Assembly: GCF_004368405.1 (NCBI RefSeq)
Contig: NZ_SBJH01000008.1
Span: 124,001-188,000, forward strand
DNA from: Olivibacter sp. XZL3
GTDB lineage: Bacteria > Bacteroidota > Bacteroidia > Sphingobacteriales > Sphingobacteriaceae
Direction: 5' to 3'
Length of the DNA stretch: 64,000 nucleotides
Within the stretch, counting starts at the first letter, position 1. The number at the start of each line of letters is the position of its first letter. The translations under genes were made by a program, and so were the position numbers. The notes beneath the pieces are model-generated. The model was not told the DNA's origin, ran no database searches, and saw nothing but the letters and a program-made list of their open reading frames with translations. Of the stretch, positions 1 through 64,000 are shown piece after piece.

Positions 1-838
1 CGTGTTGGATAACTTTGGGGTTTCTTCCCATAATATCTTCGGCTTTTAACTGTCCGATATCTTGATTTGATTCAAGCATCCTTCTTATATCGCCGTCGGT
101 AATCACGCCGATGATTTTTCTGTCGTCAACTACGGCTACCGCACCCATTCGATTTTTAGTTATTTCCACCAATACTGCTTTAATAGGCGTGTCACTTTCT
201 ACCGCTGGCTTAGTGTGCTGACGAGCCAAATCGCCCACCTTTAGGTAAAGCTGTTTTCCAAGCGCACCGCCTGGGTGATATTTGGCAAAATCATCATTGG
301 TGAAAGACCGGCATTCCAGGAGGCAGATGGCCAATGCGTCGCCCATAGCAAGTTGCGCCGTAGTACTCGTGGTGGGCGCCAAATTTAACGGGCATGCTTC
401 TCTGGAGACCGTTGTATCCAGTAGGAAATCTGCCTGTTCGGCCAAATAGGATTTTGTATTTCCAACCATTGCGATTATCTTTGCGTTGGAATTTTTAAGC
501 AGTGGTACAAGCACTTTGATTTCCGGGGTATTTCCGCTCCTAGAGATGGCTATTACAATGTCCTCTTGTTGTAGCATCCCTAAATCTCCGTGAATGGCGT
601 CTGCCGCGTGCATGAAAATTGCCGGTGTTCCTGTAGAGTTCATGGTGGCAACAATTTTCTGTGCAATGATAGCACTTTTACCTATTCCTGTAATAATTAC
701 ACGGCCCTTTATACTCAGTATGGCATATACGGTGTTGATGAAATCGTCGTTGATATTTTTGGTCAAATTACTAATCGCTTCGGCTTCTAATGATAGTGCG
801 GTAATGGCAATATTTTCAATGTCAGATTTGGTTTTCAC
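1..838 (-). CDS. kdsD: Arabinose-5-phosphate isomerase, KpsF/KdsD family (3' end outside window)
   Basis: Predicted to convert ribulose 5-phosphate to arabinose 5-phosphate, the first step of Kdo synthesis for LPS. I translated the minus strand from a GTG at 838; the frame stays open to the window edge (279 codons), so about 40 C-terminal residues are missing. The N-terminal SIS domain contains GIGKSAIIAQK and the phosphosugar-binding segment AISRSGNTPE. It is followed by the KYHPGGALGKQL linker and CBS repeats (for example NRMGAVAVVDDRKIIGVITDGD). No ATG lies in frame nearby upstream, so GTG is chosen. It is divergent from recQ, and kdsA, two steps later in the same pathway, lies just beyond recQ. 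Confident. Confidence 0.93.
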   Translation of the reverse strand, partial: MKTKSDIENIAITALSLEAEAISNLTKNINDDFINTVYAILSIKGRVIITGIGKSAIIAQKIVATMNSTGTPAIFMHAADAIHGDLGMLQQEDIVIAISRSGNTPEIKVLVPLLKNSNAKIIAMVGNTKSYLAEQADFLLDTTVSREACPLNLAPTTSTTAQLAMGDALAICLLECRSFTNDDFAKYHPGGALGKQLYLKVGDLARQHTKPAVESDTPIKAVLVEITKNRMGAVAVVDDRKIIGVITDGDIRRMLESNQDIGQLKAEDIMGRNPKVIQH

Positions 839-872
839 GGATATTTTTTATTAATTTTAGTAAGAATTAAGG

Positions 873-880
873 CAAATTTA
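873..880 (-). promoter_or_regulatory. Candidate -7 element for kdsD
   Basis: The minus strand reads TAAATTTG, a full match to the Bacteroidota -7 consensus TAnnTTTG, 35 nt upstream of the kdsD GTG. No good -33 TTTG is visible at the expected distance, so this call rests on one box. Confidence 0.4.
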
Positions 881-934
881 TGTTATTTTAAATATTAATG
901 GACATAAGCCTTTCTTTAATTTTTCGGAAGGACA

Positions 935-3124
935 ATGGAGATAGAAAAAACATTATTTGACAATTTGCAGAATTTTTTTGGTTTTGATACTTTTAAGGGA
1001 GATCAAGAGGCGATAATAACCAATATTCTGCAAAAAAAGGACACGTTTGTGATAATGCCAACCGGTGGCGGAAAATCAATATGTTATCAGTTACCGGCAT
1101 TAATGAGTGAGGGAACCGCTGTTGTTATATCACCGTTGATAGCACTGATGAAGAATCAGGTTGACCAATTAAGGGCTTTTGGAGGAACGGACAGTATTGC
1201 CCACTTTCTAAACTCGTCACTCAATAAAAGCGAAATTACCCGAGTGAAACAGGATGTGTTGGACGGCAAAACGAAACTGCTGTACGTAGCTCCTGAATCG
1301 CTTTCAAAAGCTGATAACATCGAATTCCTTAAACTGATAACGGTGTCATTCGTGGCGGTGGATGAGGCTCATTGTATTTCAGAATGGGGGCATGACTTCC
1401 GACCTGAATATCGAAAAATCAGGCAGGTAATCAATGGGATAGGAGAGAACATACCCATCATTGCGTTAACTGCTACAGCCACGCCGAAGGTCCAGTCAGA
1501 TATACGCAAAAATTTGCAAATGACGGATGCCACCTTATTTAAGTCTTCCTTTAATCGGCCGAATCTATACTATGAGGTACGACCGAAGAAGAACGTGGTT
1601 AAGGAAATTGTAAAATTTATAAAAAATAACACGGGCAAATCGGGTATTATTTATTGTTTAAGTCGCAAGAAAGTAGAGGAAATTGCCGAAGTACTTAATA
1701 TCAACGGCATTCCGGCGCTGCCTTACCATGCCGGTCTGGACGCAAAAACAAGAGCCGAGACGCAAGATAAATTCTTGATGGAAGATGTGGAGGTTATAGT
1801 GGCAACGATTGCTTTTGGGATGGGCATCGATAAACCGGACGTTCGGTATGTAATCCATCATGATATACCCAAAAGTATGGAAGGCTACTATCAGGAAACC
1901 GGCAGAGCAGGACGTGATGGTGGTGAGGGCGTTTGTGTCGCCTTTTACTCGGAGAAAGATATAGAGAAGCTAACCAAGTTCATGAAGGATAAGCCTGTTT
2001 CTGAGAGGGAAATTGGGACGCAGATACTCAAGGAGGTCATCGATTATTCCGAATCATCGGTGTGTAGAAGAAAGCAAATCCTCCACTATTTTGGCGAAAA
2101 TTTTAATGAGGCGGGCTGTAACAATATGTGCGATAACTGTAATAGCCATCGTACACAGTTTGATGCCGATGAATCCTTACATAAGGTGTTGTCTTTTATT
2201 AAAGAGCAAGGAGAAAAGTTTGATGATTTCCATATCATTAACGTCATGATCGGACAAAACAATCAGCCTGTTTCGTCATACAAGCACGACACGCATCCGT
2301 TTTTCGGATCTGGAAAAGAACAGGGCTTGGTATATTGGAAGTCGTTGTTGAGACAAGCCGTGTTAGACAACTTTTTATATAAGGATATAGATAACTATGG
2401 GCTATTAAAGTTGACTAAAACAGGAATGGATTTTATTGACAACCCTTATAGCATCAAGTTCTACTTAAACAATCCGATGGAGAAAACGGACGAAGATGGG
2501 GATGAGGCACAAACGCAAGGCGGTGGAGCTTTGGATACACAGCTGTTGCAGATGCTAAAGGACTTGAGAAAAAAGATAGCAAAAAGTAAGGGGCTGCCTC
2601 CATTCGTTATTTTTCAGGATCCTTCCCTAGAAGAGATGTGTACTCATTACCCGGTAACCTTAGATGAACTGAAACAGATTCATGGAGTAGGCGCGGGGAA
2701 AGCGGCAAAGTTTGGCAGCCAATTTGTTTCGTTAATCAAAAGCTATGTGGAGGAGAACGATATCGACCGTCCGGTAGATCTGGTCATTAAAGGAACAGCT
2801 AATAAGTCAGCATTGAAAGTTTCCATTATTCAGAATATTGACCGAAAGATAGGTTTAGACGACATTGCTTCGGCCAAGGGCTTGTCTTATGAAGATATAT
2901 TAAAAGAGGTTGAATCCATCGTTAACTCTGGAACCAAGCTTAATTTGAACTATTTCATAGATGAGATGATTGATGGAGACCGCCAGGAGGAAGTTTTTGA
3001 TTATTTCCGTACAGCCGAGGTAGATTCGATTGACGCTGCATTGAGCGATTTAGGGACGGAGGATTATACATTTGAAGAGATCCAATTGATGCGGATTAAA
3101 TTTATGTCCGAGCTCGGAAATTGA
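935..3124 (+). CDS. recQ: ATP-dependent DNA helicase RecQ
   Basis: A 3'-5' superfamily 2 helicase for recombination and replication-fork repair. In order: helicase core with Walker A MPTGGGKS (K47) and DEAH box (VAVDEAHCISEWG, about residue 143), motif VI QETGRAGRDG, an RQC zinc site with cysteines in VCRRKQILHYFG and CNNMCDNC, a winged helix, an HRDC domain (about residues 525-605), and a C-terminal helical extension with an HTH_40-like look. At 729 aa it is the longer RecQ type common in Bacteroidota (E. coli RecQ is about 610 aa). The ATG has a GGAAGGA ribosome-binding site 2 nt upstream, unusually clear for this sequence. It lies between kdsD and kdsA. Confidence 0.96.
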   Translation: MEIEKTLFDNLQNFFGFDTFKGDQEAIITNILQKKDTFVIMPTGGGKSICYQLPALMSEGTAVVISPLIALMKNQVDQLRAFGGTDSIAHFLNSSLNKSEITRVKQDVLDGKTKLLYVAPESLSKADNIEFLKLITVSFVAVDEAHCISEWGHDFRPEYRKIRQVINGIGENIPIIALTATATPKVQSDIRKNLQMTDATLFKSSFNRPNLYYEVRPKKNVVKEIVKFIKNNTGKSGIIYCLSRKKVEEIAEVLNINGIPALPYHAGLDAKTRAETQDKFLMEDVEVIVATIAFGMGIDKPDVRYVIHHDIPKSMEGYYQETGRAGRDGGEGVCVAFYSEKDIEKLTKFMKDKPVSEREIGTQILKEVIDYSESSVCRRKQILHYFGENFNEAGCNNMCDNCNSHRTQFDADESLHKVLSFIKEQGEKFDDFHIINVMIGQNNQPVSSYKHDTHPFFGSGKEQGLVYWKSLLRQAVLDNFLYKDIDNYGLLKLTKTGMDFIDNPYSIKFYLNNPMEKTDEDGDEAQTQGGGALDTQLLQMLKDLRKKIAKSKGLPPFVIFQDPSLEEMCTHYPVTLDELKQIHGVGAGKAAKFGSQFVSLIKSYVEENDIDRPVDLVIKGTANKSALKVSIIQNIDRKIGLDDIASAKGLSYEDILKEVESIVNSGTKLNLNYFIDEMIDGDRQEEVFDYFRTAEVDSIDAALSDLGTEDYTFEEIQLMRIKFMSELGN

Positions 3125-3220
3125 TAAGCTGACAGTGATTCGCTGAGCAGCATGGGGTTAAGTGATATCGCTTACTGCGTATAGCTTAGTGCATTTATAT
3201 ATAGATAATAACATAAAGAA

Positions 3221-4036
3221 ATGACAATACAATCAATCGCTGGAATCAAACATGCTGATTCCAGCAATTTCTTTCTTATGGCGGGTCCTTGTGCTATTGA
3301 AGGGGAAGCGATGGCTTTGGACATCGCCGAGAAAATAGTAACCATCACCGATAAGCTAAAAATTCCCTATATTTTTAAAGGCTCTTATCGAAAAGCAAAC
3401 CGATCGAAGTTAGACTCTTTTACCGGTATTGGGGACGAAAAAGCGTTAAAGATCTTACGAAAAGTAAGTGAAACCTTCGATGTGCCAACGGTTACAGATA
3501 TTCACGAATCGCACGAAGCGGCTATGGCAGCTGAGTACGTAGATGTATTGCAAATACCTGCGTTTTTGTGTCGACAGACGGAGCTGTTAGTAGCGGCCGG
3601 TAAAACTGGTAAGACGATTAATATTAAAAAAGGCCAGTTTCTATCGGCTCATTCAATGGGTTTTGCGGTCGATAAAGTAATAGAAACGGGTAATACGCAG
3701 GTAATATTAACAGATCGCGGTAACAGCTTCGGCTATCAAGATTTAATTGTGGACTTCCGGGGAATTCCTGTCATGCGATCTTTTGACGTCCCAGTAGTGA
3801 TGGATTGCACTCATTCGCTGCAGCAGCCAAATCAAGTGTCGGGAGTTACTGGCGGTAAACCGGAGTTAATAGCAACAATTGCTAAGGCGGCTATTGCTGT
3901 GGGCGCCGATGGCTTGTTTATAGAAACCCATCCGGACCCGGCGAACGCTAAATCGGATGGCGCTAACATGTTGCACCTGGATCGACTGGAGGAATTATTA
4001 ATCAAGCTTACCCGGATCAGAGAAGCTATTATTTAG
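3221..4036 (+). CDS. kdsA: 3-deoxy-8-phosphooctulonate synthase
   Basis: Condenses arabinose 5-phosphate with phosphoenolpyruvate to give Kdo-8-phosphate for lipid A-core synthesis. At 271 aa it has normal family length. The N-terminal MAGPCAIEGE carries a cysteine (C24) where metal-dependent enzymes of this family have a metal ligand and metal-independent ones have asparagine. His in MDCTHSLQQPN, Glu in FIETHPDP and Asp in AKSDGANM fit the remaining ligands, so I infer the metal-dependent class. Its stop codon directly abuts the stop of the convergent transglutaminase gene, leaving no room for a terminator between them. The 97-nt gap after recQ may hold its own promoter. Confidence 0.95.
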   Translation: MTIQSIAGIKHADSSNFFLMAGPCAIEGEAMALDIAEKIVTITDKLKIPYIFKGSYRKANRSKLDSFTGIGDEKALKILRKVSETFDVPTVTDIHESHEAAMAAEYVDVLQIPAFLCRQTELLVAAGKTGKTINIKKGQFLSAHSMGFAVDKVIETGNTQVILTDRGNSFGYQDLIVDFRGIPVMRSFDVPVVMDCTHSLQQPNQVSGVTGGKPELIATIAKAAIAVGADGLFIETHPDPANAKSDGANMLHLDRLEELLIKLTRIREAII

Positions 4037-4987
4037 CTATTGCTGTTGTTGTTGCTGGTTTCCCATAAGATGGGTCCCTAGGGGTTCCGGGGCTAAAGCA
4101 GAATCCCGCCTTTTCACTGCATTGGTTTGCTCAAACAACTTTCCGTCCTCGTAATGGATAGAAACGTGGACGGAAAGCAATTGGTGACAATTACCCCTAA
4201 AGGTTCCTTTAACAGGTGTGCAATCCTTAAAGTTTCTGCCGATGGCCAGTTTTACATGGTAATTTGTTACCCACGTATTGTTCGTTGGATCAATACCGGC
4301 CCATCCAAATTGAGGTATAAAAGCCTCAATCCAGGCATGTGTCGCACCTTCTCCGCGCATTCCGCTTTTGTTCGGGCATATATAGCCGCTAACGTAACGA
4401 GAAGGGATTTTTAGGGTCCTCAAAATCTGTAGCATTAAATGGGCAAAATCTTGACAGACGCCCGCCTTGTGCTGCAGTATTTCATCGACCGTTGTTTCGA
4501 TATCGGTAATACCTTGGACGTATTTAAAGTGCTTAAATATGTAACTGCTACACTTTTCTATAGTTTCGGCAACGCTTGCACTTCCGGTTGACAGGCTAGT
4601 CACTATATCCCTGATAAGTCCCTGATTTTTGATCTTTTCCGGCTTCGTCAGTTCCGTAAGATACAAGTTGTTGCTTGTCTCTTGATAGAGCTGAGAGAAA
4701 TCACTGTGGAAGTTGACCTGAATGAGGCTCGATGCCGTGGTCCGTACAGTAAGGTGGCTTTCTATGACTAACTCTCGGTGAGGATGCAGAATAGAGAAGG
4801 TGGCCACCTTGTTTTTCCAATAATCGGTATAGGTATGCAGGATCGGGGAGAAGCTGATGTTTAGCTCCTGGTTTATCAGTTCCTGTTCTTGGCAGATGAA
4901 CGGAAATATACGGATCTCATTTACACTTTCAATAACCGACTTTTCGTAGGTGTATTTTGTGATATGGGAGATGGTGTAAATAGCCAT
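4037..4987 (-). CDS. Transglutaminase-like cysteine peptidase
   Basis: Papain-fold transglutaminase-like protein, 316 aa, without a signal peptide, so cytoplasmic. An N-terminal beta-rich region (residues 1-120, the bacterial transglutaminase N-terminal family) precedes the catalytic core with triad C178 (AGVCQDFAHLM), H217 (EGATHAWIEAF) and D233 (AGIDPTNN). The protein ends in a run of six glutamines, probably a disordered tail. It is the last gene of an operon after the permuted ATP-grasp and alpha-E genes, 12 nt from the latter. Related three-gene clusters are thought to make and cleave a peptide or amide conjugate, with this protein as the amidase or peptidase. The substrate is unknown. 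Confidence 0.88.
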   Translation of the reverse strand: MAIYTISHITKYTYEKSVIESVNEIRIFPFICQEQELINQELNISFSPILHTYTDYWKNKVATFSILHPHRELVIESHLTVRTTASSLIQVNFHSDFSQLYQETSNNLYLTELTKPEKIKNQGLIRDIVTSLSTGSASVAETIEKCSSYIFKHFKYVQGITDIETTVDEILQHKAGVCQDFAHLMLQILRTLKIPSRYVSGYICPNKSGMRGEGATHAWIEAFIPQFGWAGIDPTNNTWVTNYHVKLAIGRNFKDCTPVKGTFRGNCHQLLSVHVSIHYEDGKLFEQTNAVKRRDSALAPEPLGTHLMGNQQQQQQ

Positions 4988-4999
4988 AGCGGGGGGATT

Positions 5000-5956
5000 T
5001 TAGTAAGAAAAAAATAAGAGTTTTAGCTTTGCGTTGAAGTCCAGTAGGTCGCGCTTGAGCTCTGCGAAAAATGATTTGATATCAATATGAACCACAGAGC
5101 CAGGATCCATAAATTGAATGCGACTTTGGATTCTGCCAAAAGTCCTTACTAGTTCTGGAACTTCGGGGTTGCTATTTTCTTTGATAAGTATTGCCAACGA
5201 GCGATCGATTTGATTCAGACTGTATAATATAGAATGGGGAAAATCAGGGTTAAAGATCACCTGTTGTAAAATCTGTTGGTTGTGTTTGGTACTCCGATAA
5301 CTCTTGAGGTAAGCTTCGTAGCCAGCAAGTGACAGCAGTAAAAAACGCCAATTAGTGATGTCGCGTTCCTTCCCTAAGTCATAGGCATGTAGTTCACATT
5401 GTTTATCCGTCAAAATAAGCGTTTCGATGCTTCTTTCTACGAATTTCCCTAACCTCATGACGTTCCAAGCGGTTCCTCTTTGCATGGTCACCTCTGCTAC
5501 ACCGACGTAAATCATACTGTGTTTTAAAAATAAATCGATGATTTCTAAGGCATCGGCGCTGGCCAGCTTCAGTTTGACGAAGGGTCTGTTAATTAAGTGG
5601 TAAATAGAGTTGATCTCTTCCCAAACTTCCCTTGTAATATGGTCTTGTACACCGCGGGCGTTTTCGCGGGCTTTTTGTATGATGTTTTTTGCGGAGTTAT
5701 CGTTATTGGCATCCAGTAACAAGTAGTGAAGTGCTGCGTAGGTGTCATTTTCAAACAGTTCGGTTTTGTCCTCCGACAAATCGGTATAAACCTGAAGAAT
5801 AGGCTTCCATGTGCCGCTATTGATGTTTTTATCCAAAGAGTATATATAATGTGTTCTTGCCACGCGGAGCATGTCTTCTACGCGTTCCATGTATCTTGTT
5901 AGCCAGAATAATGAATCTGCAATTCTACTTAACATATCAATTGTTAGGTTAGTCAA
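5000..5956 (-). CDS. Alpha-E domain protein (DUF403 family)
   Basis: An all-helical alpha-E protein of 318 aa. The opening MLSRIADSLFWLTRYMERVEDMLRVARTHY is typical: this family almost always begins with a SLFW..RY.ER motif. No catalytic residues are recognised in the family. It nearly always travels with the permuted ATP-grasp and transglutaminase genes, as here, and may be a scaffold or the acceptor that is modified. Its start overlaps the end of the ATP-grasp gene by 8 nt, suggesting translational coupling. No membrane segment or signal peptide. Confidence 0.88.
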   Translation of the reverse strand: MTNLTIDMLSRIADSLFWLTRYMERVEDMLRVARTHYIYSLDKNINSGTWKPILQVYTDLSEDKTELFENDTYAALHYLLLDANNDNSAKNIIQKARENARGVQDHITREVWEEINSIYHLINRPFVKLKLASADALEIIDLFLKHSMIYVGVAEVTMQRGTAWNVMRLGKFVERSIETLILTDKQCELHAYDLGKERDITNWRFLLLSLAGYEAYLKSYRSTKHNQQILQQVIFNPDFPHSILYSLNQIDRSLAILIKENSNPEVPELVRTFGRIQSRIQFMDPGSVVHIDIKSFFAELKRDLLDFNAKLKLLFFSY

Positions 5957-7394
5957 TAATCCAGGTGTCTTTGCTGCCGCCCCCTTGCGAAGAGTTGACT
6001 ACGAGGGAACCTTCGGACAGGGCGACACGCGTTAAGCCGCCGGGAACCAGTTTAATTCCTTGCGGACCATATAAAGCATAAGGCCGCAGGTCAACATGAC
6101 GGGGCTGTATTTTCCCATTGATAAAGCATGGTACCGTGCTTAATTGAATAATAGGTTGTGCAACGTAATTGCGGGGATTCCGCTCAATTTCACTTTTCGC
6201 CTTTAGCCATTCCCGCTCACTGATTGTATTCCCCATGATCATTCCGTATCCGCCCGATTGGTTGGTGTTTTTAATAACCAGATTTTCGATGTTTGAAAGC
6301 GCATATTTAAGTGCATCAGGGTCGCTCAGTTGATAGGTCGGGATATTATTTAAGATCGGCTCCTCGTTCAAATAATATTTGATCATCTCGGGCACGAAAG
6401 TATATACCGCTTTATCGTCGGCAACGCCGTTGCCAACAGCGTTTACAATGGCTACATTTCCTTTTCGGTAGGTACTTAGCAGCCCCGGCACACCGAGGAG
6501 GCTGTCTTGTTTAAAAACCAAGGGGTCTAGAAATTCATCGTCCACGCGCCTGTATATCACATTGACCTGTTTAAGACCTTTGGTGGTTTTTGTATAGACT
6601 TTGTGATTATCAACCACTAAATCTCGACTTTCAACAAGATCAACGCCCATTTGTTTTGCTAAAAATGTGTGTTCGTAATATGCTGAATTGAAAATTCCAG
6701 GTGTCAGTATCACGATGTAGGGGTCGGATACTTGGGAAGAAACAAGGTCTAGTAGCACTTCATGTAAGAGTGTGGGGTAGTGGGTGACACTCCTGACGTT
6801 CGAAGTCGATAATATGTCCGGAAAAATTCTTTTGGTTACATCGCGATTCTCGAGCATGTAGCTAACGCCGGAAGGAGTCCGCAGATTGTCTTCCAATACA
6901 TAAAATTTGCCGTCGCTTCCCCGGATGAGATCTATTCCGGAGATATGAACATATATATCGTAAGGAACCTTGATGCCATAGACTTCTCGGGTATAATGAG
7001 GACAACTGGCTATTAAGTCCACCGGCACAATACCGTCATGCAATATCTGCTGATTACTATAAATATCTTTAAGGAACAGATTAAGCGCCTTCAGGCGTTG
7101 GATAATGCCTTTTTCTATTTCGGCCCATTCGCTACCGGTAATAATCCTTGGGATAATGTCAAAGGGGAAAACGCGTTCAATTCCTTCATTATTGTTATAA
7201 ACGGTAAAGGTGATACCTTGGTTTAAAAACAGTTCGCCGGCTAGGCGATGTCGATTGCTCATACTGTCGACATCAAGGTTTTTAAGCATGGAAAAAACAT
7301 GGCTATATTGTTGTCTAATATTTTTTGAATCGTACATCTCGTCCCATGTGTTCTCACGATGCACATATTGGTCAAGAAAATGTTCATTTGCCAT
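5949..7394 (-). CDS. Circularly permuted ATP-grasp protein (DUF404/DUF407 type)
   Basis: First gene of the operon, 481 aa, cytoplasmic. Recognisable permuted ATP-grasp segments are YVLEDNLRTPSGVSYMLENR (about residues 165-185), VIYRRVDDEFLDPL, NAVGNGVADDKAVYTF, LVIKNTNQSGGYGM and the late CFINGKIQPRHVDLRPYALYG. Family members are predicted amide- or peptide-bond-forming ligases; the natural substrate is unknown. Together with the alpha-E and transglutaminase proteins it should form a small modification system that works in the cytosol. In some genomes this cluster also carries an Anbu (HslV-like) peptidase gene; none is beside it here. Confidence 0.9.
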   Translation of the reverse strand: MANEHFLDQYVHRENTWDEMYDSKNIRQQYSHVFSMLKNLDVDSMSNRHRLAGELFLNQGITFTVYNNNEGIERVFPFDIIPRIITGSEWAEIEKGIIQRLKALNLFLKDIYSNQQILHDGIVPVDLIASCPHYTREVYGIKVPYDIYVHISGIDLIRGSDGKFYVLEDNLRTPSGVSYMLENRDVTKRIFPDILSTSNVRSVTHYPTLLHEVLLDLVSSQVSDPYIVILTPGIFNSAYYEHTFLAKQMGVDLVESRDLVVDNHKVYTKTTKGLKQVNVIYRRVDDEFLDPLVFKQDSLLGVPGLLSTYRKGNVAIVNAVGNGVADDKAVYTFVPEMIKYYLNEEPILNNIPTYQLSDPDALKYALSNIENLVIKNTNQSGGYGMIMGNTISEREWLKAKSEIERNPRNYVAQPIIQLSTVPCFINGKIQPRHVDLRPYALYGPQGIKLVPGGLTRVALSEGSLVVNSSQGGGSKDTWIID

Positions 7395-7863
7395 ATGTTT
7401 ATGAATTTTCTATAATTTTAAGGAAATAAGGTTGCATTATCAATAATAAAATACCAAAAATATTCATTTTTGAACATCATAAACCGACTTTATAGTCTTT
7501 TTTTGATCTATTTTATAAATTTTACGTGTATAATTTGTTGGATGTTAAAAGACGTAGGAGAATATAGGTTTGAAAGCAACGGTTTTGAGCTTACTCTTGG
7601 TTACTAATTTAAAATAATGCGTTTTTCGTTTATTTTTGTATAGATTTAGCTGCGTCGCTATGCGGTTTCTGTTGAAGTGACGACCGGATTGGTTTATTGT
7701 CATATTTGAACGTGACCCAAAACTTCGGAAAAGTTTCGATATCTGTGAAATGCTAATACGATTACTTGCGCTTGCCAGATGAATCATGAACACGATATGT
7801 TATATAATTTATATTATGTTAAATAGAATTTGCTAAGCTCGATAATTCCAGACCAATCCGCAA
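7395..7863. other. AT-rich intergenic region between divergent genes
   Basis: About 470 nt with no convincing gene. An 82-codon minus-strand frame at 7545-7793 is dismissed: its composition resembles neither neighbour nor a known family. A minus-strand TATTTTTG (7455-7462) matches the -7 consensus and could drive the ATP-grasp operon, giving a leader of about 55 nt, but no -33 box is evident. The rest shows only AT-rich tracts. Confidence 0.5.
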
Positions 7864-7879
7864 TAATTTTGTAGATTTG
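7864..7879 (+). promoter_or_regulatory. Two adjoining -7 boxes before the small conserved gene
   Basis: TAATTTTG (7864-7871) is followed at once by TAGATTTG (7872-7879). Both match TAnnTTTG perfectly and would give leaders of about 35-43 nt for the gene at 7917. No TTTG sits at the usual distance upstream (the nearest is 31 nt before the first box), so strength is uncertain. Confidence 0.4.
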
Positions 7880-7916
7880 TTTTCTATTTCAGTTTTATCC
7901 ATCTATTTGTTGTTTA

Positions 7917-8165
7917 ATGAGAGCGATTGCCGAACTTCCGCATAAAGAATGTAAAATCACTATCTTTTCGATGAATCAAAAATTCATCGTCAAATTTGAA
8001 CAAGGTACATTAGAACAAGTTTACAAAATCTCTGAATTGGATGTGACCGATGGCGTCAATGGCGTCTTTCAAATTTTAGATGAGGAATTTGTACAGGGTG
8101 TTGTTGAGCGCTTTGCTGCCATGCGGACTGATTTCAAAATGGCTTACGACCGACACGAATATTAG
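7917..8165 (+). CDS. Small conserved hypothetical protein
   Basis: An 82-aa soluble, acidic protein (many E/D, ending RHEY) with no signal peptide or membrane segment. I do not recognise a named domain. It looks like a real gene: even codon use, a -7 promoter box upstream, a stem-loop just after its stop, and intergenic DNA on both sides. Pattern of alternating hydrophobic and charged residues (CKITIFSMNQKFIVKFEQG) suggests a small beta-containing fold. I have an impression of similar short proteins in other Sphingobacteriaceae, but cannot verify this here. Function unknown. Confidence 0.65.
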   Translation: MRAIAELPHKECKITIFSMNQKFIVKFEQGTLEQVYKISELDVTDGVNGVFQILDEEFVQGVVERFAAMRTDFKMAYDRHEY

Positions 8166-8190
8166 CATAATCTCTTGAATCAATCTTATC

Positions 8191-8207
8191 CCGCTTGGTT
8201 TAAGCGG
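8191..8207 (+). terminator. Stem-loop after the small conserved gene
   Basis: CCGCTT-GGTTT-AAGCGG forms a perfect 6-bp stem with a 5-nt loop, 26 nt past the stop. There is no T tract directly after it, so termination is only inferred. Confidence 0.4.
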
Positions 8208-8669
8208 ACCGGCCCTCTTATTTACCTCTCTTCTTCCCTGTCTTAAATAATTGTTTCTATAAAGTATTTAATAGTCTGTAATACAACTTCTTATAATGTG
8301 TGTCTATAATGAACAGAATATTATTTGGCAGATACGTAGAATATCTCTTTATTGTTAACATCTGTTATAAATGTTTAGTTTATATAAAGAGTATAATATC
8401 TTGTTATATACTACTTTTATCTGTTTAATAAAAATTATATTTGGTTGTTTTGCTTACCAAATATCGTTTTATGAATGTTGTATTAAGCGAATCTCGGTAC
8501 TTTGGAAGAGCTCAGATTGTCCGTCGTGAGTTGTAGCTTATTAGCACGCCTTTCTTATCAGGCATGTTGAGCGCACAGCGTAGTTGGAATATTGATATGT
8601 AGTTGTTTGTTGCCTGCGAGTAGGCTTTTTCTTTAAGGGATATAGTGTAGTGAGATGGAAATATCGCGA
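8208..8669. other. AT-rich intergenic region with a 9-bp hairpin
   Basis: Some 460 nt without a plausible gene. The only clear structure is ATATTTGGT (8437-8445) and its perfect complement ACCAAATAT (8456-8464) around a 10-nt loop. A small GCCT/AGGC hairpin followed by TTTTT lies near 8611-8629 on the plus strand. Neither can be tied to a gene. Confidence 0.4.
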
Positions 8670-9353
8670 TTATTTCAGTAGTTGGTTCACGATATCGGGG
8701 ACGCCGATACTAGCCTTTTCAGCGATATTTGTTATACTTGTACCGGCGCTGTTGAGTTCTTGTGCGGCAGGGTCAATTAAGATTTTTCGAGCATTATAGG
8801 GTACAAAATTTAGTAAACTTGCGGCGGGATATACCTGAAGTGAAGTGCCGATGATCAGGAATATATCCGCTTTTCGACACACATCAATTGCGACCGACAT
8901 CATAGGAACCGGTTCGCCGAACCATACAACATGAGGACGCAGTTGCGAATTCTTTTTACAAAGATCTCCCATCTTGATTTCATCTCCCTGTATGTCATAG
9001 ATTAACGAAGGATCGACGGACGACTGTGCCTTTGTAATGAGTCCGTGCAAATGTATAATGTCGGTTGATCCGGCGCGTTCGTGTAAATCGTCGATATTTT
9101 GCGTTACAATAGTAACGTCAAACTTGGTTTCAAGTTCAGCAAGCGCTTCGTGGGCAGCGTTAGGCGTCGCTTCCAATACGGCTTTCCGCCTGATATTATA
9201 AAAGTGTTGAACTAGCTCGGCATTTCTCTGCCAGGCTTCAGGTGTAGCAACATCCTCTACGTTATATCCTTCCCATAAGCCATCATCTCCGCGGAACGTT
9301 TTAAGTCCACTTTCAGCTGATATCCCTGCTCCTGTAAATGCAACGACTTTCAT
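8670..9353 (-). CDS. cobB: NAD-dependent protein deacylase, Sir2 family (class III-like)
   Basis: Removes acyl groups from lysine using NAD+. Motifs are GAGISAESGLKTFRGDDGLWE (residues 8-27, NAD site), TQNIDDLHERAGS (84-106) and the catalytic HLHG (H103). FYNIRRK carries Y52 and R55 in the YxxR pattern that marks sirtuins able to remove succinyl or malonyl groups, as in SIRT5 and E. coli CobB. The region that normally binds zinc (residues 105-140) has only C132, so the four-cysteine zinc site is absent. At 227 aa it is a minimal sirtuin. It follows the DUF6580 gene by 18 nt, probably in the same transcript. Confidence 0.9.
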   Translation of the reverse strand: MKVVAFTGAGISAESGLKTFRGDDGLWEGYNVEDVATPEAWQRNAELVQHFYNIRRKAVLEATPNAAHEALAELETKFDVTIVTQNIDDLHERAGSTDIIHLHGLITKAQSSVDPSLIYDIQGDEIKMGDLCKKNSQLRPHVVWFGEPVPMMSVAIDVCRKADIFLIIGTSLQVYPAASLLNFVPYNARKILIDPAAQELNSAGTSITNIAEKASIGVPDIVNQLLK

Positions 9354-9371
9354 ATCCGCTTCTCGTTCTGC

Positions 9372-9962
9372 TTACCGAATGCTCAGCCCAGATGCCAAGT
9401 CAAGCCGCGGGAACTGGCGCTGTGCCCATTCAAAGCCGCCATATAAAATAGAACCATAGGCTAAATTACCTAATAATAGGTTTTTTTCGAAGGGAATAGC
9501 TTTTATATAGCAATTCACAAAACCAGCAGCATTCAAAGGGTAAAGCTGGCCGCTTATCCAAACACCGAAGTTAGTGACGATCCAATGAATCAATACGGAG
9601 GCGACAGCCGCCAAAAATACGTTCAACACCGATACCCGTTTAATCAGGCTACCGGCAAATACCATCAGCGCGAAGGCGACATAAACGTAAACAATGCCAT
9701 CATAGAACAAAGTAATCTGCCCGAAATAACCGTAGTTTATGACTACGTCTGAAATGAAAAGAGTTAATAAAGGAGCAATATAGGCTGTCCATCTGCTGCG
9801 AAAGTAAGTGCCCGCAAAAAGCGCGATAGCCCCAACAGGCGTAAAATTAGCCCAATCCCCGAATCGCCCCACATTAAGTATCCGTAAAAGTGCAGCACTG
9901 ATAATGATCAAAATGAGGATGATATTTCTCATGTTAAACCTATTTTTATCGCTGGTATTCAT
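9372..9962 (-). CDS. DUF6580-type integral membrane protein
   Basis: A 196-aa protein with about five to six hydrophobic segments (NIILILIIISAALLRI, AYIAPLLTLFISDVVINYGYFG, DGIVYVYVAFALMVFAGSLI, VLNVFLAAVASVLIHWIVTNF). The layout recalls ECF-type substrate-binding subunits, and I recall the DUF6580 family being described as a putative transport protein; the substrate is unknown. I keep the first ATG (9962) because a -7 box lies 18 nt upstream; an inner ATG at 9932 is the alternative. It precedes cobB by 18 nt, so the two are probably co-transcribed. Confidence 0.7.
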   Translation of the reverse strand: MNTSDKNRFNMRNIILILIIISAALLRILNVGRFGDWANFTPVGAIALFAGTYFRSRWTAYIAPLLTLFISDVVINYGYFGQITLFYDGIVYVYVAFALMVFAGSLIKRVSVLNVFLAAVASVLIHWIVTNFGVWISGQLYPLNAAGFVNCYIKAIPFEKNLLLGNLAYGSILYGGFEWAQRQFPRLDLASGLSIR

Positions 9963-9980
9963 ATTAATCTGTTTGATTTA

Positions 9981-9988
9981 CAAACTTA
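9981..9988 (-). promoter_or_regulatory. Candidate -7 element for the DUF6580-cobB unit
   Basis: The minus strand reads TAAGTTTG, a perfect TAnnTTTG, giving a leader of about 16 nt to the ATG at 9962. No clear -33 box. Confidence 0.4.
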
Positions 9989-10084
9989 GAGAAAATGCTT
10001 ATTATTAGCGAATTTAGTTGTTCTTATTCGTTATCGGTCGTTCGTTATTTTTCGCTAGTTCCAATTGTTGGTTGTGGCTCAGTT

Positions 10085-11536
10085 CTATAAATGAACATAT
10101 CGCATTTTGATCATGCTTGCATAGTTGTCGGGCTGCAACGTTCTTGCAGCCATCGGGATTTCGATGTGGATATTGTTGTTGACGATCTTCCACCGAAGTT
10201 TAGTTCGAGCTCCTACTAAGCTTAGCTCTTGCAGTTTAGCGCCTTCTTTTAGCGGTAACTCCAGTCGCTCCGGTAAGAGGCTGTCTTTCTCCTGATGCAG
10301 TACAAAAGCATAAACGGTATTTTCTTCTTTATTCTGTGTAAAGAAGATGTCGCCAAGCGAATATGGCGCTATGCTATTGGACGCATAAATTCCTTCACCG
10401 TATTTGCTTATCCATTTTCCTATTTCCTTTAGACGCTGATAAGCGACGGCATCCCAGTCGCCTTTCGGCCCGGGCGCGATATTGAGTAAGTAATTTCCAC
10501 CTCTGGATACAATTTTAATCAGATTGTGGACGATTTCCCGTGCCGGCTTATACTGGTCGTTCGGAACATAGCTGAATGAATTGCCCATGGTCATGCAAGA
10601 TTCCCAAGGAATGTCAAGTGGCTGGTCGGGAATAGACTGTTCGGGTGTTACATAGTTTTCATATTCGCCGGGTACCGTTCTGTCTACAATGATGATTCCC
10701 GGTTGTTTTAGCCGCGCCATTTCTGCAATTTTAGGCATGTCGATATCTTGTTCGGTTTTAATTCCTCGCTGCCATTCCACGGTGGTATCGACCGTCGCCA
10801 AAGGTCGTACCCAGCCGCCGTCAAGCCACAAAATGTCTATTTTGCCGTAATCAGTCATTAATTCGCTCACTTGATTGTAAGTGAAATCTTTGAATTGCTG
10901 CCAGCGTTCCGGGTATTTTTTCGGATCGTAGTTCACATTTCGGTCTTTTGGTGGAAAATAAGGCCACCAATAGTAGGGCGTATGCCAATCTGGTTTTGAA
11001 AAATAAGCGCCGATTTTAAACTGGTCATTTCGAAAGGCGTTGAAAATTTCTTTGGCGACATTAGCTCGGGGATTAGACGAAAATGGCGATTTAGGATCGG
11101 TAATCTTATAATCACTCTGCTTCGTATCGAACATCGCAAAGCCATCGTGGTGTTTGGTCGTAAATACTACGTACTTCATGCCGGCCTCTTTCGCTGCTTC
11201 TGCCCATTTTTCGGGGTTAAAATCTACCGGATTGAATTGTTTTTGTAAATCTTCATATGCCTTGACGTATTCGTAGTAACTTTCCGCATGTGGACCACGG
11301 CGCTGTGTCCATCCCTCGTCTTCCGGACAAAGGCTCCAGCTTTCGACAATGCCCCACTGGCTATAGGTGCCCCAATGCATAAAAAGGCCAAACTTTAAAT
11401 CGCCCCATTCTGCTAGGTTCTTTACAACCAAGGAATCAGTCGGTTTAATGTAGTCCGCCGACGTGTTATGTTCCTGGGCGACGGCTTGGGTGCACAGGCA
11501 AAGGCTCAATAGCCCAACTAAAAAATGCTTTATCAT
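10085..11536 (-). CDS. Secreted alpha-L-fucosidase (GH29)
   Basis: Releases terminal alpha-L-fucose from glycans. The protein is 483 aa from the ATG at 11536. A longer frame would begin at 11569 inside the upstream fucosidase gene, but the 11536 start lies 8 nt after that gene's stop and begins directly with a signal peptide (MIKHFLVGLLSLCLCTQAVAQ). The GH29 (beta/alpha)8 barrel shows FGLFMHWGTYSQWG near the start, YVVFTTKHHDGFAMFD, and ILWLDGGW, whose Asp is the expected nucleophile. A short C-terminal beta region follows (from about residue 395). Second gene of a two-fucosidase operon. Confidence 0.92.
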   Translation of the reverse strand: MIKHFLVGLLSLCLCTQAVAQEHNTSADYIKPTDSLVVKNLAEWGDLKFGLFMHWGTYSQWGIVESWSLCPEDEGWTQRRGPHAESYYEYVKAYEDLQKQFNPVDFNPEKWAEAAKEAGMKYVVFTTKHHDGFAMFDTKQSDYKITDPKSPFSSNPRANVAKEIFNAFRNDQFKIGAYFSKPDWHTPYYWWPYFPPKDRNVNYDPKKYPERWQQFKDFTYNQVSELMTDYGKIDILWLDGGWVRPLATVDTTVEWQRGIKTEQDIDMPKIAEMARLKQPGIIIVDRTVPGEYENYVTPEQSIPDQPLDIPWESCMTMGNSFSYVPNDQYKPAREIVHNLIKIVSRGGNYLLNIAPGPKGDWDAVAYQRLKEIGKWISKYGEGIYASNSIAPYSLGDIFFTQNKEENTVYAFVLHQEKDSLLPERLELPLKEGAKLQELSLVGARTKLRWKIVNNNIHIEIPMAARTLQPDNYASMIKMRYVHL

Positions 11537-11543
11537 TTCAGTA

Positions 11544-13376
11544 TTATAAATTGCTTTCAATCGCTCCAACGTTTTCCCTGTATAAGTCTAGCGGTCCATC
11601 TAACAAGAGTGCTATAACCGTCATATGCGGGTCAAGGCGGTCTTCCGGCACTGGGATGTAAGTAATGCCCGGCACCTGACTCCAATACAGCTTGTTATAA
11701 ATCTCCGGCGTTAATAGCGTACCTTCCCCTACGATACGAGCCCTTTGTATATGATTTTTAAGTCCTTTAAGCGCTATTGGTCCGGTGGGCTTGCCTTCGA
11801 TGAATAGAAATAATGTGGTTTTGTCTTCCGATAAAGCACTTAATCCCGTATAATGGCCTTCCGGAAGGCCATTTTTCGTATGGTGCAAGGCTTCTACGTG
11901 CTTAACTATCCATGGCTGTAAGTGCGGGTTGCTTGGTAAAGTATAACCGTAAGCATCGTATTTTAAATTGCTGTTATCGAAGGGGTTGTAGCCAATGCTG
12001 ATGCTCCCTACGATGGATTGAATTTGCGATTGCAAGTCCACCGTTGATTGCTCCACTTGTTCATAATCTACCGCGCGTTCCTGCGGAGTGCCTAATTGCA
12101 ATGCTTCCGCTAACTCAATAGCGACAACCGTTGCATCCTTATCTTCCCCTGTTGCGGGTATGTTTATGGAAAGGCTGTGGTGTTGCTGCTGAAAAGGAAC
12201 GCGGCCACTATAGCCTAAGATTTTTACTGCTTTTACGTGGGATACTAACTGATTGACAGTTATTGTTTTATTGTCTTTCTTGTCAAGAAACAGATAAATT
12301 GTTTTACTGTCTTTTGACAGCGTTGATTTGCCGACAAAATGTCCGTTAGGCAGACCTGCCTGCGTCCCGTAAATCGCTTGCTGGTTTTTATTCGTCCATC
12401 TTCCCAGTTCGTTAAGTACGGCTATTTGCTCCGCAGGAATGCTGCCGTCAGCACGGGGCCCGATATCCAGCAGCAGATTCCCTCCCATGCTGATGCAATC
12501 GATCAGCGTACGGATAATCATATTAGCGGATTTGTAATGGCGGTCGTAAGGTTGGTATCCCCATGAGTCGTTTATCGTGTAACAGAGTTCCCAATATGGA
12601 TTCGTTGGTTTAAGTACCGGAACTCCTTGCTCTGGCGTATCGTAATCGCCATAGCCGGTTAACCGGGCATTGACAATAATATTGGGGTTGTGTTTCCTCA
12701 GGTTCGCGATTATCTTATTCGCTTGCCATTCTTCAGCACTATGTTCCCAGTCACCATCAAACCAGAGAAGATCCGGGCGGTAACGAGAGGAAAGCTCCTC
12801 CAGCTGTCTAAGCATATAACTTTGGTACCGCTGCCAACGTTTCGGGCTATCTTTTAGCGTGTACCTCTTTCTCGTTCGTGTAAAAATATCGTAATCGTCA
12901 TTACTCCAGTCGGGCAACGAGAAATAAATACCGGTTTTGATGCCCTTCGCTTTCAACGAGCTCACAAAAGGGCTCAATACATCCTGTTTCGCGGCACTGT
13001 GCTTTTTGGTCGTAATCGCTTTTTCAGCTTCACTGTCCCATAAGGCGATTCCATCATGGTGTTTGGCGGTAATGACGGCATATTTAGCGCCGCTCGACTC
13101 AATCAAACTCGCCCATTGTTGTGGATTATATTGCGATGCGGTGAATCCATTCAATTGCTGCATATAGGCATCATGATCCAAATAATTGTTAAAAAACGAC
13201 CAGGACTCGGAGATACCGTTTACCGCATAAACGCCCCAGTGAATAAATATACCTAGTTTGGCGTCTTCAAACCATTCCATTTTTAACTCGTCGGTGTTTT
13301 TTTTGTTTTCTTGCGCAGCGAGGGACAAGAAGGCCGATCCGGCTAAAAGGAAGGTTATTGCTCTTTTTATTAACAT
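11544..13376 (-). CDS. Secreted alpha-L-fucosidase (GH29) with duplicated C-terminal module
   Basis: First gene of the fucosidase operon, 610 aa, with signal peptide MLIKRAITFLLAGSAFLSLAAQ. The GH29 barrel has LGIFIHWGVYAVNG, YAVITAKHHDGIALWD and LLWFDGDW (nucleophile Asp). After the barrel (about residue 345) there are two similar segments of roughly 90 residues: one starts GLPNGHFVGKSTLSKD (about 350) and one GLPEGHYTGLSALSED (about 505). Both continue with a beta strand and a conserved H(V/I)-(K/Q)-x-(A/V)-(K/R)-I-(L/V)-G pattern, so the C-terminal beta-sandwich looks duplicated. That explains its length compared with the 483-aa neighbour. Paired fucosidases suggest host-glycan or algal-fucan use. 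Confidence 0.92.
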   Translation of the reverse strand: MLIKRAITFLLAGSAFLSLAAQENKKNTDELKMEWFEDAKLGIFIHWGVYAVNGISESWSFFNNYLDHDAYMQQLNGFTASQYNPQQWASLIESSGAKYAVITAKHHDGIALWDSEAEKAITTKKHSAAKQDVLSPFVSSLKAKGIKTGIYFSLPDWSNDDYDIFTRTRKRYTLKDSPKRWQRYQSYMLRQLEELSSRYRPDLLWFDGDWEHSAEEWQANKIIANLRKHNPNIIVNARLTGYGDYDTPEQGVPVLKPTNPYWELCYTINDSWGYQPYDRHYKSANMIIRTLIDCISMGGNLLLDIGPRADGSIPAEQIAVLNELGRWTNKNQQAIYGTQAGLPNGHFVGKSTLSKDSKTIYLFLDKKDNKTITVNQLVSHVKAVKILGYSGRVPFQQQHHSLSINIPATGEDKDATVVAIELAEALQLGTPQERAVDYEQVEQSTVDLQSQIQSIVGSISIGYNPFDNSNLKYDAYGYTLPSNPHLQPWIVKHVEALHHTKNGLPEGHYTGLSALSEDKTTLFLFIEGKPTGPIALKGLKNHIQRARIVGEGTLLTPEIYNKLYWSQVPGITYIPVPEDRLDPHMTVIALLLDGPLDLYRENVGAIESNL

Positions 13377-13405
13377 AAGTGACGGGCAGATTTTAAATTT
13401 TTCGA

Positions 13406-13436
13406 TAAAGATAGTTGATTTCTCATTTTAGCCAAA
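13406..13436 (-). promoter_or_regulatory. Promoter of the fucosidase operon
   Basis: On the minus strand TTTG (13433-13436) and TATCTTTA (13406-13413) are separated by exactly 19 nt, matching the Bacteroidota TTTG-N19-TAnnTTTG promoter except for the last base. The leader to the ATG at 13376 would be about 28 nt. Confidence 0.6.
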
Positions 13437-13500
13437 GAAATCCGGTTCTAGATTGAAAAATACATTAACTTTATATTTATTTATTCCTAAAACCCGTTCA

Positions 13501-14616
13501 ATGAAGATAATTCTACTTCCATTCTATGTAAAACTCGCTTGCGTTTTGCTGAGCATATTGCTTATAGGTTATTTGGCCGTTCTGGGGCACACGATTCTGG
13601 CGCCCTTGATTTTTGGATTTTTATGTGCCGTGTTATTGTTGCCCTTAGCTAATTTTTTAGAGCGTAGATTAAAAATGCCGAGATCGCTGTCCTCGCTATT
13701 GTCGTCTATTACCTTGGTCATCTTTATAGTCGCTGTCTTTACCTTGTTGGGTACGCAGCTTTCGTCTTTAGCAAAAGACTGGCCTGCATTTAAGCAGCAG
13801 CTGCTTAGTTCGGCCGCCGACCTGCAGGTTTGGATATCGCAGACTTTTCACGTGAATAACAAAGCCCAGATAGACTACATAAATGAGGCAGCCTCCAAGT
13901 CGCTCTCTACCGGTACTACGATTTTAAGTAAAACATTGATGTCATTGTCATCTCTGCTTTTACTTTTATTATTCTCTTTTCTTTATACCTTCTTTATACT
14001 TTTCCACAGAAGATTGATTCTTAGGTTTTTGGTGAATTCATTTAAAAAGAAGCACAGCTCGGTGGTATACGAGATCGTCTATCAGATTCAGTATATAATT
14101 AAACGCTATATAGTGGGCTTGTTCTTGCAAATGCTGATTGTCACGCTTTTGACCTGTACAGCCTTTTATTTCATTGATGTGAAATATACCTTCCTACTAG
14201 GATTGATTACCGGCATTTTTAACATTATCCCTTACATCGGCATTTTTACCGCCTTAATTATAACGGTTTTGATCACCTTTGCAACATCGACCGTTACACA
14301 TGTGCTTTTTGTCATCGTCGCATTGGTACTCATTCATGCGGTAGACGGGAATTATATTATGCCGAAAATTGTCGGCTCAAAAGTGCAAATCAATACGTTA
14401 ATTGCGCTGATTGGTTTGGTGCTGGGCGAAATGCTGTGGGGAATTACCGGTATGTTTTTGTCGATTCCGATGATTGCTATTATGAAAGTAATTTTTGATC
14501 GTGTGCCGGAGCTAAAACCATGGGGTCTACTGTTAGGCGATGAAAGTAGCGGCGTAGGAAGTTATATGAAAATTCCGGGACGTAAAAAGCTGAAAAGTGA
14601 GGGAATATCGCATTGA
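13501..14616 (+). CDS. AI-2E family (PerM-like) transporter
   Basis: An inner-membrane protein of 371 aa from the ATG at 13501; an in-frame TTG at 13453 would add 16 residues without improving the first membrane segment. It has about eight hydrophobic segments: two at the N terminus (LACVLLSILLIGYLAVLGHTIL, LIFGFLCAVLLLPLANFL), a long soluble stretch, then several including FLLGLITGIFNIIPYIGIFTALII. The conserved (I/F)xxxPxxG motif (NIIPYIG) and HAVDGNYIMPKIVGSKV are typical. The AI-2E label is historical; members act as ion or small-molecule exporters and the substrate here is unknown. Divergent from the fucosidase operon. Confidence 0.88.
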   Translation: MKIILLPFYVKLACVLLSILLIGYLAVLGHTILAPLIFGFLCAVLLLPLANFLERRLKMPRSLSSLLSSITLVIFIVAVFTLLGTQLSSLAKDWPAFKQQLLSSAADLQVWISQTFHVNNKAQIDYINEAASKSLSTGTTILSKTLMSLSSLLLLLLFSFLYTFFILFHRRLILRFLVNSFKKKHSSVVYEIVYQIQYIIKRYIVGLFLQMLIVTLLTCTAFYFIDVKYTFLLGLITGIFNIIPYIGIFTALIITVLITFATSTVTHVLFVIVALVLIHAVDGNYIMPKIVGSKVQINTLIALIGLVLGEMLWGITGMFLSIPMIAIMKVIFDRVPELKPWGLLLGDESSGVGSYMKIPGRKKLKSEGISH

Positions 14617-14671
14617 GTAAATAGGGTGTCATATTTGGTTTTGTGCAATTCCTGATAAAACTTATCAATTC

Positions 14672-14695
14672 TGTTGTCGTTTATAGTAGACAACA
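14672..14695. promoter_or_regulatory. Inverted repeat upstream of aldo/keto reductase
   Basis: TGTTGTC (14672-14678) and GACAACA (14689-14695) form a perfect 7-bp inverted repeat with a 10-nt spacer, ending 15 nt before the reductase ATG. Its position over the expected promoter fits a repressor or activator operator. It could instead be a hairpin that ends the upstream transcript. Confidence 0.35.
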
Positions 14696-14710
14696 AAATT
14701 AATTTGCGTA

Positions 14711-15664
14711 ATGACACATAAAAGAAAGTTAGGTTTGACACCGTTGGAAGTTTCTCCCATAGCTTTTGGCGGTAACGTTTTTGGATGGACTTTGGATGAA
14801 GCCGCCTCTTTTCAGATGTTGGATGCATTCATCGATAGCGACTATAACTTTATAGACACAGCAGATGTATATTCTAAATGGGTGCAAGGAAATAAAGGCG
14901 GTGAATCTGAAACCATCATTGGCAAGTGGTTGTCAAAACGGGGAAAACGCGATGATGTGGTAATCGCTACCAAATTGGGAGCCGAGATGGACAAAGACAA
15001 AAAGGGCTTGAAGGCCTCTTACGTTAAAGAAGCTGTAGAAGCTTCATTACTCAGATTGAAAACCGATTATATCGATCTCTATCAAACGCATTATGATGAT
15101 GAGGCGACGCCGGTTGAGGAAACAATGGAAGCTTTGAATAAGCTTATTGAGGAGGGTAAAGTCCGTTACATAGGGGCCTCTAATTTTAAGGCAGCGCGAA
15201 TTGCGGAATCTAACGCATTCGCTAGAAAAAATAATCTACAGCCTTATGTAAGTATTCAGCCGCTTTATAACCTTTATGACCGTCAAAAATTTGAAGCGGA
15301 ATATCTCCCCTTGGTGCAAGACGAAAACTTAGCCGTGCTCAATTATTATGCATTGGCAAGCGGCTTTCTTACCGGTAAATATCGAAGTGAAGACGATTTG
15401 AGCAAAAGTCCGCGAGGCGAATCCGTAAAACACTATTTGACGGAACGAGGTGAGCGTATTATAGTGGCTTTGGAGGAAGTGGCTGCTAACAAAGGGGCCA
15501 GCAAAGCGCAGATTTCGATCGCTTGGTTGTTGCACAAGCCTTTTATTACCGCGCCGATTGCGAGTGCTACGAACGAGAAGCAGCTCCACGACCTACTTAC
15601 TTCGGCGGAAATTACCTTAACGCCTGAAGAAATAACACTTTTGGACAATGCCAGCAGCTATTGA
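14711..15664 (+). CDS. Aldo/keto reductase
   Basis: NADPH-dependent reductase of the aldo/keto reductase fold, 317 aa, cytoplasmic. The catalytic tetrad is visible: Asp and Tyr in FIDTADVYSKW, Lys in VVIATKLG and His in DLYQTHYDD. The late RYIGASNF and ASATNEKQLHDLL segments match the cofactor-binding end. The physiological substrate cannot be read from the sequence; relatives act on sugars or on detoxification substrates. It stands alone, with an inverted repeat just upstream and a long imperfect stem-loop after the stop. Confidence 0.9.
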   Translation: MTHKRKLGLTPLEVSPIAFGGNVFGWTLDEAASFQMLDAFIDSDYNFIDTADVYSKWVQGNKGGESETIIGKWLSKRGKRDDVVIATKLGAEMDKDKKGLKASYVKEAVEASLLRLKTDYIDLYQTHYDDEATPVEETMEALNKLIEEGKVRYIGASNFKAARIAESNAFARKNNLQPYVSIQPLYNLYDRQKFEAEYLPLVQDENLAVLNYYALASGFLTGKYRSEDDLSKSPRGESVKHYLTERGERIIVALEEVAANKGASKAQISIAWLLHKPFITAPIASATNEKQLHDLLTSAEITLTPEEITLLDNASSY

Positions 15665-15673
15665 TAGCTGATT

Positions 15674-15735
15674 GGGAGTAGCTAGTAGGGAAATAGTTGG
15701 GTGGGGTAAGTAAGTTTCCCCTACTCACTGCTCCC
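15674..15735. terminator. Long imperfect stem-loop between convergent genes
   Basis: GGGAGTAG (15674-15681) pairs with CTGCTCCC (15728-15735) with one G-U, and inside it GTAGGGAAA pairs with TTTCCCCTAC with one bulge. It lies between the convergent reductase and mqnA genes, so it may stop transcription from both sides. There is no strong T tract, and its wording (GGGAGTAG, CTAGTAGGG) resembles the decayed repeat sequence found in other intergenic regions of this window. Confidence 0.45.
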
Positions 15736-15745
15736 TTATTCCCTT

Positions 15746-16465
15746 CTAAAGCGCTTGAATATACTGATGAAATAACCGGATCGCTTGTCTTTTTTTATCC
15801 GTGAGCGCGAAGTCGATCGAGTGTTTAAGATAATGGGCGATGTCAAAGTCGTCTCGCTTAGGCAGTGCTTCTATGACTTTGTCCCGGTTGTCCAATCCAA
15901 ATTTCATGGACTCATTAAAGCGTGAAATAAAATCAAGCGGCAAGGACCTGTTCGCGGCCCAAACTGCAAAAGCGAATGGTAACCCGGTAAAATTCATCCA
16001 TTCTTCTCCCATATCATATACGAAAGGAAGGCTGTCTTTCTTTCCGAAGGTTCTATCGCCTATTTCTACAAAAGCATCGGCATTTAAATCTTCGGTCAGT
16101 TCGACCGGTTGTTTCCAAAAATTCTTCAGTAATACCCTCGCCAGGTTGTTGGAGGTGCGTGATTGCTTGTCAAGTCGAAGTGTTTTTATCTCAGTAATTG
16201 GTTTATTACTAAAAATAAATACCGAGTTGACCGCCCCGGTTGCGCCGATACAGTAATCAGCTATAATTTCATAGCCCGGAACATGCAACAAGGCTGCGAC
16301 AGGTACCAGGCCTATGTCCGTCTGCCGGTCAATCAGCTTCTGCGCGCAGGTACTGGGGATGTCTAGGCTTAATTCAATTTCATTAATAAGTGGCGTATTT
16401 TTTATGCCATAGATAAAAGGGGTCGTATTTGTATAAGATACGGCTGATACGTTTATTTTATTCAT
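15746..16465 (-). CDS. mqnA: Menaquinone biosynthesis protein MqnA (chorismate dehydratase)
   Basis: Converts chorismate to 3-[(1-carboxyvinyl)oxy]benzoate, the first step of the futalosine route to menaquinone. At 239 aa it has the periplasmic-binding-protein-like MqnA fold but no signal peptide. Typical segments are NVSAVSYTNTTPFIYG at the start, DIGLVPVAALLHVPGYEII and the C-terminal FGLDNRD. It is the third gene of a minus-strand cluster with the histidine phosphatase (16 nt upstream) and mqnE. Bacteria with this route lack the classical Men pathway, so this tells something about the organism's quinone chemistry. Confidence 0.88.
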   Translation of the reverse strand: MNKINVSAVSYTNTTPFIYGIKNTPLINEIELSLDIPSTCAQKLIDRQTDIGLVPVAALLHVPGYEIIADYCIGATGAVNSVFIFSNKPITEIKTLRLDKQSRTSNNLARVLLKNFWKQPVELTEDLNADAFVEIGDRTFGKKDSLPFVYDMGEEWMNFTGLPFAFAVWAANRSLPLDFISRFNESMKFGLDNRDKVIEALPKRDDFDIAHYLKHSIDFALTDKKRQAIRLFHQYIQAL

Positions 16466-16481
16466 GTGTGCTATTTAAAAA

Positions 16482-17132
16482 CTATTCAGCGTTTTGGAGT
16501 TCGGCTAAATGATTAATGTTGTAGTGGTCTTCTATTGTAAAGACTCCATTGTCATATGAAACTAGGTACAAAGCAGTGTTCATATGCGGAAAGTCGTCCA
16601 TTTCAGAAAGCGGTTTGTTTACCAGCAAGCAAAGGAGGATACGCATGGCCCGACCGTGCATACATATCAACACCACATCTTCGTTCGGTTGCGATGTGAT
16701 GTAATCCATTGCCTTTTTTTGCCTTTTTTGCACTTGATTTGGACTTTCGCCACCTTCTATGCTTACGTCCAGTTTACCTTCGCTCCATTGTTGAGTAATG
16801 GAGTTGAATCCGGTCATAATGTTAGTCGACTGTTCTTTCCCTTCATAGATTCCCCAGCTTATTTCGTCTAAACCATCTAGCTGCTCCCAGGGAAGGCCTT
16901 GTTCAATGAATTTGGCCACCGTTTGATGCGTTCTGATCAACGTGGACGTATATATTTTGTCGAAGTTTATTCCTTTGTAGGCATCGTAAAAAGCTTGTGC
17001 TTGTCGCTGTCCGAAAGCATTTAATGGTGTGTTAACACCTTTGCCCTGCACTATTCCTTGTTTATTTAAGTCCGTTTCTCCGTGTCTAATAATATAGAAT
17101 AATTTTTTCACCTGTAAATAGTTTTTATCCAT
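16482..17132 (-). CDS. Histidine phosphatase family protein (phosphoglycerate mutase-like)
   Basis: A 216-aa cytoplasmic phosphatase of the RHG superfamily. The N-terminal FYIIRHGETDLNKQG holds the catalytic phospho-His and its Arg; LICMHGRAMRILLCLL holds the second His. A Glu in GLDEISWGIYEG is the likely proton donor. Members act as phosphatases on sugar phosphates, nucleotides or cofactors, so the substrate is open. Its position between mqnE and mqnA (16 nt before mqnA) hints at co-expression with menaquinone synthesis, but a direct role there is not established. Confidence 0.87.
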   Translation of the reverse strand: MDKNYLQVKKLFYIIRHGETDLNKQGIVQGKGVNTPLNAFGQRQAQAFYDAYKGINFDKIYTSTLIRTHQTVAKFIEQGLPWEQLDGLDEISWGIYEGKEQSTNIMTGFNSITQQWSEGKLDVSIEGGESPNQVQKRQKKAMDYITSQPNEDVVLICMHGRAMRILLCLLVNKPLSEMDDFPHMNTALYLVSYDNGVFTIEDHYNINHLAELQNAE

Positions 17133-17280
17133 CAGTCAAATGCCCGCCTGTCGATAGCTTGAGCTTACCATCTTTTAAAATTTGTCCTCAGCCACATAAT
17201 CCTTAAAACTCCTGCTCAGAACTCCATAGGTTTACAGCTTGCTACTTAAAACGTAGCACTTATAACCTACAACTCCGGCG

Positions 17281-18477
17281 CTAATTCACCACCGGCAAGC
17301 TATAATAGCTACTTTTTGGAGCTGTTTGTTCGAATTGGTAGTCGTGATAATCAGTGACTACATTATATAGGGTATCACGTTCGATCGGATGGCGCCCCAC
17401 TTGTTTAATAAGCTCCACTAATTGCTGCGTAGTCATTGCCGGATTTTGCTCTTCGGCACCCGCCATCGAATAAATTTTGGTGGTGTCATCTAAGGTTCCA
17501 TCGATATCATCCACACCGAAACCTAGGGATAGCTGCGCTGTATCCCTACTGATCATGGCCCAGTAGGCTTTTATATGTTGGAAGTTGTCTAAATAGATCC
17601 GTGCAATCGCGTAATTCCTTAGATCTTCAATCACAGAAACTTCAGGAATGTGCGACATTTGATTGTCTTTGTTTCTGAATTTAAGTGGAATAAATGTTTG
17701 GAAGCCGCCGGTCTTATCCTGCAATTGTCGCAACCGCTCCATATGGTCTATACGGTGATGAAATCCTTCGATATGACCATACAGCATTGTGGCATTGGAG
17801 TGCATACCCAGCTTATGCCATTCCTCATGGATGGCAAGCCATTGCTCAGCGTTGCATTTGTCTTTAGCGATCTGCTCTCTTATTTCAGGATGAAAAATCT
17901 CTGCTCCGCCTCCAGGCATAGATTCCAGTCCCGCGTCTTTCATCATGCGCATACCGGTGGCATAATCTACTTTTGCCTTTTTAAAAATATAGTGGTATTC
18001 AACAGGCGTCAACGCTTTGACATGCAATTGCGGACGATGTTTTTTTATAGCCGAAAATAAATCCATATAGAATTGCATATTGTATTGCGGGAGGACCCCT
18101 CCTACTATGTGCACTTCTGTAACCGGTTCATCGTCATATTTTTTGATTGTCGCCAGCATCTCCTCCATGGTTGCTTCCCAACCCTCGGATCGTTCTTTAA
18201 TTAATCTGGAATAAGAACAGAATTTGCAGTCATATACGCAGAGGTTTGTGGGCTCAATATGGAAATTCCGGTTGAAATATGTGTAATTACCATTCTTCTT
18301 TTCCCGGATATAATTGGCCAGCACACCGAGGTATCCCAATTCGCCCTTCTCATAAAGCGTTACCCCCTCTTCAAAGCTTATGCGTTTATTTTCAAGAACT
18401 TTTAGCGCTATCTTTTTCAAATCTGCATCCAAGCGGGGGTTGTTAATGACTAATTTTAAGCTGTTGTCTGCTTCCAT
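17281..18477 (-). CDS. mqnE: Aminofutalosine synthase MqnE (radical SAM)
   Basis: Joins the MqnA product to SAM-derived adenosine, giving aminodeoxyfutalosine in menaquinone synthesis. It is 398 aa from the ATG at 18477; the frame could start 7 codons earlier at a TTG but the ATG fits the family. The radical SAM cluster motif is CVYDCKFCSY (CxxxCxxC, about residue 80). Further family segments are VHIVGGVLPQYNMQFY, MPGGGAEIFHPEIREQI and TMLYGHIEG. It is followed after 148 nt by the phosphatase and mqnA; that gap holds only word-like decayed repeats such as ACTTATAACCTACAACTCC. Confidence 0.93.
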   Translation of the reverse strand: MEADNSLKLVINNPRLDADLKKIALKVLENKRISFEEGVTLYEKGELGYLGVLANYIREKKNGNYTYFNRNFHIEPTNLCVYDCKFCSYSRLIKERSEGWEATMEEMLATIKKYDDEPVTEVHIVGGVLPQYNMQFYMDLFSAIKKHRPQLHVKALTPVEYHYIFKKAKVDYATGMRMMKDAGLESMPGGGAEIFHPEIREQIAKDKCNAEQWLAIHEEWHKLGMHSNATMLYGHIEGFHHRIDHMERLRQLQDKTGGFQTFIPLKFRNKDNQMSHIPEVSVIEDLRNYAIARIYLDNFQHIKAYWAMISRDTAQLSLGFGVDDIDGTLDDTTKIYSMAGAEEQNPAMTTQQLVELIKQVGRHPIERDTLYNVVTDYHDYQFEQTAPKSSYYSLPVVN

Positions 18478-18739
18478 ACGCGAATATCTTACGGGCAAAC
18501 TTAGATAAAGTTGGGGGGATATGCAAGCTTGTAACCGTCTCGTTAACGTAAGATTTTAGGTTATGGGGCTTAAGATCTAGGCGGTGTGTACGGCATTATA
18601 GCGTAGGTGTCAGTTACAACTTAGAAGTTAAAACTTAAACAAACAATTTTTAGAACTTATTTGTTGTATTCTTGGAAAGATAACGGTATATTTATTCGAC
18701 GAATTACAACTGCCCTCTTTCGTTCTAATTTCTTAAGTT

Positions 18740-19279
18740 ATGGATACACTAAAGGTAGAGCCCATCGTTTTGCGTAAACTAACCATCGAAGACGCAGAAA
18801 TTTTCAACAACATCTACATCAGACCGGATCTGTTTTGGAAGATTAATGTCAATGATGAGGTTGGCGATGAAACGGCCGAAGAGTTCACGAAAAGGATGCT
18901 CTGGCTTTGTAAATTTATTTACACCATTCGCTTGAGAAATGAACCCGGTAAAGTGATCGGTTGCTGCGTGTTATATAATTGGAACAAAAAGAAAAAGGAA
19001 ATTTATTTTGGCGGGTCCCTTGTACCTGAATATTGGGGAAAGGGAATTATGCCTGCCGCCTTTAACCAGATGGTCGAGATGGCTAAATATTGCTTGGGCG
19101 CGTCCTTCATTAAAATCTGCATCAACAAAGACAACCAGCCGGCCACCCGAATGGTAGAGAAATTGGGCTTTTTCAACGCGTTAAAGGAAGAAAACTTTGT
19201 AACGTACTCGCGTCCGGTCGACTTACCACCCTCCACCGCTAAACTTATTCATAAGGACGGGTTTCAACAAGCTATTTAA
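18740..19279 (+). CDS. GNAT-family N-acetyltransferase (RimJ/RimL-like)
   Basis: A 179-aa acetyl-CoA-dependent acetyltransferase. It begins with LKVEPIVLRKLTIEDAEIFNNIYI, has the beta strands GKVIGCCVLYNW and EIYFGGSLVPEYWGKGIMPAAF (an acetyl-CoA pyrophosphate-binding turn of QxxGxG/A type, here YWGKGIM), and ends with INKDNQPATRMVEKLGF, the usual RimJ/RimL-type NxxSxxVxEKxGF region. Acceptor unknown: it may act on protein N-termini or small amines. It stands alone between mqnE and the methionine operon. The preceding 260 nt (18478-18739) hold no gene, only repeat-like words. Confidence 0.85.
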   Translation: MDTLKVEPIVLRKLTIEDAEIFNNIYIRPDLFWKINVNDEVGDETAEEFTKRMLWLCKFIYTIRLRNEPGKVIGCCVLYNWNKKKKEIYFGGSLVPEYWGKGIMPAAFNQMVEMAKYCLGASFIKICINKDNQPATRMVEKLGFFNALKEENFVTYSRPVDLPPSTAKLIHKDGFQQAI

Positions 19280-19540
19280 TGTAAAGAATAGTTAGTAGTA
19301 AACATAAGGCATAAATATAGGCTAGGAATATTGATACCTGACACCAAAAACAGAACCAAGACAGGAAGTCTTGATACCTGATACTTAATACCACTTTGAG
19401 TGGATGATATTTGATAGTAGATAATAAGACATAAGACATTAGGACAAGAAGTCTTGATGTCTGACACCAAAAACAGAGCAGTCTAAAGCCAACTATTCAC
19501 TATTAACAGCTTCGCTAATTCACTACCTTATCCTTTTGCT
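19280..19540. repeat. Non-coding region of imperfect word-like repeats
   Basis: Sequence built from recurring short words: CTTGATACCTGA, ATAAGACATAAGACATTAGG, and a 16-nt direct repeat TGACACCAAAAACAGA present twice (near 19339 and 19462), each time after AGTCTTGAT or TTGATACC. It has no coding frame of interest and is unrelated to the riboswitch downstream. Similar word-like filler appears in other gaps of this window (10.0, 17.2, 32.8, 48.4, 61.4 and 63.1 kb). Confidence 0.6.
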
Positions 19541-19556
19541 TTTTGCAACTGAAAGT

Positions 19557-19586
19557 TTTGCGCAATAAAAATAAAGTGTATATTTG
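19557..19586 (+). promoter_or_regulatory. Promoter of the methionine operon
   Basis: TTTG (19557-19560), 18 nt, TATATTTG (19579-19586): a full match to both Bacteroidota promoter boxes. Transcription would start about 19589, some 45 nt before the SAM riboswitch. This is the best promoter in the window. Confidence 0.75.
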
Positions 19587-19634
19587 CGCCATACATTTCA
19601 ATAATGTATTGATCAATTCCTCTTAAAAAGAGTC

Positions 19635-19747
19635 TTGATTTATAAAGAAGTGGCGAGAGACCGGCTCTAAGACCCACTGGCAACCATCCGAAGCGATTGG
19701 AAAAGGTGCCAAATCCTGTCCCAAATAAATGGGAGCATATAAATTGA
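19635..19747 (+). ncRNA. SAM-I (S-box) riboswitch
   Basis: S-adenosylmethionine-binding leader that turns down methionine genes when SAM is plentiful. Conserved core pieces seen in order: GGCGAGAGACCGGC, the AAGACCCACTGGCAACC segment, and AAAGGTGCCAAATCCTG. P1 is a 10-bp helix between TTGATTTATA (19635-19644) and TATAAATTGA (19738-19747) with two G-U pairs; a small P4 is CCC-AAATAAAT-GGG. No T-tailed terminator hairpin lies right after P1. Instead an ORF starts 7 nt downstream, so control may act on translation start or through later attenuation. Confidence 0.9.
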
Positions 19748-19754
19748 ATAAGAC

Positions 19755-19889
19755 ATGAAATCACATTCAACTAGTAGCACAGTCAAGTCTGGTATAGCGT
19801 TTAGCCAGCAGGCATTCAATCAAATCTCTGTCAGCAAAGGGCAATCGCCGACCTATATGTATTGCTCTGGGATGCGTATGTGCTGTTAG
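19755..19889 (+). CDS. 44-codon ORF ending in Cys/Met residues, putative leader peptide
   Basis: ATG at 19755, TAG at 19887-19889. The peptide begins MKSHSTSSTV and ends MYCSGMRMCC, so 6 of its last 10 residues are Cys or Met. It begins 7 nt after the SAM-I P1 helix and lies in front of methionine genes. Cysteine-rich leader peptides controlling sulfur genes by ribosome stalling are known in actinobacteria, and this ORF has the same logic: low charged Cys-tRNA would stall ribosomes at the end. Downstream ATATACA/TGTATAT (19920-19942) forms a 7-bp hairpin that could be part of a switch. Translation is not proven; the ORF could be chance. Confidence 0.55.
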   Translation: MKSHSTSSTVKSGIAFSQQAFNQISVSKGQSPTYMYCSGMRMCC

Positions 19890-19998
19890 AAAGAAATCTC
19901 TTTTTTTCTTAATGCTAATATATACAACCTTCTGATGTATATTCTTTCATACGTTTAGGCTCATAAATAAGTGGTTAATACATTATAAGAAATATCGA

Positions 19999-20193
19999 AT
20001 GTCAACAAAAAATCTAAAATTTCACGCCTTAAAAGCGCCTTCGGCCGCAACCCATCAACAGCTTTTGAAGGAAGAGCAGTTGGCCGCAGGTGTGACGCCT
20101 ATAAGTCTGCGTATAGCAGTAGGTATAGGACATATAGACGATATAATTGCCGATTTACAACAAGCTTTCGATATAAGATCAAGTAGAAATTAA
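19999..20193 (+). pseudogene. metY: Internally deleted O-acetylhomoserine sulfhydrylase (metY start plus tail)
   Basis: A 64-codon frame that joins the first residues of MetY (MSTKNLKF, as many full-length MetY proteins begin) to about its last 55 residues ([18 protein letters not shown], then [14 protein letters not shown]). Normal MetY is about 430 aa; roughly 360 residues are gone, including the PLP-binding lysine, so it cannot be a PLP enzyme. The join is in frame. Differences from the usual tail ([10 protein letters not shown] where RLSVGIEHIDD is expected) suggest decay. It sits in the normal metY position, 23 nt before metX and behind the SAM riboswitch. A recent small protein with a new role is possible but less likely. 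Confidence 0.8.
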
Positions 20194-20216
20194 ACGGCGC
20201 GTGAGCGCTTTAATAT

Positions 20217-21275
20217 ATGAGTATCCATAAATTCAACTATAATAAAACCTTTCGGTTTGAAAACGGAAAACGATTAAAAGGTCTACAAATAGCCTACCAT
20301 ACCTACGGACGTCTGAATACCCGAAAAGATAATGTGGTATGGGTTTGTCATGCATTGACGGCTAACTCCGACGTATTTGACTGGTGGCCTGGGTTATTTG
20401 GCGAAAAGGATTTGTTCAATCCACAAGAACATTTTATTATTTGCGCCAATATTATAGGATCACATTATGGCAGCACCAGTCCCTTAAGCATTGATCCGAG
20501 CACGGATCAGCCTTACTACCTTTCTTTTCCGCAGTTCTCTATCCGCGACCTCGTTGCTGCTCATGAGCTGTTAGCACAAGAATTGGGCATCGGTAAGATT
20601 AAAGTGCTGATTGGTGGCTCGCTAGGCGGGCAACAGGCTATGGAGTGGGCTATTAGCCATCCCGATCGAATTGAAAGTCTCATTCTGCTGGCTACCAATG
20701 CGCAACACTCCCCTTGGGGAATTGCCTTCAATGAGAGTCAGCGCCTAGCCATTAGTGCGGATCGTACTTTCTTCGCGAACAAAGCCGACGGCGGTGCTAA
20801 GGGTTTAAAGGTAGCCCGCAGCATTGCGCTACTCTCTTACAGAACTTATGAGACCTATGGTGCCACTCAACTAGAAAATTCGGACGAAAAAGTCGATGAT
20901 TATCGTGCTTCTTCCTACCAAAACTACCAAGGCGAGAAATTGGTCAAACGGTTTAACGCTTATAGTTATTGGTTTTTGAGCAAAGCGATGGATGCCCACA
21001 ATGTCGGCAGAGGAAGGAATGGTGCGCAACAAGCGTTGCAAACGATACGAGCGAAAACCTTGGTGATAGGTGTTAGCAGCGACTTGCTGTTTCCCTTAGA
21101 CGAGCAACAGTTTTTGGCCAAACATATTCGGAACGCGAAATTCGCAGCTATCAATTCTTTTTATGGACACGACGGCTTTCTTATCGAGACAAAGCAGATC
21201 AGCAAGGAAATAGCTGCTTTTTTGAAAGAAAATCATTCCAATAGACTGAATGAGATATTACAACCACATAGTTAA
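20217..21275 (+). CDS. metX: Homoserine O-acetyltransferase
   Basis: Activates homoserine with an acyl group from acyl-CoA for methionine synthesis. 352 aa, alpha/beta-hydrolase fold, cytoplasmic. Seen: TYGRLNTRKDNVVWVCHALTANSD, the nucleophile elbow GGSLGGQQAMEW (Ser about residue 141), RTYETYGATQ, SYQNYQGEKLVKRFNAYSYW and the C-terminal YGHDGFLIE with the catalytic His. Acetyl versus succinyl specificity cannot be decided from family membership alone, but a metY remnant alongside suggests acetyl. The gene lies 23 nt after the metY remnant and 31 nt before hom, under the SAM riboswitch. Confidence 0.93.
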   Translation: MSIHKFNYNKTFRFENGKRLKGLQIAYHTYGRLNTRKDNVVWVCHALTANSDVFDWWPGLFGEKDLFNPQEHFIICANIIGSHYGSTSPLSIDPSTDQPYYLSFPQFSIRDLVAAHELLAQELGIGKIKVLIGGSLGGQQAMEWAISHPDRIESLILLATNAQHSPWGIAFNESQRLAISADRTFFANKADGGAKGLKVARSIALLSYRTYETYGATQLENSDEKVDDYRASSYQNYQGEKLVKRFNAYSYWFLSKAMDAHNVGRGRNGAQQALQTIRAKTLVIGVSSDLLFPLDEQQFLAKHIRNAKFAAINSFYGHDGFLIETKQISKEIAAFLKENHSNRLNEILQPHS

Positions 21276-21306
21276 AATATATACATAGAGAAGATCTAAC
21301 ACAACA

Positions 21307-22488
21307 ATGAGTAAAAAGCTTACACTAGGATTGTTTGGCTTTGGTGTAGTAGGCCAAGGCTTGTACGATATCATTAAAACCAAAAAGCTAAACCTGGAAA
21401 TTAAACGTTTCGCCATCAAAAATCCAGAGAAGAAGAGAACGCTGCCTTTGGATTTATTCACGACAAAGGCAGATGATCTATTAGAGGATACGGAAATTAA
21501 CACCATCGTAGAGTTGATCGACGATGCCGAGGCGGCTTTTGATATTGTCTCCAAAGCTTTAAAGAATGGTAAAAATGTGGTTTCCGCCAATAAAAAAATG
21601 ATCGCTACGCATTTGGAGGAACTTGTGGACATTCAACAGCAATATGGCACGAGTCTCTTATACGAAGGCGCTGTATGCGGTAGTATTCCTATTATCCGCA
21701 ATTTGGAAGAATACTATGATAATGAACTTTTACATTCTGTGTCGGGGATTTTCAACGGATCATCGAATTACATCTTATCCAAAATTTTTAACGAACACAT
21801 GGATTATGATACCGCTTTGAAACAAGCCCAGCTTTTAGGTTTCGCAGAAACGGATCCAACACTAGATGTAGGCGGCTTTGATGCGAAGTTTAAATTGGCT
21901 ATCGTGGCTTCACATGCATATGGATTATACGTTAAGCCGGAAGAGATTCTCAATATCGGTATCGATCAGTTATCAGACTACGATATTCGTTTTGCCAGGG
22001 AAAAGAATTACAAAATCAAGTTGGTGCCAACGGCTCGCGAAATTGGTAATGAAAAGGTCATCCTTTACGTCATACCAAAGTTTGTAAACGAAAAGAGCAT
22101 CCTTTATTCGGTGGAGAACGAGTACAACGGGGTGGTGGTTCAAGCGGCTTTTGCCGATCAGCAATTTTTCTATGGCAAAGGGGCGGGAGGACATCCAACG
22201 GGATCTGCGGTCCTTTCCGATATCGCTGCCTTAAGGTATGACTATCGTTACGAGTATAAAAAGCACTTGGAAGCAACCCAACTAAGCCATAGCAACAACC
22301 ATAAGATTACGGTCTACTTACGTTATAATGACGAGACCATTTTGGAAAAACTGAACTTTATCAAAGTATCCGAAAGACATTATGCCCGCGAGTTTAAATA
22401 CATCATCGGTGAAATCAATCTTGAGTCGTTGATTGCTAATAAAGCTTTGTTGGCGCAGGATAAGAGTTTTGTGGTGGAGATGCCATAA
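21307..22488 (+). CDS. hom: Homoserine dehydrogenase
   Basis: Reduces aspartate semialdehyde to homoserine, the branch point to methionine and threonine. 393 aa. The Rossmann fold starts LTLGLFGFGVVGQGLYDII, with the NAD(P)-site segment KNGKNVVSANKKMIA; catalytic-domain segments are YEGAVCGSIPIIRNL, GIFNGSSNYILSKI and AETDPTLDVGGFDAKFKLAI; GKGAGGHPTGSAVLSDI closes the core. There is no fused aspartokinase domain, so it is a stand-alone enzyme. Last gene of the SAM-regulated operon; a long stem-loop lies just after its stop. Confidence 0.94.
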   Translation: MSKKLTLGLFGFGVVGQGLYDIIKTKKLNLEIKRFAIKNPEKKRTLPLDLFTTKADDLLEDTEINTIVELIDDAEAAFDIVSKALKNGKNVVSANKKMIATHLEELVDIQQQYGTSLLYEGAVCGSIPIIRNLEEYYDNELLHSVSGIFNGSSNYILSKIFNEHMDYDTALKQAQLLGFAETDPTLDVGGFDAKFKLAIVASHAYGLYVKPEEILNIGIDQLSDYDIRFAREKNYKIKLVPTAREIGNEKVILYVIPKFVNEKSILYSVENEYNGVVVQAAFADQQFFYGKGAGGHPTGSAVLSDIAALRYDYRYEYKKHLEATQLSHSNNHKITVYLRYNDETILEKLNFIKVSERHYAREFKYIIGEINLESLIANKALLAQDKSFVVEMP

Positions 22489-22494
22489 GAAAGC

Positions 22495-22559
22495 TGCACG
22501 GGCAGGAGCGGCGGAGCGCAACAATCTTACATTCATGTGCTACTGAAGCTGCTCGTGCA
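22495..22559. terminator. Stem-loop between convergent hom and the flavoprotein gene
   Basis: TGCACGGGCAG (22495-22505) pairs with CTGCTCGTGCA (22549-22559): 11 bp with one G-U, around a 43-nt loop. It lies between two convergent stops. No T tract follows on either strand, so a role in termination or 3'-end protection is inferred from position. Confidence 0.4.
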
Positions 22560-22565
22560 ACTAAT

Positions 22566-23762
22566 TTAGAGATGCTGCGCGATTACGTATCCACTTGCCC
22601 AGGCCCATTGAAAGTTATAGCCTCCGAGCCAACCGGTGACGTCCACGCATTCACCACCGAAGAAAAGTCCTTCACATTTTTTTGACTCCAGGCTTTTCGG
22701 CAAGAGTTCGTCTGTGTTGACGCCTCCTCGCATGACCTCAGCCTTATCATAGCCTTTGCTGCCAGCGGGTTTAACTTCAAAGCGGTGAATCACCTGTTCC
22801 ATGTATTTTACTTCCTGTTTGCCGATAGACGCAACTTTCTTATCGACGGGTAGAAATTTGCCTAATGCTTCCGTGAACTTCTTAGTAAAATGATCCTGCA
22901 ACAGCTGTGAAAGCAAACGCTTCCCTCCTCTTTCCCGTTCTTGTTGGATTAATTGAGCAATGCGTTGCTTCGGTAGCAGGTCAATCCAAATCAGCTCGCT
23001 AGGGTTCCAGTAAGAGGAGATTTGCAGGATGGCAGGGCCACTGAGGCCCCAGTGTGTAAATAAAATATTCTCCTCGAAGCTTATGCGATTGTTCCAAACC
23101 CGACTAAAAATCGAATTGCCGGCTAAAGCACTGAACCACTCGGCGCCCTTTCCGGTGATCGTTAATGGAACAAGGGCCGGTGCGGTGGCGGTCACATCTA
23201 AACCAAACTGTTTCGCTATCCGGAGGGAAAAATCACTCGCGCCGAGCTTAGCGACCGGCAAGCCACCGCTGGCCATGACCACCTTAGGCGCTTCAAGCGT
23301 TTCCAGTCGGTCCTTGTGATTAAATGTAACCTGAAAAGTTCCAGAGCCAGGGTTCTTTTCGATCGCTTTCACTTCTGCCTGCAGAAACACCTCTTGCCCT
23401 AATTCTTTGAGTAGGCGTTCAAAGGCAGCAACGATATCCTTGGCTTTGTTAGAAGTAGGGAATAATTGGCCGAGTGTTTTCTCTTGCCCGATGATACCCT
23501 GCTGTTCAAAAAACTGGATGGTATCATCCACCGTCCACTGATTTAGCGTTGCGATGGAAAAGTGCTTGTTTTCGGAAATGAAATTCGTGGGCGATGCATA
23601 TAAATTGGTATAGTTGCAGCGGCCTCCTCCCGAGATCAGTATTTTGGCGCCTAGCTTATCGTTTCGCTCCAAGATCGCTACTCGTTTACCGAGGTAGCCT
23701 GCCTGCACAGCACACATGAGGCCGCAAGCCCCTCCTCCTATAATTAATGCGTCATAATTCAT
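22566..23762 (-). CDS. NAD(P)/FAD-dependent oxidoreductase, HI0933/BaiN family
   Basis: A flavoprotein of 398 aa. FAD-binding starts at YDALIIGGGACGLMCAVQAGYLGKRVAILERND and continues with KILISGGGRCNYTN, a signature of the HI0933 family. LFTHWGLSGPAILQIS and the C-terminal GLFFGGECVDVTGWLGGYNFQWAWASGYVIAQ are also family hallmarks. BaiN in gut clostridia acts in bile-acid conversion, but most members, including this one, have no proven reaction. Its ATG overlaps the stop of the Gfo/Idh/MocA gene by 4 nt, so the two are translationally coupled. Confidence 0.9.
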   Translation of the reverse strand: MNYDALIIGGGACGLMCAVQAGYLGKRVAILERNDKLGAKILISGGGRCNYTNLYASPTNFISENKHFSIATLNQWTVDDTIQFFEQQGIIGQEKTLGQLFPTSNKAKDIVAAFERLLKELGQEVFLQAEVKAIEKNPGSGTFQVTFNHKDRLETLEAPKVVMASGGLPVAKLGASDFSLRIAKQFGLDVTATAPALVPLTITGKGAEWFSALAGNSIFSRVWNNRISFEENILFTHWGLSGPAILQISSYWNPSELIWIDLLPKQRIAQLIQQERERGGKRLLSQLLQDHFTKKFTEALGKFLPVDKKVASIGKQEVKYMEQVIHRFEVKPAGSKGYDKAEVMRGGVNTDELLPKSLESKKCEGLFFGGECVDVTGWLGGYNFQWAWASGYVIAQHL

Positions 23763-24814
23763 TCGACGAGCATTACACGTTTTTCTTCCCAGCTTTTTTC
23801 GGCCAATTGCAGCAAGTAAATCACATCCCGGGCCTGCTCCGCGGTTACGGCCAATTCAGTTTTTTTTAGGATGGCATCACGAACATTTTCGTAATAACCT
23901 GGATAATTTCCCTTTTGGCTGGGAATCTTTCTTCGGTTTTCCGGTTCTTCAGCTGTTGTGTTGAGGATGCCCCATATTTCTTCCGGTTCTTCGCCCCAAT
24001 TTGGTAAGTCGGCCGGTGTTTTTCCCTCCCGAAGCGCCGCTTCCTGCGGATCGACCCCCGGTTTTATAAAGGCACCTTCGGTTCCATATAATGCGAAGCG
24101 TGGGGTGGGTTCTTTTATCAACATACTGCCCTTTAAGGACACCTTCAATTGCGGGTAATAAAACAATACTTCGAAGTCGTCGACCGCCCCTACACCTTCC
24201 CTCATTTTTCTCAACGAGGCAAAAAGGCTATGTGGTTTACCGAATAACTGTAAAGTCTGATCTATTAAGTGGGCACCGAGGTCAAACCAGATACCCGAGC
24301 CCGGTAAATCATCTTCACGCCAAGCGCTCGGGCGCAGGTAATTACGAAAGCGGTCGTAGCGGATTTCCATCGTCACCAATCGCCCCAGTTCGCCGCTCGC
24401 AATCACATCCTTTACGGTAAGGTAGTCGCTGTGCCAACGGGCGCTGTGAAAGACGGACAATAATTTACCTTGATTTTTTGCCAACGCGATCAGTTCGTCT
24501 GCTTCGTCCACCGTATTAGTGAACGGTTTTTCTACCACTACATGTTTACCCGCTGATAAAGCCGCTTTAGTAAGGCTAAAATGTACGTCATTAGAGCTAG
24601 CAATGATTACTAAGTCAATCTGCTTATCGTTAAAGATATCCCGAACATCTGTTACAATCGCGGCATCTGGATACTTTGTACGTAAAATAGACTGCTGTTC
24701 ACTGCGGCGGGCGTAAACTTTATAAAGTTTTAAGCCGGTTACCGAGCTTATAAGAGGAGCATGAAGCACTTGTCCTGCCATGCCAAAACCGATCAATCCT
24801 ACATTGAGTTGCAT
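23759..24814 (-). CDS. Gfo/Idh/MocA family oxidoreductase
   Basis: NAD(P)-dependent sugar or inositol-type dehydrogenase, 351 aa, cytoplasmic. The Rossmann start is LNVGLIGFGMAGQVLHAPLI; VVVEKPFTNTVDEADELI carries the conserved EKP lysine, and IWFDLGAHLIDQTLQLFG the C-terminal catalytic region. The acceptor is unknown. First gene of a two-gene unit with the HI0933 flavoprotein (4-nt overlap); whether they act in one pathway is not known. A strong terminator for the preceding gene separates it from the YncE-like lipoprotein. Confidence 0.9.
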   Translation of the reverse strand: MQLNVGLIGFGMAGQVLHAPLISSVTGLKLYKVYARRSEQQSILRTKYPDAAIVTDVRDIFNDKQIDLVIIASSNDVHFSLTKAALSAGKHVVVEKPFTNTVDEADELIALAKNQGKLLSVFHSARWHSDYLTVKDVIASGELGRLVTMEIRYDRFRNYLRPSAWREDDLPGSGIWFDLGAHLIDQTLQLFGKPHSLFASLRKMREGVGAVDDFEVLFYYPQLKVSLKGSMLIKEPTPRFALYGTEGAFIKPGVDPQEAALREGKTPADLPNWGEEPEEIWGILNTTAEEPENRRKIPSQKGNYPGYYENVRDAILKKTELAVTAEQARDVIYLLQLAEKSWEEKRVMLVE

Positions 24815-24845
24815 GGGAGACGAAGATAGGGAATTGAGGAGAAAT

Positions 24846-24878
24846 AAAAAATTCCGGCATAGCTAGCCGGAATTTTTT
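24846..24878 (-). terminator. Rho-independent terminator of the YncE-like lipoprotein gene
   Basis: A perfect 13-bp stem (24846-24858 with 24866-24878) around loop ATAGCTA. Read on the minus strand, it follows the lipoprotein stop by 16 nt and its 3' arm ends in six T. The symmetry means it could also work on the plus strand. Confidence 0.85.
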
Positions 24879-24894
24879 ATTATTAGTGTTTAAT

Positions 24895-26001
24895 CTATTG
24901 ATAATTGGGATAATAAAAAGCAAAAGCTTTTGGGCTAACACCTACTTCAAGTGACCCCGTGCCAACCCAAGCACCGTTGTAGTATTCGAACAGAGACATG
25001 GTACCATTGCTGGTGTAATCTTTCGCATCTCCAACAACAATCGCTGATAGCTGTGGTAAAAAATCAATGCTGTAAGCATTATCTATTGCTAAACCAGACT
25101 GACCGAAAGTTTGTACAGTTTGACTTCCAGTGTCCATCGTCAACAATTGTCCTTTTCCTGAAGTATTGTTATTAAAGTTTGTACTGATTAGAAAAGCCTG
25201 CGACGTGGTTTGTGTCATCGGAATCACAATTATTTGTTCCGCTCCGAAAGTCATGGGCGTAATTTGATTGTTCGATAAGTTGACCACATACAGTTTCGAT
25301 GGATTGGTCTCCGTAACTCCTTCATAAGTCGCATTAGCATTCACATATAGCGTATTTCTAACACTATCAGCAGCTATAGCCACGAGATTCTCTGCGACCT
25401 CAATACTACCAGTTACTGTCAAAGAGCTGGCATTAACCACCGAAATGGTATTGTCGTAATCACCGCCATCAAGTTTTTCTCTCCAGCCCGAATTGGCTAC
25501 GTAAATGTTTCCTCCAGTAGCAGCGAGTTGCTCCGGTGAATTTCCGACAGCTACGCTAGTTGTGGAAAAGGTTGTCGTATCGATAGCCACTAACTCGTTA
25601 TTTCCTTGACCGGTTGCATAAACTCTTCCGCGATAAGAGAGTAAGTTACGAGGTAAGCTAATGTTAACTGTTCCCAGCTCCTGTTTGGTTTCGGAGTCTA
25701 ATACCACTACCTTGTTGGCGTTTGTAACACTCACATACAGCTTGGTTCCATAAGTAATTAGGTCGTTCGCGCCGGTACCTAGGTTACTATAGACATTATT
25801 TGTATAGTTTCCGGTCGAAAGATTATAAAAGCTTAAACTGGAGTTCAAGGACGATCCCTCGTTGAGAATAAAATAACCTGCGTTTTCCGCTATTGGCATA
25901 GTAGGAGTAACGTCATCATCATCATTTTTACTACACGCTCCCAGTGTAAGTAAGGCTCCGGCCAATAAGCTTAGGTAAAGAGAGTTGAATTTTGTCTTCA
26001 T
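24895..26001 (-). CDS. YncE-like beta-propeller lipoprotein
   Basis: A 368-aa lipoprotein: signal peptide with lipobox LTLGAC (Cys at residue 23) followed by SKNDDDD, an acidic stretch like the Bacteroidota surface-export signal, so it is probably displayed on the outer surface. The rest is a propeller: repeated units such as GTKLYVSVTNANKVVVLDSET, RGRVYATGQGNNELVAID and GGNIYVANSGW, with the start NAGYFILNEGSSLNSSLSFY typical of the DUF5074/YncE type. Surface propellers of this kind include the cobalamin-binding BtuG, but no TonB receptor or B12 gene is adjacent, so the ligand is unknown. Confidence 0.8.
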   Translation of the reverse strand: MKTKFNSLYLSLLAGALLTLGACSKNDDDDVTPTMPIAENAGYFILNEGSSLNSSLSFYNLSTGNYTNNVYSNLGTGANDLITYGTKLYVSVTNANKVVVLDSETKQELGTVNISLPRNLLSYRGRVYATGQGNNELVAIDTTTFSTTSVAVGNSPEQLAATGGNIYVANSGWREKLDGGDYDNTISVVNASSLTVTGSIEVAENLVAIAADSVRNTLYVNANATYEGVTETNPSKLYVVNLSNNQITPMTFGAEQIIVIPMTQTTSQAFLISTNFNNNTSGKGQLLTMDTGSQTVQTFGQSGLAIDNAYSIDFLPQLSAIVVGDAKDYTSNGTMSLFEYYNGAWVGTGSLEVGVSPKAFAFYYPNYQ

Positions 26002-26350
26002 TTGTTGTTTATAAATAAGGTGAATTTTTGTTTATATGCTTTTTATAACGGTTTAATAAATGAAAGTGCTACTTGCTATTCACTTTAATGATATCTTAAC
26101 GAGAACAACTCGTATTGATCACTTTCCGAGCGCCTACTATTTCCGAGTGCTAACTCGAAATATGCCCCCTTGACTTCCTATTGATCTCTCTGACAAAAAT
26201 AATCATTCAAGGCGATTATCCAAATGTAGGTCAACGGACGTACCAATGAGGAAACGGCCGCCGGTTTAAGGCGTTCGTAACATGACTTAACCTTGTAGTA
26301 ATCGATGAAAGTACATGAACAATGGCCATACGAAAGCTTGCAATCAACAG
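26002..26350. other. Intergenic region without a supported gene
   Basis: About 350 nt. A 61-codon frame (26178-26363) overlapping the lysozyme gene end is dismissed as random (odd composition, no promoter). One imperfect hairpin is visible near 26139-26162 (TATTTCCGAGT / AACTCGAAATA with a bulged C). I looked for a cobalamin riboswitch ahead of the propeller gene and saw no conserved core. Confidence 0.4.
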
Positions 26351-27121
26351 CTAGTTCGTACAAACCTCACATGGCATAATGCTATTATGGCAGTTTAAGA
26401 CATTGAAATCGACAAATTCGTTTGTGCCTGCTATTCTTCCTCGCTCGCTGTGTTGCCAAATGTCCCATTCACGGCTAATATAATCGGGCTTGTCCTCCCG
26501 CTCGTAATGGGCAATCCATAATGGGTATTGATCGAATGCTGTGCCGAGAAAATCTCGATAAAAGGTTGTATAGGTATATACCACGGGACGGATTCCATAG
26601 TAATTATGGAGGGTATTCAAACAATCTTGCAATCGCTTCTTTAGCAATTTGGCGTCAGTACGATAATTTTTTTCAATGTCAACTACAGGAGGCAAGCATC
26701 CGTCTAAATTTCCTACCCGTTTTATAAAAAGTTCTGCTTGCCGCACTCCGTCTTTATTCGGATGAAAAAAAAGATAAGCACCTCGTTTTAAACCATGTGC
26801 CTTTGCTTCCTGCCAGTTTACTTTAAACTTTTTGTCGTTCCGCATGTCCATCGTGGCCCGCATGTAGACAAAGGAAATAGGCACATCGTTATCCTGTGGT
26901 GAACATAAAGCGTCCCAGTCGATTGTTCCTTGGTATTGGGAAATATCAATTCCATGGGTATGGTATCCGGTAGGCATTTTTATACCGTAATGGGTTGCAT
27001 TTCGAAATAAAAAATGATTGACGAGTGCGATGGATATCAATGCGAGTAAACAACAGACCATCAGCAACCATTTCCAGGAAGAGCCTTTTGTTTTCTTTTT
27101 CCGTTTTCCTCTTTTCTTCAT
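26351..27121 (-). CDS. GH25 family lysozyme, membrane-anchored
   Basis: A peptidoglycan muramidase of 256 aa. The N terminus is highly basic (MKKRGKRKKKTKGSS) and runs into one membrane segment (WLLMVCCLLALISIALVNHFLF), so it is probably an inner-membrane-anchored or slowly cleaved exported protein. The GH25 domain begins HGIDISQYQGTIDWDAL (DxSxxQ start with the catalytic Asp) and continues SFVYMRATMDMRNDKKF, GAYLFFHP and LPPVVDIEK (the acid pair D-x-E of the family), YTYTTFYRDFLG and PLWIAHYEREDKPDY. It follows prmC by 12 nt, presumably in the same transcript, though their roles are unrelated. Confidence 0.9.
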   Translation of the reverse strand: MKKRGKRKKKTKGSSWKWLLMVCCLLALISIALVNHFLFRNATHYGIKMPTGYHTHGIDISQYQGTIDWDALCSPQDNDVPISFVYMRATMDMRNDKKFKVNWQEAKAHGLKRGAYLFFHPNKDGVRQAELFIKRVGNLDGCLPPVVDIEKNYRTDAKLLKKRLQDCLNTLHNYYGIRPVVYTYTTFYRDFLGTAFDQYPLWIAHYEREDKPDYISREWDIWQHSERGRIAGTNEFVDFNVLNCHNSIMPCEVCTN

Positions 27122-27133
27122 GGCTGTCTTTAT

Positions 27134-27994
27134 CTATAAACTGGCTCTCACCATTCGATCTGCGCCTTGTAAGTCCTGCTTAAGCAGGATGTCTTTAAAG
27201 CCCTTTTTTTGCAGTAACTCTTTCACTTCCTGTCCGAAATTCCTATTGACCTCGAAATAGAGCCTCCCTCCTTTTGCCAGATGAGTCAATGCGAAAGAAG
27301 CAATGGTTTCGTAAAAGAGCAGCGGCGCCTGATCTTCGACGAAAAGGGCTAAATGGGGTTCGTATTGCAGCACATTTAAGTGCATTTCCTGTTGCTCAGT
27401 ATGAGTGATATAAGGTGGATTGCTGACAATGACGTCGAATTGCATGGACGCTGCAAAAACGAGATCCCACTCCAGGATATCGGCGAGCATCCAGTGAATC
27501 GAACAGCGGTTAATAGTTGCATTGTGCTTAGCTACTTCCAGCGCTTCCGGCGATATATCCATTGCATAGACGCGTGCTTTGTCGACATGTTTTTTAATAG
27601 CAATCGGAATGCAGCCCGAGCCTGTACCTATATCCATTATTTTCGGTTCTGGTAATGCGGACTGTTTCAAATCTTGAATAATGAGATCAACGAGTTCTTC
27701 GGTTTCGGGACGCGGGATCAATACATGAGCATTCACTTTGAAGGTTAATCCCATAAAGGATGTATGTCCCACGATATATTGCACCGGTTCTCCCGAACAT
27801 AGGCGAGTAACTATTTCGTTCAATCGCTCTAACTGCGCCTCAGGAAGCATTAAAGATTTGTTGAGCAGTAAGTCTTTTCGAGTATATCCGAATATATCTT
27901 CCAGTACAATAAGCAAAATGCTTTCCGCTTCGGTGGCTTCATATAAACCAGCTAATTTTTCTATCAATAGTTTTTTGACGGCTTCGAGTTGCAT
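27134..27994 (-). CDS. prmC: Peptide chain release factor N5-glutamine methyltransferase
   Basis: Methylates the GGQ glutamine of release factors RF1/RF2 using SAM. 286 aa with an N-terminal helical domain and a methyltransferase domain. Seen: VQYIVGHTSFMGLTFKVNAHVLIPRPETEELVD (PrmC signature with PRPETE), MDIGTGSGCIPIAI (SAM-binding motif I), and the substrate motif NPPY in VIVSNPPYITHTEQQEM. A consensus promoter lies just upstream. Probably co-transcribed with the lysozyme gene 12 nt downstream. Confidence 0.94.
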   Translation of the reverse strand: MQLEAVKKLLIEKLAGLYEATEAESILLIVLEDIFGYTRKDLLLNKSLMLPEAQLERLNEIVTRLCSGEPVQYIVGHTSFMGLTFKVNAHVLIPRPETEELVDLIIQDLKQSALPEPKIMDIGTGSGCIPIAIKKHVDKARVYAMDISPEALEVAKHNATINRCSIHWMLADILEWDLVFAASMQFDVIVSNPPYITHTEQQEMHLNVLQYEPHLALFVEDQAPLLFYETIASFALTHLAKGGRLYFEVNRNFGQEVKELLQKKGFKDILLKQDLQGADRMVRASL

Positions 27995-28007
27995 GTGTTT
28001 ACGTGTT

Positions 28008-28038
28008 CAAACCTACTAATTCAAAAGTAAAAATTCAA
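28008..28038 (-). promoter_or_regulatory. Promoter of prmC, built partly from a repeat
   Basis: On the minus strand TTG (part of TTTTG, 28036-28040) and TAGGTTTG (28008-28015) are 20 nt apart, a good Bacteroidota promoter. Leader to the ATG at 27994 is about 11 nt. The -33 box lies inside the dispersed AATTCAAAAGT repeat, so the repeat itself supplies part of this promoter. Confidence 0.6.
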
Positions 28039-28072
28039 AAGTAAAAAAGCTTGCCTCCCGAAGGGATGGTAA
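28018..28072. repeat. Dispersed intergenic repeat, copy 1
   Basis: Two tandem AATTCAAAAGTAAAA units followed by AGCTTGCCTCCCGAAGGGA and TGGTA. A second copy with the same order of parts lies at 61325-61385. The CCCGAAGGG part is a small inverted repeat. No coding frame. A shorter match, AAAGCTTGCCTC, is found at 32115-32126. Confidence 0.7.
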
Positions 28073-28109
28073 AAAAACAGGACATAAAACTGTAAAAAAA
28101 ATCGGCCTA

Positions 28110-28142
28110 TTGACCGACAGCTGCTAAAAATCCTTAGGTTTG
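28110..28142 (+). promoter_or_regulatory. Promoter of ribD, candidate leaderless start
   Basis: TTG (28110-28112) and TAGGTTTG (28135-28142) with 22 nt between. The -7 box ends only 4 nt before the A of the ribD ATG (28146), so transcription should begin at or 1 nt before the start codon. Same geometry as the cyclase gene at 47228. Confidence 0.5.
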
Positions 28143-28145
28143 TAC

Positions 28146-29192
28146 ATGCCTAATCACGAAATCTATATGCACCGCTGTTTGGAGCTGGCTAAGCTTGGCC
28201 ACGGAACTGTTAGTCCGAATCCGATGGTGGGTGCGCTAGTGGTACATAAGGATAAAATTATTGGCGAAGGCTGGCACCGAAAATATGGCGAAGCACATGC
28301 CGAACCGAATGCAATTGCCGATGTTTTTAATCGTCATGTAAATGCTGCCGATCTATTGAAAGAATCAACGGTCTACGTTACTTTAGAACCGTGTTCACAC
28401 CATGGGAAAACACCGCCCTGTGCGGATCTGCTGATAAAGCATGGGCCGAAGCAAGTCGTGATCGCCTGTAGAGATCCTTTTGAGCAGGTCAACGGCCGAG
28501 GTATTGCCAAACTGCGCGCAGCTGGTATCGAAGTGATCGAAGGCGTATTGGAGGAGGAAGCAAAATTTATAAATCGCCGTTTCTTTACCCGCGTACAGCA
28601 ACAAAGGCCTTACGTTATACTGAAATGGGCGGAAACAGCCAACGGTTATTTTGCCCCTAAAATCAGCAGCCAACGGTGGATTACAGGCTTTGCTGCGCAA
28701 GTACTCAATCATCGATGGCGTAGTGAAGAAGACGCTGTTTTAGTGGGCGCAAACACCGCTTTGATTGACAATCCGCAGCTTAATGTCCGCCATTGGTTCG
28801 GCAGAAATCCAAAACGGATTGTTATCGATAAAGAACTTTCTTTACCGTCACACCTCCATTTGTTTGATCAACAAGTAGAAACCCTGGTGTTTAACGCTAT
28901 AAAGACAGATTGGCAAAGCAATTTGAAATTCATCGCCTTAGAGCATTTCGATTGGTATTTACCTCAGAACGTGCTGTATCAACTTCATTTGATGGATGTA
29001 CAGTCCATAATCATTGAAGGAGGTGTTAAAACGCTCAAACTATTTATAGAGGCTGGCTTATGGGACGAAGCGCGGGTATTTCGGGGACGGGACTATTGGG
29101 AGGATGGTTTAGATGCTCCCCGTTTACAGGCAATTCCTCAGCTTGTGGAAAACATAGGCAATGATTCACTTACTGTTTATTTTAACAAATAA
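28146..29192 (+). CDS. ribD: Bifunctional riboflavin biosynthesis deaminase/reductase
   Basis: Carries out two steps of riboflavin synthesis, deamination of the pyrimidine and reduction of the ribose. 348 aa from the ATG at 28146 (an in-frame TTG two codons before is rejected). The N-terminal CMP/dCMP deaminase-type domain has the zinc site HAEPNA and LEPCSHHGKTPPC (about residues 50-90); the C-terminal RibD_C reductase domain includes RPYVILKWAETANGYFA, SEEDAVLVGANTALIDNPQLNVR and IIIEGGVKTLKLFIEAGLWDE. No FMN riboswitch is visible upstream. Divergent from prmC; the transporter gene begins 2 nt after its stop. Confidence 0.94.
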   Translation: MPNHEIYMHRCLELAKLGHGTVSPNPMVGALVVHKDKIIGEGWHRKYGEAHAEPNAIADVFNRHVNAADLLKESTVYVTLEPCSHHGKTPPCADLLIKHGPKQVVIACRDPFEQVNGRGIAKLRAAGIEVIEGVLEEEAKFINRRFFTRVQQQRPYVILKWAETANGYFAPKISSQRWITGFAAQVLNHRWRSEEDAVLVGANTALIDNPQLNVRHWFGRNPKRIVIDKELSLPSHLHLFDQQVETLVFNAIKTDWQSNLKFIALEHFDWYLPQNVLYQLHLMDVQSIIIEGGVKTLKLFIEAGLWDEARVFRGRDYWEDGLDAPRLQAIPQLVENIGNDSLTVYFNK

Positions 29193-29194
29193 AA

Positions 29195-30058
29195 ATGCTC
29201 CTGGTCCTTTTAAGTGTTTTATGTAGTGTTACGGTCTCCGTACTTATCAAGCTAGCAAGACGCTATTCGGTTAACATTTTGCAAATGATTGCATGGAATT
29301 ACCCCGTAGCCGTATTGCTGAGTTACCATTATTTGGAGCCAGATCTAAATCACTTCTCGTTCGCCGAGGCACCACTGGCAACCTATTTAATATTAGGACT
29401 GCTATTGCCGTCCCTCTTTGTGATTATAGCGGGGTCAATACGCTATTCAGGCATCGTGCGGACGGAAGTCGCGCAGCGTTTATCACTTTTTATTCCTCTC
29501 TTGGCCGCATTCTTTATTTTTAACGAACATCCGAGCGTTACTAAACTTGTTGGGGTGGCTGTGGGGCTGGTAGCGATTGCGTGCTCCATCAAATGGCAGA
29601 AGCGTACGGAACACACACTAGGGAGTAAAAATGCCTGGCGGTATCCTTTAATGGTATTTTTCGGTATGGGCATTATCGATATTCTTTTTAAGCACATTGC
29701 TCAGTACCAAGCGGTTTCGTACAAAACGTCTATTTTCCTGGTTTTTGTCCTTTGTGTTTTGGTGTCGTTTTTATATATAGGCTTTTTAGCGATTAGCAAA
29801 CGGGAGAAGTTTTCACTTTCGGGTACCCTTTGGGGATTGGCATTGGGCCTTTTCAATTTTGGGAATATCCTGTTTTACATGAAGGCCCATCAGGCTTTGC
29901 CGAATAATCCTTCCATCGTATTTTCGGGAATGAATATCGGCGTTATTGTCGTGGGAGCCATCGTCGGTTTATTCTTGTTTAAGGAAAAATTGAGTACATT
30001 AAATAAAGTAGGCCTCTTGTTAGCGGTGATTTCTGTAGTGATTATTGGCACGTTGTAA
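29195..30058 (+). CDS. EamA/DMT-superfamily transporter-like membrane protein
   Basis: An integral membrane protein of 287 aa with about ten hydrophobic segments in two halves, as in the drug/metabolite transporter superfamily. The N terminus (MLLVLLSVLCSVTVSVLIKLARRY) and the repeated end segment (FSGMNIGVIVVGAIVGLFLFKEKLSTLNKVGLLLAVISVVIIGTL) show the EamA-type closing pattern with a charged FxEK turn. It starts 2 nt after ribD, so it is in the same operon. A role in moving riboflavin or a precursor is possible from that position, but nothing in the sequence proves it. Confidence 0.8.
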   Translation: MLLVLLSVLCSVTVSVLIKLARRYSVNILQMIAWNYPVAVLLSYHYLEPDLNHFSFAEAPLATYLILGLLLPSLFVIIAGSIRYSGIVRTEVAQRLSLFIPLLAAFFIFNEHPSVTKLVGVAVGLVAIACSIKWQKRTEHTLGSKNAWRYPLMVFFGMGIIDILFKHIAQYQAVSYKTSIFLVFVLCVLVSFLYIGFLAISKREKFSLSGTLWGLALGLFNFGNILFYMKAHQALPNNPSIVFSGMNIGVIVVGAIVGLFLFKEKLSTLNKVGLLLAVISVVIIGTL

Positions 30059-30080
30059 AGCCTATAACCGATTATTATTA

Positions 30081-30698
30081 ATGAATTTATTTGAAGATAC
30101 TTATAACACAATCGAAAAACCCGCCGAAGGCTTGTTTAAAGACAAAGGAAGCAAGTTTATTGCTTATGCATATCCTTTCGGCGACCCCGGAGATTTAAAA
30201 AATGTTATTGCGGAGATCAAAGCGCTTCATCCTAAGGCGCGTCATCACTGTTGGGCTTACCGATTAACGACCGACCGCTCGGTGTTCCGGCTGAATGATG
30301 ACGGCGAACCGTCTGGAACTGCCGGTCGCCCTATATTAAACGCGCTTTTATCGCAAGATTTAACGAACATTATTGTGGTGGTGGTAAGGTACTTCGGAGG
30401 CACACTGTTGGGTGTACCCGGACTGATTAATGCGTATAAAAGCGCGACACAAGACGCCTTGAGTCAGGCTCAAATTATTAAAAAAACAGTTAATGATGTG
30501 TATAAGGTGACCTTCGATTATCTACAAATGAACGAAGTAATGCGTATTGTGAAGGAAGACGCGTTAACGGTGTTAAAGCAAACCTTCGATAATAATTGCT
30601 CGCTGGTTTTTGAGATTAGGCAAAAGGAGGTGAATGAGACGCTCGGCAGGTTACAGAGTTTGAGCGGTGTAAAAGTGAAATACCTACGGACTATTTAG
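30081..30698 (+). CDS. IMPACT/YigZ family protein
   Basis: Conserved protein of 205 aa with the UPF0029/IMPACT fold. The ATG at 30081 is chosen over an upstream in-frame start (30045) that overlaps the transporter gene and adds residues unlike the family. Seen: KDKGSKFIAYAYPF, the signature HHCWAYRL and LNDDGEPSGTAGRPIL, VVRYFGGTLLGVPGLINAYK, and a C-terminal EF-G-like ferredoxin domain (about residues 130-200). IMPACT proteins in eukaryotes regulate Gcn2; the bacterial role is unknown, although an RNA or ribosome link is suspected. Confidence 0.9.
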   Translation: MNLFEDTYNTIEKPAEGLFKDKGSKFIAYAYPFGDPGDLKNVIAEIKALHPKARHHCWAYRLTTDRSVFRLNDDGEPSGTAGRPILNALLSQDLTNIIVVVVRYFGGTLLGVPGLINAYKSATQDALSQAQIIKKTVNDVYKVTFDYLQMNEVMRIVKEDALTVLKQTFDNNCSLVFEIRQKEVNETLGRLQSLSGVKVKYLRTI

Positions 30699-30711
30699 CG
30701 TATGACAAGAA

Positions 30712-30735
30712 GGTTGGTCGGCATGCTTACCAACC
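30712..30735. terminator. Stem-loop between convergent genes
   Basis: GGTTGGT (30712-30718) and ACCAACC (30729-30735) form a perfect 7-bp stem around a 10-nt loop in the gap between the convergent IMPACT and WYL genes. No T tract on either side. Confidence 0.45.
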
Positions 30736-30761
30736 ATGTTGGCAACTGACTGCCTATTGCC

Positions 30762-31451
30762 TTAATAGTCGACCGGCAATTTGTTCATAAAGTCGGCAAC
30801 AGGTATATGCGTTGACTTTCTGAACGGGCATTGTATGTCATGGAGTTTTTTGATTCTGGAAACTCTAAAATCGCGATATTCATGACGTAAATGGCACCAA
30901 GCGATTAAGTGCCAGCTGAATGCATAAAATATAAGTCCGATGGATTCGACCTCCCGACAGCTCCGTTCGCCATTTTCCTTTTCATAGTCGATCCGTAAAA
31001 TGGATTTACAAACGATGGCGTTTTGGATGGCCGATAAATATTCAAAATCATTTTGGAGTCGGGATGGTATCTGGAATTTAATGTGCTCATTTAGAAATTC
31101 CAATTGCTCTTTCTGTTGACTTCGCATCACGTTCTTTACCTTATTTAATGCTGTGATATAATGTTTTTGAATAGAACGGTCAGCAAAACCGGTCAAAAAG
31201 CGCTCCATGAGGATCAAGGCATTGGCTTCATCATTGTTAAAAGCAACCGGCGGCAGAAAATAGCCCTGAACAATGTAGTAGCCTCTGTTGGCTTCAAAAC
31301 TGATGGGTACGCCCTGTTCGCTAATTGCGCGAATGTCGCGGTAGACTGTTCGGATACTGATTCCAAATTTCTCCGCAATGGCTTCGACTCCTACATACCT
31401 GCGTGATTGGAGTAAGGTTACGATACCGAAGAGTCTGTCGATCCTGTTCAT
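30762..31451 (-). CDS. YafY/PafC-type transcriptional regulator (HTH_11 and WYL domains)
   Basis: A 229-aa DNA-binding regulator. The N-terminal winged helix is DRLFGIVTLLQSRRYVGVEAIAEKFGISIRTVYRDIRAI (residues 4-42). The WYL domain follows (about 135-215), with the LIFYAFSWHLIAWCHLRHEYRDFRVSRI core, where the family motif appears as SWHL, close to the WYL consensus, and FRVSRI carries the ligand-binding arginine. WYL domains sense ligands such as nucleotides or DNA ends; its target is unknown. It is a single gene convergent with the IMPACT protein. Confidence 0.88.
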   Translation of the reverse strand: MNRIDRLFGIVTLLQSRRYVGVEAIAEKFGISIRTVYRDIRAISEQGVPISFEANRGYYIVQGYFLPPVAFNNDEANALILMERFLTGFADRSIQKHYITALNKVKNVMRSQQKEQLEFLNEHIKFQIPSRLQNDFEYLSAIQNAIVCKSILRIDYEKENGERSCREVESIGLIFYAFSWHLIAWCHLRHEYRDFRVSRIKKLHDIQCPFRKSTHIPVADFMNKLPVDY

Positions 31452-31669
31452 AATCTATCTCGAAGATATAAAAGTTTAGCAGTTTTTGGAAAAGATGGGG
31501 ATCATTAAAAATGAAAGTTAATTTATTTGTTTGAATAGGAGGACTTTTTTTGTACTGATGTCTTGATCTCATTACATTGCATCCGACATCACGATAAGAA
31601 AATGACTTTTTAAACATCTTCATGAATAAAGATCATCAAAACCGTATTTTTGAGTCATAGCCGATACGA

Positions 31670-32116
31670 ATGATTAGAAGTTTAGCAAACGATGATTACG
31701 CGCGCGTTATGGAAATCTGGGAGCGCGCGGTGAGAGCAACACATCACTTTCTGAAAGAGGAAGATATTCTACAGTATAAAGAACTTATTTATAACAAATA
31801 CCTGGATTTGGTGGATCTGTATGGTTTTGTTGATGAGAAAGGTGTCCTAAGTGGCTTCGTCGGGATTTCGGGTGAGGCTATCCAGCTGTTATTTGTGGAT
31901 GCAAACAAGCGGGGTACAGGTGTGGGAAAGAGACTGGTAGCATATGCTGTGCGGGAAAAAGGTTCAAAAACGGTCGATGTAAACGAGCAGAATCAGCAAG
32001 CGGTACGCTTTTATGAGCATCTGGGCTTTGTAACAACTGGCCGCTTTCCTGTAGACGACGCCGGAAAACCTTATCCAATCTTGAGTATGGAGTTGAAAAC
32101 TAAAAAGAGCGTCTAA
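31670..32116 (+). CDS. GNAT-family N-acetyltransferase (YjaB-like)
   Basis: A 148-aa acetyltransferase. It starts with IRSLANDDYARVMEIWERAVRATHHFL, typical of the YjaB group, and shows the acetyl-CoA site LFVDANKRGTGVGKRLVAYAV (R/Q-x-x-G-x-G/A, here KRGTGVG) and AVRFYEHLGFVTTGR near the end. The acceptor is unknown. A plus-strand TATTTTTG (31645-31652) matches the -7 consensus 18 nt before the ATG, giving a very short leader; no -33 box was found. Convergent with the YceI gene. Confidence 0.86.
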   Translation: MIRSLANDDYARVMEIWERAVRATHHFLKEEDILQYKELIYNKYLDLVDLYGFVDEKGVLSGFVGISGEAIQLLFVDANKRGTGVGKRLVAYAVREKGSKTVDVNEQNQQAVRFYEHLGFVTTGRFPVDDAGKPYPILSMELKTKKSV

Positions 32117-32205
32117 AGCTTGCCTCTTCGCATATGCCGAATGCACTTTTCTTTACATTCGATCTTACAAAGAGATAAACTTTAGACACTCCATCCATCG
32201 GACCT

Positions 32206-32733
32206 TTATGCTTGTTTAGCCAATTGTATATTGCTCACCAGCTTAATGTCTTCCCCAAGCGCCAAGCCGCCTGTTTCGGTTAGTGAATTATAGGTAAGCC
32301 CAAAGTCCTTACGGTTAATTTTACCGGTAATTTCGAAGCCTGCTTTTGTATTGCCGTATGCATCTTTTTCAATGCCACCGAATTCTGCTTTTAGGGTTAT
32401 CGGTTTAGTGACTCCTTTTAAGGTTAAGTCGCCCACTAATTCGAATTCATCATCACCTACCTTTTTCCAAGAAGTTGAGCTGAATAAAATTTCAGGATAG
32501 CTATCTGCGTCGAAAAAGTCGCCTGTTCTTAAATGATTATCGCGATCAGCGTTTTTGGTGTCAATACTTTTAACGTCAATTTTAAAGTTCGCTTTAACGT
32601 TTTCAAAACCCTCTGTTGCTGTAGCCACGCCCTCAAATTGATTAAAAGAACCTGTCACAGTTGAAATCACCAAATGTTTAATTTTAAATTGTACATCAGA
32701 GTGTACCGGATCTACTACCCAAGTTGTTTCCAT
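32206..32733 (-). CDS. YceI family lipocalin-like protein
   Basis: A 175-aa YceI-fold beta barrel that in other bacteria binds polyisoprenoids or lipids. It begins METTWVVDPVHSDVQFKIKHLVISTVTGSFNQFEG, the usual YceI start, and ends with TGKINRKDFGLTYN and the closing strands. Unlike many YceI proteins it has no signal peptide, so it should be cytoplasmic. The minus strand has TATCTTTG (32769-32776), a perfect -7 box, 36 nt before the ATG. Confidence 0.92.
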   Translation of the reverse strand: METTWVVDPVHSDVQFKIKHLVISTVTGSFNQFEGVATATEGFENVKANFKIDVKSIDTKNADRDNHLRTGDFFDADSYPEILFSSTSWKKVGDDEFELVGDLTLKGVTKPITLKAEFGGIEKDAYGNTKAGFEITGKINRKDFGLTYNSLTETGGLALGEDIKLVSNIQLAKQA

Positions 32734-33007
32734 ATTTTAAATTTTATACTATGTTTCTGTTAATATACCAAAGATAAGCACTTTAATATTAAATTGATGT
32801 TTAAACATTTATTTTGAAATTGTTATGACTTTGTCAGTTGTCGGTTGCGAGTTATCGGTTGCCAGCGGTGAAATAGAAGCCATAAATGCAAGATGCCGCA
32901 AACACATCGCTGCCTTTACGTTTATTTAGAATAATTTTAATAAGAATTGCGTTTTACTGTTTAAGTTGGTTTTTTTGCATCAAAATAGATAAACACCAAA
33001 TAACAAT

Positions 33008-34279
33008 GAAACTAGTCTTAATTACAATCGGAGGAAAACGGATGGCTATAATCAGTATGTGATGTATACGGATACGGATGTTCCCGGACAACGGATTGCG
33101 AATGATACGGTATTAAGCAGGTATGTTACTGATCAAGATGCCTTGAGCCAGGTCCTAAATATCCAGCAGAACTTTACGGGCGATTTTCGCGTTGGCGGGC
33201 TACGGAATCGTTTAGTTGTTGGTTTAGACTTTTTGCGGCAGGTAAATGACAATAATAATGCACCCTACATCTTATTCGACCGGGTAAATTCATCCTATGA
33301 CGATCCTACCTATTATAATTTTAACAGGCAGCTCGTTGATGAACGCTTAGCTGCGAGTACCGCGCTCGGTACTTATAACCGTGCTTCTTCCAATGTTTAC
33401 GGAGCTTATTTTTCGGATATTCTGAATGTTACGGATGAGTTATTGGTAATGGCCAGTTTACGCGTGGACCATTTTCAAAGTCAGGGAACAACCAATTTAA
33501 CTACGGGTGCTATCAGTGGCGATTATAAACAAACGGCGGTATCGCCTAAGTTTGGAATTGTTTATCAGCTTATCCCAAATCAGGTGTCGTTATTTGCTAA
33601 TTACATGAACGGTTTTAGAAACGTAGCTCCTGTTACGCAGCCACTTCCGGATATACCCAATACCTTTAAACCACAACAAGCGAACCAATGGGAAGGAGGC
33701 GTTAAGCTCGACGCCTTCAATAACCGATTGAGCCTTACTGCAAGCTATTATGACATTGCCGTAAAAAACGTGACGCGAACGGAGTCGATCGTTCGCGGGG
33801 ATACAACCTATAATATCACGGTGCAGAACGGCACGCAAACGAGCAGAGGCTTTGAAATCGACTTGAATGCGAGGCCGATTGACGGTTTGAATGTCATTTT
33901 CGGTTACAGCAATAACTTCAGCGAACTTACCAATGCAGACGTAAACGTAAACGGTCGCCGCCCCGTTTCTGCCGGTCCGAAACACTTGCTTAACTATTGG
34001 GTTAGCTACCGTTTTTCTCAGGGAATCGTAAAAGGCGTTGGTTTGGGCTTTGGCGGAAATTCAGCGAGCGAAAACATTATTACGAACGATGCACGGACTG
34101 GTACCTTCACCCTCCCCGCTTACACCGTGTTGAATGCCTCGGTTTTTTATGACCACGCGAAGTTTCGGATCGGATTGAAAGCAGATAATTTTACCGACAA
34201 GCGGTACTTTAAAGGATGGACAACGGTGGAACCCCAAATGCCAAGAAGTATTTTAGCCAACCTGACGTATAAATTTTAG
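33008..34279 (+). pseudogene. TonB-dependent siderophore receptor, truncated to its C-terminal barrel
   Basis: About 420 codons with clear homology to the last half of FhuE/FpvA-type receptors: strands such as FRVGGLRNRLVVGLDFLRQ, FGIVYQLIPNQVSLFANYMNGF, NQWEGGVKLDAFNNRLSLTASYYDI and the terminal MPRSILANLTYKF. The signal peptide, plug domain and first strands are missing. The receptor frame is recognisable from 33008 (GAA ACT AGT, peptide ETSLNYNRR), but the only nearby ATG, at 33006, is in a different frame that stops after 18 codons. Upstream, TTTTTTTG and a short leader look like an intact promoter and start site. So this looks like an internal deletion joining the start region to the tail. 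The first in-frame start, GTG 33059 or ATG 33062, would give a product without a signal peptide. Confidence 0.8.
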
Positions 34280-34287
34280 GTGGTTCT

Positions 34288-34333
34288 GACTGAAGACGTG
34301 GCCGAAACAGAAAGGACGCCGGCCACGTCAGTC
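34288..34333. terminator. Strong stem-loop between convergent genes
   Basis: GACGTGGCCG (34295-34304) pairs perfectly with CGGCCACGTC (34320-34329), extended by GACT/AGTC (34288-34291, 34330-34333) after a 3-nt bulge. It lies between the receptor remnant and the convergent universal stress gene. No T tract. Confidence 0.6.
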
Positions 34334-34380
34334 GAAAAAGACCGGAAATATCAAGCGACAATACGAAGCTTCAGACATTA

Positions 34381-35211
34381 CTATTGCTTTACTAGAAGCA
34401 AAGGGATATGCGTAACGTAAGCCATGCGTTCGGTAATGTCTGTTAAAAATAAACTTTCGAAGAAATTTCTTTTTTTCTCGATATGTACAATCAATGATAT
34501 GTTATGCGATTTGGCGAACGCTAACACTTCCTTCACAATGTCAATCTCGCTAATGCTATAATATTTCGGATTGTATCGATTTAATTTATCCTTTACCGCT
34601 GTAAAGTTGTGGTTATGCAGGGTTTGCAGCGGCAAACCTTCGCCTTCATGGCTAAGTACGTATAGTTCCAATTGATTATATAAATACAAGGGATTTAATA
34701 AATTCGAAATCGTCTGTGCCTGTTTGGTGTCGACGAGGTCCATTACGGAGGCGATTTTTGTGATGGGGAGTAGTTTAGCAGATTCCGGAATTATTAACAG
34801 CGGGCGACTCACCGTTTTGGCAATCTGTATGGTATTGCTACCAATCAGCGTCTGCTCCAATTTGCTTTTTCCCGTTAAGCCCATTACTACATAGTCAACC
34901 TGGTGTTTATTAACCAAATCATTGGTAAGATCGTCCAGATTTCCCGCTTTTGCCAAATAGATTAACTCGGTATCCGTATGTTTTAAGAACTTTAATTCGT
35001 TCGCTAGGCGCTTTAAATGCGTCAGCGCCTCTTCTTTGGCCTCATGGGATTTATTGACTACTAAGGGACTGCTTGGAATCGACGTGATACTTTGTAGTTT
35101 ATTAAACAAGAGTATGCGGGCGGCTTTCAATTGCTTCGCCAGTATAGCCGCATATTTAGCAGCATGTGTTGCTGCTTCAGAAAAATCAGTGAGTACCAGA
35201 AGCGTTTTCAT
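34381..35211 (-). CDS. Universal stress protein family protein (tandem UspA)
   Basis: 276 aa from the ATG at 35211: the frame could begin at 35289, but the Usp start sequence MKTLLVLTDFSEAATHAAKYAA begins here. Two Usp-like halves (about residues 1-140 and 150-276); the first has VDYVVMGLTGKSKLEQTLIGSNTIQIAKTVSRPLLIIPE, the usual G-x2-G-x9-G(S/T) ATP-binding region in modified form, and the second ends ITERMAYVTHIPLLLVKQ. Role is general stress survival; whether it binds ATP is uncertain. Divergent from the UbiA-like gene. Confidence 0.85.
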   Translation of the reverse strand: MKTLLVLTDFSEAATHAAKYAAILAKQLKAARILLFNKLQSITSIPSSPLVVNKSHEAKEEALTHLKRLANELKFLKHTDTELIYLAKAGNLDDLTNDLVNKHQVDYVVMGLTGKSKLEQTLIGSNTIQIAKTVSRPLLIIPESAKLLPITKIASVMDLVDTKQAQTISNLLNPLYLYNQLELYVLSHEGEGLPLQTLHNHNFTAVKDKLNRYNPKYYSISEIDIVKEVLAFAKSHNISLIVHIEKKRNFFESLFLTDITERMAYVTHIPLLLVKQ

Positions 35212-35335
35212 AAATTCAATATTTGAGCCCAAGCGCGAATACTTAATCATACTGCAAGATGCGCCACCTCGGTATAGCGATGTCATCAAATGCTAACGCA
35301 GTAAGGTGAAAAACTCCCCCATTCCAGTGCAAAAA

Positions 35336-36274
35336 ATGTATTTTAGCGTCATATCTATTGAGGATATGATAGATCGCGTTATCAAGTTTGTGTTTTTCGG
35401 AAACATTTTTGTCGGCATTTTAGCGGTAGCCTTGTCGTTAGAAACCGCCGTTCAACTCGCTATTCCTTTTAATAATACAGCCTATTACCTGCTTTTGTTT
35501 TTTGCAACGATGGCGTATTACACCTATGCGTATATTAATGTAACCGTTAATAGTCAGCATAACAACCCTCGCACCCAATGGTATCAGCGCAACGCTCGAT
35601 TTGCGAAAGGCAACTTAGGCGCTTCCACAGTTATGAGTGCGGTACTTTTTGTCACCTTAATCGTGCAATACGCAGGGGCCTTAGGTTCTTTACATTGGGC
35701 TTATTGGTTGATTATCGTGGTGGTGGTCTTGTCGGTTCTCTTATATTACGGGCTCCTGCCGCGGTCGTTTATGCGGCTAAACATCCGGAATACAGGTTTG
35801 TTAAAGGCTTTTATAATTGGCTTTGTTTGGGCCTCTTGTGTCAACCTCTTTCCGATTATTATGCTTAAAATACAGCATCCGACCAATGCAGTTGATCCTC
35901 TTTTCGTAATGTGGTTCTTTGTAAAGACTTTTATGTTTTGCACGGTAAATGCCATTATGTTCGACATTAAAGACTATGCAGAAGATGCCAATAAGCAGTT
36001 GAAAACCTTCGTCGTGCGCTTCGGGCTTAGGAACACGATATTCCAAATACTGATTCCTTTATTGATAATCGGCGGACTGTCCATGTTTTTTTTCGCCTAT
36101 TACAGACATTTCAGTGTGCTCCGCCTGTTGATTAACCTGCTGCCCTTTGCGCTATCGCTTTTAGTTGCCTATTCCATGTATAAAAGGCACCGTATACTTT
36201 ATTATTTGATTGTCATTGACGGTTTACTATTAATAAAAGCAATTTGTGGCATATTTTCCATGCAATTTGTTTAA
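35336..36274 (+). CDS. UbiA-like prenyltransferase family membrane protein
   Basis: An integral membrane protein of 312 aa (ATG 35336; a GTG at 35306 would add ten residues) with about eight hydrophobic helices. The second Asp-rich motif is kept, FDIKDYAEDANKQLKTF (D-x2-D-x3-D), but the first (NDxxDxxxD, expected after helix 2) is replaced by YINVTVNSQHNNPRTQWYQRN. So it belongs to the UbiA superfamily by fold, but the usual magnesium/diphosphate site is half missing. Its function is unknown. It precedes a methyltransferase gene by 6 nt, an arrangement that fits a lipid- or quinone-like product. Confidence 0.68.
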   Translation: MYFSVISIEDMIDRVIKFVFFGNIFVGILAVALSLETAVQLAIPFNNTAYYLLLFFATMAYYTYAYINVTVNSQHNNPRTQWYQRNARFAKGNLGASTVMSAVLFVTLIVQYAGALGSLHWAYWLIIVVVVLSVLLYYGLLPRSFMRLNIRNTGLLKAFIIGFVWASCVNLFPIIMLKIQHPTNAVDPLFVMWFFVKTFMFCTVNAIMFDIKDYAEDANKQLKTFVVRFGLRNTIFQILIPLLIIGGLSMFFFAYYRHFSVLRLLINLLPFALSLLVAYSMYKRHRILYYLIVIDGLLLIKAICGIFSMQFV

Positions 36275-36280
36275 GGGTTA

Positions 36281-36913
36281 ATGAAGAACAATTACAATCA
36301 TATAGCGCCGGTATATGACAGCTTGAGCCGATTGGTGTTCGGACGGGCGCAGGTTAATGTACAGCGCGATTTACTAGCTTCTGTTGTTGCAAGCAGCCGG
36401 ATATTGATTGTTGGAGGAGGCACCGGCTGGATATTGGAAGAACTTGCTGCTTTGTGTCCGGCAGGCTTGGCTATTACCTACGTAGAAATCTCTTCGGAGA
36501 TGTTGAGGATCGCTAAAAGACGTCCTATCGGCAGCAATCTGGTCGAGTTCTTAGCAGAGGATATTCAAGATTATTCGGCTGCGAAGTGCTCCTACGACGT
36601 CATCATTACGCCTTTTTTATTTGATAATTTTTTAAACTCAACAGCAAAAAAGGTGTTTTTTCAGTTAGATGCTCTACTGTCGGCCAAGGGGATTTGGCTC
36701 TATGCAGACTTCTACCTTGATCCTCGGAAAGAAAGTAGTTGGAAAAAAGGGCTGCTATTCCTGATGTATAAATTTTTTGGCTGCGTTTGCCGAATTGAAG
36801 CACAAACTTTAGTCGATATGGCGCCCTATTTCCAAGGGTCAGGATATCGCGAGCTGTTTTGTTCATTTCGTTACGCTGGCTTTATAAAAGGAATCGTTTA
36901 TCAGAAACCGTAA
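36281..36913 (+). CDS. Class I SAM-dependent methyltransferase
   Basis: A 210-aa methyltransferase, cytoplasmic. It opens with NHIAPVYDSLSRLVFG, resembling UbiE-like starts, and has motif I RILIVGGGTGWILEELAALC (GGGTG) and motif II YVEISSEMLRIAKRR. DVIITPFLFDNF is the post-I strand region. Substrate unknown. Translationally linked to the UbiA-like gene (6 nt apart), so a role in modifying the same product is a fair guess. The propeller-Omp85 gene is next on the same strand after 122 nt. Confidence 0.83.
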   Translation: MKNNYNHIAPVYDSLSRLVFGRAQVNVQRDLLASVVASSRILIVGGGTGWILEELAALCPAGLAITYVEISSEMLRIAKRRPIGSNLVEFLAEDIQDYSAAKCSYDVIITPFLFDNFLNSTAKKVFFQLDALLSAKGIWLYADFYLDPRKESSWKKGLLFLMYKFFGCVCRIEAQTLVDMAPYFQGSGYRELFCSFRYAGFIKGIVYQKP

Positions 36914-37035
36914 TGTTGACATAAAACGAGGAAATCTTTGGCGCGATGGATTTACCGGATCTGTTCTATTTCGCAATTTGGTGAAACTCTTTTATTTTAG
37001 TCGCCGTATTGAAGCGGTGCATTAACGTATTGTAC

Positions 37036-39036
37036 ATGATTTTTTCTTTGGAGGGTAAAAACAGCTATATTAAACGAATTTTTTGTTGCCTGTTGCTTTT
37101 AATGAGCGTTTTTGTTGCCTATGGTCAAAAGGTGACTATTTTAAAGGAACGAGCGAATCCTTTGCTGGAACTTTCTGTGAGCGAGCTTCCAGACCGCATT
37201 TTGTTTACAGATCTTCGTTCGAAAGTTACTATTAAAGAGTTTACCTTGCCCGGAAGAGGTTTAGGTGGACTGATGATGTTCTCGTCTGATGGACAATTCT
37301 GCGTAGTTTCGGGGGCCGACGGGCAAACGACTGTTTTTGCCCTCGGCAAAGGTCGGATCGATCAGGTTGCCCAGCTTCCCTTTAGAACAAAGTTTGCGGT
37401 CTTTAATACAAAAAGAAAAGAGTGGCTTTTTGTGCATTCGGTCGGCGTGTTTCAGGCTAAACTGAGTAAATACCTCGCGAATACCTGGCAACCCGTTGGA
37501 AGTCGGACGATTGCCTCTGATGTAAATGCGATTGATATTAGCAACGATGGTAAGCTGATCGGTTTTACGAACAATCGGCTCATTCAATTGCTCGATTACG
37601 AGTCTTTAACCAAGGTTCAGGTGAATTGGGAAAAAGAGAAACAGCGGTTGTTGGTTTTTAATCCCAAAAGGGAAGAAATGGCCAGCGTAACTGACAAAAA
37701 TAATATAGAGATCCGTGATTTCTCAGACGAGCTTGTGCAGGAAATAGAAACGCATCATGCCAGGATTAGTTGGCTGGTCTACGACCGCGCCGGTGATTAC
37801 CTGATCAGCGTCGATATCGGTGGCAGACTGTCCGTGTGGAAACCAAAGGAAAAAAAGAAAGTACAGGAACTATCGGCGGTTTTTATGCCTCCCACTTTTA
37901 CGCAAAAAAATGAACTGCTTATTAGAAAAGGGCCTGATTGGGAAGAGGTTCCGATAGAAGCGTCGGCGGAAGCAGCGGCTCAATCCGTTTACGTCGGTGA
38001 ACAAAACGAGCGGCGTCTTAAACTTTTACCACAACCTATCGTGGGATTCACTAGGGAGACGGGCCTATCGTTAGGTGCAAGTGTTAAAATGATCTGGTAT
38101 CCGAAGGCAGACAACTTATCGAAATTCTCACAGCCTACCGTGTTTATTCCCATGGTTTCCTATGGCTTCAATGGAAAACAACTAGCTGTAGGTGCTTACG
38201 TAGAGGCCTATTATGAAAATAAATGGCACTTTACGAATCGTTTTTTATTTACGAATAACAGTAAAAACTATTTTTTCGGCGTTGGCCGTGAAAGTAATGA
38301 CCGCCACAAAACGACCTACGTTTCGAACAATTTTATTTTAGATGGTGCTGTAAGTAAGATTCTATCAGATAGGTTTTTCGTTGGGCTCAACTATAGGTTG
38401 CGTAAAGATAGCGAACTACATTTTGAACGGGAGCCCTTTCTCAACTTTCATGGAAGAGAAGGAGGATGGCTCTTCGGCATCGGTCCGACTCTTCGTTTGG
38501 ATAAACGCAACGACGTTCTTTTTCCGACGGAAGGTAGCTGGCTGGACATCAACTATTACTGGTTCAATAAAGGGCTGATCAGCGACTATAGCTATCACGA
38601 GCTAAAATTCGACTACAGAAAATTTTTGCCGATGAACTGGCTTGTGCGAGGTGATGCACTCGCCTTTCAAGCAATGTTCAATGGCACTTGGGGAGGCGAA
38701 GCCCCGTTTTACCAACTTCCTTACATTACGGCAGAGAGAGCCTTTAGAGGTGTTTGGAGGAATCTTTACATTGCCGAGCAAGTGTGGAGCGTCCAGGCCG
38801 AATACAGGTCGTATTTTTCCCATATCGATCACCGCTTTGGCTATGCCGTTTTCGCTGGTTTAGGTGATGGCGCCCGTAATTTTTTCAAGGATTACCAGGC
38901 TTCCCTAAAAGCGTTTTACGGTGTTGGTTTGAGGCAACAGCTTATTCCCAAATATCGATTGGACTCACGCGTAGATGTTGGTTTGACAAATAAAGGCGAT
39001 TTTGGCTTTTTTGTCGGAACAGGCGTGGCTTTCTAA
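37036..39036 (+). CDS. Beta-propeller/Omp85-family outer membrane protein fusion
   Basis: 666 aa from the ATG at 37036 (a TTG at 37009 is rejected), with signal peptide ending LLLMSVFVAYGQ. Residues about 30-310 have WD40-like blades: FSSDGQFCVVSGADGQTTVF, ISNDGKLIGFTNNRLIQLLDY, FNPKREEMASVTDKNNIEIRDF, YDRAGDYLISVDIGGRLSVW. Residues about 330-666 form a BamA/TamA-like 16-strand barrel, including the loop-6 motif FRG (R571) and a terminal aromatic residue (GVAF). POTRA domains, normal in BamA, are replaced by the propeller. The reading frame is continuous, so this is not an assembly fusion of two frames. Function unknown; outer-membrane insertion or secretion is inferred from the barrel. Confidence 0.8.
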   Translation: MIFSLEGKNSYIKRIFCCLLLLMSVFVAYGQKVTILKERANPLLELSVSELPDRILFTDLRSKVTIKEFTLPGRGLGGLMMFSSDGQFCVVSGADGQTTVFALGKGRIDQVAQLPFRTKFAVFNTKRKEWLFVHSVGVFQAKLSKYLANTWQPVGSRTIASDVNAIDISNDGKLIGFTNNRLIQLLDYESLTKVQVNWEKEKQRLLVFNPKREEMASVTDKNNIEIRDFSDELVQEIETHHARISWLVYDRAGDYLISVDIGGRLSVWKPKEKKKVQELSAVFMPPTFTQKNELLIRKGPDWEEVPIEASAEAAAQSVYVGEQNERRLKLLPQPIVGFTRETGLSLGASVKMIWYPKADNLSKFSQPTVFIPMVSYGFNGKQLAVGAYVEAYYENKWHFTNRFLFTNNSKNYFFGVGRESNDRHKTTYVSNNFILDGAVSKILSDRFFVGLNYRLRKDSELHFEREPFLNFHGREGGWLFGIGPTLRLDKRNDVLFPTEGSWLDINYYWFNKGLISDYSYHELKFDYRKFLPMNWLVRGDALAFQAMFNGTWGGEAPFYQLPYITAERAFRGVWRNLYIAEQVWSVQAEYRSYFSHIDHRFGYAVFAGLGDGARNFFKDYQASLKAFYGVGLRQQLIPKYRLDSRVDVGLTNKGDFGFFVGTGVAF

Positions 39037-39042
39037 AACACG

Positions 39043-39567
39043 TCAATCCAACAACATATTGAGAACTTCGGTCCAATTTTGAACGCGAATATGGTGATTG
39101 ACACCGAGGTTATGCCCCGCACTGAACAAAATTGGTTGTCCTTTGCAATAATCGAGATTTTTACAGTAGTCATCAATCATATAATCTGTGTCTATTATAT
39201 TTTTGTTTCCGCAAAAAATAATGTTACGCCAATGAATAAAGGGAAAATGCTCGGCCAGCCATTCCTTTTTCTCGGATAATGACAAGGGGAATTCCATCGC
39301 AGCAGATACAATATAAACCTCATATCTTTCCTGAAGCTTCTTTACTGCTTCCACCGCGCCTTCCATCACGGGTACTGTTCTAAAAAAGCCCGGTGTATAG
39401 AGAAATTTATATATACATCCATTTGGTAAAGCCTCCGCCTCTGGCACATGACGGAAAATATCTTTAGTTAAGCGCTCTCCGAATTCCTGTTCGTAATATG
39501 CCAAATACTGGCTCTCTGTGTCGGCTAAGGCACCGTCCATATCGATGGCAATCGACTTTTTCTTCAT
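39043..39567 (-). CDS. 5'(3')-deoxyribonucleotidase (NT5C-type, HAD superfamily)
   Basis: A 174-aa HAD hydrolase. It opens MKKKSIAIDMDGALADTESQYLAYYEQEFG, the DxD nucleophile motif of NT5C-type nucleotidases that dephosphorylate (deoxy)nucleoside monophosphates. The second motif is YIVSAAMEFPLSLSEKKEWL, and the C-terminal NIIDTDYMIDDYCKNL carries acidic residues that coordinate magnesium. Cytoplasmic. Convergent with the propeller-Omp85 gene, with only 6 nt between their stops. Confidence 0.85.
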   Translation of the reverse strand: MKKKSIAIDMDGALADTESQYLAYYEQEFGERLTKDIFRHVPEAEALPNGCIYKFLYTPGFFRTVPVMEGAVEAVKKLQERYEVYIVSAAMEFPLSLSEKKEWLAEHFPFIHWRNIIFCGNKNIIDTDYMIDDYCKNLDYCKGQPILFSAGHNLGVNHHIRVQNWTEVLNMLLD

Positions 39568-39939
39568 ATTTTACGGTTTTTATGCAACTAAAATACAAAG
39601 TATTTGCCATATGCTTTAGCCCCGAGGATTGATCCATAGGCTGAGCTGCTCTCGAAATGAAGGCCTTTCTATACATTGCGGCCACAAACGTCTGCAAATT
39701 GCTACAATAAACGTATTTGTGACCTTTTACCGATCAAGTGAAAAACCGAAAGGCTGCTCAAACATTTTGGCTCATTTTGAACCAACATTATTTTTTTTAT
39801 TCGAAATCACCACTTTTTTTAGAAAAAACACAGCTTTTGACCCGACGGAAGCGATTTGGTACGAAAAATGTGGTCTGTAGGCCGTTAAGGGCAAGATCAT
39901 CTTGTCGTCAAATTATCACTTAAAATAAAATTTATTACA
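39568..39939. other. Intergenic region upstream of the histone H1-like gene
   Basis: About 370 nt. Two plus-strand frames (39629-39880 and 39738-39923) lack any family resemblance and overlap each other in different frames; I treat them as chance. The stretch just before the histone H1-like gene is AT-rich (TAAAATAAAATTTATTACA), fitting a promoter, though I see no clean TAnnTTTG. Confidence 0.4.
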
Positions 39940-40119
39940 ATGGACAAATTTGGAAAGTTAAAAGAGCTTATTAGCTCCGTAGAAGCTGACGCCGAAAAAT
40001 TCTACAACAAGGGAAATGCTGCGGCGGGTACCCGTGTGCGTAAAGCGATGCAGGAGTTAAAGAATCTTGCCCAAGAGATTCGTAATGATGTTACCTCTAT
40101 CAAAAATTCAGGTAAATAG
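39940..40119 (+). CDS. Histone H1-like protein (Hc1 type, Bacteroidota)
   Basis: A 59-aa DNA-binding protein, found by reading the sequence directly. Residues 1-20 are MDKFGKLKELISSVEADAEK, then FYNKGNAAAGTRVRKAMQEL and KNLAQEIRNDVTSIKNSGK. The FYNKGN.AAGTRVRK.MQELKNLAQ block is the typical core of the small Hc1 family in Bacteroidota, where it is thought to act as a nucleoid-associated protein. A large T-tailed stem-loop follows 31 nt after the stop. Very small and AT-flanked, but the family pattern is strong. Confidence 0.9.
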   Translation: MDKFGKLKELISSVEADAEKFYNKGNAAAGTRVRKAMQELKNLAQEIRNDVTSIKNSGK

Positions 40120-40150
40120 TCATTTGAAAATATCACCTATGAAGATACAG

Positions 40151-40271
40151 GAGGCCGCCTAAATGCATCGCCTTGCCGTCGTTCGATCTCGGATATTGAG
40201 AGCAATTTCGATTTCACATACGCCGGTTCGAGATGACGTTGAGAAGACGACTTTTAGGCGGCCTCTTTTTT
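40151..40271 (+). terminator. Long stem-loop with T tail; possible structured RNA
   Basis: GAGGCCGCCTAAA (40151-40163) pairs perfectly over 13 bp with 40253-40265, which is followed directly by six T. The enclosed 89 nt are not random: CGTC (40177-40180) pairs with GACG (40235-40238) and ATCTCG (40186-40191) with CGAGAT (40229-40234), leaving a GTTCG bulge, and a further ATTG/CAAT hairpin sits inside. It surely acts as a terminator for the histone H1-like gene; a rod-like small RNA is an added possibility. Confidence 0.7.
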
Positions 40272-40318
40272 GCTCTGCGGGCTCAGGTCAATTAGTAGTA
40301 TATAAACCGAAGGGCTAA

Positions 40319-40993
40319 TTACACAATCATCTTATAGCCCACCGCCCGGATATTGACGATGGAGATGCTGCTGTCCTTTTGCAGGTAACTTCGAATCCGA
40401 CTGATGAAAACATCCAAGCTTCTACCAGTAAAGAAACGATCATGTGGCCATACTGCATGAATGATATCTTGGCGGTGGATTACCTTATTTTTGTTTTCGT
40501 AGAGCATTTTTATCAGTTCGCATTCCCTGAAAGAAAGGTTGACTTCAAGGCCGTCTTTATCTTTTAGCGTTTGTCGCATCGTATCCATAGCATAGGCTCC
40601 TATCTGCAAAAAGCGCTTCTGGTTTTGCCATTGATTGCGTTGTACTAATGCATTGATACGAACTTTTAATTCTTCGATACTAAAGGGCTTACGCAGGTAA
40701 TCATTTGCTCCCAGCTCAAAAGCGTTCACGACGTCTGCCGTTTGCGTTCGCGCTGTCAAAAAGAGAATCGGCGTTTCCGCATCGACTTCCCGTATTTTTC
40801 TGGCAATTGCAAAGCCATCCATACCGGGTAACATCACATCTAAAATTACAACCTCCGGCTTCAGCTGGTAATACAGTGAAAGGCCATGTTCGCCATTGAC
40901 ACAGTGGCTCACGTCATATTGGGCCGACCGCAGGTTGTCCGCAATAATAAGCCCTAAATCTGTTTCATCTTCAATTAATAAAAGCGACATCAT
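40319..40993 (-). CDS. OmpR-type response regulator
   Basis: A 224-aa two-component response regulator. The receiver domain begins LLLIEDETDLGLIIADNL (acidic pocket E8, D9) with the phospho-acceptor D52 in VVILDVMLPGMDG, and has LFLTARTQ and GANDYLRKPF (conserved T and K). The C-terminal winged helix (about 130-224) includes NLSFRECELIKMLYENKNKVIHRQDI and SLDVFISRIRSYLQKDSSISIVNIRAVGYKM. Its start overlaps the stop of the kinase gene by 4 nt, so kinase and regulator are coupled. Likely target is the divergent DUF4270 gene or itself. Confidence 0.93.
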   Translation of the reverse strand: MMSLLLIEDETDLGLIIADNLRSAQYDVSHCVNGEHGLSLYYQLKPEVVILDVMLPGMDGFAIARKIREVDAETPILFLTARTQTADVVNAFELGANDYLRKPFSIEELKVRINALVQRNQWQNQKRFLQIGAYAMDTMRQTLKDKDGLEVNLSFRECELIKMLYENKNKVIHRQDIIHAVWPHDRFFTGRSLDVFISRIRSYLQKDSSISIVNIRAVGYKMIV

Positions 40994-42396
40994 ATGCTTA
41001 AAGGTAAATAGATAGTAAAAGTGGTGCCTTTGCCCGGCGTGCTGTTGACCTCAATCTGCCCTTTATGTTGGGTGATTACCTGTTTTACATAATGTAAACC
41101 CAAGCCAAAGCCCTTCACGCGATGTACATTACCGGTTGGCACACGGTAGAAAGGCTGAAAAATGTGCGTGATATCTGTTCGAGCGATTCCAATGCCGTTA
41201 TCTACGATGCTTAATATCCATTGATCGTTTCGTGTTTTACTGATGACCTGAATATGCGCGGGCCCGTTGGTATATTTAACGGCATTCTCCAACAAGTTGT
41301 TGACGGCGTTAGTAATATGCATCTTGTCGATATACACTTTCGGCGCCCCCTCCGTTACCGACAGGGTGATCGGGTGTCGATTAATAAGCTCGTGGTTTTC
41401 AACCAATTGTTGCAATAGTTTGTTGATGTCCACCGCTTCCTGCTGTAAGTACATTCCTTTCCGTTCCCCTACCGCTAAATGTAAAATTTGATCGATGAGG
41501 TTCGTGAGGTGGGTGGCGGACCTGTGTGTCATTTGGAGATATAAGTCGGCCTTTTCCTGCTTGCTTTCCAAACTGAGCTGTTGCAAGGTTTCTGTTGCCG
41601 CCAATACCGTCGCCAAAGGCGTCTTTAACTCATGCGTCATGTTATTTACAAAGTCGTTTTTTATGTCGGCCAATTTCTTTTGCTTAAAAATGGTATATAG
41701 CAAAAAAACTAAACATCCAACGGTAAGGCCTGTCAGTAAGAGCGATGAAAGGAATGCCCAGGCCAAACGTTTGAGAATCCACCAAATGGGTGGTTTGAGA
41801 TATAAGTCGACAAAAAGCTCTTTAGCGGGATCAAGCATCATCGTGGCAGCCTGTATAGGATATTCCGCCAAAATTTCCTTATCCGGCTTACTGACGGGCG
41901 ATGCAAAATGAGGGCCGCGCATCGGCGGCGGTTTCAAATGCTTTTTATCCACGTGTATTGTATCTAAAAAGAATACATCGGCCAACTCGGCACCCAACTT
42001 GGCTTTGTACCGCTTTTGCAGCAATTGTAAGTCGATATGCACGAATGCGCTAGGAAATAGATGGACCGGAAATCCTCTGCTGTCAGTGCTGTCCGTTACA
42101 CCGCGATGCCGAGCCGGCGCAGGAGGCGCCGTGATGGCTTGATCCCCCCTATAAAAAGGTGGCCTATTAGGCGGAAGTTCAGCGCCGTTAAAGGCATGGT
42201 AAACGTCCGGATAGACGGTCCGGAATTGTAACTCCCGTTCCTCCTGCATGCTTTCAAAGAGTGACCTTTCCGCGTAAGCAATAAAGCTCTCTTTTTCGTG
42301 CTGGTAATTGCCAACTAGCCAAAAACACTGAAACACAATCGTTACCACACTAGCTAACGCAATCAAACCCAATAAATACCGGTGTTGTCTAAACAT
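40990..42396 (-). CDS. Sensor histidine kinase
   Basis: A 468-aa inner-membrane kinase. Membrane segment 1 (about 7-29, LLGLIALASVVTIVFQCFWLVG), a periplasmic domain of some 180 residues rich in proline (ELPPNRPPFYRGDQ, APPAPARHRG), and segment 2 (about 208-232, LAWAFLSSLLLTGLTVGCLVFLL). Then HisKA with DFVNNMTHELKTPLATVLAA (the H of HELKTP) and HATPase with NAVNNLLENAVKYTNG, VDNGIGI and VKGFGLGLHYVKQV. What it senses is unknown. Transcribed ahead of the response regulator gene (4-nt overlap) and divergent from the DUF4270/Kelch genes. Confidence 0.93.
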   Translation of the reverse strand: MFRQHRYLLGLIALASVVTIVFQCFWLVGNYQHEKESFIAYAERSLFESMQEERELQFRTVYPDVYHAFNGAELPPNRPPFYRGDQAITAPPAPARHRGVTDSTDSRGFPVHLFPSAFVHIDLQLLQKRYKAKLGAELADVFFLDTIHVDKKHLKPPPMRGPHFASPVSKPDKEILAEYPIQAATMMLDPAKELFVDLYLKPPIWWILKRLAWAFLSSLLLTGLTVGCLVFLLYTIFKQKKLADIKNDFVNNMTHELKTPLATVLAATETLQQLSLESKQEKADLYLQMTHRSATHLTNLIDQILHLAVGERKGMYLQQEAVDINKLLQQLVENHELINRHPITLSVTEGAPKVYIDKMHITNAVNNLLENAVKYTNGPAHIQVISKTRNDQWILSIVDNGIGIARTDITHIFQPFYRVPTGNVHRVKGFGLGLHYVKQVITQHKGQIEVNSTPGKGTTFTIYLPLSI

Positions 42397-42428
42397 GCAT
42401 CCTGAAATAAGTGAGGCAAAATTAAGCG

Positions 42429-42455
42429 TAAGCCAGGCGCCACGGAACTGGCTTA
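42429..42455. promoter_or_regulatory. 8-bp inverted repeat, possible response-regulator site
   Basis: TAAGCCAG (42429-42436) and CTGGCTTA (42448-42455), a perfect 8-bp repeat with an 11-nt spacer, in the gap between the divergent kinase and DUF4270 genes. Two TTAAGC words lie close by. OmpR-type regulators usually bind direct repeats, so this is only a candidate site, or the hairpin of an RNA. Confidence 0.35.
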
Positions 42456-42577
42456 ACTATTTTTAACAATATGTAACAGTAATTAACACTATTCCTGCAC
42501 ACCTTTGCCTCAGTTAAGCAAGCAGCCATCCTATTACGATGGTTGAGCAACTTGCTGCTTGTAAATCAGATGATATA

Positions 42578-43981
42578 ATGATAACAGAACCCAAACCAAA
42601 AAAAGTGACTTACTTTTCTTGTTGGCCTTTGCGGACGAAGCTTTTTGTACTTTCTTTAGCTGCCTTTCACATGCTAGCGTGTACAAAAGAGGGCACAATT
42701 AGTTTAAACAACACCAACGATCAGCTCGGCGCTGAAATCGCCGACAGCATCACAGTGCAGGCCGCAACGTATCAGCTGGATCCCTTGCCAGCCAACGGCC
42801 AAGGGGTGATGTTAGTCGGCAAAATGAGTGATGAAGTGACGGGGGATCTTACCGTATCCAGTTATTTTAGGATCGGCAACGCCGAAATCAGCAGCGTTTC
42901 TTTGCCAAGCGACGCACGTCTAGACTCGGTTTCATTCGCCCTCCCCTATCAAGGCTATTATTATGGTGATACCACCGCGATGCAATCTTTGACCTTGCAT
43001 AGGGTAACGGAAGATATTGAGCTCATTACGGAGTCAAACGCGTGGGAGGAAGATGAACGGCCTGTCTTCGCCAGTGGCTCTACCCTGTTTACCAATAGTA
43101 GTTTTAATTATGACGCAGCGCCGCTAGGGTCGGTTAGTTTTTATCCCAAACCTACGAGTAAAGACACCGTGTTTATCAAACTGGCAGATTCATTTGGACA
43201 AGACCTTTGGGAAAAAATACAAAATAAAACAAGTCAAGTCACCAGCTCCGAAGAGTTTCTTCAATATATGAAGGGCTTTGTATTAAGGCCAACGAATGAG
43301 GCTTCCGTTCTAACGGCATTCCCTGTCGACTCCATCCTACTGAACGTCTATTATTCTTATACCAACACCACCGACGGGAAGAAGGTGCAGGAAAATATAC
43401 AAATGAAAGTGACGGATAATACTTATCAGTTTAACGAAGTACAGGTGGATAGAAGCAGAAGTATCATCAGTCAATTGGCCGCAGACACCGAAGGTGAGCT
43501 ACCGGCTTCAGAGACGAATCAACAGGTGGTGCTGCAGGGCCTAACTGGTTTAGTAACGAAAATTCAGTTCCCCTATCTTTACGAATTTGTAAACCGGAAT
43601 GACGTCATTATTAATAAGGCTGAATTAATTGTCGAAACTCCGGCAAACTCACAGGTACTATATGCCGCGCCAACGGCGTTGAATATCATGTTGGCCAACG
43701 CATATGGTGTGCCCACCTCTTTGTTAACGGCTAGTTATGAAACAACTACACAAACGGCCTACCTCATCAATGACCTCAGCGGTGGTGTCGGCAATGGGCG
43801 TTATACCTTCAATTTAACAGAGTATGTAAGCAATTACCGAGGCGCTGACGAAGACAAGAAAAGCGCCTTGTATCTGACCATTCCGACAAGCGATTTGCTG
43901 GTAAAAGCCGATCGTCTACTAATAGGAAGCGCTGATGGCAGACCGATGATTAAACTCCGCATATTATATACTAAATACTAA
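42578..43981 (+). CDS. DUF4270 family lipoprotein
   Basis: 467 aa from the ATG at 42578, preferred over a GTG-like frame start at 42539. The signal region is unusually long before the hydrophobic core (LFVLSLAAFHMLAC); lipobox MLAC puts the lipid cysteine at residue 35. The rest is a large beta-rich domain of the DUF4270 type found in Bacteroidota, with segments such as DSVSFALPYQGYYYGD and VRLD-like end strands (KLRILYTKY). These proteins are typically cell-surface lipoproteins of unknown function. It is followed 6 nt later by the Kelch lipoprotein and is divergent from the two-component system. Confidence 0.84.
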   Translation: MITEPKPKKVTYFSCWPLRTKLFVLSLAAFHMLACTKEGTISLNNTNDQLGAEIADSITVQAATYQLDPLPANGQGVMLVGKMSDEVTGDLTVSSYFRIGNAEISSVSLPSDARLDSVSFALPYQGYYYGDTTAMQSLTLHRVTEDIELITESNAWEEDERPVFASGSTLFTNSSFNYDAAPLGSVSFYPKPTSKDTVFIKLADSFGQDLWEKIQNKTSQVTSSEEFLQYMKGFVLRPTNEASVLTAFPVDSILLNVYYSYTNTTDGKKVQENIQMKVTDNTYQFNEVQVDRSRSIISQLAADTEGELPASETNQQVVLQGLTGLVTKIQFPYLYEFVNRNDVIINKAELIVETPANSQVLYAAPTALNIMLANAYGVPTSLLTASYETTTQTAYLINDLSGGVGNGRYTFNLTEYVSNYRGADEDKKSALYLTIPTSDLLVKADRLLIGSADGRPMIKLRILYTKY

Positions 43982-43987
43982 TAAAAA

Positions 43988-44986
43988 ATGAAGACTAAAT
44001 TTCTTAAATTAAGCATGATGTTTCTTGTGCTACTGACGGCCGTTGCTTGTAGTAAAGACCAGGAAGAAGACGATAATGAAGAATGGGTACGTGGTGTAGA
44101 CTTTGACGGGCTTCCCAGAAGCGGTGCGGCAAGTTTTACCATTAACGATGATGTGTACATTACCACGGGCTATGGAACGAGTAGTACACGGTTCGTTGAT
44201 ACCTGGGGTTATGACGTGGCGACTGCAACGTGGAGTAGTAAAGCCAGCTTTCCGGGCGAAGCACGTAATAACGCCGTTGCCTTTGCAATTAATGGGAAGG
44301 GCTATGTAGGACTAGGAACCAACGGAACGAAAATGTATGATGATTTCTATGAGTACGACCCACAACAAGACACATGGACCCAAATTGCATCTTTTCCAGG
44401 TATAGCGCGTTATGGCGCGGTAAGCTTTGTGGTTAATAATACGCCTTATGTGGGTTGCGGACAAGATGTGGATGCTCAGGACTACAACGACTTTTATACC
44501 TATTCGCCCAGCAATAATACGTGGACAAAAGTAAATAGTACGCCCGAAAAAAGGAGTTTTGCCTTTAGTTTTGTGATCAATAACGTCGCTTACCTTGGTG
44601 GCGGTACTAATAATAACGCCTATGTGTCTAGTTTTTACGCCTTTGATGGCCAAAATTGGACAACCAAAGAACCACTTAGTGGTAGAACGGACGACTATAC
44701 TTACGATTTACGTCGGAGGTTTCCAGCTGTTTTTGTAATTGGTAACTATGGCTTTATCTCTGGAGGTACCAACAGCTCTATATTAAGTTCGACATGGAGG
44801 TACGACCCTTCTGTTGATTATTGGGTTGAACATGACGACTTCACCATAAACGGGGCCTCTTCCAGACAACAAGCGGTGGCCTTTTCGTTCAACGGTGTAG
44901 GTTATGTTGTCGGCGGAAGAAGCGGAAGTACACCCTTTGACGATATCTGGCAATTTACGCCTGATTTAGGAAAACACCCAAATTAA
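43988..44986 (+). CDS. Kelch-repeat lipoprotein
   Basis: 332 aa. Lipobox at residues 18-21 (AVAC), then SKDQEEDDNEEW, an acidic surface-export-like tail. Six to seven Kelch repeats follow, each with a glycine pair and a W about 40 residues on: AASFTINDDVYITTGYG, AVAFAINGKGYVGLG, AVSFVVNNTPYVGCG, AFSFVINNVAYLGGG, VFVIGNYGFISGG, AVAFSFNGVGYVVGG. Surface Kelch propellers bind sugars or proteins; the ligand is unknown. It begins 6 nt after the DUF4270 gene and forms an operon with it, ending at a very strong terminator. Confidence 0.9.
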   Translation: MKTKFLKLSMMFLVLLTAVACSKDQEEDDNEEWVRGVDFDGLPRSGAASFTINDDVYITTGYGTSSTRFVDTWGYDVATATWSSKASFPGEARNNAVAFAINGKGYVGLGTNGTKMYDDFYEYDPQQDTWTQIASFPGIARYGAVSFVVNNTPYVGCGQDVDAQDYNDFYTYSPSNNTWTKVNSTPEKRSFAFSFVINNVAYLGGGTNNNAYVSSFYAFDGQNWTTKEPLSGRTDDYTYDLRRRFPAVFVIGNYGFISGGTNSSILSSTWRYDPSVDYWVEHDDFTINGASSRQQAVAFSFNGVGYVVGGRSGSTPFDDIWQFTPDLGKHPN

Positions 44987-45014
44987 TTCATGTAGCTTGT
45001 TAGCTTAAGGCAAT

Positions 45015-45072
45015 AAACCGAAAATTTTTGCGGCCCTTCCTGTATGTGGAGGGCCGCAAAAATTTTCGGTTT
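45015..45072. terminator. Bidirectional rho-independent terminator
   Basis: A perfect 23-bp inverted repeat (45015-45037 with 45050-45072) around a 12-nt loop. The central part is GC-rich (GCGGCCCT) and both ends carry A/T runs, so it can end transcription from both the Kelch and the convergent aldo/keto reductase gene. Confidence 0.88.
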
Positions 45073-45089
45073 CGCATAAAAAGAAGGCC

Positions 45090-46121
45090 TTATTCCAGTT
45101 CAGCTGATTTAGCCCAAAGGTTAACAGCGCCGTCTTGAGCAAATCGATCAATTTGTTGAAGTTCTTCCTCTGTAAAATGCAAGTTATCGATTGCGCCAAC
45201 GCAATCCACTACCTGTTCCGGCTTGCTCGCACCTATTAAAGCCGATGTCACCTCCTTTTTCCTTAGCACCCAAGCGATCGCCATTTGCGCCAATGTCTGT
45301 CCGCGTGCCGCAGCAATATCATTGAGTGATTTAATATTAGCCAAATTCTGTTCACTTAAGAAATCCGGATTCAACGATTTATGCTGGCTGGCCCGACTAT
45401 CTTCGGGTATCGCCTGTAAGTATTTGGTGGTGAGCATTCCCTGCGCCAAAGGCGAAAAGACAATGGATCCCATGCCGGTATCATCCAAGGCCTGAAGTAA
45501 TCCGTCTCCTTCAATCCATCGGTTCAGGAGCGAATAGCTTGGTTGGTGGATAAGGCATGGCGTGCCGAGTTCGCGTAATATGGCAGCCGCTTCACGCGTT
45601 CTTTGGGCATTATAAGACGAAATCCCTGCATAAAGGGCCCTGCCCGAACGTACAATATGGTCGAGTGCCATCATGGTTTCCTCTAACGGTGTGTTCGGGT
45701 CAAAGCGATGTGAATAGAAAATATCAACGTATTCCAAGCCCATGCGCTTTAGGCTTTGATCGCAACTCGCAATCAAATACTTTCGGCTGCCCCATTCCCC
45801 ATAAGGGCCGGGCCACATATCGTAACCCGCTTTGGAAGAAATAATCAATTCATCGCGTAGCCCGGTAAAATCTTCCCTTAAAATCCTTCCAAAAGCGAGT
45901 TCAGCGCTTCCGGGAGGAGGTCCGTAATTATTAGCAAGGTCAAAGTGCGTAATGCCGAGATCGAAGGCGGTTTGACAAATGGCTCTTTTCGTCTTATGTG
46001 GAGTGTCGTCACCGAAATTATGCCATAAACCTAAGGATATAGCGGGCAGTTTAAGACCACTCCGTCCACAGCTGTTATAGATCATCCGATCATATCGATC
46101 GGGATTAGGAGTCCAATTCAT
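45090..46121 (-). CDS. Aldo/keto reductase, YghZ-like (L-glyceraldehyde 3-phosphate reductase type)
   Basis: A 343-aa NADPH-dependent reductase. MIYNSCGRSGLKLPAISLGLWHNFGD and FDLANNYGPPPGSAELAFGRIL are characteristic of the YghZ/Gpr group that detoxifies L-glyceraldehyde 3-phosphate and methylglyoxal. Catalytic residues: Asp and Tyr in FDLANNYG, Lys in IISSKAGYDMW, His in DIFYSHRFD. WGSRKYLIASCDQSLKRMG and QMAIAWVLRKKEVTSALIGAS also fit. The group name is a family inference; substrate is not proven. Convergent with the Kelch lipoprotein. Confidence 0.9.
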   Translation of the reverse strand: MNWTPNPDRYDRMIYNSCGRSGLKLPAISLGLWHNFGDDTPHKTKRAICQTAFDLGITHFDLANNYGPPPGSAELAFGRILREDFTGLRDELIISSKAGYDMWPGPYGEWGSRKYLIASCDQSLKRMGLEYVDIFYSHRFDPNTPLEETMMALDHIVRSGRALYAGISSYNAQRTREAAAILRELGTPCLIHQPSYSLLNRWIEGDGLLQALDDTGMGSIVFSPLAQGMLTTKYLQAIPEDSRASQHKSLNPDFLSEQNLANIKSLNDIAAARGQTLAQMAIAWVLRKKEVTSALIGASKPEQVVDCVGAIDNLHFTEEELQQIDRFAQDGAVNLWAKSAELE

Positions 46122-46236
46122 AAGGCTAATATATTAAGTATAGTACAGGTGCTAAAGATATAATTTGTCTGATAAAATAGCGCGCGAACGGCCGCTCATA
46201 ATAAAATTAGCATACGCTATACTGTTCGGTATTTTG

Positions 46237-47142
46237 CTATAATGAATCCCGTTCAGCGGAAACCAACTGTTTTCTTTTTTCTTGCTCTTGCACTATTTTT
46301 TCCAGATGCGGTTTAAATTCTTTGACGAGTTCTTCCTCCGTTATTTTGTTTGCATCCGGATCTTCGAGCAATTTCAACCAAGGTTTTGGTGCCTCGTAAT
46401 CATATGCGCCGAAAACGATTACCGGGGTGCCGTTGGCCAAAACATGCTGATCTTTTTCTACAATCCATTGTTCAGCCCAGTCATAGAGCCATCTGGCATC
46501 CTGTTCCAATAGGCGTAAGCAGGAATGAGACGCAGGATAGCCTGGCATGGTATATTGATGCCAACCGATACCTTCCTTATTCCTGATATTGAAATTCCAC
46601 CGAAGGAGCCACTCATCGTCGGCGGTGCTTACATGTTCCTCCGCCTTCCAGTTCGCAAAAGAAAGTCCGGTTTTCGTGGGGTGAGCTTTACTGCCCATGC
46701 TGCTGGGTCCCCATCGTACCAGTTGACCATGTTCATAAGCAGCGAATGCCTGAATGGGATACGCAAAAAACACCATTTTATCCACAGGTCTGAGGTCTTT
46801 TAGCTTTAATGGAAAAGGTGTATAACTGTTGACATCTGTCCATACCGAGTCAGGAACGACCAGCGAATCTACGCGGCTGAAATTATCGAAATCAATGCGG
46901 TTTAAGGCTAAAATGACATGTTGTTGTTGAGCAGTGTATCGTTTCTTAAAACTTCTCAGTGCGGTATCATTGCCCTTTACTGCAAAACTTTTATACTTAC
47001 CGGAATAGAGATCGATCTCGGGTACTTTATGTTCGGGTTTATTGGTTTCGGCTTGGTGGTTTGGCTTCCTATCTTCGTTGCACGCAAATAGTAATACGCA
47101 AAATGAGGATACAAAGATCCAATGAAAAAGCGTTCTTATCAT
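46237..47142 (-). CDS. L,D-transpeptidase family lipoprotein
   Basis: Exported YkuD-fold enzyme, 301 aa, which in relatives forms 3-3 peptidoglycan cross-links or anchors proteins to the wall. Signal peptide with lipobox LLFAC (Cys 21), so a periplasmic lipoprotein. The active site is HQYTMPGYPASHSCLRLLEQDARWLYDW, where C208 in SHSCLRL is the nucleophile and the preceding His the partner. Other fold segments: VVFFAY-like strand at about 125 and GSKAHPTKTGLSFANWK. Divergent from the diadenylate cyclase gene with 85 nt between starts. Confidence 0.9.
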   Translation of the reverse strand: MIRTLFHWIFVSSFCVLLFACNEDRKPNHQAETNKPEHKVPEIDLYSGKYKSFAVKGNDTALRSFKKRYTAQQQHVILALNRIDFDNFSRVDSLVVPDSVWTDVNSYTPFPLKLKDLRPVDKMVFFAYPIQAFAAYEHGQLVRWGPSSMGSKAHPTKTGLSFANWKAEEHVSTADDEWLLRWNFNIRNKEGIGWHQYTMPGYPASHSCLRLLEQDARWLYDWAEQWIVEKDQHVLANGTPVIVFGAYDYEAPKPWLKLLEDPDANKITEEELVKEFKPHLEKIVQEQEKRKQLVSAERDSL

Positions 47143-47216
47143 AGTTGTTGTACTTTGTTTAAAAGAATAACAGCGTGCTTACGAAATTGTGTGAAGTGTT
47201 TTTAGGCAAAATTAGC

Positions 47217-47224
47217 TAAGTTTG
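47217..47224 (+). promoter_or_regulatory. -7 box abutting the cyclase start codon
   Basis: TAAGTTTG matches TAnnTTTG and ends 4 nt before the cyclase ATG (47228). Transcription would start about at the ATG, so the mRNA may be leaderless. A suitable -33 TTG is not at the normal distance (nearest is 27 nt away). Confidence 0.4.
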
Positions 47225-47227
47225 GGT

Positions 47228-48352
47228 ATGATTTCCGAAAGTACATATCTCGCCGCCAAAATGATTTCTGGAACATTGGAGCAGTATTTTGCCGAACAAG
47301 TGGCGGGTCAGATAAACGTGACGGGGAACGCCTATTTCCCAAAGGCTAATATTATCGAGTCGATTATTGATTCCGCTTTTTGGGCAAGCTTACGGCGTGA
47401 GGAGGGCTACTCGCCCAAAATTTCGATTGCTTTGATGGCGCCCGGCACCGTATCGCATCCTATACGTTTTGCGAACCCGGTACGTTTTACGCCTTACAAC
47501 TTAGTGAAACTATCTCCTGCGGTTATTCAACCTAGCATTCACTTAGGCGTTTGGTATGAAGGAAATAACCTCATGATCTGGGGGACCACGCATGATATTC
47601 CGGATTGGTGCTTGGTGTTGGAAGTGATTGAGCCAGGCTTATTGGTTGTAAAACATAAAAGACACGGGGGCTATGGCAAGTTTGTCAATATTGCTGTACT
47701 GAAAGGCGATCAGATTAAAATGATTGACGAGCGCAATTTGGAGCTGACAGGGTATCCCCAACTGCTGGCCTCTCTTTTAGGCATGCCTTCGCGTACTGTT
47801 ATCGATCATACAGTCAACATGCTGGTGGAGCTTGCGGTTGCCATGCGTAGACACGCGCGGGGGGGACTGTTACTGCTAGTTCCATCCAATCAGGACGTAT
47901 GGAAGGAGTCCATCGTACAACCTATTGGGTACTCTATTAATCCGGTATACCGTGTGCTGGCTGATTTAGTAGCAAAAAATCAGGAAGATACCTTACGGGA
48001 AGATATTTTGAAAAGCATCGATGTGATAGGCGGATTTACCGCAATAGACGGGGCTACTATCCTTAATACCAACTACGAATTATTGGCTTTTGGCGCTAAA
48101 GTGGCACGCAGGGCTAGCCATGCGCCCGTACCGAAGGTATTGATCACAGAGCCGGTAGTAGGACAGGAAGCGGAGCTAGTTGATCCGGTAAAAATCGGCG
48201 GGACACGCCATTTGGCTGCTGCGCAGTTTGTGCACGACCAAAAGGAAGCAACCGCTTTAGTAGCCTCGCAAGACGGATTGTTTACCGTTTTTAGCTGGTC
48301 CGAGTCCCTACAAATGGTTCAAGCGCATCGCATTGATGCCTTACTGTTGTAG
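47228..48352 (+). CDS. DACNV-type diadenylate cyclase domain protein
   Basis: 374 aa from the ATG at 47228 (a TTG at 47222 is rejected). No signal peptide or membrane helix, so cytoplasmic. The N-terminal region (1-260) matches the putative sensor domain DACNV. The C-terminal part has the DAC catalytic motifs: DGA (D274 in IDGATILN) and GTRH (G325-H328 in GGTRHLAAAQF), as needed to make c-di-AMP. The two motifs are about 51 residues apart, wider than in DisA and CdaA (about 31), through an inserted stretch. Ligand and activity are not proven. Divergent from a cell-wall L,D-transpeptidase and convergent with Ku; c-di-AMP commonly controls wall and osmotic balance. Confidence 0.75.
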   Translation: MISESTYLAAKMISGTLEQYFAEQVAGQINVTGNAYFPKANIIESIIDSAFWASLRREEGYSPKISIALMAPGTVSHPIRFANPVRFTPYNLVKLSPAVIQPSIHLGVWYEGNNLMIWGTTHDIPDWCLVLEVIEPGLLVVKHKRHGGYGKFVNIAVLKGDQIKMIDERNLELTGYPQLLASLLGMPSRTVIDHTVNMLVELAVAMRRHARGGLLLLVPSNQDVWKESIVQPIGYSINPVYRVLADLVAKNQEDTLREDILKSIDVIGGFTAIDGATILNTNYELLAFGAKVARRASHAPVPKVLITEPVVGQEAELVDPVKIGGTRHLAAAQFVHDQKEATALVASQDGLFTVFSWSESLQMVQAHRIDALLL

Positions 48353-48422
48353 GTGTTAAGTTATAGGTTGTACGTATTAAGTTTTATGTTTATTCCCCGC
48401 TCAATTAGTTAAGCGTTCTGCG

Positions 48423-49178
48423 TCACCCTAAACTTGCTTTCAGCTTTTCTAGCAAGTCGTTAGTTTGCGTAGCTTTAACCTTCATCTTACGTACTTTTGG
48501 CCGTTTACCTTTCGCTCGCTCTTTAATGATTTTTAGCAATTCATTTGTGTATTCGTCTTTATATGCAGACACATCAAAGGAACTACTATGTCGATTTACG
48601 AGCTCCAAAGCCATATCAATTTCCGCTTTGGTGAGTTTGATGTTGTCAGGTATGTTCAATTCTTCGGGCGATCGAATTTCCTGTTCGAAGCGAAGCTTGT
48701 TCAGAATAAGTAAGTTACCCTTCGCGCGGATCATGCAAAGGTTCTCTCCTGCACGCATGACGAAAGTAGCCAAGCCTACCATACCTGCTTTTTCTAATGC
48801 TTTTACTAATAAATGATACGCTTTTTGTCCACCCTTTTGTGGTTCTATGTAATAGGGTGCTTCAAAATACATGCTGTCCACCTCTTTTTCTTTTACGAAT
48901 GACTGGATATTGATCATCTTGTTTTTTTCGGGACTGGCCTCTTCAAAGTCGGTATCTTCCAATATCACGTAATTGTCGTTCAACATATATCCCTTTACAA
49001 TATTGTCCCAAGGAACCTCTTTGCCCGTATTTTCGTTAACCCGCTGGTAGCGGACTCGCGAATGGTCCTTACGATCCAACATGTCAAAGTCCAAGCGACT
49101 TTGTTCCGTTGCACTAAATAATTTAACCGGTATATTAACCAGTCCGAAACCGATAGCGCCCGTCCAAATAGCTCTCAT
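48423..49178 (-). CDS. ku: Non-homologous end joining protein Ku
   Basis: Bacterial Ku, 251 aa from the ATG at 49178. The longer frame reaching 49268 adds 30 residues (MDTILKALLL...) that do not match the family start; MRAIWTGAIGFGLVNIPVKLFSATEQ is the standard N terminus. Homodimeric ring that binds DNA ends and recruits LigD. Seen: DFDMLDRKDHSRVRYQRVNENTGKEV, MINIQSFVKEKEVDSMYFEAPYYIEPQ, LIRAKGNLL-like strand near 160 and the basic C terminus (KGKRPKVRKMKVKATQ). ligD is not in the window; it may be elsewhere. The gene is convergent with the cyclase gene and divergent from DUF2795. Confidence 0.93.
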   Translation of the reverse strand: MRAIWTGAIGFGLVNIPVKLFSATEQSRLDFDMLDRKDHSRVRYQRVNENTGKEVPWDNIVKGYMLNDNYVILEDTDFEEASPEKNKMINIQSFVKEKEVDSMYFEAPYYIEPQKGGQKAYHLLVKALEKAGMVGLATFVMRAGENLCMIRAKGNLLILNKLRFEQEIRSPEELNIPDNIKLTKAEIDMALELVNRHSSSFDVSAYKDEYTNELLKIIKERAKGKRPKVRKMKVKATQTNDLLEKLKASLG

Positions 49179-49401
49179 ATGCTCGTTTATTACAATCTTA
49201 TTACACGGGAATAACAGCCGAAATTGTGTTAAGTTTGTTAGTAATAAAGCTTTTAAAATTGTATCCAAAATCTTATATTCGGGCCAATATTTTTGAGGTA
49301 TGTCAGAAAAAACGCATTTAGGTCTCGTTTGGTTCAGTTTTTGTTTAGTGCGTTTTGATTTTATGACAAAATTTTTTGTATAAAAGAATTAAGGAAGAAT
49401 T

Positions 49402-49623
49402 ATGTATTGGACATTAGAATTGGCTTCGCATCTAGAAGATGCACCATGGCCAGCAACAAAGGATGAATTAATTGATTACGCTATTCGTTCCGGTGCACCA
49501 GAAGGCGTGTTGGAGAATCTGAATGAGATGGAAGACGATGGTGAGGCCTACGAAAGTATCGAGGAGGTATGGCCTGATTATCCTACTAAAGACGATTTCC
49601 TTTTCAATGAAGATGAATACTAA
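49402..49623 (+). CDS. Small DUF2795 domain protein
   Basis: A 73-aa acidic soluble protein: MYWTLELASHLEDAPWPATKDELIDYAIRSGAPEGVLENLNEMEDDGEAYESIEEVWPDYPTKDDF. The sequence ELASHLEDAPWPATKDELIDYA is typical of DUF2795, a helix-rich fold of unknown function frequent in Bacteroidota. A GGAAGA motif precedes the ATG, and a terminator follows the stop by 9 nt. It stands alone between Ku and the DnaQ-type gene. Confidence 0.84.
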   Translation: MYWTLELASHLEDAPWPATKDELIDYAIRSGAPEGVLENLNEMEDDGEAYESIEEVWPDYPTKDDFLFNEDEY

Positions 49624-49632
49624 GGTTTTATA

Positions 49633-49664
49633 AGGCGCCGAATTCAACAATGATCTCGGCGCCT
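49633..49664 (+). terminator. Terminator of the DUF2795 gene
   Basis: AGGCGCCGA (49633-49641) and TCGGCGCCT (49656-49664), a perfect 9-bp stem with a 14-nt loop, followed by CTTATTTTTT on the plus strand. Confidence 0.82.
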
Positions 49665-49771
49665 CTTATTTTTTCGGCCATTCTGTCAGTGTCAATCACA
49701 TGAACCTTGTGCCAACCTAACATAGTAATTTCTGCAAACTGATTTATTGAATATATAGGAACGACGCCTTG

Positions 49772-51148
49772 TTAAGGCCTTGAACTAAACCAATGCACCC
49801 TTTGAGGGTAGTCGCTGGCATGGTGCATAATCAGTTGCATCATGTAATCGTTGGCCGGGTAGCGCGTTAAGGTGCCTTTGGCCTCCTTCAAGGTGATATT
49901 GCTTTCGTAGGCAATATATCCCATGCCATACAACTTTCCTTTCTCTACCCAAATACAACTTTGTTCATCATCCGATCTGCCTTTATCAACAAGAGCGAAG
50001 GAAGGGAGCTCCTGTTCCAGATTAGCCAGGGCCGCTCCCACCCGTTTGTTATAAGTATCCTTATCCTCTTCGCCTACACAGGCTCCCGAGCAATTGTCAT
50101 TTGTATAGTATAAGCAAGCCCCTTTCACCCTTTGTATCGCACACAGCTTGGGGCACAGTCGATGTTCACGGATCAATTTGTTTAGATGGAGATGAGCTTC
50201 ACTCAAATTTCCGAAGCTGCACACAGCCGCTTGGAACCGTTGATGCTTATTGATAGCCAAACGGATATAACCTTTTTGATCTTCGTAAGTATATAGTCCG
50301 TATTTAGGTTCAAAACGTTTGAGGGCGCGGTTATTTTCTGGCCACAACCTTTTGATTTCTATAGCTTCCAATAATAAAGCCATTAATTCCGTTCCGCAAG
50401 CAGTAAAATCAATACTATAAATGCTCCGCATAAAGTTTTGACGCTGTGGATTGGGATTCTGACCTGAAAAATGCGCCGCGACTCGCTTTTTAATGTGTTT
50501 CGCTTTGCCGACATAGATAACTTTTCCCTTTTGATCTTTAAAGTAATAAACTCCAGGTATAGCCGGTAGCTGCTCAAAGTTCTCTTTTGGTAAGTTTGGC
50601 GGTAAAGTCTGCTCCTTTGATGTCTTTCGAAGCATTGTTTGCACCACCTCACTTCCCTTTTCAAGCAACATAGAAAATAAAGTGGAAGTAGCATGCGCAT
50701 CCCCGCCCGCGCGGTGCCTGTTCTCTATCACTATGTTTAGTTGCTGACAAAGTTTGCCCAAGCTGTAAGAAGGGAATCCAGGCAGAATTTTACGACTCAA
50801 TCTGACAGTGCATAGCTTAGGCGCATTCCAAGTATAGCCGCAAATGGCTAAGTGATGTTTAATAAACGAATAATCAAAATTGACATTATGCGCAACAAAT
50901 ATACGGTCCTCCAGTAATTGGTAAATTGTAGGAGCGATCTCTTCAAAAGTGGGTGCGCTTTCTACCATTTCGTTGCTGATGCCCGTTAAAGCAGTGATGT
51001 GGACAGGAATATGCGCTTTGGGGTTCACCAAAGTCTCATAGACCGGGTGAATCTGCACGCCGTCATGCAGCCAAATTGCAATTTCAGTAATTGCGTTTCC
51101 GGCCGCATGGCCACCTGTAGTCTCGATATCAACAATTGCATACTCCAT
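49772..51148 (-). CDS. DnaQ-type exonuclease fused to a GIY-YIG (UvrC-like) nuclease
   Basis: A 458-aa protein. N-terminal DEDDh exonuclease domain with YAIVDIETTGG (D7, E9), FVAHNVNFDYSFIKHHL and HRAGGDAHATSTLFSMLL (catalytic H/D). A GIY-YIG domain follows (about 203-235): IPGVYYFKDQKGKVIYVGKAKHIKKRVAAHF, with conserved Tyr and Arg. The C terminus has cysteines CPKLCAIQRVKGACLYYTNDNCSGACVG, a UvrC-like Cys cluster. Such DnaQ-Cho-like fusions occur in Bacteroidota and Actinobacteria and are thought to act in nucleotide excision repair as a UvrC-like incision enzyme; this is inference. Convergent with DUF2795. Confidence 0.87.
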   Translation of the reverse strand: MEYAIVDIETTGGHAAGNAITEIAIWLHDGVQIHPVYETLVNPKAHIPVHITALTGISNEMVESAPTFEEIAPTIYQLLEDRIFVAHNVNFDYSFIKHHLAICGYTWNAPKLCTVRLSRKILPGFPSYSLGKLCQQLNIVIENRHRAGGDAHATSTLFSMLLEKGSEVVQTMLRKTSKEQTLPPNLPKENFEQLPAIPGVYYFKDQKGKVIYVGKAKHIKKRVAAHFSGQNPNPQRQNFMRSIYSIDFTACGTELMALLLEAIEIKRLWPENNRALKRFEPKYGLYTYEDQKGYIRLAINKHQRFQAAVCSFGNLSEAHLHLNKLIREHRLCPKLCAIQRVKGACLYYTNDNCSGACVGEEDKDTYNKRVGAALANLEQELPSFALVDKGRSDDEQSCIWVEKGKLYGMGYIAYESNITLKEAKGTLTRYPANDYMMQLIMHHASDYPQRVHWFSSRP

Positions 51149-51247
51149 TATAACAAAGGTACTAAAAAAGTTAGCATGTAGTGAAGCAAAAATTGGCTAA
51201 TAAGGAGCGGAAAAGGACTAAAAAGAAATTTTATAGGACGGTTAGTG

Positions 51248-51463
51248 CTAGTTTTTGAGCTTAATATGTTGACATAATTCTTCGAACATGTCTCCGGGCT
51301 TAACGCCGATAGCCAATGCGATCAAGTAGAGTTCTTCGACGCGCACATGTGATTTAGGGTTTATGGAAAGCTGACTAAGTCGGTATGTACTCAACCCCGT
51401 TTTTCTGGACACCTCTGCCTTATTAATCGACCGCTTCGCTAAATATAAACCCAGTTCTGTCAA
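51248..51463 (-). CDS. Small XRE-type HTH protein
   Basis: A 71-aa Cro/C1-type repressor-like protein: the HTH covers LGLYLAKRSINKAEVSRKTGLSTYRLSQLSINPKSHVRVEELYLIALAIGVKPGDMFEEL, with the recognition helix STYRLSQLS. No second domain. It is divergent from the HTH protein at 51742, separated by a 280-nt region containing a perfect palindrome, so it could autoregulate and control its partner. Stand-alone Cro-like regulators often belong to mobile elements, but no phage or plasmid gene is beside it. Confidence 0.78.
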   Translation of the reverse strand: MTELGLYLAKRSINKAEVSRKTGLSTYRLSQLSINPKSHVRVEELYLIALAIGVKPGDMFEELCQHIKLKN

Positions 51464-51520
51464 GTTTGATGTTCTCCTTTGGCCATAAAATTAATTCAAG
51501 AACGGATAGCTAGTTTATTT

Positions 51521-51552
51521 ATTTGCAAATGGTTGCTTTTTGTCTATTTTTG
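51521..51552 (+). promoter_or_regulatory. Promoter with palindromic operator-like site
   Basis: TTTG (51522-51525), 19 nt, TATTTTTG (51545-51552): a full plus-strand promoter with about 185 nt of leader before the gene at 51742. The -33 box lies inside the perfect palindrome ATTTGCAAAT (51521-51530), which would let a symmetric repressor block it. Two direct repeats GTGACGGA 10 nt apart (51621-51628, 51631-51638) lie in the leader. Confidence 0.6.
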
Positions 51553-51741
51553 TAGAGAAAAAGCAAATGTTCACATGTCGATCTACCAGCTTAGCCGACG
51601 TACACCGGTAATTGTGAGCTGTGACGGATTGTGACGGAGATGAATGGAACCTTTGTTTCGTGAAAATTGATTGCTAAAGGGCCTGCGGCTGCCCTAGGTA
51701 CTACCTTCATGCGAAGCCGACCGTTGACCAAAACTGAACAT

Positions 51742-52101
51742 ATGGAATTACATCAGAAACTAAGATTCTTGCGTTATGCCAACGACTACAGCAGCGCTTA
51801 TGTGGCGTATAAACTAAACATCACAAAAAAAGAATACGAACAATTGGAGTCGGGAGAAAAGACGCTGTCTATTCGCCAAGCCAAACAGATCGGTGCGCTT
51901 TATGCCATGAATGCTGAAGATTTAGCGGGAATGCATTTGGAACTGGATCAGGACGTTGCTTGGCAAGGTCTTATGACCAAAGATACAGAGCTTTCCGACG
52001 AAGGAATCTCACCCGTTATCGAGCAGCTTAAGGACGAATTGAACAGCATTAAAGGACTGCTTCAAATTTTAGTCGATAAACTCGTGGAAGAAGATAAATG
52101 A
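51742..52101 (+). CDS. XRE-type HTH transcriptional regulator
   Basis: 119 aa from the ATG at 51742; the frame is open from 51667 but the extra 25 residues are unlike the HTH start. The domain is LHQKLRFLRYANDYSSAYVAYKLNITKKEYEQLESGEKTLSIRQAKQIGALYAMNAEDLAG (residues 3-65). The tail is acidic with a helix (VIEQLKDELNSIKGLLQILVDKLVEEDK), possibly a dimerisation coiled coil. It is divergent from the 71-aa XRE gene; a promoter lies in between. Targets unknown. Confidence 0.8.
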   Translation: MELHQKLRFLRYANDYSSAYVAYKLNITKKEYEQLESGEKTLSIRQAKQIGALYAMNAEDLAGMHLELDQDVAWQGLMTKDTELSDEGISPVIEQLKDELNSIKGLLQILVDKLVEEDK

Positions 52102-52129
52102 CCCGAAAGTTTGCAGCCTATGCATACCG

Positions 52130-53392
52130 CTACTTCAAAACTTCCTTAGCTATCTTGCTATCTCCGTCAATTGCATGTTTGTAAGGTAGCTTCAATATCT
52201 TGGCCAATAGCGCGTAGATATGTATGTTTTCAAAGGCGCCTATTTTGATTCCCTCTTTAAACGCCGGGCCCCAAGCGATAAAAGTGGCTTGCATCTCGGG
52301 CGTTTCATAAGGATCGAAGCCGTGTGCGCCGGGGTTTGGCTTTCTAGTTGAAAAATAGTAGGGAGCATTTGCAAACAACAGGATGTCTCCTATTCGATTA
52401 TATTTGTCGTCTTTTTTTCCATAGTGGTACTTGGCAGGCACCTCATCGCATAGATAAGCTTTGAATTTGTCTGATTTCGGAATCGATTCGTAAATGGATC
52501 TCGTCTTCTTTTTGTCCTTTACGTGTATGTTGACAAGCGTTCCATTAGACACGACGGTCATCTCAGCGGTGTCGACGGGAAAAGGCAATGAAAGCGGCTC
52601 ATTTCGATTAATGGTTTTCATGCCGTGATCGGAAACGAAAATGAAGTTTACCGGAAGTCCGGTCTGCTGTACGGCCAGGTTAAGCGCATTGATGGCAGAA
52701 TCTACAAAATGTACCGCTTTTTCTGTTTCGGGTGCATCGGGTCCATAAAGATGGCCGGCGTGATCGACCTCTGGGAGATAGAAGTTAATCAGATGTGGCC
52801 GTTTGTCCGCAGGCAAGGACAGCCAATTTACGACAGTTTGTATGCGCCTTTCAATCGGAATCTTTTCGTTGTACGCGTAATAATACGAAGGAAGCATTCC
52901 TCCTATGGGCGCTTCCGAACCTGGCCAATAAAAGGAGGCACTTAACAAACGCTGCTGTTCAGCAAGCGTCCAGATTGGAATGCCTCCGTACCATACTGGA
53001 TTTTTTACCGCTTTCGCGTTCGACATACTATATCGTTCGTTCAGCTTCGGGTCATATATGTTGTTTCCAACCAAACCATGATGTGCCGGATACATGCCCG
53101 TTACAAGGGTATAATGATTGGGGAACGTAATAGAAGGAAAAGAAGGGATTAAGGCATCGGCGCTTACTCCTTTTGACGCCAGCGTTTGCAGGTTTTCCGC
53201 TCGATATTTTTCGGCATAATCATACCGAAAGCCGTCTGCAGATATCAATATAACGTAGGGTTTATTCTGTTGTTTTGGCGCGTTCTGACGGTTCGGAACG
53301 ACCTTTTGTGTGGTATCCTGAGCTTGTGCAGGTAAAGCCAAAAGTACAGCTAACGCGATAGAAAGCAAAGAAGAAAAAACTCGTGTTATCAT
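52130..53392 (-). CDS. Exported alkaline-phosphatase-like nucleotide pyrophosphatase/phosphodiesterase
   Basis: A 420-aa enzyme with signal peptide (SLLSIALAVLLALPAQAQ), so periplasmic or surface-exposed. It belongs to the ENPP group: metal-site motif VILISADGFRYD, the nucleophile region PSFPSITFPNHYTLVTGMYPAHHGLVGN (Thr in SITFPNH) and LPEVDHAGHLYG plus FIFVSDHGMKTI, which supply zinc ligands (Asp, His). HGFDPYETPEMQATFIAWG is also diagnostic. Likely acts on nucleotide or phosphodiester substrates outside the cytoplasm. Convergent with the HTH gene (28 nt). Confidence 0.9.
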   Translation of the reverse strand: MITRVFSSLLSIALAVLLALPAQAQDTTQKVVPNRQNAPKQQNKPYVILISADGFRYDYAEKYRAENLQTLASKGVSADALIPSFPSITFPNHYTLVTGMYPAHHGLVGNNIYDPKLNERYSMSNAKAVKNPVWYGGIPIWTLAEQQRLLSASFYWPGSEAPIGGMLPSYYYAYNEKIPIERRIQTVVNWLSLPADKRPHLINFYLPEVDHAGHLYGPDAPETEKAVHFVDSAINALNLAVQQTGLPVNFIFVSDHGMKTINRNEPLSLPFPVDTAEMTVVSNGTLVNIHVKDKKKTRSIYESIPKSDKFKAYLCDEVPAKYHYGKKDDKYNRIGDILLFANAPYYFSTRKPNPGAHGFDPYETPEMQATFIAWGPAFKEGIKIGAFENIHIYALLAKILKLPYKHAIDGDSKIAKEVLK

Positions 53393-53570
53393 GCTGCGAT
53401 ATTAGGGATTTTACTTGACTTTAATGTAAGGTATAGGTTATTTTAGTTTTCATTGTTGACTGTTAGTTATTCGTCGGTGACCTTGTTGTAGTTTGCTTTT
53501 TGTCGGCAATTTTCCATGTAGCTATTTTAGGTTTCGTCACGTTCTATAATAACTATATAAACGCTTTATT

Positions 53571-54188
53571 ATGGAAAGAAAGATTTACCTTTTTGGCTTT
53601 TTGGTGTCCTTCCTTTGCTTCGCTTGTACAAAGAGCGATATGGAATATGAAAATGACTACGAGAAAAGTTACAAAGCTTGGAGGAGTTTTAAAAAATCGA
53701 GTAATAACTCCTATCGATATGTGGTAAGTGGAGCGACATGGGCAGGTGCTGCTTGGGAAACGGCTATCACCGTAAGCCGTGGAGAAGTGACTGGACGAAA
53801 TTTTAGCTATACGGTATTTGGTGATATTCCAATGCCTGCAGTCGGTTGGAGTTTAGAAACTGCTCAATCAATACTTGATAGTTTATCGAAGAGATATCAA
53901 GGAGATATCGGGCATTTACCTAGTGCAGATAGCCTTTTGAAAGTATTAACATGGAGGGAGCAGAAGCCTTACTTGAACGACCCGAAACATCGTGGTGGTG
54001 CTCCGATTTGGACACTTGATCAAGTATATGAAGAAGCAAAGAATAACTGGTTAAAAAAACGCGATAACGCAGATACATTTTTTAAAGTAGATAATAAAGG
54101 GATGATCTCCTCCTGTGGTTACTGGGAACATGGCTGTATGGACGACTGTTTTAGAGGGATAAGTATTAAAAAAATTGAAGCCCTGTAA
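53571..54188 (+). CDS. Hypothetical lipoprotein
   Basis: 205 aa, signal peptide with lipobox CFAC (Cys 19) after a hydrophobic stretch (YLFGFLVSFLC), then KSDMEYENDYEKSYKAW, an acidic start of the mature protein. The body is soluble and helical with SYRYVVSGATWAGAAWETAITVSRGEVTGRNFSY near the middle. I do not recognise a family; it resembles neither a known enzyme nor a repeat protein. Divergent from the phosphodiesterase, and followed by a terminator shared with the Oar receptor. Confidence 0.72.
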   Translation: MERKIYLFGFLVSFLCFACTKSDMEYENDYEKSYKAWRSFKKSSNNSYRYVVSGATWAGAAWETAITVSRGEVTGRNFSYTVFGDIPMPAVGWSLETAQSILDSLSKRYQGDIGHLPSADSLLKVLTWREQKPYLNDPKHRGGAPIWTLDQVYEEAKNNWLKKRDNADTFFKVDNKGMISSCGYWEHGCMDDCFRGISIKKIEAL

Positions 54189-54228
54189 ACAGAGGGTCGT
54201 GTCTTTCATGGCCTCTAATTAGGCATAA

Positions 54229-54259
54229 AAAAGGGACGGCCATTTAAACCGTCCCTTTT
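54229..54259. terminator. Bidirectional terminator
   Basis: AAAAGGGACGG (54229-54239) pairs perfectly with CCGTCCCTTTT (54249-54259) around a 9-nt loop. A/T runs at both ends let it serve the lipoprotein gene and the convergent Oar receptor. Confidence 0.85.
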
Positions 54260-54283
54260 ACATATCAGTTATTTGCTTATTCG

Positions 54284-57200
54284 TTAAAATATATAACGGA
54301 AGCCTAATTGCATCCTCCAAGTGGTGCTGTATGTACTAGCATTTTGGAATGGGCTGCTTACTAATTGGGTTTCTCCGTCTACACTGGTGGTATTCATAGT
54401 AAACGAAGGTACACCTTCCGGCGACACGCTAGCAACCCGTAGTAAATTGGTGGCAGGCGTTAACGTTTCGGCAATTCCCCAATTCTTATTTAACAAGTTA
54501 CCTACATTAAAGATATCTACGCTGAATTGTAGGGTATGTCTACGTGGACCGATATCGGTAAAAATGTCTTGTAATACCCGTAAGTCAAAACGATTTAACC
54601 AAGGCATGGTGAAATCATTGCGCTTTAAATATTCTCCGCGATATTTTTCCAATCCGTTATTCGCAACATATTGGTCGAAAGCAGCGCGTTGTTCTTCTGG
54701 CGTCGCAGTCAATAGCACAGCTCCGCTATTGCTGGTCACGGTTAAAGGAACAAAGTTCAAATCGTTCGAATTACGCGGTAGATAAATCAGGTCTGCACCC
54801 GATAAACCATCATTGTTAATGTCTCCGTTATACGTATAGGAGAAGCGACCTTGACTGGAACCATCGTAGAATAAGGACACAGTAGTCGCTAGATGTTTAA
54901 CATATTCCGCACGATACGAGATACTACCTACTACACGATGAGGAACAGCAAAGTCGGAGTTATAAAGCAGTTGTTCGTTCGGACTGTTGATGGAAGGACT
55001 TCCTCCCCATGCGGATGAAGCACTTGATCCTGGATTTCCGGAAACTTCTTTGGCTTCCGAATAGGTATAATAGATAGATCCGAAGAAGCCTTTACGCGCC
55101 GGTAAAGAAACACCCATTGTAGCGCTAAAAGCATGTCCTCTCACGGATGTGTTGGTAAGGATAGTACCGGCGTTGGCTCCGAATTGAGGGTTGTAAGCGC
55201 GGTCTGCGGATGTTGGGAAATAATAACGGGTATCTCCATAATCTCCGGCTTCTCCTGAAGAACCATAATTCAATCGTGTGGTTGGAATAGCTCGGTTAGC
55301 GCCATATTGGTATGCGGCGTTGATATCTTTAGTGTACAAGATGTCGGCAGTAGCCACTAAAGGAGTATTTGGAATACTGTAATCAGCGCCTAAACTGGTA
55401 CGCCAAACTTTTGGCATCTTAAAATCTCGATCTACTAAAGCGAAAGAGCCCGGAGCGCCTTCATTAGGAGTTCCGATAAATACGTCTTCTCCGCCGGCAG
55501 GAGGGTTATTCACCCAGTAATATTTATCAGGGTTAAACCGCACGTTTCCGATCCAGCCTGCTACATCTTCATAGCTACCCGGTTCCACATTATTCTGGAT
55601 AACACCTGAATTGGTCGGCATATTGGTTAACCATACGAAAGGTACACGACCGGTAAATAAGCCGGTTCCTCCACGGATCACTAAGGAGCGATCGCCATTT
55701 ACGTCATAGTTAAAGCCAATACGCGGTGAGAGCATAATTCTCGATTTAGGCCAAGAGCCACTATCGTAGTTTTTAGGCAGACCGTACTGATCCAATAAAG
55801 TTAAAGCATTGATCGAAGGGTTTGGCGTCAATTTGTTCATGTAAATCGGTAGCTCTGCTCTCAACCCAAAAGTTACATCCAAGTTGTCAGCAACCGAGAA
55901 ACGGTCTTGCGCATATAAAGAAGCCAAACCATAATTGATTCTAGAATAAGGATCCTGTCCCTCGTAAGGATAAGTGACGCCGAACATGATAGGAGCTACT
56001 TCATTCGGTGTACCAGTGGTTAAGAAATCGGCTACAGAGTTATAACGGTAATACGAAGTACCTAAACGAACATAACTGTTGCCGAATTTTTGGATTTCAA
56101 AAGCTGCGCCCGCTGTAATGGTGTGCTTACCAGCATTAATGGTCAAGTTGTCGACAAAAGAGTAGTTGTCGTTAACCACATCATTGTTATAGCTAAAAAG
56201 CTCATAGCCTAAACTCATATAGGTGTTAAATGAGCTGGGGTATCCAGTACCGTCTCCGATATCGACAAACGGAAATTCTGCACTTGGGGATTCCCGTTTA
56301 GATTGAATGCGGCTATAGGTAGCCAAAAACTGATTGGAAATGGTGGAATTAAAGGTACTGTTCAATTCTCCGGTGATTGATCTAACAATATCTTTCGTAG
56401 AATAGTTCGCATTTTCAAAAGAAATAGAGTTTTGCCCTACACGTTGATAAGCCGATCCAGCTCTAGGATAAGGGCCTGAATTACCATTGGTAAGCGAGTT
56501 GGCTTCGGCGATCATTTGGTTATAGCGAACGGCCATTTTATGCTTATCGCTTATATTCCAGTCTAAGCGCGCCAAGAATTTAGTGCTAGGTTGACTAGCT
56601 TCGTTCGCATATCCTTGGTAACGACCCGGATCGTAGCCCCAAGTATTAATTAAGTGATTTCTAACCGCCTCCAAATCCGCAATGGTAGTTCTAGCGATGT
56701 TGTTAGTCGGATCAGCGACCCCGTTTTCGGAAGGCCTCCATAAGTTGGCCCCCGATGCGTTAGCCCCTTTATCTACCTGGCGCTCGAAGTTTCCAAAGAA
56801 AAACAATTTGTTTTTGATGATCGGCCCACCCAATCTAACTCCGAAATTTTTGGTAGAAGCATCTTGTGGCTCGGCTAATTCTACATCGCCTATTTTACGT
56901 CCTTGGAAACTTTGGTTGTTAAAGAAATAATAAGCAGACCCGGTGAATTGGTTGGTTCCGCTACGGGTTACCGCATTAATACCGGCACCTGTGAAACCAC
57001 TTTGACGTACATCGAAAGGCGCAATATTTACTTGAATTTCCTCGACAGCGTCTAATGAAATGGGTTGAGATCTTCCTCCTCCTGGTAAAGCATTGTCATT
57101 TAAACCAAAGCCATTATTAAAATTCGAACCGTCAATTTGCAAATTGTTATAACGACCGTCTCTCCCACCGAATGAGTTTCCGCTTGCCTGAGGTGTTAAG

Positions 57201-57664
57201 CGGGTAAAATCGGTAATGGAACGATCAATCGTAGGTAACTGAGTTAACTGTTGGGTATTGATATTTGTACCAGCGCCGGTCTTATCTGCATTTAAGGTAG
57301 AGGCCGTTGCCGAGATAACCACCTCCTCTAAGGCCAAACCGTCTGTGAGTTGCGCATTTAATACGTAAGGCTGACCCAGCTGCAATATAATGTTTTCGTA
57401 CTTAGCAGGTTGGCTACCGATATAAGTGATTTCCACTGTATAAGGCCCCCCAATCCGCATGTTGGCTAAATTAAAGCGTCCATTTTCATTAGTTGAGCCG
57501 CCATAGACGGTACCGCTAGGTACGTGTGTCGCCTTTACTGACGCGCCTATAGAGGCCTGTCCGTCAGACTGAAGCACGGTACCCGTCATACTACTGGTTG
57601 TCACTTGCGCATGGACAAAGATTGCCCCAAGTAACAGAATAAAAGAAAGTAAAAACTTCTTCAT
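54284..57664 (-). CDS. Oar-type TonB-dependent receptor with carboxypeptidase-regulatory domain
   Basis: 1126 aa from the ATG at 57664, where MKKFLLSFILLLGAIFVHA gives a proper signal peptide; the longer frame (57709) adds 15 unsuited residues. In order: a carboxypeptidase-regulatory-like beta domain (about 20-110, MTGTVLQSDGQASIGASVKATH and GRFNLANMRIGGPYTVEITY), then a plug domain (NNLQIDGSNFNNGFG, LDAVEEIQVNIAPFDVRQSG), then the outer-membrane barrel to the terminal QLGFRYIF. It resembles the Myxococcus Oar family, a large receptor class in Bacteroidota whose substrate is usually unknown. No SusD-type partner is beside it. Confidence 0.9.
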   Translation of the reverse strand: MKKFLLSFILLLGAIFVHAQVTTSSMTGTVLQSDGQASIGASVKATHVPSGTVYGGSTNENGRFNLANMRIGGPYTVEITYIGSQPAKYENIILQLGQPYVLNAQLTDGLALEEVVISATASTLNADKTGAGTNINTQQLTQLPTIDRSITDFTRLTPQASGNSFGGRDGRYNNLQIDGSNFNNGFGLNDNALPGGGRSQPISLDAVEEIQVNIAPFDVRQSGFTGAGINAVTRSGTNQFTGSAYYFFNNQSFQGRKIGDVELAEPQDASTKNFGVRLGGPIIKNKLFFFGNFERQVDKGANASGANLWRPSENGVADPTNNIARTTIADLEAVRNHLINTWGYDPGRYQGYANEASQPSTKFLARLDWNISDKHKMAVRYNQMIAEANSLTNGNSGPYPRAGSAYQRVGQNSISFENANYSTKDIVRSITGELNSTFNSTISNQFLATYSRIQSKRESPSAEFPFVDIGDGTGYPSSFNTYMSLGYELFSYNNDVVNDNYSFVDNLTINAGKHTITAGAAFEIQKFGNSYVRLGTSYYRYNSVADFLTTGTPNEVAPIMFGVTYPYEGQDPYSRINYGLASLYAQDRFSVADNLDVTFGLRAELPIYMNKLTPNPSINALTLLDQYGLPKNYDSGSWPKSRIMLSPRIGFNYDVNGDRSLVIRGGTGLFTGRVPFVWLTNMPTNSGVIQNNVEPGSYEDVAGWIGNVRFNPDKYYWVNNPPAGGEDVFIGTPNEGAPGSFALVDRDFKMPKVWRTSLGADYSIPNTPLVATADILYTKDINAAYQYGANRAIPTTRLNYGSSGEAGDYGDTRYYFPTSADRAYNPQFGANAGTILTNTSVRGHAFSATMGVSLPARKGFFGSIYYTYSEAKEVSGNPGSSASSAWGGSPSINSPNEQLLYNSDFAVPHRVVGSISYRAEYVKHLATTVSLFYDGSSQGRFSYTYNGDINNDGLSGADLIYLPRNSNDLNFVPLTVTSNSGAVLLTATPEEQRAAFDQYVANNGLEKYRGEYLKRNDFTMPWLNRFDLRVLQDIFTDIGPRRHTLQFSVDIFNVGNLLNKNWGIAETLTPATNLLRVASVSPEGVPSFTMNTTSVDGETQLVSSPFQNASTYSTTWRMQLGFRYIF

Positions 57665-57706
57665 GTGCATTGAATTGATTGAGTGATTTGTTTGTTTTTT
57701 CCGATG

Positions 57707-57714
57707 CAAAATTA
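57707..57714 (-). promoter_or_regulatory. -7 box of the Oar receptor
   Basis: The minus strand reads TAATTTTG (TAnnTTTG), with TTG at 57739-57741, 24 nt upstream. Leader to the ATG at 57664 would be about 40 nt. Spacing is a little long. Confidence 0.45.
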
Positions 57715-58521
57715 AATAGCATAGAAGGAATAATTAGCAAGTATTGTGTTAATTTAATATTAAGTAAATGTTACGTGATACAAGGGTGTTAATAATTCGG
57801 GACGAGCTTTTAAATGTCGATATTGATTCGATAAGTTATCAGAAAAAATGTATCAACCATCAACTGCTTTTGTTTCTTTATGGTTAATTTTTGTTCTATA
57901 TCTAAAGTCCGGCTGTGGATAACTTTTTTTTCCTACTGACCAAAATAAAGTCAAGGACATCGATTTTTGCAATTCATTGTAACAAAATTGGATATAGTTG
58001 ATGTCTTTGGTGTCGTATTCGGGCAATATGGGAGAAACGGACGTTTGTTTCTTGATCTTTTGAACTATTTATACATCTTTCTGTGTGAATACTTTGTGTC
58101 CAGATACGTAATTAAGTGTTTTTTTGGGCTGGCCCCACTTATAATCGTTCGCGTTTTGACTTTTGTCTTCATTTTTAGGCTGTTTTAGTTTTTTTTTAAT
58201 GCTATTGGCAGCTATTAGTTCAAGTTTTTACGGTGAGTTCCGGTCTGCTAAGGCCTTTTTGAAAAGGTGCACTGATTTATCCTCGCTATTGCACTTCTTG
58301 TTTTGTCTTCCACTCACATGGTCGCCACTTTTGCATTAACAGCGTTCCGTTCTGCTCGTTTTCACGCCTAAGTAAAAAATAGCCTCTAGCCTTTGGAAAT
58401 CTTCCAATTCTAAGAATTTTTATTAGGTTTGCGGAAGTAATACTTGTTTAACAAACAGGTTCTTGGCTTGTTAATGGGTATGCGCTAATTGTACTATCGA
58501 AACGAATTAATTTTTATAAGA
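57715..58521. other. 807-nt AT-rich intergenic region with a DnaA-box-like site
   Basis: Between the Oar receptor and lpd, the longest gap of the window. TGTGGATAA (57914-57922) is a perfect match to the DnaA box (TTATCCACA on the other strand) and TGTGAATAC is a one-off match near 58085. Just two sites and no replication gene nearby make an origin unlikely but not excluded. A 73-codon frame at 57967-58188 has no family features and is dismissed. Near lpd, AATTCT-A-AGAATT (58406-58418) is an inverted repeat 15 nt before a -7 box TAGGTTTG (58434-58441). Confidence 0.5.
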
Positions 58522-59910
58522 ATGAATTACGACATCATTGTAATTGGAAGTGGCCCAGGAGGCTATGTTGCAGCTATTAGAGCGTCACAATTGGGTTTCA
58601 AGACTGCTATTGTTGAGCGAGAATCTCTTGGCGGTATTTGCCTTAACTGGGGATGTATCCCGACAAAAGCTTTACTGAAGAGTGCGCAAGTTTTCGAATA
58701 TTTGAATCATGCGGCCGACTACGGTATAAAGGTAGAGGGTGGTGAGGCTGATTTCGGCGCCATTATTAAAAGAAGTCGCGGCGTTGCCGACGGTATGAGC
58801 AAAGGGATCCAGTTCTTGATGAAAAAGAATAAAATCGATGTTATCATGGGAACCGCCAAAATTAAAAAAGGCGGTAAGATAGAGGTAAAAGGGGGCGACG
58901 GTTCTACAAAAGAATATACGGCCAAACATACTATCTTAGCAACAGGTGCCCGCTCCCGCGAGTTGCCAAATCTGAAGCAAGATGGTAAAAAGATCATCGG
59001 TTACCGTCAGGCGATGAACCTGGAGAAACAACCTAAGTCATTAGTGGTTGTGGGTTCCGGAGCGATAGGTGTTGAGTTTGCTTATTTTTATAACGCGATC
59101 GGCACGAAGGTGACCGTTGTGGAGTATTTGGATCGTATTGTCCCTGTTGAAGACGAGGAAATTTCAAAACAACTGGAGCGCAGCCTTAAAAAGAGCGGTA
59201 TCAACATTCTAACCGGTGCAGAGGTTACAGCCGTAGACACAAGTGCTTCGCCAAGCAAGGTAAAAATAAAAACAGCTAAAGGCGAAGAGGTTATTGAAGC
59301 AGAGGTCGTGTTATCTGCTGTTGGTATTACGCCAAACATTGAGAACCTAGGCTTAGAAGAAGTAGGCGTGAAGACCGAAAAAGGACGCGTCGTGGTCGAC
59401 GATTTTTATAAAACGAATGTAGAAGGCGTATACGCAATTGGTGATATTGTAAAAGGACAGGCCTTAGCGCACGTTGCTTCTGCCGAGGGTATCACCTGTG
59501 TGGAAAAAATCAAAGGCCTGCATGTTGAGCCAATCGACTATAATAATATTCCCGGTTGTACCTACTGCTCGCCTGAAATCGCATCCGTAGGCTATACGGA
59601 AAAAGCAGCGAAAGAGGCAGGCTACGAAATCAAAGTAGGCAAGTTTCCTTTCTCAGCTTCGGGCAAGGCAAGTGCAGCAGGCGCTAAAGATGGCTTTGTA
59701 AAGGTGATTTTTGACGCCAAATATGGCGAATTTTTGGGCGCCCATATGATTGGTGCCAACGTTACAGAAATCATCGCAGAAGTAGTTGCTGCCCGGAAAC
59801 TGGAAACAACGGGTCATGAAATCATTAAGACCATACATCCGCACCCAACAATGAGTGAGGCTGTTATGGAAGCTACAGCGGACGCTTACGGAGAAGTGAT
59901 ACATCTGTAA
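58522..59910 (+). CDS. lpd: Dihydrolipoyl dehydrogenase
   Basis: E3 component of 2-oxoacid dehydrogenase complexes, regenerating lipoamide with NAD+. 462 aa from the ATG at 58522 (frame open from 58489). FAD site MNYDIIVIGSGPGGYVAAIRASQLG; redox-active disulfide GGICLNWGCIPTKALL (CxxxxC) at about 41-46; NAD site VVVGSGAIGVEFAYFYNAIG; C-terminal catalytic HPHPTMSEAVMEA with the HxxxxE dyad. TANTH-like residues complete the fold. The partner E1 and E2 genes are not in this window. A -7 box lies some 80 nt upstream, and a terminator follows its stop. Confidence 0.95.
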   Translation: MNYDIIVIGSGPGGYVAAIRASQLGFKTAIVERESLGGICLNWGCIPTKALLKSAQVFEYLNHAADYGIKVEGGEADFGAIIKRSRGVADGMSKGIQFLMKKNKIDVIMGTAKIKKGGKIEVKGGDGSTKEYTAKHTILATGARSRELPNLKQDGKKIIGYRQAMNLEKQPKSLVVVGSGAIGVEFAYFYNAIGTKVTVVEYLDRIVPVEDEEISKQLERSLKKSGINILTGAEVTAVDTSASPSKVKIKTAKGEEVIEAEVVLSAVGITPNIENLGLEEVGVKTEKGRVVVDDFYKTNVEGVYAIGDIVKGQALAHVASAEGITCVEKIKGLHVEPIDYNNIPGCTYCSPEIASVGYTEKAAKEAGYEIKVGKFPFSASGKASAAGAKDGFVKVIFDAKYGEFLGAHMIGANVTEIIAEVVAARKLETTGHEIIKTIHPHPTMSEAVMEATADAYGEVIHL

Positions 59911-59932
59911 GACTTTCGCTCCTAAGTTAACT

Positions 59933-59971
59933 CGTTGGGTAGGTCGTAATGTTCTTCCCACCTACTCAACG
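59933..59971 (+). terminator. Stem-loop after lpd
   Basis: CGTTGGGTAGGT (59933-59944) and ACCTACTCAACG (59960-59971) form a 12-bp stem with one G-U pair, loop 15 nt, followed by AATTATTTC. It begins 22 nt after the lpd stop. Confidence 0.65.
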
Positions 59972-60086
59972 AATTATTTCAATAAACAGACCAGCCTCAC
60001 CTCATCAACACGCATTTGCTTACTTAACCGATATATCATCACCGTATTGACAAACGCGGGCTTATCAACGAAAAACAAAAAAATTA

Positions 60087-61319
60087 ATGGCTTTAAATTA
60101 CGTCTGGATTGCGTTTTTTTTAATCGCCTTTGGGGTTGCACTTTTTAAGTTGGTGTTTCTTGGCGATCAGGAAGTTTTTCAGACAATTGTCAATGGTACC
60201 TTCGATACTGCAAAAACCGGTGCAGAGATTTCCCTCGGCCTAGTGGGCTTGATGTCTTTTTGGCTAGGGATTATGAAAATCGGCGAAAAGGGAGGCATGA
60301 TCCATATTTTTGCCCGGTTGGTAGGACCTTTCTTTAATAAACTTTTTCCGGAGATTCCGAAAAATCATCCGGCACTCGGTTCAATTTTAATGAATTTCTC
60401 GGCCAATATGCTGGGACTCGATAATGCCGCCACCCCTGTCGGTCTAAAGGCGATGAAGGAATTGCAGGAGCTAAATCCAAACAAGGATACGGCAAGCAAT
60501 GCCCAAATTATGTTTCTGGTGCTAAACGCATCTAGTCTAACCCTGCTTCCTATTACGATCATGGCTTATCGCAAGGAAGCGGGCGCAGCGGACCCTTCGG
60601 ATGTGTTCATCCCCATCTTGTTGGCTACCTTTTTTTCGACCTTGGTCGGTTTAATAATTACAGCCATTTATCAGCGCATTAATCTGTTCAATCGGATAAT
60701 TATAAGCTATATAGGAGGCCTGACGCTGTTGATTGGCGGACTACTGTATTACTTTTCGACACTTGATCAGGAGCAGATCAATGTGGTATCGCAAGTGGCA
60801 AGCAACGTGATCCTTTTTACAATCATTGTCTCGTTTATTGCCTTGGCCTTTTACAGGAAGGTCAACGTTTTTGAGTCTTTTATTGAAGGTGCAAAGGAGG
60901 GCTTTGACGTAGCCGTCAAAATCATTCCTTATTTGGTTGGTATCTTAGTTGCGGTGGGCGTTTTTCGCGCTTCGGGCGCTATGGATTACCTAGTGCAAGG
61001 CGTAAGCGCTGTGATAAGCTGGATGGGTTTCGATACACGCTTTGTGGAAGCCTTGCCTGTTGCTTTTATGAAGCCTATGAGCGGAAGCGGTGCACGTGGC
61101 TTGATGGTCGATTTAATGCATATTAAAGGGGCTGATGATTTTGCCTCACGCGTCGCCTGCGTTATTCAGGGAAGCACAGAGACCACTTTTTATGTGCTGG
61201 CTGTATATTTTGGATCCGTAGCAATTAAGAAAACCCGTCATGCGCTGCCCGCTGCCTTATTAGCCGAGCTTGCCGGCGTGATAGCCGCTATTCTTATTGC
61301 TTATGTCTTTTTTGGATAG
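60087..61319 (+). CDS. Nucleoside-recognition (Gate) domain membrane protein, SpmA/SpmB-like fusion
   Basis: An integral membrane protein of 410 aa with about ten hydrophobic segments in two halves. The first half has SLGLVGLMSFWLGIMKIGEKGGM and MNFSANMLGLDNAATPVGLKAMKEL; the second has ESFIEGAKEGFDVAVKIIPYLVGILVAVGVFRASGAMDYL and PVAFMKPMSGSGARGLMVDLM, with GSGARG a signature. The two halves resemble spore maturation proteins SpmA and SpmB, here joined in one chain, which is common in Bacteroidota. Sporulation is not implied; a transport function of nucleoside-recognition type is likely, substrate unknown. Confidence 0.85.
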   Translation: MALNYVWIAFFLIAFGVALFKLVFLGDQEVFQTIVNGTFDTAKTGAEISLGLVGLMSFWLGIMKIGEKGGMIHIFARLVGPFFNKLFPEIPKNHPALGSILMNFSANMLGLDNAATPVGLKAMKELQELNPNKDTASNAQIMFLVLNASSLTLLPITIMAYRKEAGAADPSDVFIPILLATFFSTLVGLIITAIYQRINLFNRIIISYIGGLTLLIGGLLYYFSTLDQEQINVVSQVASNVILFTIIVSFIALAFYRKVNVFESFIEGAKEGFDVAVKIIPYLVGILVAVGVFRASGAMDYLVQGVSAVISWMGFDTRFVEALPVAFMKPMSGSGARGLMVDLMHIKGADDFASRVACVIQGSTETTFYVLAVYFGSVAIKKTRHALPAALLAELAGVIAAILIAYVFFG

Positions 61320-61324
61320 GTGAT

Positions 61325-61385
61325 AAATTCAAAAGTAAAAAGTGAAAATTCAAAAGTAAAAAGCTTGCCTCCCGCAGGGACGGTA
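61325..61385. repeat. Dispersed intergenic repeat, copy 2
   Basis: AATTCAAAAGTAAAA twice, then AGCTTGCCTCCCGCAGGGAC and GGTA, in the same order as copy 1 at 28018-28072, with one or two base differences. It lies after the nucleoside-recognition gene; the following 60 nt continue with decayed words such as ATTAATAACTAACAACG. Confidence 0.7.
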
Positions 61386-61449
61386 GAAACTCCGAAGGGC
61401 TCATCATAATAAGACAGGAACAATTAATAACTAACAACGAATAACGAAG

Positions 61450-61857
61450 ATGGCTGAATTAAATGTAACGGTTACTATTGGCAAAGAACGATATAAAACA
61501 GAGATAAGCAATGGACGGAATGTCCTGTTAGCTGACGAACCGGAATCTTTAGGCGGCACTGATCAGGGCTTGGGGCCGAAGGAGTTGTTGCTTTCCAGTT
61601 TAGGTTCGTGTACTGCTATTACCCTGCGCATGTATGCAGACCGGAAACAGTGGGATCTACAAGAAGTTATTATTTCGGTGAAAATGGAGGTCGTGCCCAG
61701 CAGTCATCAACAGACCACCTATATAAAGAACCATATCAAGTTAATCGGAGACCTAGATGACAGCCAACGGCAGCGCCTGCTTCAGATTGCCGAACTTTGT
61801 CCAGTGCACAAGGTTTTGTCTAATCCTATTGTGGTTGATAGTAATTTAGTTCCGTAG
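61450..61857 (+). CDS. OsmC family peroxiredoxin-like protein
   Basis: A 135-aa protein of the OsmC/Ohr superfamily, which reduces organic hydroperoxides with two cysteines. The first Cys is in LLSSLGSCTAITLRMYADRKQW (about residue 58), the second in LLQIAELCPVHKVLSNPI (C117 region), matching the family C...C spacing; the Arg-containing RYKTEISNGRN and the ADEPESLGGTDQGLGPKELL block also fit. Electron donor unknown. It is a single gene between two membrane/house-keeping genes, so regulation by peroxide stress is possible but not visible. Confidence 0.9.
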   Translation: MAELNVTVTIGKERYKTEISNGRNVLLADEPESLGGTDQGLGPKELLLSSLGSCTAITLRMYADRKQWDLQEVIISVKMEVVPSSHQQTTYIKNHIKLIGDLDDSQRQRLLQIAELCPVHKVLSNPIVVDSNLVP

Positions 61858-61985
61858 GTAATAGTTGACATCATGGAGGGATACGGGCAGTTAGCAAACG
61901 GTCACTGATCAATAACAAGTTGTTCATTGTGGAAAGAAGAAAGCTTACCGCCTAGTGCCTATTGCTTAGAGCTGCTTAAAAGTAA

Positions 61986-62016
61986 TTGCAAACATAAATG
62001 ATTTATAGTAGGTTTG
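61986..62016 (+). promoter_or_regulatory. Promoter of coaA
   Basis: TTG (61986-61988), 20 nt, TAGGTTTG (62009-62016): both boxes present. Leader to the ATG at 62042 is about 23 nt. Confidence 0.6.
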
Positions 62017-62041
62017 CGCGTGCAACCTTAAACAGGAATAT

Positions 62042-62998
62042 ATGACTGATACGGCAATGAAAGAACAGTATTCTCCATATGTAAGCATTACGCGTGAGGA
62101 ATGGAAATTACTGAACGGTGCATTGAGTTTTTCTCTCTCCAATGAAGATATCGGTACGCTGCATGCCTTAAACGAACCTTTGAATTTGGAAGAAATCCAA
62201 GAAGTTTACTTTCCCTTATGCCATCTTTTGAATATCCATATCGATTATGCCAATAAGCTCTATGAAGCGGAAAATGCTTATTTGAATAGCGACCGGAAGC
62301 GCTCCCCTTTTATCATCGGCATTGCCGGTAGCGTGGCTGCAGGAAAAAGCACCACCGCGAGGGTACTGCAAAAAGTATTATCCTTATGGCCCAATAAGCC
62401 GACCGTTGCCTTAGTAACTACGGATGGTTTCTTGTACCCTAATAAAATATTGGAGCAGCGTGGTATTATGAACAGAAAGGGATTTCCGGAAAGCTACGAT
62501 ACCAAGCGATTAATCAATTTTTTAGCGGATGTAAAAGCCGGTAAAGAAAGTCTTGAAGTGCCGATTTATTCCCATTTGGCATATGATGTGATTCCAGACC
62601 AAGTACAGGAGATATCCAATCCGGACATCGTTATTGTAGAGGGGATCAATGTATTGCAAGTTAACCTGAACGAACGGCACAAAGGGCCTCAGGTATTCGT
62701 GTCTGATTTCTTCGATTACTCCATCTATGTACACGCCAACGAAAGAAACCTGCTACAGTGGTATGTATCCCGCTTCAGGCAGTTGCAAAGGACGGCCTTT
62801 CAGAATCCAGGCTCCTATTTCCATCGTTATGCCAGTCTTTCCGAAGAAGAAGCGACAGCGCTGGCGAACAGCATCTGGGACCTGATCAATAAACCGAATC
62901 TTATCAAAAATATATTACCTACCCGTTTCCGAGCCAACCTCATTTTGGAAAAAGGAAGTCACCATTTCGTGAAGGGTGTGAAATTAAGGAAAGTGTAG
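62042..62998 (+). CDS. coaA: Type I pantothenate kinase
   Basis: Phosphorylates pantothenate, the first step of coenzyme A synthesis. 318 aa. Walker A is [21 protein letters not shown] (about residues 95-115), followed by [57 protein letters not shown], and late [31 protein letters not shown]. Length and motifs match the bacterial type I enzyme of E. coli, which is inhibited by CoA; whether this one is, cannot be read here. Stands alone; consensus promoter upstream. Confidence 0.95.
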
Positions 62999-63143
62999 TC
63001 GATAGCTTTAGGCTTTAAGCAATACGCTGTAGCCTTTATGTCGCCCGGTTTCAGAAAATAGTGCTTTTATAAAAAGTATCGCTAATAGCTTAGCGTTTTA
63101 ATAAACTATTAACTAATAACCACTGCCTACTCACTAACAACAA

Positions 63144-64000
63144 CTAATAACCTATCTTCAGCACCTCATTAAGCACAATGTTTTTGATGAATTGTGACTG
63201 CGTTTTTCCGAGGTTTGTTAATGTAAACTGAACTTTATATTTGACAACGTCTTTTTGCACCGCTAAAACTTTTAACTTCATACTATTTTCGAGCACTTCG
63301 TTGCTATGCTTGTTAAGCAGATCATTAAGTCGTTTTTTAAGATCTTCGCGGTCCATTGTGTGGTTGATGGCTAGTTCAAATTCGACACTGACTTTTCTGG
63401 AATTCTGAAACGATTGATTTACGATATTGCTCGTAAAAACGAAATTATTAGGCACCATGACGATGTCATCATCATCGTTATTGATTACGATGTTGACCAG
63501 GGTTATGTCGATAATTTGTCCCTGATATTCCCCTATCTTCACGTAGTCGCCCAAAGTCAGCTGATCTGAGAACATAATGATTAAACCGCTGATCATATTA
63601 GTGATGTAGTCTTTAAAGATCAGCGCGATGGCCGCCGCGACAATGGTAATGCTTGTTAAAAATTCCTTGGGATCGATGTCAAATGCGAGCATAATACTAA
63701 ATATGACAACAATGGAATTAAGCACCGAAGCAATGCGGTTAATACCTAAAACAAAGCTCCCTCTCGAACTGGTATGAAAGTATAGCGAACGTCGTTTATA
63801 TAAAGACAGGAATAAAATGCGGGCGCCGGATATGATGATGTTGCTTGAAAGAAAGACATTCAATGCATAGACTAATCGACGCAAAATCTCCTTATCACTA
63901 TAATAAGACTTGTATTCTACCAATGTATAAGTTATTGGGATGAATATCAGAAGTTTGATTACCAATATCAGTAAATCGTTCTTTAAACGGATGCTACGTT
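63144..64000 (-). CDS. MscS-family mechanosensitive ion channel (5' end outside window)
   Basis: Minus-strand frame open from the edge (64000) to the stop at 63144; a possible TTG at 63965 is not the real start, because the frame continues upstream with SIRLKNDLLIL. Visible membrane segments are LLIFIPITYTLVEY, VFLSSNIIISGARILFLSL and IASVLNSIVVIFSIMLAFDI, followed by the pore-lining helix and domain TSITIVAAAIALIFKDYITNMISGLIIMFSDQLTLGDYVKIGEYQGQIIDITL, the MscS signature. Then the cytoplasmic beta domain (NNFVFTSNIVNQSF). It opens on membrane tension and protects against osmotic shock; the N-terminal part cannot be judged. No terminator seen; the next gap (62999-63143) holds word-like repeats. 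Confidence 0.85.
   Translation of the reverse strand, partial: RSIRLKNDLLILVIKLLIFIPITYTLVEYKSYYSDKEILRRLVYALNVFLSSNIIISGARILFLSLYKRRSLYFHTSSRGSFVLGINRIASVLNSIVVIFSIMLAFDIDPKEFLTSITIVAAAIALIFKDYITNMISGLIIMFSDQLTLGDYVKIGEYQGQIIDITLVNIVINNDDDDIVMVPNNFVFTSNIVNQSFQNSRKVSVEFELAINHTMDREDLKKRLNDLLNKHSNEVLENSMKLKVLAVQKDVVKYKVQFTLTNLGKTQSQFIKNIVLNEVLKIGY

Follow-up and report, generated by a model that had tools for sequence, protein, structure and literature searches.

SAM-I riboswitches in other bacteria usually control intrinsic terminators. At mgtA of Escherichia coli, one leader contains both an RNA sensor and a leader peptide whose regulatory codons specify proline; the inputs there are Mg2+ and proline, whereas those of the leader described here would be SAM and Cys/Met, and the anatomy differs. 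In mycobacteria, leaderless poly-cysteine uORFs reportedly form a cysteine-responsive attenuator of operon expression, as the title of Canestrari 2020 has it. The uORFC-8-2 motif, found upstream of cysS in the Rhodobacterales, places Cys codons in its first hairpin, and ribosome-mediated attenuation has been proposed for it (PMC8632094). Aptamers that control the translation of a uORF are described from Mycobacterium tuberculosis, namely the B12 switch of ppe2 (PMC11260477) and the Mbox of pe20, the latter with the involvement of Rho (PMC12810186). Three further reports are related: a SAM-II riboswitch affects translation from a distance (PMC9373788), F. psychrophilum has leader-peptide attenuation ahead of amino-acid operons (PMC9723704), and sORFs resembling leaders are described from B. 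thetaiotaomicron (PMC7366714). A search of open PMC full text (without bioRxiv and with few subscription papers) found no description of a SAM riboswitch combined with a Cys/Met leader ORF. The parts of such an arrangement are of known kinds; their stacking, geometry and spread appear to be new.

The window, that is, the whole stretch of 64,000 nucleotides from Olivibacter sp. XZL3 that was analysed, carries this arrangement. The aptamer fully matches the SAM-I (S-box) family model, RF00162, and it departs from the usual SAM-I in that its P1 helix is A/U-only and that the start of the leader ORF, and not a terminator in front of the gene, appears to serve as its expression platform. Like the mycobacterial ORFs named in the title of Canestrari 2020, this ORF is short and poly-Cys; unlike them it is predicted to have a 5' UTR, has a riboswitch in front, combines Cys with Met and belongs to another phylum. 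It shares with uORFC-8-2 the Cys codons inside a first hairpin, but that motif ends in a U run (an intrinsic terminator), a feature mostly absent here, and the account of it cited above mentions no riboswitch (PMC8632094). The likeness to ppe2 and pe20 would lie in an aptamer that governs the translation of a uORF: in 87 of 104 leaders the ATG falls 8-11 nt past P1, where the aptamer may occlude the uORF start. In the accounts cited, the ppe2 and pe20 uORFs are not described as sensors of an amino acid of the same pathway, and ligands and phylum are different (PMC11260477, PMC12810186).

The leader of the window and the genes behind it

All features of the locus lie on the + strand. A Bacteroidota-type promoter was predicted from sequence at 19558..19586 (TTG at 19558-19560, 18 nt, TATATTTG at 19579-19586), using what we take to be the consensus of this promoter type. 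The motif TAnnTTTG is present within 120 nt 5' of P1 in 86 of 103 relatives, its end lying 45-54 nt before P1 in 76 of these 86, and the promoter TTG is found at the expected spacing in 41/103. A second sequence, TTGATCAA, was considered as a conserved element 5' of the riboswitch and dropped, being present in just 7/103. Further upstream of the promoter, at 19320-19490, a degenerate direct repeat (CTTGAT..CTGACACCAAAAACAGA) was seen by eye. Since the predicted promoter ends approximately 170 nt 5' of the leader ATG and the predicted 5' UTR is approximately 160 nt long, the leader ORF is predicted not to be leaderless.

The SAM-I riboswitch claimed in the first-pass annotation was recovered at 19637..19745, scoring 80.1 bits with RF00162, whose gathering score is 44.4, and the aptamer is predicted to bind SAM. 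Its A/U-only P1 helix (GATTTATA at 19637-19644 with TATAAAT at 19738-19744) is near-invariant in a 37-sequence alignment (A2). The 44-codon ORF that had been reported downstream is present in the ORF list at 19755..19889, starting with ATG and ending MYCSGMRMCC before a TAG stop; its distance from the riboswitch, given earlier as 7 nt, is 9 nt when measured from the end of the Rfam match to the ATG. No Pfam or NCBIfam match was obtained for its product. The last ten codons (M Y C S G M R M C C; 19857..19886), six of which specify Cys or Met as first noted, are presumed to be sensor codons from the Cys/Met enrichment in the tails of relatives.

RNAfold places a 10-bp hairpin on the tail codons at 19854..19880 (19854-19863 with 19871-19880), an analogue of helix 1 of the Pedobacter group described below. 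The region after the leader stop (19888..19942) contains a 9-bp A/U-rich hairpin (19888-19896/19901-19909, RNAfold), which begins within the stop codon. The 7-bp hairpin first noticed behind the ORF is also present (19920-19926 with 19936-19942), as a reading by eye that is absent from the RNAfold prediction. Screening of 12 loci at Rfam gathering thresholds gave nothing beyond SAM.

The first-pass annotation placed a metY remnant and then methionine genes after the leader, and both descriptions stand. The remnant (64 codons, 19999..20193) begins 109 nt after the leader ORF and carries an internal in-frame deletion with its junction near 20035. Its C-terminal part matches PF01053 (E 2e-10) and, far under the cut-off of that full-length model, TIGR01326 (E 1e-13). 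At the same position Olivibacter jilunii L143 has a 434-aa metY, relative to which the window has lost a net of about 1119 nt in frame; this relative has the same riboswitch and a leader ending CSCMYMCCC, and its metX is 90% identical to that of the window. There follow metX, coding for homoserine O-acetyltransferase (20217..21275; TIGR01392, E 4e-104, score below the curated cut-off), and a homoserine dehydrogenase gene (21307..22488; PF00742, E 1e-50). The genome of the window was searched and no full-length metY was found elsewhere in it. Homocysteine may instead come from an O-succinylhomoserine-sulfhydrylase-like enzyme, whose best NCBIfam score falls slightly short of the cut-off and whose gene adjoins that of uroporphyrinogen-III C-methyltransferase (siroheme), and/or from a cystathionine-gamma-synthase-like enzyme scoring above its model cut-off. 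Another genome of the genus (G015), which has no metY, retains the riboswitch, a short ORF ending MCMCMQ (by eye) and then metX; the leader thus outlives metY.

Conservation in the family and across the class

The first-pass annotation had proposed that relatives be compared for the ORF, its Cys end and its distance to P1, and all three proved to be widely kept in the window's family (f1). Among 151 genomes of the family, 119 contain metY (E <= 1e-60), and all 119 upstream regions were read after a duplicate, L033, had been dropped. With SAM-I called at a DNA-profile score over 30, 110 loci have the riboswitch and a leader, one (L136) has SAM-I directly at metY, and eight are below the score. 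The ATG lies 2-20 nt past P1 in 110/110 leaders with a riboswitch and room for a leader, and the last 12 residues include at least two Cys in 96 and at least three in 84 (103 leaders counted by computer and seven by eye).

Shuffling, composition, folding and pN/pS were analysed on the first 103 leaders, or 104 with that of the window. Dinucleotide shuffles predict an ATG at +2 to +20 in 30.9 leaders, against 103/103 seen, and an ORF of at least 20 codons in 9.5, against 102/103. A start at +2 to +20 together with at least two Cys in the last 12 residues was found in 91/103, the shuffle mean being 1.08 and the maximum 5 in 200 shuffles; for at least three Cys the figures are 79/103 and 0.11. 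These shuffles, together with the coding constraint described below, rule out a chance ORF. The leader ranges from 19 to 49 aa, and its body sequence, its length and the order of its tail residues are unconserved; the gap to metY has a median of 114.5 nt.

The tail is set apart by composition. In 104 leaders, Cys makes up 32.6% of the last 12 residues and 1.5% of the body (21x), and Met 14.7% and 0.7% (20x), which gives the clustered regulatory codons near the ORF end that characterize an amino-acid leader-peptide attenuator. Both Cys codons are used in the tails (TGT 236, TGC 171), so the Cys run is kept as amino acid and not as a DNA repeat. In 19 hand-picked pairs of close relatives, pN/pS is 0.54 for the whole ORF and 0.38 for the tail, the exceptions being the pair L107/L113, which has no synonymous change, and three others with values above 1. 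Indels occur in multiples of three in 8/10 cases inside the ORF and in 4/28 past its stop (Fisher p 0.0004). Both results suggest that the leader ORF is coding.

The Cys tail is complete, or complete but for one leader, in 11 of the 12 genera of f1, and among 80 metX loci of named genomes, a set that overlaps the f1 set, 79 have the riboswitch (L195 begins 428 nt before the match); a Cys tail is present in 79/79, with at least three Cys in 69. Seven of the eight metY loci below the SAM-I score served as a control, L382 being left out. In the 600 nt upstream, four of the seven have no ATG ORF with at least two Cys in its last 12 residues, and L039, L042 and L071 have short ORFs with two or few scattered Cys and no run of three.

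The exceptional genus is g16, which we take to be a Sphingobacterium-like genus. In 12 of its 18 leaders the final 12 residues include at most one Cys, and nine of these 12 leaders end RMR (L078, L101, L110, L114, L116, L118, L120, L138 and L379, each with RMR directly before the stop). In the RMR leaders examined a GUCGUC...GACGAC stem begins at the stop codon and covaries by eye, for example GUCAUUC/GAAUGAC in L114; the 5' arm was taken from alignment A4 and the 3' arm by eye. This tail may be an arrest motif in place of Cys sensing. Two further loci have a gene where the leader would be. In L136 (G019) there is no leader, and the metY ATG itself lies at +11 after P1, while in L312 (family f63) the metX ATG lies at +12 and another ATG, at +5, opens a 12-codon ORF. 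In both, the gene ATG replaces the leader ATG, so that what stays constant is an ATG in this position.

In the class Bacteroidia, 147 of 295 genomes had matches to R1, a model built for this type of riboswitch. The 80 loci outside f1 considered here are high-scoring R1 matches; lower-scoring ones were left out, as were a few others such as G342, G424 and G387, and likewise G296, G343 and G430. A Cys-tailed leader lies 0-20 nt past the aptamer in 22 of the 80, in 12 families, and with the window's own family the riboswitch-leader pair is thus present in at least 13 families. Its occurrence depends on the next gene: metY 13/18, metX 7/13, cysH 1/1 (ending in seven Cys) and OsmC-like 1/1, against 0/33 SAM-I loci before metH, 0/10 before other PLP sulfur enzymes and 0/4 before the remaining genes. 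Next genes were labelled from short motifs, and the metX figure, 6/9 by this means, was corrected to 7/13 on checking, when L315 (by eye), L320, L337 and L338 were added as metX-like; six of the 13 have no Cys-tailed leader. By P1 type, the leader accompanies 15/28 A/U-type, 6/51 GATRR-type and 1/1 left-over helices, and all six GATRR-type P1 with a leader end GATAAA or GATAAT.

Several single loci differ in detail. L320, L337 and L338 (family f54) have another P1 (ATGTTATAA...GATAACA) and a metX-like gene with no leader ORF at +0 to +20; L283, L284 and L285 (family f15) have a metY leader ORF at +10 that lacks the Cys tail; and in L305 (family f49) a Cys-rich 15-aa ORF (MRRAGMGCCCCCWLA) lies at +70 after the riboswitch, not at +10. 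In L372 (family f4), a locus with no SAM riboswitch, a stand-alone poly-Cys leader ORF (MTPIKQ...MMCCCCCCC) lies 87 nt upstream of a gene that looks cysH-like by eye. On contig C80 of L237 a second Cys-ended ORF (MKTNQQ...MRLIMCHSCCC) ends 98 nt upstream of position 1611, ahead of a gene that looks SusC/TonB-like by eye; it has no Rfam riboswitch on its strand and is divergent from the other SAM-I riboswitch of the genome, which precedes a metH-like gene. Genome-wide poly-Cys-stop patterns were discarded as a leader finder, as most of 60 loci had no in-frame ATG or an implausible ORF; the matches probably come from the opposite strand of other genes.

RNA structure around the tail and the search for a terminator

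Across 104 leaders, a fold stability in excess of shuffled sequences was seen between the tail and +75 (mean z -1.88), but neither in the ORF body (-0.12) nor in the last 60 nt before metY (-0.08). In 14 leaders of the Pedobacter group (alignment A3) three helices are conserved, of which helix 1 lies on the tail sensor codons, helix 2 is invariant and helix 3 shows compensation at three base pairs. None of 500 shuffles attains the covariation score, while the count of doubly changed pairs (three) is not above chance, being reached in 406/500.

Intrinsic terminators (a hairpin and U run) were sought and only a weak excess was found, with terminator-like sites in 18/104 leaders against 6.7 expected by shuffle. 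We therefore do not class the leader among the classical attenuators, although its mode of action may be similar. Sequestration of the metY start was also considered and is unsupported by folding, in which the accessibility of this start is the same at three ribosome positions (0.66/0.67/0.67), that is, with no switch. The C/G ratio is 1.58 in the leader body against 0.93 in metY, a weak hint of Rho loading, and pyrimidine-rich stretches were found past the leader stop in 44/104 leaders, against 19.2 expected from base shuffles. The leader starts have A at -3 in 65/104 and A at -6 in 74/104. Bacteroidetes are described as lacking Shine-Dalgarno sequences, with mRNA structure and A at -3 tuning initiation, and in F. 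johnsoniae start sites with A at -3 and little structure initiate better (PMC6847099).

A probable SAM-gated leader peptide and its alternatives

With moderate confidence, we read the leader as a two-input sulfur sensor, in which a SAM-gated leader ORF and its Cys/Met tail would control downstream expression. Comparative evidence points to the initial events: transcription would start about 45 nt before the SAM-I aptamer, and with SAM bound the A/U-only P1 would close and leave the leader ORF untranslated. As the 3' strand of P1 lies approximately 10-17 nt before the AUG, within the ribosome landing site, the SAM-bound helix would block initiation at the leader ORF. Tail composition and coding constraint suggest what may follow: at low SAM, P1 would open and the ORF be translated, and where Cys-tRNA or Met-tRNA is scarce the ribosome would stall at the Cys/Met codons of the tail. 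We infer that a stalled ribosome would prevent the tail hairpin and alter the fold of the next ~70 nt, allowing RNA polymerase to continue into metY/metX, and that the OFF fold would form when the leader is untranslated (high SAM) or the ribosome runs through (enough Cys/Met). With the response in this direction, expression of the genes would require both low SAM and a shortage of sulfur amino acids. Most leaders lack a typical U-tract terminator, which makes help from Rho probable in the OFF step, and Rho-assisted attenuation would be the final step. The model gains from the lack of such leaders before metH (0/33) and from the gene ATG in the leader's position in L136 and L312. It is weakened by the 12 g16 leaders with few Cys, by the three f15 metY leaders and the six metX loci without a Cys tail, by the unchanged accessibility of the metY start, by the rarity of terminator-like sites, by the low count of doubly changed pairs and the invariant helix 2 in the Pedobacter group, and by the four close pairs that have no synonymous change or a pN/pS above 1.

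It is unlikely, if plausible enough to be weighed, that the leader is gated in this way but that its translation alone suffices, through protection from Rho or RNase or through reinitiation at metY, the tail tuning the end of translation or arresting the chain. There is precedent in M. tuberculosis, where ppe2 is described as needing riboswitch-controlled uORF translation with termination-reinitiation (PMC11260477) and the pe20 Mbox as acting on a uORF start with Rho termination (PMC12810186). Most g16 tails, with RMR at the stop, a stem and few Cys, also resemble an arrest motif over a Cys counter. Such a reading, however, leaves unexplained why exactly Cys and Met are enriched 20-fold, why the leaders are found almost solely before sulfur genes and why poly-Cys ORFs recur before cysH; moreover, the median gap to metY is long for reinitiation.

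That the peptide is itself functional, for example as a small Cys/Met-rich metal- or redox-binding peptide made at low SAM, seems to us very improbable. Tails such as CMCCCC could bind soft metals, and the tail is under coding constraint, but body, length and tail order are unconserved among relatives, the ORF of the window matches no Pfam or NCBIfam family, and the Pedobacter tail codons sit in a conserved RNA helix. We give hardly any credence to SAM-I acting alone as an ordinary transcription switch with the ORF as a passenger. The usual control of intrinsic terminators by SAM-I and the terminator-like sites in 18 leaders would fit it, whereas the nearly fixed spacing of all 110 ORF starts, the coding constraint on the frame and the SAM-I-less metY genes, four of the seven without a Cys-ended ORF and the other three without a run of three Cys, argue against it.

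We therefore return to the SAM-gated leader ORF with a Cys/Met tail. The first-pass annotation proposed a SAM sensor and a Cys/Met sensor in series within one leader, and the conserved ORF, tail, spacing and coding constraint support the presence of both putative sensors; 'in series' can now be sharpened, in that the most likely target of the riboswitch is the translation of the leader ORF itself. For the class Bacteroidia as a whole, the probable picture, though held with no great assurance, is a SAM-I variant whose output is the start codon of a Cys/Met leader peptide, forming a two-input gate on sulfur assimilation, and in which lineages can swap the leader for a gene or re-tune the tail, from Cys runs to RMR.

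Riboswitches and leader-peptide attenuators are usually treated as alternatives, and here they are stacked with nearly fixed geometry on the same pathway. The pair offers a system for riboswitch action in bacteria whose initiation does without Shine-Dalgarno pairing and for attenuation without an obvious U-tract terminator, and it gives a large set of small ORFs an interpretation that can be tested directly. As the stacking is found in at least 13 families, it constitutes a natural system for how RNA combines two inputs. If the reading is true, the riboswitch would decide whether a second, translation-based sensor gets read at all.
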